NCBI GenBank assembly: GCA_025363655.1
Contig: JANYDK010000048.1
Location: 1-37,863, forward strand
Direction: 5' to 3'
From: Deltaproteobacteria bacterium
Lineage (GTDB): Bacteria; Myxococcota_A; Polyangia; Polyangiales; JADJMO01
Length of the DNA stretch: 37,863 nucleotides
In this document: piece by piece, positions 1-37,863 of the stretch
Layout: the number at the start of each line of letters is the position of its first letter
Numbering within the stretch: the stretch's first letter is position 1
The notes under the pieces: model-generated
Databases searched by the model: none
Seen by the model: the letters and a program-made list of their open reading frames with translations, nothing else
What the model was told of the DNA's origin: nothing
Made by a program: the position numbers and the translations under genes

Positions 1-3000
1 CTCGCCTCGCTCGAGCACCCGGCGATCGTGCGCGCGCGCGATTTCGGCGTCCTCGAAGACGGTTCGCCCTACCTCGTCATGGAGCTGGTGGGAGGCAAGT
101 CGCTCCACCACATCCTCGAGACGCAGGTGCCGACGTGGCCCGTCGTCTGGTCGATCATCGATCAGGTGCTCTCCGCGCTCGCCCATGCGCACGCGCGCGG
201 CGTCATTCACGGCGATCTGAAACCACAGAACCTCGTCCTCGAGTCGTCGGGAGTTCACGTCACCGAACCGCGCGTCCACGTGCTCGACTTCGGGCTCGCG
301 TTCCTCCTCACCGATCGCCACGATCCGCGCCTCGACGGCGTCACCTCGGCGAAGCCGGCGATGCCCTACGGCGGTGGAACGCCTGGTTTCATGGCTCCCG
401 AGCAGATCCGTCGCGCCGTGCCGCACGTCGGGCCGCCGACCGATCTCTACGCGCTCGGGTGCATTCTCTATCAACTGCTCACGGGTCGCCCGCCCTACGT
501 GGCGATGCGCGATGGGCCCGACGGACCGGAGATCGACGAAGAGCTGCTGCTGAAGCTGCACAAGAGCGCGCCGGTGCCGACGCCGGCGCTCGACGACGAC
601 GTTCCGTCGGACGTGGCGACGATCGTCGTCCGTATGCTCGCCAAGAGGCCATGGCGACGCTTCGACTACGCAGGTGATCTCCGCAATCGCTGGGAGCGCG
701 TGCGCCCGACCGGACCGCTGACGCCCGCGACCGACGAGGCCGTCGGCAGCAGGCCGCTCGCCGAACGAGGCCCGACGACCGCACCCGACACGCGCGTCGA
801 CGTGCTCACGATCGCCGCCCCGCCGACCGAGAACATCTCGCCGACGGCAGGCCCGCCCGAGCTCCTCGGCCTGCGTCCGATCCCGCTCGTCGGCCGTGGA
901 AATGAGCGCACCGAGCTCTTCCGTCTCACCGATCTCGTCGCCAGCAGCGAAGGTCCGCGTCATCGCCTGGTGCTCATCCTCGGCGAAGCTGGCGTCGGCA
1001 AGAGTCGCCTCGCGGAGTGGATTTGCGAACGCGTGCACGAGCGCGCGCTGATGGTGCCGCTGCGTGCGCGCTATCGACGCGCCAACGGTCCGCTCGACGG
1101 GCTCAACGGCGCGGTGCTCATGCACTACGGACTCGAGCGCGTCGATCGCATCCTCGTCGAGCAGGCGCTGATCAACACCTGGGAAATCGAGAAGGACGAC
1201 GACGAAGGCATGACCTGGGTCGCAGCCACCGCCGAGTGGCTCCGCCCCTCCGCCTTCGACTCGACCTCGCCGTCGCAAGAACGCCGCTCGCGCGAGCGCG
1301 CGCCGATGGGGCCGACAGGCAAGCGCTTCACCCTCGACGAGCCCGAGCTGCGATGGCTCGTCATCCGCCGCGTCCTCGAACGCATCGGTCGCGATCGCCC
1401 AATTTTGATGTGGCTCGACGATTTTCACCACGCGCCGCCCAACACTTTCGACGGCCTGGCGAAGATTCGGCGAGAGGCGCGCAATCTCCGCATGCTCCTC
1501 GTCGCCACCGTTCGGCACGAGGCGCAAGTGGGCGATCACGCGCTCGAGCGTCGGCTCGAACAGCTGCGTCGAACGTTCGGAGGGCCGCGCATGCCGCTCG
1601 CGCCGCTCGATCCTGCCGACACGCACGCGCTCCTCCGCAGCGCGCTGCCGCTCGACGATCGCGCGCTTCGCGAGGCCGAGGCGCGGAGCAAAGGCAACCC
1701 GCTCTTCGCACTTCAGCTCGTGCACGCGTGGGCGCAGAACGGCGGGCTCGAGCTGGTCGGCACGCAATATCGAGTGCGCGACGAGGCGCTCTCGGGGCGC
1801 GTCACCACCACCGCCGATCTGTGGGACGAGCGGCTGCAAGCGCTCGATCCGGTGCATCGTCGCTCGGCCGAAGCAGCGTCCGCGCTCGGGAGCGAGTTCC
1901 GCGGCGACGTCCTCCGCCGCCTCATCGCCTTCATCGTCGGCATCGGCGGCTTCGGCGTCGAGGTCGCGCGCACGCTCGATTCGCTGCAACGCGCGCACAT
2001 CCTCGTCGCCACCAGCGAAGACCGCTTTCGCTTCCCCCACGCGCTCCTGCAAGAGCACCTCCTCTTCCGCCTCTCGCAGCGCGACGACGCACAAGCCGTC
2101 TTTCGCGCCGCGGCCGACGCGATCAAGATTCATCCCCTCGCCGGCACGCGCCGCGTGATTCGTCATCGCGTGCTCAACTTGCTGCGCGCGGGCGATGGTG
2201 ACGTCGCCGCCGAGGTGCTCCTCGGGTACGTGCAACAAGCTTGGAGCCGGGTCCGCGACGCCTCGCGCACCCTCGAAGATTTGGCGCTCCTCGATTTGCG
2301 TCGCCTCGACGTCGCCGCCAAAAAACCGACCGACGGTGATGGCGCCCCCTCGAGCGGCGCCGAAATCGCCTCCATCGCACCGCCTGCTCTCTCGCCGAAA
2401 TGGGCGGCGACGCACCTCCGCTGGCGCGCCGAAGCCTTGCGCCACGCCGGCCGCTTCGACGAAGCGAAAGAGGCGTCGGTGAAGGCTCGGAAGATCTTCG
2501 TCACCCAAGGTGACGAGCGCGACGAGGCGCAGTGCCTCCGGCTCCTCGGTCACATCGCCTCCGAGCAGGGCGATCCCAACGAAGGTCGCAAGCTCGTCGC
2601 GCGTGCGCTCGCCATCTTCGATCGCGTCGAGGACGAACAGGGACGCGCTCAGTGCGAAGTGGTCATCGGCGAGGTCGACTATCTGATTGGCGATCACGTC
2701 TCCGCGCGCGACGAGCTGCACCGCGGCGCACGGCGTTTCAAGGCGATCGGCGATCAGCTCGGCCGCGGCCAATGCCTCTTGCTCATCGGGTTGATCGAGC
2801 TCGCCGAGGGTGTCCTCCCGAAGTCGCGCGATCTCCTGCTCGAGGCGCGCGGCGAGTTCGACAGCATCGGCTATCGACTCGGCATCTGTCAGTGCGACAT
2901 CGCGCTCGCCCACGTCGACCACCGCGCCGGCGATCTCGAAGGCGCCAAGTCGCGCGCGCTCGGCACCCGCGACACACTGCGCGCGCTGGAAAATCCGCGC

Positions 3001-3492
3001 GGCACCGCCGGCTCCGAGCGCCTCTTGGCGATGATCGCCATCGATCAGGACGAGTCCGCCGTCGCCGGAAAGCACGCGCGCGCCGCGCTCGATCTCTATG
3101 AACGACTCGGCGATCCTTGGGGCGTCATCGAATCACGCCTGATCATCGCCCAAGAAGCGCTCCTCCGCGGCGCCGTCGCCGAGGCCGCGCTCGAGATCAA
3201 CGCCTGTGACGCGATCGACATCGACGAGGCCGAGCCGCAGCAACACCGCGCCCTCACCCGCGCCTGGCTCGCCGCCCTGACGAAGGACTGGAAGGGCGCC
3301 GCCGCTGCCATCGAAGAAGCGCAACGTGTCTTCCCCGATCGCCGCCGGATGGGCGATCACGCGCAACAGCTCCTCGCCCGCTTCGATCTCCAAGCCTGGA
3401 AAGAACCGGCCGGCGCGCTCGTCCACGACTGGGTCGAGGCGACCGCCGGATTGCGATCGACAGGGCAATTCGCGGTGATTCCAACGCTCTAA
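1..3492 (+). CDS. Ser/Thr protein kinase fused to AAA/STAND-like ATPase and TPR repeats (5' end outside window)
   Basis: The reading frame is open from base 1 with kinase-like residues before the first possible start, so the gene begins upstream; the P-loop and VAIK lysine lie outside the window. Visible parts in order: kinase catalytic loop HGDLKPQN (near 208), DFG (near 289), GTPGFMAPEQ activation-segment end, then a linker. A P-loop ATPase follows with Walker A GEAGVGKSR (near 982) and a Walker B-like ILMWLDDFHH (near 1402). The last third is made of Cys/Ala-rich TPR-type helical repeats (roughly 2400-3300). This kinase-ATPase-TPR order is common in myxobacterial cytoplasmic signalling proteins; the ATPase-TPR half resembles MalT/PknK-type regulators. 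The catalytic loop reads HGD rather than HRD, so it is a non-RD kinase, usually not controlled by activation-loop phosphorylation. No membrane helix is seen. The stop codon overlaps that of the convergent gene by 4 bp. Substrate unknown. Confidence 0.93.
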   Translation, partial: LASLEHPAIVRARDFGVLEDGSPYLVMELVGGKSLHHILETQVPTWPVVWSIIDQVLSALAHAHARGVIHGDLKPQNLVLESSGVHVTEPRVHVLDFGLAFLLTDRHDPRLDGVTSAKPAMPYGGGTPGFMAPEQIRRAVPHVGPPTDLYALGCILYQLLTGRPPYVAMRDGPDGPEIDEELLLKLHKSAPVPTPALDDDVPSDVATIVVRMLAKRPWRRFDYAGDLRNRWERVRPTGPLTPATDEAVGSRPLAERGPTTAPDTRVDVLTIAAPPTENISPTAGPPELLGLRPIPLVGRGNERTELFRLTDLVASSEGPRHRLVLILGEAGVGKSRLAEWICERVHERALMVPLRARYRRANGPLDGLNGAVLMHYGLERVDRILVEQALINTWEIEKDDDEGMTWVAATAEWLRPSAFDSTSPSQERRSRERAPMGPTGKRFTLDEPELRWLVIRRVLERIGRDRPILMWLDDFHHAPPNTFDGLAKIRREARNLRMLLVATVRHEAQVGDHALERRLEQLRRTFGGPRMPLAPLDPADTHALLRSALPLDDRALREAEARSKGNPLFALQLVHAWAQNGGLELVGTQYRVRDEALSGRVTTTADLWDERLQALDPVHRRSAEAASALGSEFRGDVLRRLIAFIVGIGGFGVEVARTLDSLQRAHILVATSEDRFRFPHALLQEHLLFRLSQRDDAQAVFRAAADAIKIHPLAGTRRVIRHRVLNLLRAGDGDVAAEVLLGYVQQAWSRVRDASRTLEDLALLDLRRLDVAAKKPTDGDGAPSSGAEIASIAPPALSPKWAATHLRWRAEALRHAGRFDEAKEASVKARKIFVTQGDERDEAQCLRLLGHIASEQGDPNEGRKLVARALAIFDRVEDEQGRAQCEVVIGEVDYLIGDHVSARDELHRGARRFKAIGDQLGRGQCLLLIGLIELAEGVLPKSRDLLLEARGEFDSIGYRLGICQCDIALAHVDHRAGDLEGAKSRALGTRDTLRALENPRGTAGSERLLAMIAIDQDESAVAGKHARAALDLYERLGDPWGVIESRLIIAQEALLRGAVAEAALEINACDAIDIDEAEPQQHRALTRAWLAALTKDWKGAAAAIEEAQRVFPDRRRMGDHAQQLLARFDLQAWKEPAGALVHDWVEATAGLRSTGQFAVIPTL

Positions 3493-3836
3493 GGCACGCC
3501 GAAGATCTCGCGACTCAAGAGGCCGAGCCCCAGGCTGGCGGCGTTCGCCAACATCGACCAGAGGAACGCCTGGCGCAGACCGAAGAGCGCGAGAAAGACG
3601 CCTTCGACGAGGACCGCGAAGGTCTCGGCCGCGACCGCCATCCAGAGGTAGCTGCTCTGGATGAGCCGCGGAAAGACGAACCACACGAAGGGATGCGTGA
3701 TCGCGCTCGCGCCGAACGCGAGCAACGTGCGCTGGAGCGAGCTCCGCTTCGTCGACTCGAGGGCGCGACGATAGATCGGCACCTCGACGATCTGGGTGAA
3801 GAGGAACGCGCGGATCCAGAGGACGAGGATGCTCAT
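3489..3836 (-). CDS. Small polytopic membrane protein, unknown function
   Basis: This encodes 115 residues starting MSILVLWIRAFLF. A longer open frame extends upstream, but it is Arg-rich shadow sequence inside the preceding gene. The ATG at 3836 overlaps the upstream TGA as ATGA, so translational coupling is likely. The protein has three to four hydrophobic segments (around residues 3-20, 40-60, 65-85 and 90-108) and almost no soluble part. Some charged residues sit between the first two helices (YRRALESTKRSS). I recognise no family. It is the last gene of a minus-strand unit whose other members are a DHH phosphoesterase, a MYXO-CTERM protein and a larger membrane protein; the tight coupling to the latter suggests the two membrane proteins work together. 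Confidence 0.75.
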   Translation of the reverse strand: MSILVLWIRAFLFTQIVEVPIYRRALESTKRSSLQRTLLAFGASAITHPFVWFVFPRLIQSSYLWMAVAAETFAVLVEGVFLALFGLRQAFLWSMLANAASLGLGLLSREIFGVP

Positions 3837-4891
3837 CGCGAGGGTGATGCTACGAGGGTCGTCCGGACGGCCGCCACGGCGCCGAAGAGCCGCCCCTCGC
3901 AGAAGAGGAGCGCGGCCACCGCCAGCTCGAGATGGCCGTGAAAGATGGCCAGGCGCAGATACCCGAGCCGAGCCGCCGCGAGATCGAGCACCGCCCAACC
4001 CGCGATGAAGAGCGAGCTGGCGAGGGCGATTGCCACCACCGGCAGGCCGAGCTCCGCGAGGATCGCGCGAACGCTGCTGGCGAAGGGCCTCGGCGCTTCT
4101 CGCTCGCGGGCGTCCTCGGGAACGAAGCGAAGCCAGATCGCGTAGTGCACCGACTGCGCGAAGGCGAAGAAGAGGAGCAGCGCCAGCGCGAGCGAGCTGG
4201 TGACGTCGGGCGCGACGGTGGTCGCCAAGTTGAACACGTCGAACGTCGGCTGCGTGCCGCGCAGGCCGCCGAGCCGGTCGACGACGGTCGGCCCGAAGAC
4301 GAGGACGAACGCGCTCGCGACGGCGAACGCGACGACGACGAACCATCGCGCGCCGGCGTTTTTCCGGGCGATTGCGATCCACAGGCCGAAGGCCACGAGG
4401 TTGTGCGCATGCGCGAAGAAGACGTCGGCGACGAAGCCGACACGACGGGCGATGCTGAAGACCGCGGCGGCACCGACGAGGATCGCGGTCTTGCGCACGA
4501 GGCTCCCGCGCGCGACCAGCGCGGCGCCGAAGACCGCGAAGATGCCGACGGTCACGCTCGGGTGGTAGCTGACTGCGGCGAGCGGGATGCCGATGCCGAG
4601 CACGACGGGCCACCGCCGATGCAAACCTTCGCGCGCGACGAGGTATCGAAGGTCTGCGAGCAGATGCGGCACGCCGAGAATGACGGGACCGAGCGCGAGG
4701 AGCCAGAGCGGCGCCACCATCGTGAGCACGAGCGAGATCGCGATCGTCGTGACTCCGACGAGCGCGACGCGCGACGCGCGAGCTCGATAGAGCGGCGCCA
4801 GCCGCGGGCCGAAGAGACGTAAAATAAAGCTCCGGACGAGGTCCGCGGGGCGAACGACCTGCTCGAGGGCGCGGGCCGGAAGCGAGCTCAT
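3833..4891 (-). CDS. Polytopic membrane protein with intramembrane His motifs (distantly Brp/Blh-like?)
   Basis: This 352-residue protein has about eight to nine hydrophobic helices. The ATG at 4891 overlaps the stop of the upstream gene (ATGA), and its own stop overlaps the next start in the same way. Histidines recur in or beside helices: GVPHLLADLRY, FFAHAHNLVAFGLW, FAQSVHYAIWL and FHGHLELAV. A set of membrane-embedded His residues is what Brp/Blh carotene dioxygenases and some other diiron membrane enzymes use to bind metal, and the spacing HxH...H...HxH is suggestive. I cannot align it convincingly, so the enzyme idea is an inference. Otherwise it is a conserved hypothetical integral membrane protein. 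The G/C bias at third positions matches its neighbours. Confidence 0.85.
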   Translation of the reverse strand: MSSLPARALEQVVRPADLVRSFILRLFGPRLAPLYRARASRVALVGVTTIAISLVLTMVAPLWLLALGPVILGVPHLLADLRYLVAREGLHRRWPVVLGIGIPLAAVSYHPSVTVGIFAVFGAALVARGSLVRKTAILVGAAAVFSIARRVGFVADVFFAHAHNLVAFGLWIAIARKNAGARWFVVVAFAVASAFVLVFGPTVVDRLGGLRGTQPTFDVFNLATTVAPDVTSSLALALLLFFAFAQSVHYAIWLRFVPEDAREREAPRPFASSVRAILAELGLPVVAIALASSLFIAGWAVLDLAAARLGYLRLAIFHGHLELAVAALLFCEGRLFGAVAAVRTTLVASPSR

Positions 4892-5361
4892 CGCGATGCG
4901 TCGGTTCGCTTCCGTCGACGACGAGTCAGCATCGAGATCGCCGGGACGAGCAACGCGAGGCCAAAGGCCCCCACCTCGGAGGCTCTACCGTACGTGCATC
5001 CGCCCCCGCCGCCACCGCCACCACCGCCACCGTCAGCAGTGCCGCCATCCGTGCTCGCAGCAGGTCCACATGGATACTGGATGGCAGTCGGCGGCAGGCC
5101 GTCGGCGCCGAGGCACCTGGTGCATGGCGCCTTGCCCGGCGTTCCCCCGCCGAGCCCGCCACCGACGGGACACGTCGTATTGGCGCACGTGCCGCTGAAG
5201 AGGACCGTCCCCCCATCTGGCTTGTCGCACGTCGAGCACGGATCGGCCTCTTTCTTCCCGCGACAGAGCTCGGTGTCGGAAGGCAGGAGGTCGGCCGCTG
5301 CGCTCGACGCGAAGAGCACCGACGAGAGCGCGCAAGGCACGAGAGCTCGAAGAATCCTCAT
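4888..5361 (-). CDS. Secreted Cys-rich protein with MYXO-CTERM-like sorting tail
   Basis: This is a 157-residue protein. The start at 5361 (MRILRALVPCALSSVLF) gives a clean Sec signal peptide ending near AAA-D24; the open frame continues upstream only as shadow sequence. The mature part has paired cysteines (CSTC, CTRC and others, about nine) likely to form disulfides. A 12-glycine run (about 110-121) follows, then a single Cys (about 122), a hydrophobic helix (VGAFGLALLVPAISML) and RRRRKR at the C-terminus. Cys-helix-Arg cluster is the layout of MYXO-CTERM signals, which are processed by myxosortases to anchor proteins at the myxobacterial surface. The gene starts 10 bp after the DHH phosphoesterase and overlaps the next gene by 4 bp. 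Its function beyond surface display is unknown. Confidence 0.85.
   Translation of the reverse strand: MRILRALVPCALSSVLFASSAAADLLPSDTELCRGKKEADPCSTCDKPDGGTVLFSGTCANTTCPVGGGLGGGTPGKAPCTRCLGADGLPPTAIQYPCGPAASTDGGTADGGGGGGGGGGGCTYGRASEVGAFGLALLVPAISMLTRRRRKRTDASR
5003..5040 (-). repeat. Simple repeat encoding a poly-glycine linker
   Basis: This is a run of GGN codons on the minus strand (CCN triplets on plus) inside the MYXO-CTERM protein. It forms the flexible spacer just before the sorting-signal Cys. Confidence 0.8.
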
Positions 5362-5371
5362 GGGTGCTCGC

Positions 5372-6541
5372 TCAATCTCCGTTGTGCTTCTCGGAGTGTC
5401 GTCGTTTCGGCGCCAGCTCGGGCACCACGCGCGCGAGGCGACCGAGCACGGTCTGCGAGACGATCTCCCAGAGCGCGTCGCTGTTCTCGCAATCGGCGAT
5501 GAGGCCGAGCGGAATCTGGAAACCGCCCTTGTCGGCGCGACCACCACCGTAAGGTTTGCCGTCGCGATCACGACCGAAGGCCGTTTGCATGAAGACGGCA
5601 GGATCGACGCTCGGGCTGGTGGTGCGGAGCGAGCCGTCGATGCGATCTTCGACGACGCCGAAGACGAGCGCGGTGTCGATGTCTTCGCGCTTGAGGATGT
5701 AGTCGGCAGCCGCGCCGATGGCGTCACGATCACCGACCGGCACGCGCCCAACGCCGGCGATGGCGAAGTCGCGGACCACGAGGAGGCTCTCGAGCGCGTG
5801 CCCGAGCACGTCCATCGCCGCCGCGCTGACGGTACGACGCCCCACCCGCTTGAGGACGTCGCCGTCGCAATAGGCCTTGGTGTACGCCGCCGCGGCGAAA
5901 TCGGCGGGCGTGGCGTTGGTGAAGTCGTCGGTGTCGGTCTGGATGCCGAAGAGCAGCGCGGTGGCGACGCGCGCGTCGTCACGTCGTTCGCCGGAGAGCG
6001 GCGACAGTCCCGCCTGCAGGTACTCGGCGTAGATCGACGACGACGCGCCCATCGCGGTGCGGATGTCGATGTGCGGCGCGTCGAGCTTCCCGCCGCCCTG
6101 CCGGTGGTGATCGACGATGGTGAGGAGCTTGAGATCGGCGGGGAGATCGAGCCCCGACTCGACGACCGAGGTGTCGACCAGCGAGTAGAACTTGAAAGCG
6201 GAGAGATCGGCCGCGCTCGAGATCATCGTCATCTCGACGTTGAGCAGCTTCACGAGCGCGCGGTTCTCGCGATGAGACACCGGCAAAACGTGAGCGATCG
6301 CGCACGGCACCCCGAGGCTCTCGCAGATGCGCTGATGCGCGAGCGCGCACCCGATGGCGTCTGGATCGGGATGCCCCGTCAGCAGCACCACGACCGGCGC
6401 ACCGCCGATGCTCGAGAGCGCACGCTCGAGCGACACCGCCGGAGGAACGCTCGGAATCACCGGGCTCGCGAGCGGCGTCTGCAGCGTGGCAAACGCGCCC
6501 GTCGTCAACGCCCCGGCGTCGCGCAGCGCACCTTTTTCCAT
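5372..6541 (-). CDS. DHH-family phosphoesterase (NrnA/RecJ-like fold)
   Basis: This protein has 389 residues from ATG 6541; a GTG at 6580 would add 13 residues and cannot be excluded, as neither start has a clear ribosome site. DHH-family metal-binding motifs are visible: motif I HPDPDAIG (His57, Asp59, Asp61), motif II LVDTS (about 121-125) and motif III DHH (144-146). A DHHA1-type glycine-rich end, GGGRADKGG, follows near residue 345; the usual GGGH reads GGGR. Such enzymes hydrolyse phosphodiester or phosphoanhydride bonds: NrnA acts on short oligoribonucleotides and pAp, and other members act on cyclic dinucleotides. The substrate cannot be told from sequence alone. The protein is cytoplasmic. 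It is the first gene of the minus-strand unit ending at 3489. Confidence 0.9.
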   Translation of the reverse strand: MEKGALRDAGALTTGAFATLQTPLASPVIPSVPPAVSLERALSSIGGAPVVVLLTGHPDPDAIGCALAHQRICESLGVPCAIAHVLPVSHRENRALVKLLNVEMTMISSAADLSAFKFYSLVDTSVVESGLDLPADLKLLTIVDHHRQGGGKLDAPHIDIRTAMGASSSIYAEYLQAGLSPLSGERRDDARVATALLFGIQTDTDDFTNATPADFAAAAYTKAYCDGDVLKRVGRRTVSAAAMDVLGHALESLLVVRDFAIAGVGRVPVGDRDAIGAAADYILKREDIDTALVFGVVEDRIDGSLRTTSPSVDPAVFMQTAFGRDRDGKPYGGGRADKGGFQIPLGLIADCENSDALWEIVSQTVLGRLARVVPELAPKRRHSEKHNGD

Positions 6542-6634
6542 CGTCCGGAGTCTACGCCCCTTCGCGCGCGGGGACGACACCCTGCGCCGAACTCGCCCAC
6601 CCGCCCGTCGTCTCCTTACGTTCAGCCTTGCACA

Positions 6635-7321
6635 ATGCGGTGCATAATTTACTTATACATACTCGCCACGGCCTGTGTGCGCATGCCGGATCTCGAAGAG
6701 AAGAGAGATACCGCGCCTGCACCTGCGCCCGCACCGGCACCGGCACCGGCACCGGCACCCGCACCCGCACCGGCACCCGCACCGGCACCCGCGCCTGCAC
6801 CCGCGCCCTTCTCACCCTCCGCCTGGAACCAAACCCAAGGTCACTGGACCTTCCTCGACGATGGCTCCGTCGCCTCCGACGGGAAAATCATGAGCTCGCT
6901 CCTCTTCTCCAACGAGCGACCCGTCCGAGACTTCGATCTCTCCGTCGAGGTCCTCTTCGAGCGCGCGGAATCGTCCGCTGGAATTCTCTTTCGCGAGGTC
7001 GGCGACGACTTCCTCCACGACGCGACCTTCTATCAATTCGAGTGGTACACGGACGGCAGTCACCATCCAAAGCGGCTCTCCCTGATGCGGAAGAATCCGT
7101 ACTGGATCCAGCTCGTCACGCCGCGCTCGCCGAGCGCAACGTACGATCGGTGGTACGTCTACCGGATACGCGCCGCAGGCGATCACCTGCAGAGCTGGCT
7201 CGACGGTGAGCTGCAGTTCGACGTCCACGACGTGACGTTCGTCCGCGAAGGGCGCATCGCGCTGCACTGCTTCATGCCGCGAGAGGTGAAGTTCCGCAAC
7301 TTCACGCTGACGCGGCTCTGA
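6635..7321 (+). CDS. Probable lipoprotein with Pro-Ala repeat linker and laminin-G/DUF1080-like domain
   Basis: This encodes 228 residues from ATG 6635 (MRCIIYLYILATACV). The N-terminus is short and hydrophobic, with Cys at position 14 in a weak lipobox (ATAC), so a lipid-anchored envelope protein is likely. Residues about 26-58 are a Pro-Ala dipeptide repeat, a spacer through or away from the envelope. The rest, from about 60, looks like a concanavalin-type beta-sandwich. The pattern of a Trp-containing opening strand, AGILFR, an FYQFEWY segment, WYVYRIRAAG and a closing FRNFTLTRL resembles DUF1080 (3-keto-disaccharide hydrolase) and LamG-type carbohydrate-binding domains. No catalytic residue can be assigned, so glycan binding is the safer reading. 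The start region (6635-6665) is noticeably AT-rich. The upstream open frame to 4994 is a shadow of the minus-strand genes. Confidence 0.82.
   Translation: MRCIIYLYILATACVRMPDLEEKRDTAPAPAPAPAPAPAPAPAPAPAPAPAPAPAPAPFSPSAWNQTQGHWTFLDDGSVASDGKIMSSLLFSNERPVRDFDLSVEVLFERAESSAGILFREVGDDFLHDATFYQFEWYTDGSHHPKRLSLMRKNPYWIQLVTPRSPSATYDRWYVYRIRAAGDHLQSWLDGELQFDVHDVTFVREGRIALHCFMPREVKFRNFTLTRL
6715..6810 (+). repeat. Degenerate hexanucleotide tandem repeat (Pro-Ala codons)
   Basis: About 16 copies of CCNGCN-type hexamers (mostly CCGGCA and CCCGCA) encode the PA linker of the lipoprotein. Related hexamer arrays occur at 8143, 12723 and 26046. Confidence 0.9.
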
Positions 7322-7330
7322 GCGCCGGCG

Positions 7331-8095
7331 TCACTCGCCCATCGACAAATCGACCGACAATTTCAGCTGCGCGGTAGGCACCCAGTAGTTCATGGGAGGC
7401 GAGTCGCTGTTGCCGCCGGTCGACCACTTTTGGTAGCCGGCGACGCCGACGTCGAAGCCGAGGCCGAGCAAGCCGATGGCGATTTCGGCGCCGAGGCGTG
7501 CTTCGAGGCCGACGCCGGAGCCGGAGGTGTTGTTGCCGCGGCTCCAGTCGAGCGTTTCGCAGGACGAGCTGAGCGGGGAGTAGCTGCGCGTGCACGACTC
7601 GTTGGTGTCGAGGTGCCAATAGAGGAAGCCGAAGTCGAGGTGCGACGACGTCCGGAACTGCCAGAACCCGGGTTTTCCCGTGGCGTGAAGGCGCTTCGAG
7701 AAACCGAAGGCCCACTCGAGTTGGTAAACGTCGTTCTTGTCGTTGTTCGCGGTCGTCGCCGTCGTCAGGCGATAGTAGGCGCCGATGCCCGGCCGCATGT
7801 TGAAGCGGAGCTCCAACCCCGAACCGCGCAGACTGCCTGATTTCCCGTGCTCGGCGCTGCTCGGGAGCTGAATCGTGCCGAAGCGCTCGACGAGCGAGAT
7901 GGCGACGTTGCCCCAGCGCCCCTTGAGCGGATCGACCTTCGGGCCGGTCGGCTTGTCCTTCGCGCTCGTCGGCGGCGGCAGCTCTTCTTTCGGATCGCCG
8001 GGCGCAGCTTGGGCGCGCGCAAGCGTCGGCATCATCGCGACGGACGCGAAGGACGCGAGGGCCGCGCACAGCGGAAGGAGGAGACGCCGGGACAT
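7331..8095 (-). CDS. Secreted/outer-membrane protein of unknown function
   Basis: The protein has 254 residues from ATG 8095 (MSRRLLLPLCAALASF), giving a signal peptide cleaved near ARA-QA (about residue 30). The frame is open another 150 bases upstream, but that part would put the signal peptide internal and codes only for a PA-rich repeat, so 8095 is preferred; AAAGAG lies about 10 bases upstream. After a Pro/Lys-rich linker come alternating polar/hydrophobic stretches such as SGLELRFNMRPG, YQLEWAFGF, SHLDFGFLYW, VGLEARLGAEIAIG and AQLKLSVDLS. These are typical of beta-barrel outer membrane proteins, here of about 10-12 strands. One Cys pair (SCTRS, SCET) may close a loop. It is convergent with the lipoprotein ending at 7321. 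Confidence 0.85.
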   Translation of the reverse strand: MSRRLLLPLCAALASFASVAMMPTLARAQAAPGDPKEELPPPTSAKDKPTGPKVDPLKGRWGNVAISLVERFGTIQLPSSAEHGKSGSLRGSGLELRFNMRPGIGAYYRLTTATTANNDKNDVYQLEWAFGFSKRLHATGKPGFWQFRTSSHLDFGFLYWHLDTNESCTRSYSPLSSSCETLDWSRGNNTSGSGVGLEARLGAEIAIGLLGLGFDVGVAGYQKWSTGGNSDSPPMNYWVPTAQLKLSVDLSMGE

Positions 8096-8142
8096 GAGCA
8101 GCGGCTCTTTGCGCGGAAAGGGGCGGTCGGCAAGGGAATCGA

Positions 8143-8205
8143 GCGGGCGCGGGTGCGGGCGCGGCTGCGGCGCGGGTGCAGGTGCGGGCGCGGGTGCACC
8201 TGCGG
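8143..8205. repeat. Hexanucleotide (GCGGGY-type) repeat in a 5' leader
   Basis: This is a degenerate tandem array of GCGGGC/GCGGGT/GCAGGT hexamers between the divergent genes at 8095 and 8307. On the minus strand it would read Pro-Ala, but it lies upstream of the signal peptide, so here it appears to be non-coding leader or promoter DNA. Confidence 0.75.
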
Positions 8206-8306
8206 ACACCCTTGGAGGAAACCTCTTCTCTCGACACCGATCGGACACATCGGTCGGCGGCGTGTGCTACGTGCACTTGCTGGGCTGGGTGATGCGGGAC
8301 GAGGAC

Positions 8307-9044
8307 ATGCATTCTCAGGTTATGCATTGGCTCCGACAGGGCCTAATTTCAGCGGTATTGGCCGGTTGCGTCGGTTGCGGGAGCACCTCGGGTGATCCAG
8401 GCGGCGGGGCCGACACGGGCGTCGAGCTCGACACGGGCGTCGTCGTCGATACGGGGGTACTGGGGGTCGACACGGCCGTTGCAGATACGAGTGGGCCGCC
8501 GCCAGCTGCGCGACGGCTACCCTGTCTCGACTCCAGCGGGCTCGGCACCGACCTAGCGCTCGACCAATTCGGCGCGCTCGAGGGCGAGCTCGTCTCGCTC
8601 GTGCCACCTGGTACCCATGGGTGCCCGAGCGACACCGATCACCTGCATCTCCAGCTCGAGGCCAACGGCAAGCGCTACGACGTCGCCATCACCGTCGACT
8701 CGACCACTGGCGGCGCGCCGCTCGGCATTTTCACGCGTGACCTGCCGGCGTCGTCGGCGCCGGTCGGTTGGAGCGCCGCGGGGTTCGATTTCGCGTCGGC
8801 GTTCAAGGTCTCGTCGGCCGACTTCGTCGCCACAGCGAAGGCGCCTCTGCTCACGAAGCTGCAAAACGAGCTCAAAAACGTCTCGCTCGTCTCCATCCAC
8901 GGGCGCAGCTATCCCGATGGAACGGGGCTGCACAACGTGCATCGGAACGGCGGCGGCCACGACGGCGTCATCCTGGTGCGTCGCGGCGGCGCCGGGCTCA
9001 CCGATCACGCCATCGCGCTCCGCTTCTCCACCGACGTATTCTGA
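8307..9044 (+). CDS. Lipoprotein, possibly DUF2278-like
   Basis: This encodes 245 residues from ATG 8307; in-frame ATGs at 8292 and 8322 are alternatives. Signal peptide and lipobox VLAGC are clear. The mature N-terminus is a low-complexity Asp-Thr-Gly stretch (repeats of DTGV), a common spacer in myxobacterial lipoproteins. The C-terminal domain (about 70-245) contains HLHLQLEANGKRYDVAITV and GTGLHNVHRNGGGHDGVILV. The latter resembles the conserved His/Asn/Gly segment of DUF2278 (YukJ-like) proteins; this is a recollection-level match. The stop overlaps the ABC ATPase start by one base (TGATG), so the gene is probably co-translated with the transporter, although an envelope lipoprotein of this type is not a usual importer part. 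Confidence 0.82.
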   Translation: MHSQVMHWLRQGLISAVLAGCVGCGSTSGDPGGGADTGVELDTGVVVDTGVLGVDTAVADTSGPPPAARRLPCLDSSGLGTDLALDQFGALEGELVSLVPPGTHGCPSDTDHLHLQLEANGKRYDVAITVDSTTGGAPLGIFTRDLPASSAPVGWSAAGFDFASAFKVSSADFVATAKAPLLTKLQNELKNVSLVSIHGRSYPDGTGLHNVHRNGGGHDGVILVRRGGAGLTDHAIALRFSTDVF

Positions 9045-9823
9045 TGCTAGATGCCCAGGTGGGCACCCCTGCGGTGACGATGCGCGGTGTTTCGCGAGCC
9101 TTCCGCCCCGAAGGCGAAGCGCCGGTGGTCGCCCTCTCGGCGGTCGATCTGACGATTGACGAAGGCGCGTTCGTCGCGCTCCTCGGTCCCTCGGGGTGCG
9201 GCAAGAGCACGCTCTTGCGCCTGGTCGCGGGGCTCGATCGCCCCGACGCTGGAAAAATAGAGGCCCCCGCGCTCGCTTCGCAGGAGATCGGCTTCGTCTT
9301 CCAAGACGCGCACCTCCTTCCTTGGCGTACGGTCGAAGAGAACGTGGCGCTGCCGCTGCAACTTCGCGGAGTGAACTCGACCGCCGGCGATCACACCGCG
9401 CGCGTTCGTGAAGCACTACGCGAGGTCGACCTCGAGTCCGCCGCGCGTCGCTACCCGGCCGAGCTCTCGGGTGGCATGCGGATGCGTGCGTCGATCGCCC
9501 GCGCGCTCGTCACGCGTCCGCGACTGCTCCTGATGGACGAGCCCTTCGCCGCGCTCGACGAGATCACGCGGCATCGCCTCGACGAGCGACTGCACGAGCT
9601 CTGGCGCGAGCAAGGGCTGACCATCCTCTTCGTCACCCACACCATCTTCGAGGCCACGTTCCTCGCGCAGCGCGCGCTGGTGATGGGACGGAGGCCAGGG
9701 CGCATCCTCCGCGACGTGATCCTCGATTTGCCGGAAAAACGTGAGCCTTCGTTGCGCGCGTCGCCGGCGTTCATGCGAGAAGCACAGCAGCTCCTCGAAG
9801 GTCTCGAGGAGGCGAGCGCATGA
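9044..9823 (+). CDS. ABC transporter ATP-binding protein (NitT/TauT type)
   Basis: This 259-residue protein has every motif of a functional nucleotide-binding domain: Walker A GPSGCGKST (48-56), Q-loop FVFQDAHLLPWR, signature LSGGM, Walker B LLLMDEPF and H-loop VTHT. The length, the PWRTVEENV segment after the Q-loop and the tail with EPSLRASPAF are typical of the SsuB/TauB/ThiZ group, which powers import of nitrate, sulfonates, taurine or thiamine pyrimidine precursors. It hydrolyses ATP at the cytoplasmic face. The ATG overlaps the stop of the lipoprotein upstream by one base, and the stop overlaps the permease start (ATGA). An open frame before 9044 is shadow sequence. The substrate is best inferred from the binding protein at 11585. 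Confidence 0.96.
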   Translation: MLDAQVGTPAVTMRGVSRAFRPEGEAPVVALSAVDLTIDEGAFVALLGPSGCGKSTLLRLVAGLDRPDAGKIEAPALASQEIGFVFQDAHLLPWRTVEENVALPLQLRGVNSTAGDHTARVREALREVDLESAARRYPAELSGGMRMRASIARALVTRPRLLLMDEPFAALDEITRHRLDERLHELWREQGLTILFVTHTIFEATFLAQRALVMGRRPGRILRDVILDLPEKREPSLRASPAFMREAQQLLEGLEEASA

Positions 9824-10629
9824 GCAGCGAGTCCACGCGCGCCGAATCGGGGGCGCTCGGGCGTGCGCTCTCGTTCTCGCTTCCTCCGCTCGTCGCGGCG
9901 GTGATCTTTTTCGCCGTCTGGGAGGTGCTCGTCGCGCAGCTCCACGTGAAGCCGTTCCTGCTTCCCGCGCCGTCGGCCATCGCCAAGGTCGCGCTCGCCG
10001 AGCGCAAGCTCCTGATGGCCGCGATGCAGGTCACCGCCGAGACTGCGCTCGCGGGCTTCGGGCTCAGCGCGATCGTCGGCGTCCTCGTCGCCATCGTCCT
10101 CGCCAGCTCTCGCCTCGTCGAGCGTGCGCTCTTCCCCTACGCGCTCGTGCTTCAGACGGTGCCGATCGTCGCCATCGCGCCGCTCCTCGTGCTCTGGTTC
10201 GGCGTCGGCGCGCGTGCGGTCACTGCGTCGGCGTTCATCGTCTCCGTCTTCCCGGTCATCACCAACGCCCTCGCCGGCCTGCGATCCGTCGATCCGAACC
10301 TGCGCGATCTCTTCCGACTCTACGGCGCCTCGCGCCTCGCGCGTCTCTTCCGCCTGGAGCTGCCGTGGGCGACGCCGAGCATCGCGACGGGGCTACGCGT
10401 CGCGTGCGGGCTCGCGGTCATCGGCGCCATCGTCGGCGAGTTCGTCGCTGGATTCGCCGAGGATGATCAGGGGCTCGGGATCGTGGTGCTGACGTCGTAC
10501 AGGCAGCTGCGGACCGATTTGTTGTTCGCCGCGGTGACCGGGTCGGCGCTGCTCGGGCTCGCGATGTTTGCCGGCGTGACCGTGCTGTCACACCTGGTTT
10601 TGCGCCGCTGGCACGCGTCGGCGAAGTAG
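9820..10629 (+). CDS. ABC transporter permease (NitT/TauT, SsuC/ThiX-like)
   Basis: This is a 269-residue inner-membrane permease with about six helices. The BPD_transp_1 coupling (EAA) loop is visible as LYGASRLARLFRLELPWATP, followed by GLRVACGLAVIGAIVGEF, a strongly conserved stretch in this family. It starts with ATG inside the ATGA overlap with the ATPase, so the two are made together. It forms the homodimeric channel of the importer with the ATPase (9044) and probably the binding lipoprotein (11585). The next gene, 1 bp after the stop, is on the other strand. Confidence 0.95.
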   Translation: MSSESTRAESGALGRALSFSLPPLVAAVIFFAVWEVLVAQLHVKPFLLPAPSAIAKVALAERKLLMAAMQVTAETALAGFGLSAIVGVLVAIVLASSRLVERALFPYALVLQTVPIVAIAPLLVLWFGVGARAVTASAFIVSVFPVITNALAGLRSVDPNLRDLFRLYGASRLARLFRLELPWATPSIATGLRVACGLAVIGAIVGEFVAGFAEDDQGLGIVVLTSYRQLRTDLLFAAVTGSALLGLAMFAGVTVLSHLVLRRWHASAK

Positions 10630-10630
10630 C

Positions 10631-10948
10631 TCAGTTCGGACAGTTCTTCTTGATGCAGGACTCGACCTCGTCGAGGTCTTTCGACTTGTTGATGCAATTG
10701 ACGTTGCACTCGTAGGTCTTCGGGTCGTCCTTCTTCAACTTCTCCATGTCCTTGGCGCAGTCGTCGGCGAAGCTCTTCGAGTCTTCTTTGGTGACGAGCT
10801 TGCCCTGCTTGTCGAACTTGTCCGCCATGAGCTTGGCGAAGCGATCGCAGATTTTGTCGGGGCTATCCTTGCAGCCGGGCCCGGTGACGAGCATGAGTGC
10901 GAGACCGGCGAAGGGAACGAGCATCAGGGCACGGCGCAAAAGAGGCAT
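10631..10948 (-). CDS. Small Cys-rich lipoprotein (paralogue of the one at 13673)
   Basis: This is a 105-residue protein from ATG 10948 with a hydrophobic signal (MLVPFAGLALMLV) and a Cys in TGPGC, a weak lipobox. The mature part is Lys/Asp-rich and has six further cysteines. The pattern CKDSPDKICDRF ... CAKDMEKLKKDDPKTYEC ... C ... C ... C matches the 111-residue protein at 13673-14008, so the two are paralogues. It is probably a small alpha-helical, disulfide-stapled lipid-anchored envelope protein. It sits on the opposite strand between transporter genes and ends 1 bp from the permease stop. Function unknown. Confidence 0.85.
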   Translation of the reverse strand: MPLLRRALMLVPFAGLALMLVTGPGCKDSPDKICDRFAKLMADKFDKQGKLVTKEDSKSFADDCAKDMEKLKKDDPKTYECNVNCINKSKDLDEVESCIKKNCPN

Positions 10949-11011
10949 CGAGTCGATGAGACCAAATACGGCGAGGCGAAGGAAGGGGCATCGTCGCCGA
11001 GGGGTGACGAC

Positions 11012-11554
11012 ATGCTGACCGCCGCCCTCTTCCTCGCCCAAGTGGCTGCCCCGGCCGCCCCGAACGTGCCGCCTCTGCCCGAGACTCCGGCCGAGACTTC
11101 GGCCGAGGCCGCGCAACGCGACGAGCGGCGTGGCCTGCTCCAGCACACGACCTTCATCCTCCCAGGGGCTCAGCTCGTCACCTGGGTCCCCTCTCGCGAG
11201 TCGCACGAACGCGCGACCGGCGGCGGCTTCGAGGTGTCGGTGGCCCATCACTACGGCAACGGCGATCCGGTCCTCGGCGCCCTCGCGCTCGTCGAACGCC
11301 TCGATCGCACGCGCATCGGCGGTGGCCTCGAATTCGGCTTCGATCTCGTCGGCCTCGAGCTCTGCGTGATCCGCGAGCTCGCCTCGTCGAAGGGCGGCGC
11401 GCAATGGTCGCTCCAAGCCGCGCCGTATGTCTCGTTCGGGTTCATCACCCTCTCGGCGCGCTGGCTCGTCCCGATCACGACGAGCGAAGGCTCACCGGGG
11501 AGCGGCGCGATGCTGACCGCGGGGTTCAAGGTACCGGTGCGCGTCGGGCCTTGA
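11012..11554 (+). CDS. Secreted protein of unknown function
   Basis: The protein has 180 residues from ATG 11012, with a good ribosome site (GAGGGG about 7 bases upstream). The N-terminus MLTAALFLAQVAAPAAP is a short signal peptide followed by a Pro/Glu-rich linker (about 15-45). The remainder has amphipathic beta-type segments (FEVSVAHHYGNG, IGGGLEFGFDLVGLEL, AAPYVSFGFITLSARW, AMLTAGFKVPVRV), suggesting a small outer-membrane barrel or beta-sandwich. It ends 30 bp before the binding-protein gene, so the two are probably co-transcribed. No family recognised. Confidence 0.8.
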   Translation: MLTAALFLAQVAAPAAPNVPPLPETPAETSAEAAQRDERRGLLQHTTFILPGAQLVTWVPSRESHERATGGGFEVSVAHHYGNGDPVLGALALVERLDRTRIGGGLEFGFDLVGLELCVIRELASSKGGAQWSLQAAPYVSFGFITLSARWLVPITTSEGSPGSGAMLTAGFKVPVRVGP

Positions 11555-11584
11555 TCGCGGCGGTCTCGTCGTATCCTGCCGCGG

Positions 11585-12577
11585 ATGCACTTCCACGGCC
11601 GTCGCATAACATTGCTATCTATCCTCCCGTTCGCGATCGCGGCGCTCGTCGGATGCAAGAAGGGCAGCAGCTCGAGCACTGGGGGCGGTGGCGGCACCAA
11701 GGTGAAGGTGCAGCTCAACTGGGTGCCGGAGCCGGAGTTCGGGGGCATCTACGCCGCGCGTGAAGGCGGGCTCTACAAGAAGGCGGGGCTCGACGTCGAC
11801 GTCATCGGTGGGGGGCCGTCGTCCCCGGTCGTGCAGCTCGTCGCCGCCGGTCAGGCCGATTTCGGCGTCGCCGCCGCGGAAGACGTGGTCGTCGCCCGCG
11901 CACGAAAAATCGACATCGTCGCTATCTACGCCACCTTCCAGACGTCGCCGCAGGCGGTGATGGTGCACGCCGCGCGCGGCCTCAGGTCGCTCGCCGACTT
12001 GAACAGCGGCACCCTCGCGCTCGAGACCGGGGCGCCCTTCGGAGCGTTCCTCAAGAAGAAGTACGGCTTCACGGGCGTCGCGGTCGTCCCCAGCGACGGC
12101 GGCGTCGCCAAATTCCTCAACGACACCTCGTACGCCCAGCAGTGCTTCGTCACCTCCGAGCCGCTCGCGGCGAAGGCGAAGGGCGCCGATCCGCAGGTCT
12201 TCCTCGTCGCCGAGGCGGGGTTCAATCCCTACGCCAACGTCCTCATCACGAACGGTGCGACCCTCAAAGAGAAGCTCCCCATGGTCCGCTCCTTCGTCGC
12301 CGCCACCGCCGAAGGCTGGCGCGCCTACCTCACCGATCCGAAACCTACGAACGGCACCATGTCGGCGCTCAACACCGCGATGGACCCCGCCACCTTCGCC
12401 GCCGTCGCCGATGCACAGAAGCCTCTCATCGAGACCGCCGACACCGCTCGTGATGGCCTCGGCACGATGAACGACGCTCGTTGGTCCGCGCTCGTCGCCC
12501 AGCTGCTCGACGTCGGCACCATCCCCACGGCCCCCGAGGCGAGAGACTGCTACAGCCTGGAAGCCTTGAAAAAATAG
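11585..12577 (+). CDS. ABC substrate-binding lipoprotein, NMT1/THI5-like
   Basis: This 330-residue lipoprotein has a signal peptide and lipobox ALVGC (Cys24), then a Ser/Gly-rich tether. The opening of the mature domain, VQLNWVPEPEFGGIYAAREG, is the hallmark of the NMT1/THI5-like family (ThiY and related proteins), which bind the thiamine pyrimidine precursor HMP or its formyl-amino form; related members bind riboflavin, sulfonates or nitrate. GGGPSSPVVQLVAAGQADFGVA continues the same fold. It is the natural partner of the ATPase and permease at 9044-10629 although two genes intervene. I see no TPP riboswitch nearby and no thiamine biosynthesis gene, so the substrate remains a guess. The 3' end overlaps the convergent hydrolase gene by 28 bp. 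Confidence 0.92.
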   Translation: MHFHGRRITLLSILPFAIAALVGCKKGSSSSTGGGGGTKVKVQLNWVPEPEFGGIYAAREGGLYKKAGLDVDVIGGGPSSPVVQLVAAGQADFGVAAAEDVVVARARKIDIVAIYATFQTSPQAVMVHAARGLRSLADLNSGTLALETGAPFGAFLKKKYGFTGVAVVPSDGGVAKFLNDTSYAQQCFVTSEPLAAKAKGADPQVFLVAEAGFNPYANVLITNGATLKEKLPMVRSFVAATAEGWRAYLTDPKPTNGTMSALNTAMDPATFAAVADAQKPLIETADTARDGLGTMNDARWSALVAQLLDVGTIPTAPEARDCYSLEALKK

Positions 12578-13638
12578 CGTCGTCGTGATCGGGTGCGCGC
12601 GAGCGAAGCGATCGTCGCGAGCGAGAGCAGCGAGGAGAAGGGCGAGCCCTGCGCTGATTCGCTCGTCGTGCAACCGCATCGGCCGGGAGCGACCGCCGAC
12701 GGGCCCGCCTCGGTGAGAGCCGCGTCTGCGCCTGGGCCCGCGTCTGTACCTGCGCCTGCACCTGCGCCTGCACCTGCACCTGCGCCCGCGCCCGCACCCG
12801 CGTCTGCGCCCGCGCCCGCATCAGGGACGGCGATCGCACATTGCAGCTGCCTCGCCCCCAACCAATCCAACAACTCTCCCGTCTTCCCCGCCGCCTCCAA
12901 CGCCGCCCTCTCTCCCGCGTGATTCTTCTTCGGCAGCAAGTCCCAAACGACTTCCTCACCACACCCGTCGAACCACGCGCGGGCGTCTTTTGCATACCCA
13001 TGGAATGGATTCGCGTCACCGACGAGGAAGTACGCCGGGAGCTTGCAGGTCTTCGGACACGCTGCGGTGTGCGCGCCGACGCCTCCGCCGGCGAAGACGA
13101 CTGCGGCGAAGCGCGATTCGAGATCGGGTGCGCGATAGCCGATGTACGAGGCGCCGCCTGACCAACCGGCGAGCCAGGTGCGGTCGTGATCGATGCCGAT
13201 CGTGGCGTCGAGGGTGGCGAGGTGAGGATCGAACCAGGTGACGGGCGGTGCCCACTCCCACCAGCGACCCGTGCAGCCCTCGGCCTTCGGACAGAGCGGC
13301 GCGAAGAGGACGATGCCGCGCGCGGCGGCTGCTTTTTCCCAGGGCGCGACGTCGGCAGCGGCGGTGGAGTAATCCCCGTGGAGGACGACGAGGAGCGGCG
13401 CCTTCTTCACGCCAGCCTCAGCACCCGCAGCCAGCCCGGGAGGGACGATCGTCAGGCAGCCTTTGCAGGGGAAGTCCTTCTTCCGTTCGCCGACGGGCGT
13501 CGGCGCTGCAGCGGCTTCACGCGCAATCGACGTCAGCGACGTCAGCGACGTCAGCGCAAAGGCGAAACACAGTGCGACAAAAACAGCGCCGCCGGAGCGC
13601 TGGTGCGCGAGGAGTGTGAGCTTGCGCTGCAACTCCAT
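12550..13638 (-). CDS. Secreted alpha/beta hydrolase (PHB-depolymerase/esterase-like) with MYXO-CTERM-like tail
   Basis: The protein has 362 residues from ATG 13638. It has a signal peptide with a repeated LTS motif, cleaved near residue 44. The hydrolase domain (about 55-250) shows LLVVLHGD (oxyanion strand), the nucleophile elbow GWSGG with Ser160, a candidate acid in VGDANPF (Asp208) and a candidate His in KKNHAGE (His240). This is the layout of esterase/PHB-depolymerase-type polyester or feruloyl hydrolases. A Gly-Ala/Asp low-complexity linker (about 275-315) leads to RCGCTTS, a hydrophobic helix and SRRR, a MYXO-CTERM-like signal with the frequent CGC start. After the Arg cluster is an unusual extra tail, YFFKASRL, encoded in the 28-bp overlap with the convergent binding-protein gene. 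Probably a surface-anchored extracellular esterase. Confidence 0.88.
   Translation of the reverse strand: MELQRKLTLLAHQRSGGAVFVALCFAFALTSLTSLTSIAREAAAAPTPVGERKKDFPCKGCLTIVPPGLAAGAEAGVKKAPLLVVLHGDYSTAAADVAPWEKAAAARGIVLFAPLCPKAEGCTGRWWEWAPPVTWFDPHLATLDATIGIDHDRTWLAGWSGGASYIGYRAPDLESRFAAVVFAGGGVGAHTAACPKTCKLPAYFLVGDANPFHGYAKDARAWFDGCGEEVVWDLLPKKNHAGERAALEAAGKTGELLDWLGARQLQCAIAVPDAGAGADAGAGAGAGAGAGAGAGAGTDAGPGADAALTEAGPSAVAPGRCGCTTSESAQGSPFSSLLSLATIASLARTRSRRRYFFKASRL
12723..12822 (-). repeat. Hexanucleotide repeat encoding Gly-Ala linker
   Basis: These are degenerate tandem hexamers (GCAGGT, GCGGGC and variants on the minus strand) encoding the Gly-Ala/Asp linker of the esterase between its catalytic domain and sorting tail. 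Confidence 0.85.
13529..13555 (-). repeat. Three exact 9-bp tandem copies (GACGTCAGC)
   Basis: This perfect triplication in the esterase signal-peptide region encodes a repeated Leu-Thr-Ser. It is a short in-frame slippage-type expansion. Confidence 0.85.
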
Positions 13639-13672
13639 CACGCGACGCCCCGGCGGAGACGCGAACCGACGA

Positions 13673-14008
13673 CTACTTCTTGTCGTCCTTGTCGTCCTTG
13701 AGACCACCCTTCACGTCCTTGGACTTGAGCATGCAGGCGAAGAGACAGCCCATCGCGCCGTCGTAGTCGCTCATGTCGGAGCAGGTGGCGACGCACTTGA
13801 ACGTCTCCGGATCCTTCTCCTTCATGTCCGCCATCTCCTTGACGCACTTGTCCATGTCCTTGGAGTCGGCCTTCTTCTTGTCCTTGTCCTTGGCGCCCTT
13901 CTCCTCGAGGTCTGCCATCTTCTTGCAGACCTTCTCGGGGGAGTTTCCACAGCCCCAGGCAAAGAGCGCCAGTGCCGAAATCGCGATCATCTTCGAAAGA
14001 TTCTTCAT
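13673..14008 (-). CDS. Small Cys- and Lys-rich lipoprotein (paralogue of 10631)
   Basis: This encodes 111 residues from ATG 14008, chosen because GGAG lies six bases upstream; the TTG at 14020 has no such support. The signal MKNLSKMIAISALALF is followed by the lipobox-like AWGC. The mature protein is rich in Lys/Asp/Glu and mostly helical. Its cysteine pattern matches the 10631 protein: CGNSPEKVC, then KCVKEMADMKEKDPETFKC, then three further cysteines, ending in a Lys/Asp tail (DDKDDKK). Lipid-anchored, function unknown. It lies 34 bp upstream of the esterase on the same strand, so the pair is probably one transcript. Confidence 0.87.
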   Translation of the reverse strand: MKNLSKMIAISALALFAWGCGNSPEKVCKKMADLEEKGAKDKDKKKADSKDMDKCVKEMADMKEKDPETFKCVATCSDMSDYDGAMGCLFACMLKSKDVKGGLKDDKDDKK

Positions 14009-14172
14009 TGGAGTCTCCAAGGGCTGGTGAGCATCGAGGGCGCGTTGGCCCGTCTGAGGCGAGGGAGCATATGCGATCCGGTGAGAAAGGAAGCACCGAT
14101 GCGCCGGCGTATAGGCACCCTATCGAAAAAAGCGATCCGTCCAAGGCATCGACACTCGGCGGTCACTCACGA

Positions 14173-14193
14173 CAGGATGCCGCAAGCATCCTG
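14173..14193. promoter_or_regulatory. Perfect 8-bp inverted repeat in the 290-bp divergent intergenic region
   Basis: CAGGATGC, a 5-base loop (CGCAA) and GCATCCTG lie between the start of the small lipoprotein (14008, minus) and the amidase (14299, plus). There is no T-run downstream on the plus strand (A5 follows), so it is not a normal terminator for plus-strand transcripts. It could be an operator or an mRNA leader hairpin. Nothing else was seen in 14009-14298. Confidence 0.5.
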
Positions 14194-14298
14194 AAAAACG
14201 AAGAAAGTGGGGAGGATCACGGGCAATCGCTCCGCTTCGCGCGCTTGGACGAACGAGGGATGCCGAGATTCAAGACGCGGCATGCGAACATCGCGGCG

Positions 14299-15687
14299 AT
14301 GCGGTTCGGCGATCGGATCCTCGACGCGTCGGCGCTGGAGCTCGCTCGTCGCATTCGCGCGCGTGAGCTCGACGCCGAAGAGGTGATCGAGCGGTATCTC
14401 GCGCGCATCGACGAGCGTGACCCACGCGTGTCGGCGTGGGTGCAGGTCGATCGCGAAGGGGCGCTGCGCGAGGCGCGACGGAAAGATCGCGAGCGCGACT
14501 CGGGGAAGCCGTTGCCGCCGTTCCATGGAGTTCCGATCGGCATCAAGGATCTGAACTTGGTGAAGGGGCTCTTCGCGCGCTTCGGCTCGCGGGCGTTCGA
14601 GCGCCTCATCGGGCTCGCCGACGACGAGAACGTGAAGCTGCTGCGGCTCGGCGGCTTCGTCATCCTCGGCAAGACATCGACGTCGGAGCTGGGTGCGCTG
14701 CCGATCACCGAGCCGGACATCCATCCGCCGACGCGCAATCCGTGGAACCTCGATCACACGAGCGGTGGCTCGAGCGGCGGCGCGGGTGCGGCGGTGGCGG
14801 CGGGGATGATCCCGATCGCGCAGGGGAGCGACGGTGCCGGCTCGATCCGCATTCCAGCCTCATTTTCCGGGCTCGTCGGGCACAAGCCGTCGCGTGGGCG
14901 GGTCGCCAATTCGTTCGGGCTGGCCGATCGCGACATCATCTACACCTCGGGGCCGATCGGACGCACCGTGGGCGACGTGGCGGCGATGCTCGACGTCATG
15001 AGCGGCATCTCGGTCGGCGCGCCGCACTGGGCACCGCCTCCGCCGAAGTCGTTCGCGCTGCTCGCCGAGGAGCCGTTGAAGAAGCCGCTGCGCGTGCGCG
15101 TCTTGACCCGCACCCACTTGGCGTCGACCCATCCGGAGATCGAAGCGGCGACCCTGCGCGTCGCGAAGGCGTTCGAAGACGAAGGTCATCACGTCGAGGA
15201 AGCCACGCCGCTCGAAGGTTCGGTCGAAGAGTTTCTTCCCATATGGCAGCTCTCGACGGCAGCCGCGCCGGTGCACGACTGGGATCTCGTGCAACCGGTG
15301 ACGCGTTGGCTCGCGCTCGCGGGACGCAACGTCGATCCGGCGCGGGTGCTGGCGGTGCAACGAGAGATGGACGCGCGCATCTCCGCTTGGTTCGCCGGCT
15401 GCGACTTGCTCGTGACGCCGACGGTGCCGGGAGAAGCGCCGCGCATCGGATCGCTCCGAGGTCTCGCGCCCGCCGAGGCCTTCGCCAGTGCGGCGCAGCT
15501 CGGTCCTTTCACGGCGCCCTTCAACGTCACCGGGCAACCGGCGGCGAGCGTGCCCGTCGGCTTCACCGCGAACGGTCTCCCCATCGGCGTGCAGCTGGTC
15601 GGCGCCAAGAACGACGATGGGCTCGTTTTGCAGGCCTGTCGCTTCGTCGAAGAGCGGCTCCCGTTTCGCGATCGACAGGCGCCGTGA
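14299..15687 (+). CDS. Amidase signature family hydrolase
   Basis: This is a 462-residue protein from ATG 14299; an ATG at 14260 is an alternative, but family members begin close to [20 protein letters not shown], favouring 14299. The Ser-cisSer-Lys triad is complete: Lys83 in VPIGIKDLN, cis-Ser158 in SGGSSGG and nucleophile Ser182 in [13 protein letters not shown]. The C-terminal part has the family's [15 protein letters not shown] and [10 protein letters not shown] segments. These enzymes cleave carboxamides (GatA, fatty-acid amide, aryl-amide or 6-aminohexanoate-type substrates). No gatB or gatC neighbour is present, so a stand-alone amidase is more likely than GatA. It is cytoplasmic with no signal peptide. 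A hairpin about 36 bp after the stop separates it from the macro-SIR2 gene. Confidence 0.94.
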
Positions 15688-15722
15688 GTCCGGCGACCGA
15701 GCGAAGCGAGATCGACCGGACG

Positions 15723-15748
15723 GCCAAAGTTGCGAAGCAATCTTTGGC
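15723..15748 (+). terminator. Strong stem-loop between amidase and macro-SIR2 gene
   Basis: GCCAAAG pairs with CTTTGGC and an inner TTGC pairs with GCAA around a GAA loop, giving 11 pairs with one bulged T. There is no long U-run, so it may be a weak intrinsic terminator or a leader structure. It also argues against translation starting at the TTG at 15730, which would lie inside the stem. Confidence 0.5.
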
Positions 15749-15786
15749 GAAACGAAACGCTCGTGATTGAGGCAGACCAACAGCAG

Positions 15787-17598
15787 ATGGGGCGCGGGCA
15801 CGTCTTCGTCACGCAAGGGGACATCACGCTCCTCTCCGCCGACGTGGTCGCGTATTCGACCGACCGTTCGCTCAGCCTCGGCGGGCAGCTGACGTTTGCG
15901 TTCTTCACCAATCTGCCTGGTTTCGAGGCTCGTTATCGCGCGCTCTCGGCGACGATCGCGGCCAAGCCCGAGGACAAGCCGGTGGCGGGGAAGTGCTTCT
16001 TCCTCGAGACCTCGTCGGGAACGAAGCCGCGTGGCGTGGTCGTGGCGGTGGCCACTGGTGCGCGATCGCCACGCATCGTCCGAGCACGCGCGGCCGTCGA
16101 AGGAGCGCTGCGTTGCGCCATCGAGCACCTCGCGCGGCTCGAGGTGCCGAAGCCGTGGCGCATCGCCCTGCCCGCGTTTCTCACCGGCGATGGAGGCGCG
16201 CGGCACGATCGACTGGCGGTCGCCGAGCCGCAGGTGGAGAGCGCGCTCGAGTTCGTCGAGGACCACGAGGACATCGACGTCGTCTTCGTCACCTACACGG
16301 CGGCGACGTACCAAGTCTATCTCGAGGCGAGGCGGCGGGTACGAGCGACGCGTGCGCCGCATTCGAGCAGCTCACCGTCCGCGCACCCTGCGCTGGCTCC
16401 GCCGGAGGAGCTCGTCGAGTCGCTACGCTCCGGCGAGTGCGTGCTCTTCGTCGGCTCGGGAATTTCCGTGGGATCCGGTCTTCCCGGGTGGCCATCTCTG
16501 ATCGAAGAGCTGGCCGACGATCTCGGCATCGAGCGAGCGGCGCGCCGCGACGGGCTCGACTGGTTCCTCGATCTCGCACAGTGGTACCGAGAAGAGCGCA
16601 AACGACCGACCTTGGCGCGACGCATCGAGAGTCGCTTCTCCGCCGAGAGCACCGGCGCGAAGCCGACCCTCGCGCACTACCTGCTGACGTCGCTCCCGGT
16701 CCGCTATTGGATCACCACCAACTACGACGAGCTCCTCGAGCTCGCGCTCGATGCGCATCGGCGCCATCCGCAGAAGGTGGTGAGCGAACGCGACGTCGCG
16801 CGCACCGGCGGCCGCGACGGGTGCTACGTCGTCAAGTTCCACGGCGACGCGCCGACGCGGAGGGGCATCGTCATCAGCCGTGACGACTACGATCGCTTCT
16901 TCGACAAAAGGCCGGCGATGGCGCTCCTCCTCGAAGGGCTGCTCCTCAACCAGAGCTTCTTCTTCCTCGGATATGGCCTCCGCGACCCTGATTTCAGGCA
17001 GATTTATCATCGCATCGCGGTGATGTTGCGCGGGGCGAAGCGCTCGTCGTTCGCCACTACGTTCGAGTCGACGTCGACCCACGCGCACGCGCAGTGGCGC
17101 AAGAAGCACCTCGAGCTCATCGACGTGCCGGGCGAAGGTCCCGCCGACAAATCACGTGCGCTCGATCTCTTCCTCGATCGACTCGCCGAGGCCGTCGCCG
17201 ACGATCCGCGCCTCTTCCTCGCCGACGACGTCGAACGTCCGCTCGCGCCGCACGTCACGGCGCTTCGCGACGAGCTCTTGCGGAGCACCCACACACTCGC
17301 CGATGCCATCCTCCATGCCGCCGGCGCGAGCCCGAGCGAGGTGCGCACGCTCGCCGAGGTCCTTCGCTTCCTCACCGCGCGCGGCTGGCGGGGCGAGCAT
17401 CCGGGACAGCTCTCGACTTTGTTCTCCGCGCTCGCCGCCTATCCAGGACTGCGCAAGAGCGAACGCCACGACTTGCTGGTGGCCGCCCTCGGGCACACCG
17501 AGAGCGGCAGAGACGCCGAGGCCGTGCGGCAGATGATCGAGGCTTTGGAAGAGCCGAGACCGCCAGCAGGCAGACGGGCACCGCGCCCTGCGCGATGA
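15787..17598 (+). CDS. Macro domain-SIR2 fusion protein, putative NADase effector
   Basis: The protein has 603 residues from ATG 15787; TTG 15730 and GTG 15763 are less likely, because the macro fold begins right after this ATG. Residues 5-185 look like a divergent macro domain: VFVTQGDIT (GDIT at 11-14) and LPAFLTGDGG (128-137, the phosphate-loop region). The NAAN motif after strand 2 is replaced by AYSTD, so binding of an ADP-ribose-type ligand is more likely than hydrolysis. Residues about 205-430 are a SIR2 domain: GSGIS with SGLPGW (223-235), TTNYDE with Asn312, KFHGD with His352 and GYGLRDPDF (395-403). The catalytic Asn and His of SIR2 NADases are present. About 150 helical residues follow. 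Known SIR2 defence proteins (ThsA, DSR, SIR2-pAgo) deplete NAD+; the macro-first order is unusual. No TIR gene lies beside it. Pgi begins 32 bp downstream. Confidence 0.88.
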   Translation: MGRGHVFVTQGDITLLSADVVAYSTDRSLSLGGQLTFAFFTNLPGFEARYRALSATIAAKPEDKPVAGKCFFLETSSGTKPRGVVVAVATGARSPRIVRARAAVEGALRCAIEHLARLEVPKPWRIALPAFLTGDGGARHDRLAVAEPQVESALEFVEDHEDIDVVFVTYTAATYQVYLEARRRVRATRAPHSSSSPSAHPALAPPEELVESLRSGECVLFVGSGISVGSGLPGWPSLIEELADDLGIERAARRDGLDWFLDLAQWYREERKRPTLARRIESRFSAESTGAKPTLAHYLLTSLPVRYWITTNYDELLELALDAHRRHPQKVVSERDVARTGGRDGCYVVKFHGDAPTRRGIVISRDDYDRFFDKRPAMALLLEGLLLNQSFFFLGYGLRDPDFRQIYHRIAVMLRGAKRSSFATTFESTSTHAHAQWRKKHLELIDVPGEGPADKSRALDLFLDRLAEAVADDPRLFLADDVERPLAPHVTALRDELLRSTHTLADAILHAAGASPSEVRTLAEVLRFLTARGWRGEHPGQLSTLFSALAAYPGLRKSERHDLLVAALGHTESGRDAEAVRQMIEALEEPRPPAGRRAPRPAR

Positions 17599-17630
17599 CG
17601 CGCGAGTGGCGCTGCGATAGGTGAGACCCC

Positions 17631-19232
17631 ATGACGATGGATCTTCGCGCGCGGTGGGAGCGGTACACGAAGGAGCTTTGCGTCGTCCCCTCGGTCGGCC
17701 TCACGCTCGACGTCAGCCGCATGGGGCACGACGAGGCGTTCCTCGACCGGATGAAGGGGCCGATCGAGAAAGCCTTCGCCGACATGGAAGCCCTGGAAAA
17801 AGGGGCGATCGCCAACCCCGACGAGAAACGTCAGGTCGGTCACTACTGGCTGCGTGATCCCGAGCTCTCACCGAACGACGACATCCGTCGCGCGATCATG
17901 ACCACCGTCGGCCGCTGCCGCAGCATCGCCACCGGCATCCACGAAGGGCGCATGAAGGGGAGCACCGGCAAGAACTTCACCGACGTCCTCGTCATCGGCA
18001 TCGGTGGCTCGGCGCTCGGCCCGCAGCTGGCGACGAAGGCGCTCGGTACGGTGCCCGACAAGCTCGCCCTCTCGTTCTTCGACAACACCGATCCCGACGG
18101 GATGGACCTCGTGCTGACGCGCCTCGGCGCGCGCCTCGAGACGACGGTCGTCGTCGTCATCTCGAAGTCGGGCGGCACCAAAGAGACGCGCAACGGCATG
18201 CTCGAAGCGAAGGCCGCGATGCAGCGCGCCGGGCTCGACTACCCCAAGCACTTCATCGCCGTCACCGGCGAGGGCAGCGCGCTCGACAAACTCGCCATCG
18301 AAGAGGGCTGGTTCGCCCGCTTCCCGATGTGGGACTGGGTCGGCGGTCGCACGAGCGAGCTCTCCGCGGTCGGCCTCGTGCCGGCGGCGCTCCAGGGCAT
18401 CGACATCCAAGCGATGCTCGACGGCGCCAAAGACTGCGACGTCGCCACACGCGAGCGCGACTTCCGGAAGAACCCCGCCGCGCTCCTGGCGCTCATGTGG
18501 CACTTCGCCGGCGACGGTCGCGGCGCCAAGGACATGGTCGTCCTTCCCTACAAAGATCGCCTCGAGCTCTTCTCGCGCTACCTGCAGCAGCTGGTGATGG
18601 AATCGCTCGGAAAAGAGCACGATCTCGCGGGCAACGTCGTCCATCAAGGCATCGCGGTCTACGGCAACAAGGGCTCGACCGATCAGCACGCCTACGTCCA
18701 GCAGTTGCGCGACGGCGTGAAGAACTTCTTCGTCACCTTCATCGAGGTGCTGAAAGATCACGTCCGCCCCGATGCACCGGTGCTCGAGGTCGAGCCCGGC
18801 GTCACCTCCGCCGACTACCTCCAAGGCTTCTTCCTCGGCACGCGCGCTGCGCTCTACGAGAGCGGTCGCCCGTCCATCACCATCACCCTCGACGAGGTCT
18901 CCCCACGCGCGCTCGGCGTCCTCATCGCCCTCTTCGAGCGCGCGGTCGGCCTCTACGCCAGCCTCGTCGGCATCAACGCGTACCATCAGCCCGGCGTCGA
19001 AGCGGGGAAGAAAGCGGCGACCGAAGTCCTCGCGTTGCAGCCGAAGATCGTCGCCCACCTGACGGCGAACGAAGGTGGACACGACGCCGAGGCCATCGCC
19101 AAAGCGATCGGCTCGGCCGACGTCGAGACGATCTATAAAATCTGTATGCATCTCTCCGCCAACGCGCGCGGGGTGAGCAGGCACGGCGTCGATGGAGCGC
19201 CGGCCTGGAAGGCGACGTTCGCCAAGGAGTGA
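17631..19232 (+). CDS. pgi: Glucose-6-phosphate isomerase
   Basis: This 533-residue cytoplasmic enzyme interconverts glucose-6-phosphate and fructose-6-phosphate. Family landmarks are clear: [11 protein letters not shown] (sugar-phosphate site), [16 protein letters not shown] (SIS-type phosphate loop), [40 protein letters not shown] (signature region with the catalytic His) and GVEAGKKAA near the C-terminus. The length fits the family. A ribosome site (AGGTGAG) stands about 5 bases before ATG 17631. It follows the macro-SIR2 gene by 32 bp and is followed after 7 bp by the next gene, so the four genes 15787-20585 may share a transcript. Confidence 0.98.
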
Positions 19233-19239
19233 TGCGGAC

Positions 19240-19824
19240 GTGGTCGACCCGAAGAAAGAAGCGGCGCGGCGCGGTGCGGAGGCGATGTTCGAGGCGGGCA
19301 AGGACGCCGCGCGCAAGCTCTACGACGACGTCACGCTGACCGACGAGGAGAAGAAGCGTCGCGAGGCGGCGCGTCTCCTCGCGCGGAAGCGCAAACGGCA
19401 GAAGTGGATCGCGATCGCCATCGCTGCCGTCGTCGCGCTCTTCGTGGTGATGGCGCTCGTCGCCAGCTATTGGCCCTACATTCTCGGCCTCGCGCTCCTC
19501 GGCGGGCTCGGGTGGCTCGGCTATCGACGGGTGCGCGGCGCGCTCGGAAAGAAAGCCGACGGCGGCGACAGTGCGGGAGACGAAGAAGCGCCGACCTCGG
19601 AGCGCACACGCGCCGCCGAGAAACCGACGAGGAAACTGAAGAGACCGGCGAGGCTCGATCCAGAGGACGAAGAAGAGGCGCCGGCGCCGCGTGCGAAGGT
19701 GCGCATCGAAGAGCCTGCGGAAGATCCGGCAGTCGTCGCAGCTCGCGTGGCGGCGAAGAACGCCGAGCGCGATCGGCAGATTGAAGACGAGTTGGCGGAG
19801 CTGAAAAGGAAGGCGAAGGAGTAA
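19240..19824 (+). CDS. Membrane protein with two helices and a charged C-terminal tail
   Basis: This encodes 194 residues from GTG 19240, preceded by AAGGAG about 10 bases upstream at the end of pgi; a frame open from 19192 inside pgi is not favoured. A charged, helical N-terminal part (about 1-55, ending ARKRKRQK) is followed by two hydrophobic helices (about 56-78 and 80-96). A long Lys/Glu/Pro-rich tail (about 100-194) with coiled-coil character ends in DELAELKRKAKE. No enzyme motif. Unknown, possibly a membrane anchor or scaffold. Tightly packed between pgi and the next gene. Confidence 0.82.
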   Translation: MVDPKKEAARRGAEAMFEAGKDAARKLYDDVTLTDEEKKRREAARLLARKRKRQKWIAIAIAAVVALFVVMALVASYWPYILGLALLGGLGWLGYRRVRGALGKKADGGDSAGDEEAPTSERTRAAEKPTRKLKRPARLDPEDEEEAPAPRAKVRIEEPAEDPAVVAARVAAKNAERDRQIEDELAELKRKAKE

Positions 19825-19856
19825 CCCTCCTGAGCGAGCGCCCGATCTTCAGCCGT

Positions 19857-20585
19857 TTGAACGGCCGGCTGCGCGTCGGTGCGAGCTTCTTCGCGCGCCG
19901 GGGCGTGATCGTGGACATCGAGAATCCACCGCGCGGCGTCGTCGATCACCTTGCCGACCTCGCCAACGACGACGTCGATCTGACGCGCGTCGCGCCCGCG
20001 GTCTTCGAATTCTTCGAGCGCACTGCCGACCTCGAGCTGCACGTGCGCACGCGTTGGCGGCTGCCCTTCTTCGTCCTTTACGCGATTTTTCGGCCAATTT
20101 TTGCCCTCTTTGGCCAACTGGTGTTGCCGCTACGCGAGGCGACGATTCGCACGCGGGTCTTCGCGCTCGCCGAAGGATGCGATGGCCGTCCGCGCGCGCG
20201 GGCGATCGTCCGCAGCTACGTGCCGACGGGCCGCACGATGCAGGCGATCGCCTACGCCGTACGCGAGGGCGAAGGACGGCGGGCGATGAGCGCGGCGTTT
20301 CCGCTCCCGCTCGGTCAACTGCTCGGCATCCTTCATCTCGAGCACGCCGGAGCCTCGGGCCTCGCGCTCACGTCGCACGTACCCGGCGCCGGAATCTGGA
20401 TGCGCTTCCTCGGGCTCGCGCTGCGCCTTCCGCTCGGCGAGCGCCTCGAGCTGCAGCCGGGGGGAGACGACGGCGCGCTGATCGAAGGTACGCACGAGCA
20501 ACGCATCTTCGGCATCCTCGTCGTTCGTCACGTCTATCGATTCTTCAGCCCTTCGGCGGAAGCTGCGCCGAGACGCCGATCATGA
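19857..20585 (+). CDS. Protein of unknown function, unusual start codon
   Basis: At least 242 residues are encoded from TTG 19857. There is no ATG or GTG between the in-frame stop at 19782 and this TTG. A CTG at 19830 would add nine residues (SERPIFSRL and so on) and has AGGAG eight bases upstream, so it may be the real start. The protein is mostly soluble with a hydrophobic, aromatic segment (FFVLYAIFRPIFALFGQLVLP, about 71-91), perhaps a membrane re-entrant or amphipathic helix, and no recognised family. It follows the membrane protein by 5-32 bp. The last 41 bases overlap the convergent gene at 20545, so the C-terminus (SAEAAPRRRS) is shared DNA. Confidence 0.75.
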   Translation: MNGRLRVGASFFARRGVIVDIENPPRGVVDHLADLANDDVDLTRVAPAVFEFFERTADLELHVRTRWRLPFFVLYAIFRPIFALFGQLVLPLREATIRTRVFALAEGCDGRPRARAIVRSYVPTGRTMQAIAYAVREGEGRRAMSAAFPLPLGQLLGILHLEHAGASGLALTSHVPGAGIWMRFLGLALRLPLGERLELQPGGDDGALIEGTHEQRIFGILVVRHVYRFFSPSAEAAPRRRS

Positions 20586-21354
20586 AGCCGCCCTCGATGC
20601 GCTTGTCGCCCTCGGTGAGCGGGATCGACAACTGGACGAATGGGCTGAAATCGAGGGCAACCACGCGATCGTCGCCGAACAGATATTGAAAACGCGGGAC
20701 GTGCCGGAGGAAGAGCTCGGTGTGATAGGCCGCGCCCTCCTCCTTCGGGTTGATGAGGACGAAGCCGACCTCCGGGAGGAGGGCGCCGATCACCGAGGGG
20801 AACGTGAAACGCCAATCCTTGCGGTGAATGACGCTGATCGGCGAGAGCGAGAGCGTGGTGGTGATGCCGGTGCCCGAGTGCGTCCGGTAGCTCGTGAGCA
20901 CGCGGAGCTCGAAGCCGTTCTCGTTGCCGATGACCGCGCCTGTCGGAATCGGACCGAAGCCCCGACGCAGGTCCTTCGGATCGCCGAAGAATCCCGAGCG
21001 ATCGTACGGCCCTCGGGCGCGCAATGAATAGGTGAGGCCGTAGAAACCGAAGGAGAAGAACGATCGACTGAACGTGAACGGCACCGAATAGCCGAGCTGA
21101 TGAACGAGACGCTCGTCCTTGCCGGAGTTGTCGCCGGGCACGTGACGATCGAGCGCGGGGTCTGGCGGTGGCGGTGGCGGTGGCGGTGGCGGAGGCGGAG
21201 GCGGAGGCGGAGGCGGAGGCGGAGGGAGGACATCACCGTTGCCGTTGCCCTGCCCGTTCTCGTTTCCGTTGCTCTGCGCACGCGCGGCGCCGATCGCCGA
21301 TTCATGGGTCGCCAAGACCAGAAGGCAGAAAGCGAGACGACGAGGACCATGCAT
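20545..21354 (-). CDS. Secreted protein with polyproline linker (paralogue of next gene)
   Basis: This is a 269-residue protein from ATG 21354 with a signal peptide ending near ARA-QS, an Asn/Gly/Glu stretch, 21 consecutive prolines (about 44-64) and a beta-rich domain. The domain contains SYRTHSGTGITTTLSLSP, KDWRFTFPSVIGALLPEVGF and DFSPFVQLSIPL. The same motifs occur at matching spacing in the protein at 21397-22179, so the two arose by tandem duplication. The alternating strands and aromatic girdle suggest an outer-membrane beta-barrel, with the Pro run as a rigid periplasmic spacer. No family name can be given. Its 3' end overlaps the convergent gene by 41 bp. Confidence 0.85.
   Translation of the reverse strand: MHGPRRLAFCLLVLATHESAIGAARAQSNGNENGQGNGNGDVLPPPPPPPPPPPPPPPPPPPPPDPALDRHVPGDNSGKDERLVHQLGYSVPFTFSRSFFSFGFYGLTYSLRARGPYDRSGFFGDPKDLRRGFGPIPTGAVIGNENGFELRVLTSYRTHSGTGITTTLSLSPISVIHRKDWRFTFPSVIGALLPEVGFVLINPKEEGAAYHTELFLRHVPRFQYLFGDDRVVALDFSPFVQLSIPLTEGDKRIEGGFMIGVSAQLPPKG
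21163..21225 (-). repeat. Hexanucleotide repeat encoding 21 prolines
   Basis: On the plus strand this reads (TGGCGG)x5, (AGGCGG)x5, AGG. Two sub-arrays differing by one base per unit point to two rounds of slippage expansion. Confidence 0.92.
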
Positions 21355-21396
21355 GGCGACTGCACGACAACGATCGTTGCCAACGCTGGCTTACGG

Positions 21397-22179
21397 TCAG
21401 AGGTCGGTCGACACGCCGAGCGCGAGGCCGACCTCGAAACGAGCATACTTTCGGGCTGGATTCGAATCGGAGGGCACCGACAGCTGGACGAACGGCGTGA
21501 CGTCGAGCGCCGTGATGCGATCTTCGCCGAGCAGGATTTGAAAGCGCGCCTGGTGACGAACGTAGATCTCGTCGTGCGTGGAGTCGCCCTGGTCCTTGGC
21601 GTGGACGAAGACGAAGCCGAACTCCGGCGCCAGCGCGCCGACGAGCGACGGGAAGGTGATGCGCCAGTCTTTGCGCCGCACGATGCTGACCGGCGCGAAC
21701 GCGAACGTCGTCGTCATCCCGTTGCCGGAGTGGGTGCGGTAGCTCTCGGAGAGCCGAAACTCGATGCCGAGCTCGTTTCCGAGGACTGCGCCGCTCGGGA
21801 ACGCACCGAACCCTTCGCGAGGGTCGTCTGGATGGCCGAAGACGCCTTGGCGCTCGTAGGGGCCGCGCACGCGGAGCGAATAGACGACACCGAAGCCCAC
21901 GGAAGAGAACGTCGAGTGGTAGGTCGACGGCGCGTCGAGGCCGAGCCGCTGCACGAAATAGTCGTCCCTGCGGCTCGGGTCGGCGTAGACGAAGGGACTG
22001 GGCAGAGGCGGCTCGACGACGGGAGGCTGCGGAGTCGGCGGCGGATTGCCGTTCGCGTTCGTCTTGTCGTTGGAGTTGCCGCCGGCACGCGCGACCGCCG
22101 TGACGCTCGTCCCCGTCGCGAGAAGAGCGAGGACGAGAATGCAGCGAAAAGGCGAGAAATGAAGACGATCGACGCTCAT
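21397..22179 (-). CDS. Secreted beta-rich protein (paralogue of 20545)
   Basis: The protein has 260 residues from ATG 22179; the frame open further upstream is a shadow of the helicase gene. The signal peptide ends near ARA-GG and is followed by an Asn/Pro-rich linker (PPPTPQPPVVEPPLP) much shorter than the Pro run of its neighbour. The domain carries SYRTHSGNGMTTTFAFAP, KDWRITFPSLVGALAPEFGF and ALDVTPFVQLSVP, colinear with the 20545 protein. Likely an outer-membrane or periplasmic beta-barrel-type protein of unknown role. It begins 50 bp after the helicase stop and ends 42 bp before its paralogue. Confidence 0.85.
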   Translation of the reverse strand: MSVDRLHFSPFRCILVLALLATGTSVTAVARAGGNSNDKTNANGNPPPTPQPPVVEPPLPSPFVYADPSRRDDYFVQRLGLDAPSTYHSTFSSVGFGVVYSLRVRGPYERQGVFGHPDDPREGFGAFPSGAVLGNELGIEFRLSESYRTHSGNGMTTTFAFAPVSIVRRKDWRITFPSLVGALAPEFGFVFVHAKDQGDSTHDEIYVRHQARFQILLGEDRITALDVTPFVQLSVPSDSNPARKYARFEVGLALGVSTDL

Positions 22180-22229
22180 CGAGCAGAGCACAACGAGCCA
22201 CCGCCTCTCGGCCTTACGCCCAGGGGCGC

Positions 22230-25200
22230 TCAGCTGAAGAGATCGTCGAGATCGTTGCGCGTCAGCTTCTTCATGCCCCCGGCATCTTCGCTGAGCACGG
22301 TGTCGACGAGCGCGCGCTTCTTCTGCGCCAGCTCGCCGATCTTCTCTTCGATGGTGCCCTTGGCGACCAGCCGATAGACGGTGACGACCTTGGTCTGACC
22401 GATGCGGTGCGCACGGTCGGTCGCTTGATCTTCGACGGCCGGGTTCCACCACGGATCGAAGTGGATGACGGTGTCGGCGCCGGTGAGGTTGAGGCCCATG
22501 CCGCCCGCCTTGAGCGAGATGAGGAAGACGGTGCAAGTCGGATCGTTCTGGAAGCGATCGACGCGCTCTTGGCGGTCTTTCGTCGAGCCGTCGAGGTACT
22601 CGTACTTGATGCCGTCGGCCTCCATCGCACGACGGATGAGCGTGAGCATCGAGACGAACTGCGAGAAGAGCAGCACGCGGTGGCCGCCAGCGTAGGCCTC
22701 TTGGATGAGCTCGCGGAGCGTCTCGAGCTTGCCACTGTCGGCGTCCCCGAACGCGCGCGGCAGCCCGAGGAGACGCGGATCGCAGGCCACCTGACGCAGA
22801 CGCGTGAGGGCGGCGAGGATTTGGATGTGCGCCTTCGCCATGCCGACGCGATCGACCTCGCCGAGCACCGAGGCGCGGACCTCTTGCAGCACTTGGCCGT
22901 AGAGCTTCGCTTGCTCCTCGGCGAGCTCGACCTGCGTCTCGATCTCGATCTTCTCCGGGAGGTCCTTGGCGACCTCTTCTTTCGTACGACGGAGAACGAA
23001 CGGGTGAATGGTCGCGCGCAGACGCGCCGCCGCCTTGCCGTCGCCGCGATCGATGGGGCCGGAATATCGCTGTTCGAAGCGCGCGAGGTCGCCGAGGAGG
23101 CCGGGGGAGACGAAGTCGAAGATCGACCAGATCTCGGAGAGTCGGTTCTCGATCGGGGTGCCGGTGAGCGCGAGCCTGCGTCCGGCGTCGAGCTTCTTCG
23201 CCGAGCGCGCCGTCGCCGACATCGGGTTCTTGATTTGCTGCGCTTCGTCGAGGATGGCGTAGGCCAGCTTCATCTTCGAGAGCTGCTCTTCATCGCGGCG
23301 GAGGAGCGCGTAGCTGGTGATGACGATGTCGTGCTCGGTCAGCTCTTCGACCTTCTCGTGACGATCGGCGCCGTGCCACGCCATCGCCTTCAGCGAAGGG
23401 GCGAACTTGTCGATTTCCTTCAGCCAGTTGGGGACGACGCTGGTCGGACAGACGATGAGGTTGACGGTGCGCTCGACCGTCTCCCCCGCTTCTTCGCGCT
23501 TTTTGCGGTCGTTCTTCAGGTGAAGGAGAAGCGCGATGGTCTCGAGCGTCTTGCCGAGGCCCATGTCGTCGGCGAGCACGCCGCCGCTGCCGAGCTCGTG
23601 GATGAAGCCGAGCCACGAGAGCCCCTGCTCCTGATACGGACGCAGCGTCGCCTTGAGGTTGCGCGGCTTCTTGACGTGATCGATGTCCTCGATGCCCTGC
23701 AGCTTGTCGAAGAGCTGCTTGGTGTCGGCGGCGATGGTCGAGCTGGCGACGTGGCCGAGCAGCTCTTGCACGCGACCGGCCTGCGAGAGCGGGATTTTTC
23801 CCTTGTTGCTCGACGCGAGGATCTCCGCCTGGCGCGCCAATACTTCTCGCACTTTGGCGGCGTCGATGCGGGCGAAGCTGCCGTCTTCGAGCTTCACGTA
23901 GCGACGACCTTCGGAGAGGCAGCGCGCCAGCTCGTCGGGCGGAACGGTGACGCCGCCGGCTTGGAAGGTGATCTTGAGGCCGAGCCAATCCATGCCGCTC
24001 GAGACCCGCGCGCGGGCGCCGACGTCTTCGGTGCGAACCTGGACGCCGACGAGATCGTCGGGGACGAAGAACTCCCACTCTTCGGGGAGCGCGCCGAGGC
24101 CTTCGGTCCAGAAGCCGATCGCGTCATCGCCGCGACAGACGAGACCCTTGCCCTCTTCGTCGGCGACGAAGCCGAGATCTCTGATCGCTTCGATGGCCTG
24201 TTGCTGACCGAGCACGTCGGCGCGTACGCAACGAGCCTTTTTTCCCGGTGCAGGCGGCGGGAGGACGAGAATCGGCGGCGACATCCCATCGGCGCGGACC
24301 TCGATCTCGGTCTCGCCGTACGCGGCCGAGAGTTGCACGCGCGCTTCGATGAGCTCACCGAACGCACGGAGCTTGAACGCGGGGGGAAGATCGACCTCGT
24401 CGGCGACCTCACCGAGCGTCGGCAGCTCGGCGCCGATCTCTCCGGCGATGCGCGGAATGACGTCGGAGAGGAGCGCCGGGAGACCTTCGAGCGGATATTG
24501 AATCTGCGGCGTGCGCCAGAGACGTTGCAGCCACGCCGGCGTCACGCGCATCTCGAGCGGACGGGCGATGCCCTCGGTGGTGTCGATGTGGAAGCCGGGC
24601 GCGCCTTCGAACCAAGCGCCATTTCCCAGTGAAAAACGGCGTCCATCGCTCTTGCGCTCGAAGCCGACTTTGACGACGACCATCTCTGCGCCGGCGTCGT
24701 GGTTGCGACGGGCGAGCTCGAGATCGAAGCGACCACGCAGCGGTTCGTCGGCCCAACGCAATTGCATCAGCGAAGGCTCGAGGAGCACGCGACGACCATT
24801 GAGCCTTGCCAGGAGATCGGCGGCGTCTTCACCGCGGAGCTCGAGCCCCCGGCGGATGTCGCCACGCTCGAGCCTCGCGAGGAGACGGAGCGCTTCGCGA
24901 TCGCCCGTCGGCGCCATCGCCTGCGTAGCGAGCGCTTCACTGGGGATGACCGGCGCACGCAGCGCGGGATCGATGACCACGACGTGCAGCGCCGAGGGCC
25001 GCACCGTCACGCGGTATTCGAGATCGGGAAATCCGTGGAGGGGAAGGTCTTCCGGCAACCACGCATCGAGCCCCGTACCAGCTGCGCCGATGCGTGCCGG
25101 CGTCGGCGAGGGCGGCGGAGCTGGCAGCGAGTTTCCGCGGCGGCCGCGACGAATGCGTCGGTTGCCGGCGTCGCCCGAATCACCCACGTAACCACCGCCG

Positions 25201-25697
25201 CCATGACCGGCCGGATGGCCGTTGTTTCCGCGCATGTCGACTCCCTGATGGGCGCCCCGGTCGTTACGATCCGAGAGGCTCTCCGACGACGCGGAACGAG
25301 CAGGCGCCCGTCCGCGATCACTGCGTTCACCGCGATCACCGCGATCACTTCGTTCGTGCCCATTGCCGCCGCCGACCCCGAGGGAGGGACCGCGGACTTG
25401 CTCGCGCAGCGCGATGAGCAGCGCTGCGACGTGCTTGCAGTGCCCTTCGATCTTGGAAAAAGCGGGGCAATTGCACTGTGACGAGATGCCGCTGGGTGCG
25501 AGGGCGACGCGCACTTCATACGGCGTCTGCGCCGTGCCGCGGACGATGGCTCGAGCGCCGTCCTCGTCGACTGCCACGTCGGAGACGGCATTGCGCCGGT
25601 AATAATCGTGTCCGCGGAGATACGCGCGCGCACCGAGGAGACGCCGCAGCGCGCGGTCGCTCAACGTGGCGACGGCGTCTGCGAAAGGGCCCCGCAT
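22230..25697 (-). CDS. SNF2-family helicase with N-terminal SWIM zinc finger
   Basis: This encodes 1155 residues from ATG 25697. The frame stays open to a TTG at 26027, with a GTG at 25727; the extra region is plausible protein, so the start is uncertain. Near residue 90 is a SWIM finger, CNCPAFSKIEGHCKH (CxCx(n)CxH), which usually contacts DNA or protein. A long Gly/Arg/Asp-rich segment and a middle domain follow. The motor is in the C-terminal 500 residues: motif I ADDMGLGKT, motif II DEAQ, GTPIENRLSEIW, and the second RecA lobe with LKAGGMGLNLTGA and DRAHRIGQ. This is the bacterial Swi2/Snf2 type (RapA/HepA-like), which translocates on double-stranded DNA to displace proteins. Motif II is DEAQ, as is usual in bacterial members. 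The two secreted paralogues follow on the same strand. Confidence 0.93.
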   Translation of the reverse strand: MRGPFADAVATLSDRALRRLLGARAYLRGHDYYRRNAVSDVAVDEDGARAIVRGTAQTPYEVRVALAPSGISSQCNCPAFSKIEGHCKHVAALLIALREQVRGPSLGVGGGNGHERSDRGDRGERSDRGRAPARSASSESLSDRNDRGAHQGVDMRGNNGHPAGHGGGGYVGDSGDAGNRRIRRGRRGNSLPAPPPSPTPARIGAAGTGLDAWLPEDLPLHGFPDLEYRVTVRPSALHVVVIDPALRAPVIPSEALATQAMAPTGDREALRLLARLERGDIRRGLELRGEDAADLLARLNGRRVLLEPSLMQLRWADEPLRGRFDLELARRNHDAGAEMVVVKVGFERKSDGRRFSLGNGAWFEGAPGFHIDTTEGIARPLEMRVTPAWLQRLWRTPQIQYPLEGLPALLSDVIPRIAGEIGAELPTLGEVADEVDLPPAFKLRAFGELIEARVQLSAAYGETEIEVRADGMSPPILVLPPPAPGKKARCVRADVLGQQQAIEAIRDLGFVADEEGKGLVCRGDDAIGFWTEGLGALPEEWEFFVPDDLVGVQVRTEDVGARARVSSGMDWLGLKITFQAGGVTVPPDELARCLSEGRRYVKLEDGSFARIDAAKVREVLARQAEILASSNKGKIPLSQAGRVQELLGHVASSTIAADTKQLFDKLQGIEDIDHVKKPRNLKATLRPYQEQGLSWLGFIHELGSGGVLADDMGLGKTLETIALLLHLKNDRKKREEAGETVERTVNLIVCPTSVVPNWLKEIDKFAPSLKAMAWHGADRHEKVEELTEHDIVITSYALLRRDEEQLSKMKLAYAILDEAQQIKNPMSATARSAKKLDAGRRLALTGTPIENRLSEIWSIFDFVSPGLLGDLARFEQRYSGPIDRGDGKAAARLRATIHPFVLRRTKEEVAKDLPEKIEIETQVELAEEQAKLYGQVLQEVRASVLGEVDRVGMAKAHIQILAALTRLRQVACDPRLLGLPRAFGDADSGKLETLRELIQEAYAGGHRVLLFSQFVSMLTLIRRAMEADGIKYEYLDGSTKDRQERVDRFQNDPTCTVFLISLKAGGMGLNLTGADTVIHFDPWWNPAVEDQATDRAHRIGQTKVVTVYRLVAKGTIEEKIGELAQKKRALVDTVLSEDAGGMKKLTRNDLDDLFS

Positions 25698-26045
25698 GGG
25701 AGCGCGCTCGGCAGGAGGACTCTGCACCCGGCTGCTCGTACTCTCTCGCGCGAAGCTCCAGCTTTCGCGCGTACCACTAGCAGGCGCGAAATCGCCTGCG
25801 AAATGAGACTCGGACAGCGCCAGCGGGCGTCGTCCGGGGCTCGTCGGCGCATCGGCCGCCTCCTCACCCCCGTACCAAGCCAGCAACTGCTGCTGCGCAG
25901 CTCTGACCGCGAGGTCATTCCAGGACGCGTCCCACCCGGCGGCGCCAAAGCGACCGCGGTGACGAGCGGGAGCACGCGATGAAACGGCTCGAAGTGGTTG
26001 GTTAGCAGGCAGAGGGCGTGGGAGCAAGGGGAAGAAGGGTGCACA

Positions 26046-26096
26046 GGCGGGAGCGGGTGCGGGGGCGGGGCCGGGGGCGGGGGCCGGTACGGGCGG
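26046..26096. repeat. G-rich hexanucleotide repeat (GCGGGN-type) in divergent promoter region
   Basis: This degenerate tandem array of GCGGGA/GCGGGT/GCGGGG units resembles those at 6715, 8143 and 12723, but lies outside any convincing coding frame. With several runs of three to five Gs it could fold into a G-quadruplex. Confidence 0.7.
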
Positions 26097-26107
26097 TAGA
26101 CGTGCTC

Positions 26108-26123
26108 TGGCGCAAAACGGGCT
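26108..26123 (+). promoter_or_regulatory. Possible sigma-54-type promoter upstream of the Ig-like lipoprotein
   Basis: TGGCGC and GGGCT are placed so that the invariant GG (26109-26110) and GC (26121-26122) are separated by exactly 10 bases, as in -24/-12 promoters. The -12 box is poor (GGGC for TTGC). It lies about 30 bases before ATG 26155. Confidence 0.25.
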
Positions 26124-26154
26124 GTTTTTCTCGGGGGAGGTAGACTTCGCTTCG

Positions 26155-29100
26155 ATGTCCTTTCTTCGTCGCTATTTCGGGCACGCGGGTCCCTTCGCGG
26201 TGATCGCTGCGTTGGGGCTGGTTTTTGCGCTGCTGTCGCTGTCGGCGGTGGGGTGCGGACGCGCCAACATCGACGACACGTTCGACGGCGGGCGCACCGA
26301 CGTCGGCGGTGACGGAGGAATCGACACTGGCTGTCCGCCGGGCACGTTCTGCATCGATGGCGGACCCGACACGCCCGATGGGAAGGTGCTCCTTTCGATC
26401 AACCTCGAGCCGGCGATCACGACGCTGCCGATGGGGTCGACTGCCCTGTTCAGCGCCCGCGGCTTCTACTCGGACGGGTCGACGAGCGACGTCACCGACT
26501 CCGCGACGTGGACGAGCAACGACCCCAGCGTCGTGCGTGTCGACAAGCCCGGAGTGGTGGCTTCGGTCGGTGTCGGCACTGCGCGGATTCGCGCGACGGT
26601 CGGCGTGGTGTTCGGAGAGGCCGACGTCATCGTCAAGAGCGCGGCGATCACCGACCTGCAGTTGAGCCCGCCGTTCGCCGATTTGCCCGTCGGCGGAACC
26701 CAGCGCTTCGTGGCGACAGCGTTCTTCGGGGACGGCACCAAGGTGGATGTGTCGGGAGGCTGCAAGTGGGCCCTCGACGGTCCCTACGCCAAGGTCGACA
26801 TCACCGGGCTCGTCGCCGGAGTGTCTCCGGGCGGCGGCGCGCTCTCGGCGTCGATCTTCGGTCGCACCGCGTTCGCCAAGGTCTCGGTCACCGGCAGAAC
26901 GCTCAAGAGCCTGGAAATTGCGCCGTTTGCGCCGACGGCGCCGATCAAGAGCACCGTCGTCTTCACCGCCACCGCGCTCTACACCGACGGCACCAAAGCC
27001 GACGTCACGTCGACGAGCACGTGGACCAGCACCGACACCACCGTCGCCAGCATCATCTCCAGCGGCGCGGCCGGAGGCAACGCGACCACGCTGAAAGGCG
27101 GCACCAGCGGCATCAGCGCGACCTTCTCGGGGACGACCGCGTTCACCACGCTCACCGTCACGAGCTCGACGCTCACCGGCGTCTCCGTCTCGCCCACCGC
27201 TGCGACGACGTCGCCAGGCGGCACCATCACGTTGAAGGCCACCGCCAACTTCGCCGATGGAACCTCGCTCGACGTCACCGGCTCGGCGAGCTGGTCGACG
27301 AGCGACGCGTCCCTCGCCGTCGTCGCCAGCGGGCTGGTCACCGGCGTGGCCCCCGGCTCGGCCACCATCACCGCGGCGTTCAGCGGGTTTTCCGGCACTT
27401 CCGCGATCACGATCTCTCCGGCAGTGCTCGTGTCGGTCAGCTGCGGACCCGACCCGCTGACGGTGCCGCTCGGCATCACCGGCGCGCTCAAGGCCACCGG
27501 AACGTATGCCGGCGGCGTCACGCGCGACGTCACCAAGGACGTCGGTTGGTCGACCGACGACGCCAAGATCGCCGTCGTCGACACCAGCGGCGTGGTCACT
27601 CCGCTCGCGATCGGCGCCACCAAGGCGCACGCCAAGATCGCCGGCATCGAGGGCGTCTGCGCCGTCGTCGTCAACAAGGCGAGCATCGCCCGCATCAACC
27701 TCGCGCCGAGCCCGCTGACGATGGTGCAGGGGACCAAGCAGCTCTCGACCGCGACCGCGCAATACAGCGATGGAACCACCGTCGACGTCACCGCCACCTG
27801 CACGTGGTCGGTCGCCGACGCCAAGATCGGCAGCGTCTCCAACGCCGCGGGATCGCAAGGCCTCGTCACCGCGGTCGGCGTCGGCGGCTCGACGCTGTCG
27901 TGCACGTTCGGCGGCATCACCGGCACCGCCACGTTGACGGTCAGCGGGCCCACGCTCTCGCAGGTGGTCGTCTCGCCCATCGCGCCGACCTGCCTCGTCG
28001 GCGACACCATCCAATTCTTCGCCAACGCGATCACCACCAGCGGCACCAGCAGCAACGTCACCGTCGCGGCCTCGTGGAGCTCGGACACGCCGACGATCGT
28101 CGCGTTCGCCGGCGCGCCCGGTCGTTTCCGTTGCCTCGCCGCCGGCACCGCGCACGTGAGCGCTACCTACGGCGGGCTCACCGGCTCGACGCCGGTCACC
28201 GTCAGCAGCGCGGTTTTGACGTCGATTCAGGTCGATCCGATCGACGCGACGCTCGCCGTCGGCGACAACCAGCAATACCAAGCGGTCGCGATCTACGCCG
28301 ATGGCACCAGCGTCAACGTCACCGGGATGGCGACGTGGCTCTCGACCGATCCGTCGGTCGCTTCGATCGGCACCGGTGGCCCGACGCGCGGACGAGCGAC
28401 CGGTCTCAAGGCCGGCACGACGACGATTCAAGCGACGTACAAGGGGGTGACGGGCAGCACCAAGCTCACCGTCTCGGCGGCGACGGTCGTCTCCATTTCG
28501 ATCAATCCCGCGGTCCGCTCGGTCCCGGTGGGGACGGTCTTCAACTACACGGCGCAGGCCATCTACAGCGATGGAACGTCGAAGGACGTGACCGCCGCGG
28601 CGACCTGGCTCTCGACCTCGACGATCACCGCGCAGGTGTCGAACGCGATCGGATCCAAAGGCCGCGCCACCGCGCTCGCGGCCGGAACGACGACGATCCA
28701 AGCGACGTACTCCGGCGTCACCGGCACTGCTTCGCTCACCGTCACCTCGGCGACGTTGGTCAGCGTGCAGGTGACGCCGTTCACCGCCAGCGTCGCGTCG
28801 GGCACGCCGATTCAATACCGCGCCGACGCGATCTACAGCGATGGCACCAGCGGCGACGTCACCGGCGCGGCGACGTGGCTCTCGACCGTCCCCTCGGTCG
28901 CCAACGTCTCGGACGCCGGCGGTAGCAAGGGACGCGTGACGACGATCAAGGCGGGGACCACGACCCTGCGCGCTACGTACAAAGGCACGAGCGGAGAGGC
29001 GACGCTGACGGTCACCTCGGCGACGTTGACGAACGTCCAAATCACGCCGTTCAAGCCGACGATTCCCGTCGGATATGGCATTCGCCTGACGGCGACGGGC

Positions 29101-29559
29101 ATCTACAGCGACGGCACCAAGGCCGATTTGACGGAGCTCGCGACCTGGACGTCGGGCACGACGAGCGTCGCGGCGGTGAGCGATGCGGCAGGCAGCAAGG
29201 GCCGCGTCTCCACCCTCTCCGCGGGCAGCGCGACGATCAGCGCGACGTGGGCCGGCGTCGTCGGCACCGACGTGGTGACCGTCTCGTCGGCGACCCTCTC
29301 GTCGATCTCCGTCACGCCGAATCCTGCCGACGTCGCGGTCTCGGGCTCGACGTCGTTGAGCGCCCTCGGCACGTTCTCGGACGGCTCGACGCTCGACGTC
29401 ACCGATCGCGTGACGTGGAGCTCGAGCGACACCAAGGTGGCCGACGTCTCCAATGCCGGCGACACGACCGGCGTCGTCTTCGGCTTCGCGCCGGGGACGG
29501 TGACGATCACCGCGCAAAGAGGCGCGATCAAGGGCACCGCGACGGCGAACGTGAAGTGA
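26155..29559 (+). CDS. Large lipoprotein with about 12 tandem bacterial Ig-like (BIg2) domains
   Basis: This is a 1134-residue protein. The signal peptide ends in AVGC (Cys34), a usable lipobox, followed by an Asp/Gly-rich tether with a CPPGTFC pair. From residue about 80 to the end there are 12 repeats of about 88 residues. Each carries a core such as FSDGST-DVT, a Trp strand (ATWLSTDPSVASI), an AGTTTIQATY strand and a closing TLTV. These are group-2 bacterial Ig-like domains, as in intimin/invasin-type and surface stalk proteins. The last repeats are more alike than the first ones, which suggests recent domain duplication. It probably forms an extended surface stalk. No C-terminal effector or sorting domain follows, so the protein ends with the twelfth Ig domain. 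Confidence 0.93.
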   Translation: MSFLRRYFGHAGPFAVIAALGLVFALLSLSAVGCGRANIDDTFDGGRTDVGGDGGIDTGCPPGTFCIDGGPDTPDGKVLLSINLEPAITTLPMGSTALFSARGFYSDGSTSDVTDSATWTSNDPSVVRVDKPGVVASVGVGTARIRATVGVVFGEADVIVKSAAITDLQLSPPFADLPVGGTQRFVATAFFGDGTKVDVSGGCKWALDGPYAKVDITGLVAGVSPGGGALSASIFGRTAFAKVSVTGRTLKSLEIAPFAPTAPIKSTVVFTATALYTDGTKADVTSTSTWTSTDTTVASIISSGAAGGNATTLKGGTSGISATFSGTTAFTTLTVTSSTLTGVSVSPTAATTSPGGTITLKATANFADGTSLDVTGSASWSTSDASLAVVASGLVTGVAPGSATITAAFSGFSGTSAITISPAVLVSVSCGPDPLTVPLGITGALKATGTYAGGVTRDVTKDVGWSTDDAKIAVVDTSGVVTPLAIGATKAHAKIAGIEGVCAVVVNKASIARINLAPSPLTMVQGTKQLSTATAQYSDGTTVDVTATCTWSVADAKIGSVSNAAGSQGLVTAVGVGGSTLSCTFGGITGTATLTVSGPTLSQVVVSPIAPTCLVGDTIQFFANAITTSGTSSNVTVAASWSSDTPTIVAFAGAPGRFRCLAAGTAHVSATYGGLTGSTPVTVSSAVLTSIQVDPIDATLAVGDNQQYQAVAIYADGTSVNVTGMATWLSTDPSVASIGTGGPTRGRATGLKAGTTTIQATYKGVTGSTKLTVSAATVVSISINPAVRSVPVGTVFNYTAQAIYSDGTSKDVTAAATWLSTSTITAQVSNAIGSKGRATALAAGTTTIQATYSGVTGTASLTVTSATLVSVQVTPFTASVASGTPIQYRADAIYSDGTSGDVTGAATWLSTVPSVANVSDAGGSKGRVTTIKAGTTTLRATYKGTSGEATLTVTSATLTNVQITPFKPTIPVGYGIRLTATGIYSDGTKADLTELATWTSGTTSVAAVSDAAGSKGRVSTLSAGSATISATWAGVVGTDVVTVSSATLSSISVTPNPADVAVSGSTSLSALGTFSDGSTLDVTDRVTWSSSDTKVADVSNAGDTTGVVFGFAPGTVTITAQRGAIKGTATANVK

Positions 29560-29579
29560 CGGCGCGATTCGTAACGTAG

Positions 29580-30812
29580 CTATCGAACGCCGAGGAGCTC
29601 GCGCGCGCGCTTCGGATCGGCGACCTTGCGACCGATCTGCTCGGCGTAGGCGCGGGCGCGAGCGACGAGTGGGGCGCTCCCTTCGGCGAGCACGCCCTTG
29701 TCGAGGTAGATGTTGTCCTCGAGCCCGACGCGCGCGTGACCTCCGAGCCGAATCGCCAGCTCGCTCATCGGCTTCTGGAAGCGACCGACGGCGGCGACGC
29801 CCCAGCTGTGCGGAACGCCTGAGCCTTGGAGCTCGGAGACGAGGAAGCGCACCGCCGACTCGCGCGCGGCCATCGCCCCGCCGATGCCGAGGACGAACTG
29901 CACGTGGAGCGGCGCACCGAGCACGTTTTCTCGGTGCAGCGTGAGTGCCTCGTCGAGGTGGCCGACCTCGTAGACCTCGCACTCGGGGACGCTCCCGGCC
30001 TCGCGGATGCGCGCGGCGACGTCGCGAACTTCTTTGCGTGTGTTGATGAAGACGTCGTCACCGAAGTTGATGCTTCCGCAGTTGACGGTCGCCATGTCGG
30101 GCGCGGGGCGCACCAAGAGCGGCTGACAGCGCTCCTCGATCGGCATGCCGACCGCGCCGCCGGTGGAGACCTGGACGATGACGTCGGTCTTCTGGCGAAT
30201 CAGCGCGATGGTCTGGGCGAAGCGCTCGCGATCTTGCGTCGGCTTGCCGTCGTCGGTGCGCACGTGAAGATGGATGACCGACGCGCCGGCCTCCCGACAA
30301 CGCACCGCCTCGGCGGCGATTTCCTCGGGCGTGAAGGGCACGTGAGGGTTCTGCGCGCGCGTCACCTCGGCGCCGACGATGGCGGCCGTGAGGATCAAGT
30401 CCGGGAATGAACGAACCTCCGGACGCTGCAGCGGCTGCGGCACGACGCACGTCCCGGTGGCCCGCGTGACCACGATCGGCGGGTCGTAGACCTCAGCCTG
30501 ACTGGCCGGCACGCCCGGCTTGCGCACGTTGCCGATCAGCTTCGTGGCGGTGAACCTCATCTTCCGCGACGTGCGCCCGACCTCGAGCAGCTCGCCGGTG
30601 ACCTCGAGATAATCGCCGGCAAAAACCGGCGCCAGGAACTCGACCGAGTCGTACGCGCGGAAGAGCCCTTCGTCGCCATCGTAGCGAATGAGGAGCTCGG
30701 TGGCGATGTCACCGAAGAGTCCGAGCATCCGCGCGCCGTCGACGAGCTCACCGGCATAGTGGGCGTCGTGCGAGGAGAGACGGAGGCGGAGGGTGCAAGA
30801 GAGGAGCGCCAT
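29580..30812 (-). CDS. Fusion of 3-aminobutyryl-CoA ammonia-lyase (Kal) and 3-keto-5-aminohexanoate cleavage enzyme (Kce/BKACE)
   Basis: The protein has 410 residues from ATG 30812. Residues 1-125 form a hotdog domain whose segments [31 protein letters not shown] and GRTSRKMRF are typical of Kal, which eliminates ammonia from 3-aminobutyryl-CoA. Residues about 130-410 are a BKACE (DUF849) TIM barrel: HLHV with Zn ligands His181 and His183, [18 protein letters not shown] and [10 protein letters not shown] with the third ligand Glu. Kce condenses 3-keto-5-aminohexanoate with acetyl-CoA to give 3-aminobutyryl-CoA and acetoacetate. The two activities are consecutive steps of lysine fermentation, normally on separate proteins, so the fusion would pass the intermediate from one site to the other. 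No kamA, kamD/E or kdd gene is in view. BKACE members vary in substrate, so the exact beta-keto acid is inferred. Confidence 0.92.
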
Positions 30813-30951
30813 GGAGGGTGCATAGCGCCGTTTTGGGGCGGGGGCGCGGGCAGGCCGTGAGTGCCGCGCGAGCGAGGGCTCGAGTGCCACGCGAGCATGA
30901 CCGCGGGGCGTCCTTTCCGCCCCTTCGTGGCCGTGATCCGCTCGGCTCGAC

Positions 30952-31959
30952 GTGCCCGACGACCCGAATGCCAAGCGAGCCGGCCCGGCGCCGAAGCATC
31001 CGTCTGGGTATCCAGCGCTCGACGATGCGCCGGTGCACGTCGCGCCGGCGGTCGACGTGCGAGGTTCGCAGAGCGGGATCCCGGCGGCGCCGAGCACTTC
31101 GTTTCCGCCGATGGCAGCCGAAGCAGAGGAGCTCGACGATCAAGGGAACGCACGGGTGCCGTTCGCGCTCGCGTTTCCGGTCGAAGAGCGGGTGAGCGCG
31201 TTTCCGCCAGCGCACGAGGATCGCGGCCCGATGACCGTCGACTACGAACGCGGACGTGGACGCATCGAGCGCTACGATGACGGACCCGAGACCAAGCCGC
31301 TCGAGGTGCCACCACACTGGCGCGCGACCAGCGAGCCTCCGTCGGCCGATCTCGATCGCGACGCGCTCTTGCGTGATCTCGCGGCGATGGGTGGGCTCGA
31401 CGAGACGCCCGATCGACTGGCGCATCGCGAGGTCGGTGGCCGCGCCTCGCTCGGTCGAGCGCGGGCGCTCCGATTTCGCCTGATGCTCCACGACGTCTGG
31501 CCGCCCTCGGCGTGGCCGGTGGTCGAACCGGCGAAGGGGCTCCGGCCGCTCCACATCGATCTCGCGCTCGACGCTGCCTTGCTCGCAGGCGTCTCCGATG
31601 GAGCACCTTCGCGTGCGATCCGCGGTCCTGCCGCGTACGGGCTTCCCTTCTTGCGCGTGATCGTCGACTTCCTCCGCGGGCAGCGGCCCGACCTCCCCCG
31701 CAGCGCGCTTCGCGATCGCGGATCGGCCTCGATTTCCAGGCTCACCATCGTCGGATGGAAGACCGCGCTCGAGCAGCTCGCGAAGTCGGCGCGCGCCCTC
31801 CCGGATGGCCCGCGCTTCACCGCCTTGGTGCTCGCGGCGGGAGTGGCGCAAGCGCCGGCGATGAACGAACATCGCTTCGGCGCGCTCTCGGATCTGGAGA
31901 GGGCGCTCGGCCTGCCGACGGGCTCGGTGGCGACGGCGCTCGACGAAGCGCGCAGCTAA
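30952..31959 (+). CDS. Hypothetical protein, disordered N-terminus and helical C-terminus
   Basis: The protein has up to 335 residues from GTG 30952; ATGs at 31111 or 31231 would shorten it. The first 130 residues are Pro/Ala/Glu-rich with no fold signal. The rest (about 135-335) looks alpha-helical and globular, with [19 protein letters not shown] and a C-terminal helix pair. No signal peptide or membrane segment. No family recognised. Third-base G/C bias supports coding. It is divergent from the Kal-Kce gene, with a 139-bp gap between starts. Confidence 0.72.
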
Positions 31960-31990
31960 TCTCGACCTGCTGCCTCGAGTCCGCAGCGCG

Positions 31991-32014
31991 TGATCTTGGC
32001 CGCTGATCTTGGCC
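31991..32014 (+). repeat. Two direct copies of an 11-mer (TGATCTTGGCC)
   Basis: Exact copies at 31991-32001 and 32004-32014 sit 13 bp apart start to start, just upstream of the palindrome at 32023 and a small gene. Possible regulator half-sites. Confidence 0.7.
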
Positions 32015-32022
32015 ATCGGTGC

Positions 32023-32038
32023 TGGATCGATCGATCCA
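32023..32038. promoter_or_regulatory. Perfect 16-bp palindrome abutting a start codon
   Basis: TGGATCGATCGATCCA is its own reverse complement, and the next three bases are the ATG of the small gene at 32039. It could be a dimeric repressor operator or an mRNA hairpin hiding the initiation site. No ribosome-binding site is visible between it and the ATG. Confidence 0.6.
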
Positions 32039-32269
32039 ATGGTGATGATCGGTGACGCCGCCGTCTTCGCCATCGCGCAGGTCGCGCGTTCGCTGCTCGA
32101 CGAGCTGGCGGCGTTGCGTGCGGAAGGCGCCGCGTTGCGACGCGAGCTCGAAGGTTGGGCTGACGAGGCCGACGCAGAGGGCACACGCCCTACCCTCCCG
32201 GTGCCTTTGCCCGCGCCGCGAACGACGCTTCCCGTCCCCGATTACGGCTACGACTACCTCTCCGCCTGA
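32039..32269 (+). CDS. Small acidic helical protein of unknown function
   Basis: This is a 76-residue protein from ATG 32039 (or 32045). A helix (about 4-45) with heptad-like Leu/Ala spacing (VARSLLDELAALRAEGAALR) suggests a short coiled coil. The tail has three PVP-type repeats and ends YGYDYLSA. No Cys, no signal peptide, no HTH. Codon bias matches real genes here. It ends 1 bp from the convergent lipoprotein stop. The frame upstream reaches a TTG at 32009 but crosses the palindrome. Confidence 0.6.
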   Translation: MVMIGDAAVFAIAQVARSLLDELAALRAEGAALRRELEGWADEADAEGTRPTLPVPLPAPRTTLPVPDYGYDYLSA

Positions 32270-32270
32270 A

Positions 32271-34013
32271 TCACTTCGGTCCACCCACCGGGGTGCCGAT
32301 GTTCGCGTCGAAGCCGCGGAGCATGCGCGGGACCTTGCAGAGCAGCTTCGGCGCCGAGGCCGGCTTCGGCGTGAGGTTCTTGGCGACGCCCTCGAGACGC
32401 GTGAAGTTGAAGGACGTGTTGACGGCGACGATGCCGATCACCCGGGCGCCGTGGATCATCGCTTCACCGACCTGCGGCGGATCTTCCGCACCGTCGGGGC
32501 TCGCGGCGTACTTCGGCAAGGCGGCGAGCGAGGCGAGGAGCGCCTTCGGATCGTAGTCGGCCGGAGCCTCCTTCGCGACCTCCTCGAGCGTGAGGAAGAG
32601 CGAAGGACAGGTCGATGTGCTCTCGCCCTTGGTCGGCGCGCGATCGGGCTTCTGGTCGTCGAGTATCGCGCGGATCTCGCCGTCGCCCGGCATCGTCACG
32701 ATCGAGCTCGTCGGACCCATGGGACCTGTCGCGCCGGTCGTGAACACGAGCGTGCGCAGCCCGCGATCGGTGACGCCATCAGCCTCGGCATGCGCGGTCA
32801 GCCAGAGACGATCGTCCTTGGCGACGACGAGATCGATCGGCGTGAGATGCCACGATTTGTCGCTCGGAATCGCTGCGAGCTTGCGCCAGGTATAGTCGAG
32901 GACGAGACGCGCGGGCTCGGCGGGAAGCTGGACGTCGGGGAGCTTCACCAACTCGAAGGTCGGCTTCTCGGCGGTGCTGCGATAGAGCGCCTGCTTGCCG
33001 TACGGATCGCCGTCGGCGCGTTCGCGAAGGATCATCCAACGCGTACCGTCGCTCTCCTCGGACGCCATCGTCACCACGCCGGTGCCGGCGACGTCGAGAC
33101 GCTGCCACGTCTTTCCGTCGAAGCGCGCGAGATACGGCTGCGGAGGCTTGTCCGGATCCATGCCGAGGTTGCCGCCGACGTAGATCGCCGACTTGCCGGT
33201 TCCGCGGATCCATGGCGAGTAGACCGACTCGTTTTCAGCGAGGCCGGGGAGCTTCTCGCGCACGCCGACACTGTCGCCAGGTACGAAGCGTTGAACGACG
33301 CCGTCGTAGCCGATGAGCATCGCGACGTCGCCGCTGGCGAAGGACACCCATCCGTCGACGATGGCCTCTTTCGTGATCTCGGGCGTCTTGTTCTTGGTCG
33401 TCCCGCTGGCGACGACGAACTCGCCACCGGTGCCATGCGGGATGTACGTGAAGCGCGGCGCGTGGAGGCGATGCGCGAGGAAGGAACCGTCGCTCCACGG
33501 CTGCACGTCGTCGTAGAACCAGGCGGTGCCGCCGGTCGGGTCGTCGGTCGCGACCTCGGTGAAGCCCGCTTCGGTGAGATGAAGCACCGACCATCGACCT
33601 CCCGCGCGCTCGTACGAGGTGGTGTCGATCATCCAGACGTCGTTCGGATAGCGCCCGCCGACGGTGGTGAACGCGTAGCCAGGCTCGGGCCTCGCAGGCA
33701 GGCCCTTGAGGCTCGCCGGATCGAACGAGAGCTGTTTTCCAGAGGGTGCGAAGGCGATGGCGACGCTGCCGTTGACCGCGACGACGTCGTCGAGCCGCGT
33801 GATGCGAAGCTCGTCGTCCCGCAGGGCCGCCACCTTCCAGGTCAGCTCCGCCTTCGGGGCCGCCTTCTTCGCGTTCGCCGAAGGATCGGGCCGCGGCTGC
33901 TCGCTTCCTTGCGGCGGGGGAGGCGGCGACTTCTTGCACGCGAGGGGCATCGCGAGCGCGAGCCCGGACATGACGACGACGACGACGCAGTTCGAGTGGC
34001 TCATGGGACTCAT
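32271..34013 (-). CDS. Large lipoprotein of unknown function, partner of the cytochrome
   Basis: The protein has 580 residues from ATG 34013, overlapping the cytochrome stop as ATGA (a second ATG is at 34004). The signal ends MPLAC, a fair lipobox, then KKSPPPPP and a charged tether. The long body has repeated WxxL/GGxxP-like strands (YPNDVWMIDTT, GGRWSVLHLTEAGF, SAIYVGGNLG, TRWMILRERADG) at 40-60-residue spacing. This suggests a beta-propeller-like sensor or binding domain of about seven blades. No catalytic motif was seen. Co-translation with the multiheme cytochrome suggests that both act in the periplasm or at the outer membrane. Confidence 0.85.
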   Translation of the reverse strand: MSPMSHSNCVVVVVMSGLALAMPLACKKSPPPPPQGSEQPRPDPSANAKKAAPKAELTWKVAALRDDELRITRLDDVVAVNGSVAIAFAPSGKQLSFDPASLKGLPARPEPGYAFTTVGGRYPNDVWMIDTTSYERAGGRWSVLHLTEAGFTEVATDDPTGGTAWFYDDVQPWSDGSFLAHRLHAPRFTYIPHGTGGEFVVASGTTKNKTPEITKEAIVDGWVSFASGDVAMLIGYDGVVQRFVPGDSVGVREKLPGLAENESVYSPWIRGTGKSAIYVGGNLGMDPDKPPQPYLARFDGKTWQRLDVAGTGVVTMASEESDGTRWMILRERADGDPYGKQALYRSTAEKPTFELVKLPDVQLPAEPARLVLDYTWRKLAAIPSDKSWHLTPIDLVVAKDDRLWLTAHAEADGVTDRGLRTLVFTTGATGPMGPTSSIVTMPGDGEIRAILDDQKPDRAPTKGESTSTCPSLFLTLEEVAKEAPADYDPKALLASLAALPKYAASPDGAEDPPQVGEAMIHGARVIGIVAVNTSFNFTRLEGVAKNLTPKPASAPKLLCKVPRMLRGFDANIGTPVGGPK

Positions 34014-35221
34014 TTCTCCGCCAGGTCGCCTTCGTCGACGACGATTTCACCGGAAATTTTCGCGTCGTTCTCACCGCCGCCGAGATGCTGCACGCGCTGG
34101 TAGAGGACGCGCCAGTGCATCGGCTGGCCGCTGCTCCCGGGAAGGCGCAGCGTCACCGCGCGGGACTCTTCTCCCTCGACGCCGAGCCGATCGTCGGTCT
34201 TCACCACGCGGACGATGATGCCCGGCACCTGTTGCACGTCGGCGAAGTGTCGACCGAGGTACTTCACGCGCTTCACGTGCGGCATCGCCGGATCGCCGGC
34301 GACGACCACGAGGGCCAGTCGACGGAGCAAATCGCCGGTGGGAAATGCATGTCCGACGCTGCCGAGGGTGAGCGTGAGGGTGACGTCCTCGCCGTTGCGT
34401 ACGGCGACGATCTTGGCGGCTCCCTTCACGAACGCCGGATCGCGCGAGGCGTCGAATCGATGCGACGCGTGCTGTTTTCCGGAGTCGTCGAGCACCAGCG
34501 GCATGTGACAGCCGCCGCAGGTCGACGTCGAGGCGAGCGAGTCTTCGTGCTCGAGGAGCGTCAGCTGCATCCACTCGACCTTGGTTCGAACCGATTGGTC
34601 GGGAAAGGTGAATTGGTGGCAATCGCCGCACCCGCCTTCACTCGCGCCACCGTATTCGGAGGCACTGAGCGAGGCGACGCGAAGGGGCGGATGACCGACC
34701 GGCGCGTGCGCGAGCGTCGCCGCCGTCTCACCGGCGCGCGGGAGATGACACGTGACGCAACTGGTGCCCGACTCGGCGCCGAAGCCGGTGAGCTTCACCG
34801 GGACCAGCCCCGCGACGAGGGGCGTCTTCGGATTGGACTCCGGCGCGTGGCAGTTGCGACAGAAGGCGCGCGGCTCGGCGGCGAAGGCCTCGGTGAACGA
34901 GGGATCGACGTAGGCGTCACGATGGAGCGACGCGCGCCACTCCTTCGCGATCGGCTCGTGACACCCTTCGCAACGGCGATTCGCGGCTTCGCGATCGAGG
35001 TGATGATCGAGCTCGGCGTAGAGCGGAGGTCGCGCAGGTGGCGGCGCCGTCGATTTCTTCTTCTTCGGGGTGCTCGACGTGATCGGCCCGGAACTCGTCG
35101 TCGTCGCGCTCGCCGCGGCGGCGCCGACGTTCGGTGGCGGCTCGTCTCGCGGCGTGGACCGCAAGAAGAACAGGCAGGCGGCGCACGCCACCCATGTCCC
35201 GCCCGATCGTGAAAAACGCAC
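34010..35221 (-). CDS. Five-heme cytochrome c, exported
   Basis: This is a 403-residue protein with an N-terminal hydrophobic signal (GTWVACAACLFFL), then a Lys/Pro-rich linker. Five CxxCH heme sites stand at about 84-88 (CEGCH), 121-125 (CRNCH), 155-159 (CVTCH), 198-202 (CGDCH) and 235-239 (CGGCH). Extra His residues (for example HHLDRE and FDASHR-type sites) could be distal ligands. The C-terminal third (about 250-403) lacks hemes and looks beta-rich. The spacing resembles cytochrome c-554 and related periplasmic electron carriers; the reductant or acceptor cannot be told. The start at 35221 is a GTG. The gene reads away from the aminotransferase-like gene. The downstream lipoprotein start overlaps its stop. 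Confidence 0.93.
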   Translation of the reverse strand: MRFSRSGGTWVACAACLFFLRSTPRDEPPPNVGAAAASATTTSSGPITSSTPKKKKSTAPPPARPPLYAELDHHLDREAANRRCEGCHEPIAKEWRASLHRDAYVDPSFTEAFAAEPRAFCRNCHAPESNPKTPLVAGLVPVKLTGFGAESGTSCVTCHLPRAGETAATLAHAPVGHPPLRVASLSASEYGGASEGGCGDCHQFTFPDQSVRTKVEWMQLTLLEHEDSLASTSTCGGCHMPLVLDDSGKQHASHRFDASRDPAFVKGAAKIVAVRNGEDVTLTLTLGSVGHAFPTGDLLRRLALVVVAGDPAMPHVKRVKYLGRHFADVQQVPGIIVRVVKTDDRLGVEGEESRAVTLRLPGSSGQPMHWRVLYQRVQHLGGGENDAKISGEIVVDEGDLAEK

Positions 35222-35290
35222 GGCTGGATGCTAAACGCTCCGCGCCAAGGCCGCATTGCGCAGGCCGCCGGCGCGACGCGGAAACCGGAT

Positions 35291-36508
35291 ATGCTCGGCG
35301 CGATGGCACTCCGTTACCCCGCGATGGGGCCGCTGAAGAGCCAAGGCTTCCCAGCCTTCCTCGGCGAACGGCTCGGCGCTCCGGGCGTGCACCTTCGCTC
35401 CTTCGGCGACGATCTCTCGAGCCTCCTGCGCACGAATCGCCTCTGCCTCGTCGACTCCGGGGCCTCGGCCAACCTGGTGGCGGCGCTGGTGCTCGCGAGT
35501 CATTGCGGGCTCCCCTTCGGCGCGGCGCGCGGCGAGCTCCCGAAGAAGCGTCGAGCGCTCGCGAGCGGCTTCTCTCATCCCTCGACGCTCTCGGCGCTCC
35601 ACCTCGCTGGCTTCGACGTCTCACTCGTCGACACCGAAGAGGGCGGCTTCGGCATCTCGCCCGAGGCGGTGAAACGCGCACTCGAAGGCGAGCGTGGCGA
35701 AGACGTCGCCGTCGTCTGCGTCACGCATTTTCTCGGCTTTCCCGCGCGCATCGATCTCGTCGCCGACATCGCCGCGGCCAAGCACGTCGCCTGGACGCTG
35801 CAAGACGCCTGCGACACCCTCGGCCTCCACATCGCCGGATATCCCATTCACGCGTGGGCCACGTTCACCACCTACGCGCTCGATCCCGAGAGCCACCTCG
35901 CGGCCTACGGCGGAGGCGCCATCGCCACCGACGACGGCGGTCTCTTCGAGGAGTGCGAGACCGTCTCCCACCTCGGCCGGCCGCTCGTGCCAGCGCCCGC
36001 CGTCTTCGGCGACGAGGAAGATCTCGAGCCGGAAAAGCACCTGGTTCCGGCGCGTGAGCCGCTCGCCGCGCGCGAAGGTCTCGGCGTCGAGATGAGCGAC
36101 CTCGACGCCTGCTACGGCCTCTTCGCCCTCGAGTCGGCGCCCTCGAGCGCGAGGCGACGCGCGGTCCACTACGGCGTCTTCTACGAGACGCTCTCGCAGC
36201 ACCCGAAGCTCATCGTCACCGCCGACCCCTTCAACGGCTCGTCGCCCTACGTCTTCCCGGTGCGCGTGCGCTCCGGCGACGCGCGAGCGTTTCACGAACG
36301 CCTCACCGCCCGCGGCATCGAAGTGCGCTCGGCGATCGCCGGCTCGATCGTCGATCACCCTGCTTTTGCAGGTATTGCGCACGACGGCTTGGTCAACTGC
36401 AAGAAGACGCTGGCGGCGACGGTGGTGCTCAGCATCCATCCCTCGCTGCCGACGGAAGACGTCGAAGCCGTCGCCGAGCTCGTCGCCGAAGTGGCCGACA
36501 AGCTCTAG
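35291..36508 (+). CDS. DegT/RfbH-like PLP- or PMP-dependent enzyme with His in place of the catalytic Lys
   Basis: The protein has 405 residues from ATG 35291; ATG 35228 would leave 6 bp between divergent starts, and ATG 35303 is also possible. It has the fold landmarks of DegT/DnrJ/EryC1/StrS enzymes: VDSGASANLVAALVL (cofactor phosphate), LQDACDTLG (Asp contacting the pyridine nitrogen) and a final-strand SIHPSLPTEDVE. Where aminotransferases carry the Schiff-base Lys before GEGG, this protein reads DPESHLAAYGGG, placing His (codon 35894-35896) at the Lys position. That substitution marks PMP-dependent sugar dehydratases (RfbH/E1, ColD), which cannot form an internal aldimine. CDTLG is also RfbH-like, although the RfbH iron-sulfur cysteines are not evident. 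It probably acts on a nucleotide-sugar or other keto-sugar. No sugar-pathway neighbour was seen. Confidence 0.85.
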   Translation: MLGAMALRYPAMGPLKSQGFPAFLGERLGAPGVHLRSFGDDLSSLLRTNRLCLVDSGASANLVAALVLASHCGLPFGAARGELPKKRRALASGFSHPSTLSALHLAGFDVSLVDTEEGGFGISPEAVKRALEGERGEDVAVVCVTHFLGFPARIDLVADIAAAKHVAWTLQDACDTLGLHIAGYPIHAWATFTTYALDPESHLAAYGGGAIATDDGGLFEECETVSHLGRPLVPAPAVFGDEEDLEPEKHLVPAREPLAAREGLGVEMSDLDACYGLFALESAPSSARRRAVHYGVFYETLSQHPKLIVTADPFNGSSPYVFPVRVRSGDARAFHERLTARGIEVRSAIAGSIVDHPAFAGIAHDGLVNCKKTLAATVVLSIHPSLPTEDVEAVAELVAEVADKL

Positions 36509-36520
36509 CCGGGAACTTGC

Positions 36521-36540
36521 GCGAAGGCCTGTGCCTTCGC
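36521..36540 (+). terminator. Perfect 8-bp stem-loop after the DegT-like gene
   Basis: GCGAAGGC, loop CTGT, GCCTTCGC begins 12 bp after the stop. A second smaller stem (GTTGC TGC GCAAC inside AGCGG...CCGCT, 36542-36568) follows. There is no U-run, so it may depend on Rho or act as an mRNA 3' protector. Confidence 0.6.
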
Positions 36541-36638
36541 CAGCGGTTGCTGCGCAACTCTGGCCGCTTCCGTCAATCTCGCTCTGCTCGGTTGCCGAAG
36601 CCATTGACGCAGGCGGGTGCGTGCCACACACCGCACGC

Positions 36639-37625
36639 ATGCTTTGGTCGCGATGCTGCCTCGTCCTCTGCGCTGCGGTCGTGTCGGGATGCACGCTCGT
36701 CAACAATCTCGACGAGTACACCGCCGGCAGCCCCGCGCCCCTCGACGGCGGCGACTCCAGCGTCGACGTCGCCGTCGACACCGCTCCGGTCACCTGCACC
36801 GCGGCCCAGAAGTCCTGCGGCGGAGCCTGTCGCGAAAAGACAGATGACAAGTTCGGCTGCATCGCCGCGACGTGCGACCCGTGCAGCTTCAAGAACGCCG
36901 CTGCTGGTGGGTGCGACGACAAGGGCGCGTGCAAGCTGGGAGCGTGTGCTGCCAATTTCGGCAACTGCAACGGCATCGACGAGGACGGCTGCGAGCTGGC
37001 CGTCGACACCGCCGTCGACGACTGCGGCAAGTGCGGCAACCACTGCGGCGGCAAGGCCAACGCGACGATGACCTGCGTCGTCGGTGCGTGTGCGATCGGC
37101 GGTTGCTCGAGCGGGTTCGGCGACTGCAACAAGAAGGTCGACGACGGCTGCGAGACGGCCACCGACACCCTCCCCAACTGCGGCGCCTGCGGCAACACCT
37201 GCGCGAGCATCGCGCACGCGAGCGCCGACTGCGTGTCCTCGAAGTGCACGCTCAAAACGTGCAACGCCGGATTCGTCGACTGCGACGGCAACCCTGACAA
37301 CGGCTGCGAATGCGGCGCGGCGGGGGGCGCGGCCACCTGCGGGGTGGTGTCGGGTGGCGATGCAGGCAGCGATGCCGACGCCAGCGGCGACGCGGGTGCA
37401 GGCGGCACGTGCACGTTCCTCGGTTGCGCGGCTGGCTTCGCCGACTGCAACAAGAACCTCACCACCGACGGCTGCGAAGTGAGCCTCCTCACGGACGCCG
37501 CCAACTGCGGCAAGTGCGGGCTCTCGTGCGAAGGAGCGACGTGCGCCGGAGGCATCTGCCAGCCGACCGTGCTCGCCAAGGGGCAGGCGTTCCCCGGCCA
37601 GCTCGCGCTCGACCGCGACTACTAG
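36639..37625 (+). CDS. Cys-rich repeat lipoprotein, apparently truncated by IS630-type insertion
   Basis: This encodes 328 residues from ATG 36639. Signal and lipobox VVSGC are good, followed by an Asp/Gly/Pro tether. The body has about five copies of a disulfide-rich unit: CGACGNTC..., then C...GFGDCNKKVDDGCE. Such repeats with DGCE ends are common in surface lipoproteins of Polyangia, and are usually followed by a C-terminal beta-propeller opening with LASGQ..P..LALD..xVYW. Here the frame reads PTVLAKGQAFPGQLALDRDY and then stops at TAG, exactly where the propeller would start and where the IS630-like element begins. So this is probably the 5' piece of a larger gene. The truncated protein may still be exported and anchored. 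Confidence 0.82.
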   Translation: MLWSRCCLVLCAAVVSGCTLVNNLDEYTAGSPAPLDGGDSSVDVAVDTAPVTCTAAQKSCGGACREKTDDKFGCIAATCDPCSFKNAAAGGCDDKGACKLGACAANFGNCNGIDEDGCELAVDTAVDDCGKCGNHCGGKANATMTCVVGACAIGGCSSGFGDCNKKVDDGCETATDTLPNCGACGNTCASIAHASADCVSSKCTLKTCNAGFVDCDGNPDNGCECGAAGGAATCGVVSGGDAGSDADASGDAGAGGTCTFLGCAAGFADCNKNLTTDGCEVSLLTDAANCGKCGLSCEGATCAGGICQPTVLAKGQAFPGQLALDRDY

Positions 37626-37863
37626 TTCGTCAGCCCCCCGGCGATGGGTGAAAAGTTGCCCGGTCGTGCGCGAATCGCCGAGCACGTCGAGCATGAAGCG
37701 ATATCGAGTTCAGCTCACGATCGACGAGCGCGCGGGCCTCGAGGCGATGTTGGCGCATGGACGGGTGGCGGCGGACCGCGTGAAGCGGGCTCGGATTATT
37801 TTGCTCGCGGACGCCGAGCTGACTGACGAGGAGATTGTCGACGAAGTCGGCGCGGGCATCGCG
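37625..37863 (+). mobile_element. Left end of an IS630-family insertion sequence (runs off window)
   Basis: The element probably begins at 37625 after a TA target at 37623-37624 in a CTAG context, the preferred IS630 target. The first bases are GTTCGTCAGCCCCCCGG, likely part of the terminal inverted repeat; the right end lies outside. A transposase gene begins 68 bp in. Confidence 0.65.
37693..37863 (+). CDS. IS630-family transposase, N-terminal helix-turn-helix part (3' end outside window)
   Basis: The first 57 residues are visible from ATG 37693, beginning MKRYRVQLTIDERAGLEAML. The following VKRARIILLADAELTDEEIVDEVG is the HTH opening of IS630/Tc1-type transposases (RxxRxxLLADxxxxDxEIAxxxG). 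The catalytic DDE domain is beyond the edge. The hydrophobic ILLADA and the acidic turn are diagnostic enough to name the family. It reads in the same direction as the lipoprotein it appears to interrupt. Confidence 0.85.
   Translation, partial: MKRYRVQLTIDERAGLEAMLAHGRVAADRVKRARIILLADAELTDEEIVDEVGAGIA

What the first reader, a model, noticed from the sequence alone, without database searches (positions are those of the whole stretch)
36639..37863. Cys-rich lipoprotein cut by an IS630 element; the stop codon is formed at the junction
SEEN: the coding frame ends ...LALDRDY followed by TAG, where TA (37623-37624) fits the IS630 target in CTAG and the G is the first base of the element; a transposase N-terminus follows at 37693. 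KNOWN: family members continue from LALD.. into a VYW-type beta-propeller. INFERRED: the insertion removed the propeller domain and produced a shortened surface lipoprotein.
Basis: partly seen in the sequence, partly recalled or inferred. Interest (0 to 1): 0.5.

Follow-up and report, generated by a model that had tools for sequence, protein, structure and literature searches.

The report
Lipoprotein gene split by IS630-type element
A jumping DNA element landed inside a gene for a surface protein and cut it into two still-readable halves, an ordinary gene disruption; the likely other half was found on another piece of the same genome.

Summary
The frame 36639-37625 (328 aa, lipobox VSGC) stops where a multi-copy IS630-type element begins. 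Eight left ends and eight right ends were found, each at a contig end. One right end, the start of contig C127, continues as a beta-propeller: GACGAACTA|CTACGTCTACTGG. Joined at one CTAC the frame reads LALDRD-Y-VYWTNF, 633 aa. Five hinge-sharing homologues, one in the same genome, run about 265-314 aa past this point. The propeller was thus split off, not removed: its 306 codons are open but lack a signal peptide.

One detail is corrected. TAGTTCG is conserved in 8 of 8 left ends, so the stop TAG (37623-37625) is the element's own sequence. The target is CTAC 37619-37622 (TA 37620-37621), not CTAG 37622-37625. The other seven left ends sit in CTAG. CTAC on both sides suggests a 4-bp target duplication instead of the family's usual TA, but this rests on one insertion. 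This is ordinary IS biology and of low interest.

The parts
36639..37625 (+). 5' half of a lipoprotein gene: signal-peptide-like start with lipobox VSGC (Cys18), Cys-rich repeats, and the hinge CxGGxCxPxxLAxG before the propeller; ends in an IS-borne TAG
   Evidence: no Pfam or NCBIfam match; homologues
37619..37622 (+). target-site copy CTAC (Tyr codon at 37620-37622); the matching CTAC follows the right end at G000:C127:36-39
37623..37649 (+). left terminal inverted repeat of the element (TAGTTCGTCAGCC...CGATGGGT); its first three bases are the stop codon. Under a 2-bp TA model the element would start at 37622
   Evidence: ungapped inverted-repeat alignment with the right end, 21 of 27 identical
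37693..37863 (+). N-terminus of the transposase (57 aa visible, cut by the contig end); a C-terminal 42 aa and stop were read from right-end copies on other contigs
   Evidence: the six best relatives in other genomes are 45-52% identical

Best explanation
An IS630-family insertion sequence of about 1.2 kb (length inferred from two related elements), present in at least eight copies with near-identical ends, inserted at a CTAC site inside a gene for a Cys-rich lipoprotein with a C-terminal YWTD/NHL-like beta-propeller. The TAG at the element's left end stops translation after Tyr328. The rest of the gene, 306 codons from the Tyr to a normal stop, lies after the element's right end, now at the start of contig C127. 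Shown: both junctions, the shared 4-bp site, the reading-frame continuity and homologues that span the site. Inferred: the two halves still face each other across one element; the truncated half is exported as a lipoprotein without its propeller, so the full-length function is lost; the right half is at most made as a leaderless fragment.
For: Eight left ends and eight right ends, each at a contig end. Of 8 right ends only C127 has CTAC in place of CTAG, and of 8 left ends only the window has CTAC. The joined frame gives LALDRDYVYWTNF. L102 aligns across the site over joined residues 285-622 (35%, E 2e-38); L100 (29%, E 4e-16), L128 (24%, E 6e-10) and L103 (29%, E 1e-5) span it too. L100-L103 and L128 continue about 265-314 aa beyond the Tyr column, against 305 aa here. 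Residues 180-292 of the right half match YWTD propellers in the PDB (best E 8e-20) and designed Pizza propellers match as well. The right end encodes ...WRFTTGDARIKLARLYPSRLG*, similar by eye to the C-termini of IS630-type relatives. The window junction is not a chimera with another found copy: its CTAC differs from the CTAG of the other seven.
Against: The middle of the element is not in the assembly: a DDE_3 search found one place only, a different element on C51. C75 and C127 are separate contigs, so present adjacency is inferred; recombination between IS copies could have moved the halves apart after insertion. The visible N- and C-terminal pieces match no NCBIfam or Pfam model above cut-off. 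L101, one of the five homologues, has no alignment across the site at E 0.001; its continuation was seen only by reading its frame. Synteny gives no support: the upstream gene's best relative in four family genomes is 42% identical, and the joined lipoprotein finds nothing convincing beside the four fetched relatives (best E 0.14, on the upstream side in an unrelated-looking frame).
Confidence: 0.92

Rival explanations
1. The 2-bp TA model: the element is GTAGTTCG...CGAACTAC, it duplicated TA only, and the window copy later changed its first base from G to C, so that it happens to match the base after the TA on the right.
For: Two-bp TA duplication is the rule for this family: 34 of 39 in vitro ISY100 insertions had a normal TA duplication (PMC2170065, passages read).
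Against: It needs a chance change at exactly the terminal base, to exactly the matching letter. Leaving that base aside, the ends show one difference in 1,870 nt compared with a reference copy (1,051 left, 819 right, self-comparisons taken off). A 4-bp duplication (TTAA) is reported for the IS630-family element ISHsp2 (PMC3606827, passages read).
Confidence: 0.2
2. The lipoprotein normally ends at this residue, and the propeller on C127 is an unrelated gene that happens to follow another copy of the element.
For: Several relatives of the Cys-rich repeats carry more repeats or other sequence at this place instead of a propeller (for example L070, L076, L078, L096).
Against: The four of four family-genome hits that reach query residue 314 or more, plus one paralogue in the same genome, continue in frame past this point. 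Frame, spacing (LALD-xxx-VYW) and the shared CTAC fit one site.
Confidence: 0.03
3. IS-to-IS recombination moved the two halves to different places after insertion, so the gene is split at a rearrangement end rather than by a single inserted element.
For: At least eight copies with near-identical ends offer substrates; C75 and C127 are not joined in the assembly.
Against: No positive evidence. Every found copy ends a contig, so broken contigs are expected without rearrangement.
Confidence: 0.08

Closest known systems
IS630 family (IS630, ISY100/ISTcSa)
   Same: A transposase frame between terminal inverted repeats; TA inside a preferred CTAG target (7 of 8 sites here). IS630's preference for TA in CTAG is the title of Tenzen and Ohtsubo 1991, seen only in a reference list.
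   Different: The window site is CTAC, and the shared bases there suggest 4 bp duplicated rather than TA alone. The catalytic part could not be read.
ISHsp2 of Halomonas sp. ZM3 (IS630 family, 4-bp TTAA repeats; PMC3606827, passages read)
   Same: An IS630-family member with a 4-bp duplication around a central TA, if the 4-bp reading here is right.
   Different: Target TTAA rather than CTAG/CTAC; that paper describes a two-frame transposase; no sequence comparison was made here.
MITEPsy1 of Pseudomonas syringae (PMC3189936, passages read)
   Same: Duplicates 4 nt, CTAG or YTAA.
   Different: A 100-nt MITE that the paper relates to the IS5-family element ISPsy2, not to IS630.
Cys-rich lipoproteins with a C-terminal propeller, as in G022:C137 (L102)
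   Same: Hinge CxGGxCxPxxLAxG followed by IAVDxxxVYW repeats.
   Different: The window gene has more Cys-rich repeats before the hinge and is interrupted.

Membership tests
IS630 family insertion sequence | Terminal inverted repeats | tested here: met
   21 of 27 identical in an ungapped alignment of left and right ends, TAGTTCGTCA identical at the tips
IS630 family insertion sequence | Insertion at TA, preferably CTAG | tested here: met
   7 of 8 left ends and 7 of 8 right ends at CTAG; the window pair at CTAC, still with a central TA
IS630 family insertion sequence | Duplication of TA only (2 bp) | tested here: inconclusive
   Seven sites are palindromic CTAG and cannot tell; the window pair shares CTAC on both sides
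IS630 family insertion sequence | IS630-type transposase N- and C-termini | tested here: met
   N-terminus 45-52% identical to the six best relatives in other genomes (12 of 143 other genomes match). One of these, G060:C544 (50%), scores 229.8 bits against NF033545 (cut-off 100). The C-terminus was compared with L106 and L107 by eye only. The pieces themselves pass no model's cut-off
IS630 family insertion sequence | DDE/DDD catalytic domain | not testable with these tools
   The middle of the element is absent from the assembly; DDE_3 was found only in a different element on C51
Bacterial lipoprotein | Signal peptide with lipobox and Cys | tested here: met
   MLWSRCCLVLCAAVVSGC, read by eye; no predictor was run
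YWTD/NHL-like beta-propeller (right half) | Sequence similarity to solved propellers | tested here: met
   phmmer best E 7.8e-20 to LRP4 over residues 180-292, also designed Pizza propellers; Pfam only below cut-off (Vgb_lyase E 0.007)

The most novel reading that the evidence does not exclude
This IS630-type element duplicates 4 bp (CTAG, or CTAC here) rather than the TA dinucleotide, and its own termini begin with the stop triplet TAG; the window insertion, being at a non-palindromic site, is the one of eight found copies that reveals it.
Probability: 0.7. Interest if true: 0.25.

Novelty: new member of a known kind. Interest (0 to 1): 0.15.

Why it matters
It is a clean example of how assembly breaks at IS copies hide split genes: the two halves would be annotated as separate proteins, one a short lipoprotein and one a leaderless propeller at a contig start. 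The unusual CTAC site also gives a small test of how many bases this branch of IS630 duplicates.

Tried and rejected
Rejected: a transposase catalytic part on C51; it belongs to another IS630-family element whose N-terminus barely matches (34% over 32 residues, E 0.44).

Tried without result: a DNA search for close relatives of the element in 144 genomes of the order (five candidates scored per genome). 36 other genomes had matches at E 0.001 or better, but the rows listed are short (about 22-82 bases) and none covers the element's tip. Target repeats of relatives: one search scanned 17 loci (14 distinct places). Two had no N-terminal match and two ran off before a right end; convincing TA-flanked inverted repeats were seen in L062 and, weaker, in L061, both at CTAG, so uninformative on duplication length. 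Synteny by the upstream DegT-type gene gave nothing.

Paper searches on this family's target repeats (1 paper; 259 papers, 15 listed; 41 papers, 15 listed) led to ISHsp2 as the one IS630-family 4-bp case in the passages read; this is not a claim that no others are in print. Passages of four papers were read, none whole. A possible restart at TTG C127:25-27, overlapping the transposase stop TGA, was noticed but cannot be tested here. Structure prediction was not run.

Full report
The observation. The window is contig C75 (37,863 bases) of a 9.0-Mb genome in 150 contigs. The frame from ATG 36639 runs 328 codons to TAG 37623-37625 and ends ...GQLALDRDY. It begins with a signal-peptide-like stretch and the lipobox VSGC, followed by Cys-rich repeats; neither Pfam nor NCBIfam matches it. 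From 37693 a frame MKRYRVQLTIDERAG... runs off the contig end.

The element. Bases from about 37618 recur at seven other places at 99% identity, all close to contig ends (18 matches in all, of which 8 including the window are the element; the other 10 lie in the lipoprotein part of the query). A protein search with the 57 visible residues finds the same eight places (8 matches at E 0.001). The right end was found from contig C127 (below). A 66-base query there gave 23 matches: 8 are right ends, 7 are cross-matches to left ends through the inverted repeat, and 8 are short others. Eight left and eight right ends are thus known, each within about 250 bases of a contig end. The two ends form an imperfect inverted repeat, 21 of 27 identical, with identical tips TAGTTCGTCA. 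The right end encodes the end of a transposase, ELASEVAAWAARHNADPAPIRWRFTTGDARIKLARLYPSRLG and stop, similar by eye to the C-termini of IS630-type relatives. In one search, 13 of 144 genomes of the order, the own one included, hold a relative of the N-terminus; one of these relatives scores far over the cut-off of the NCBIfam IS630 model. The visible pieces themselves pass no model's cut-off. The middle of the element is not in the assembly: DDE_3 occurs once, in a different IS630-type element on C51.

The boundary. In the seven other copies the left junction reads xxCTAG|TAGTTCG, and at seven right ends CGAACTA|CTAGxx. In the window it is GACTAC|TAGTTCG, and on C127 CGAACTA|CTACGTC. The TAG stop at 37623-37625 is therefore part of the element in 8 of 8 left ends, and the target is CTAC 37619-37622. 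If only TA was duplicated, as is usual (PMC2170065, passages read), the element begins with G in seven copies and with C in the window copy, a change that happens to match the target. If four bases were duplicated, no change is needed. Leaving that base aside, the ends show one difference in 1,870 nt compared with a reference copy, so I favour the second reading; a 4-bp duplication is on record for the IS630-family element ISHsp2 (PMC3606827, passages read). It rests on one insertion and is not proven. Most copies could be compared over about 135 bases per end only.

The missing half. A propeller from a homologue (L102) found, in the own genome, a frame that is open from the first base of contig C127. 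C127 begins with 35 bases of the element's right end, then CTAC GTC TAC TGG ACC AAC TTC..., and the frame ends at a TAG at 955-957, 306 codons after the start of the Tyr codon. Joined at one CTAC in a script, the protein has 633 residues and reads ...LALDRDYVYWTNF.... Among the loci then held, homologues align across the junction: L102 (35%, E 2e-38), L100 (29%, E 4e-16), L128 (24%, E 6e-10, a paralogue on contig C31 of the same genome) and L103 (29%, E 1e-5). L101 has no such alignment at E 0.001. The four family-genome hits that reach query residue 314 or more (L100-L103) and L128 go on for about 265-314 residues past the Tyr column (one search counted 268-317 from the Asp of LALD); the right half here has 305 residues after the Tyr. 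Against a universal rule: other relatives of the Cys-rich repeats have more repeats or other sequence at this place, so the propeller follows in the five examined members with this hinge, not in the whole repeat family. The right half is a propeller by similarity to solved structures over residues 180-292.

What it does. The best reading is a recent insertion by a multi-copy IS: the ends of the copies are near-identical, and both gene halves are open frames. Translation stops after Tyr328 at the element's own TAG. The truncated product could still be exported and lipidated; the propeller half has no signal peptide. In another copy (L135) the propeller's frame holds a stop 29 codons before the element's tip; C127 itself shows only 35 bases of the element. 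A TTG that overlaps the transposase stop could restart translation, but this is speculation. Loss of the full-length function is the likely outcome (inferred).

What remains open. C75 and C127 are not joined in the assembly, so adjacency today is inferred from the shared CTAC, the frame and the homologues. An upstream-gene synteny check gave no support. The six named relatives found with the lipoprotein are two Myxococcales, two Deltaproteobacteria, one Nannocystis and one Candidatus Eisenbacteria record, so a myxobacterium-like host is a guess.

Verdict. It is an ordinary IS insertion; the only unusual point is the CTAC site.

Noticed in passing
G000:C127:16-28 (L124): GAGG (16-19) followed by TTG (25-27) at the element's right end: the TTG overlaps the transposase stop TGA (26-28) and lies in frame with the propeller half, so it could restart translation.
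   Followed up: partly
G000:C51:92370-92735 (L056, L105): A different IS630-family transposase (NF033545, 237 bits, 314 aa) lies near the end of contig C51.
   Followed up: partly
L061 and L062 (G122:C175, G141:C537): Related elements of about 1.2 kb sit in CTAG, but their transposase frame meets a stop after about 148 codons, which may mean a frameshift or decay.
   Followed up: no
G000:C91:12518-12758 (L002): The only internal difference among the left ends compared: base 100 of the element is A in this copy and C in the others.
   Followed up: no
G000:C116:148629-150593: A cluster of Cys-rich repeat matches to the same lipoprotein, in frames of 648 and 1029 aa, one match with an internal TAG.
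   Followed up: no
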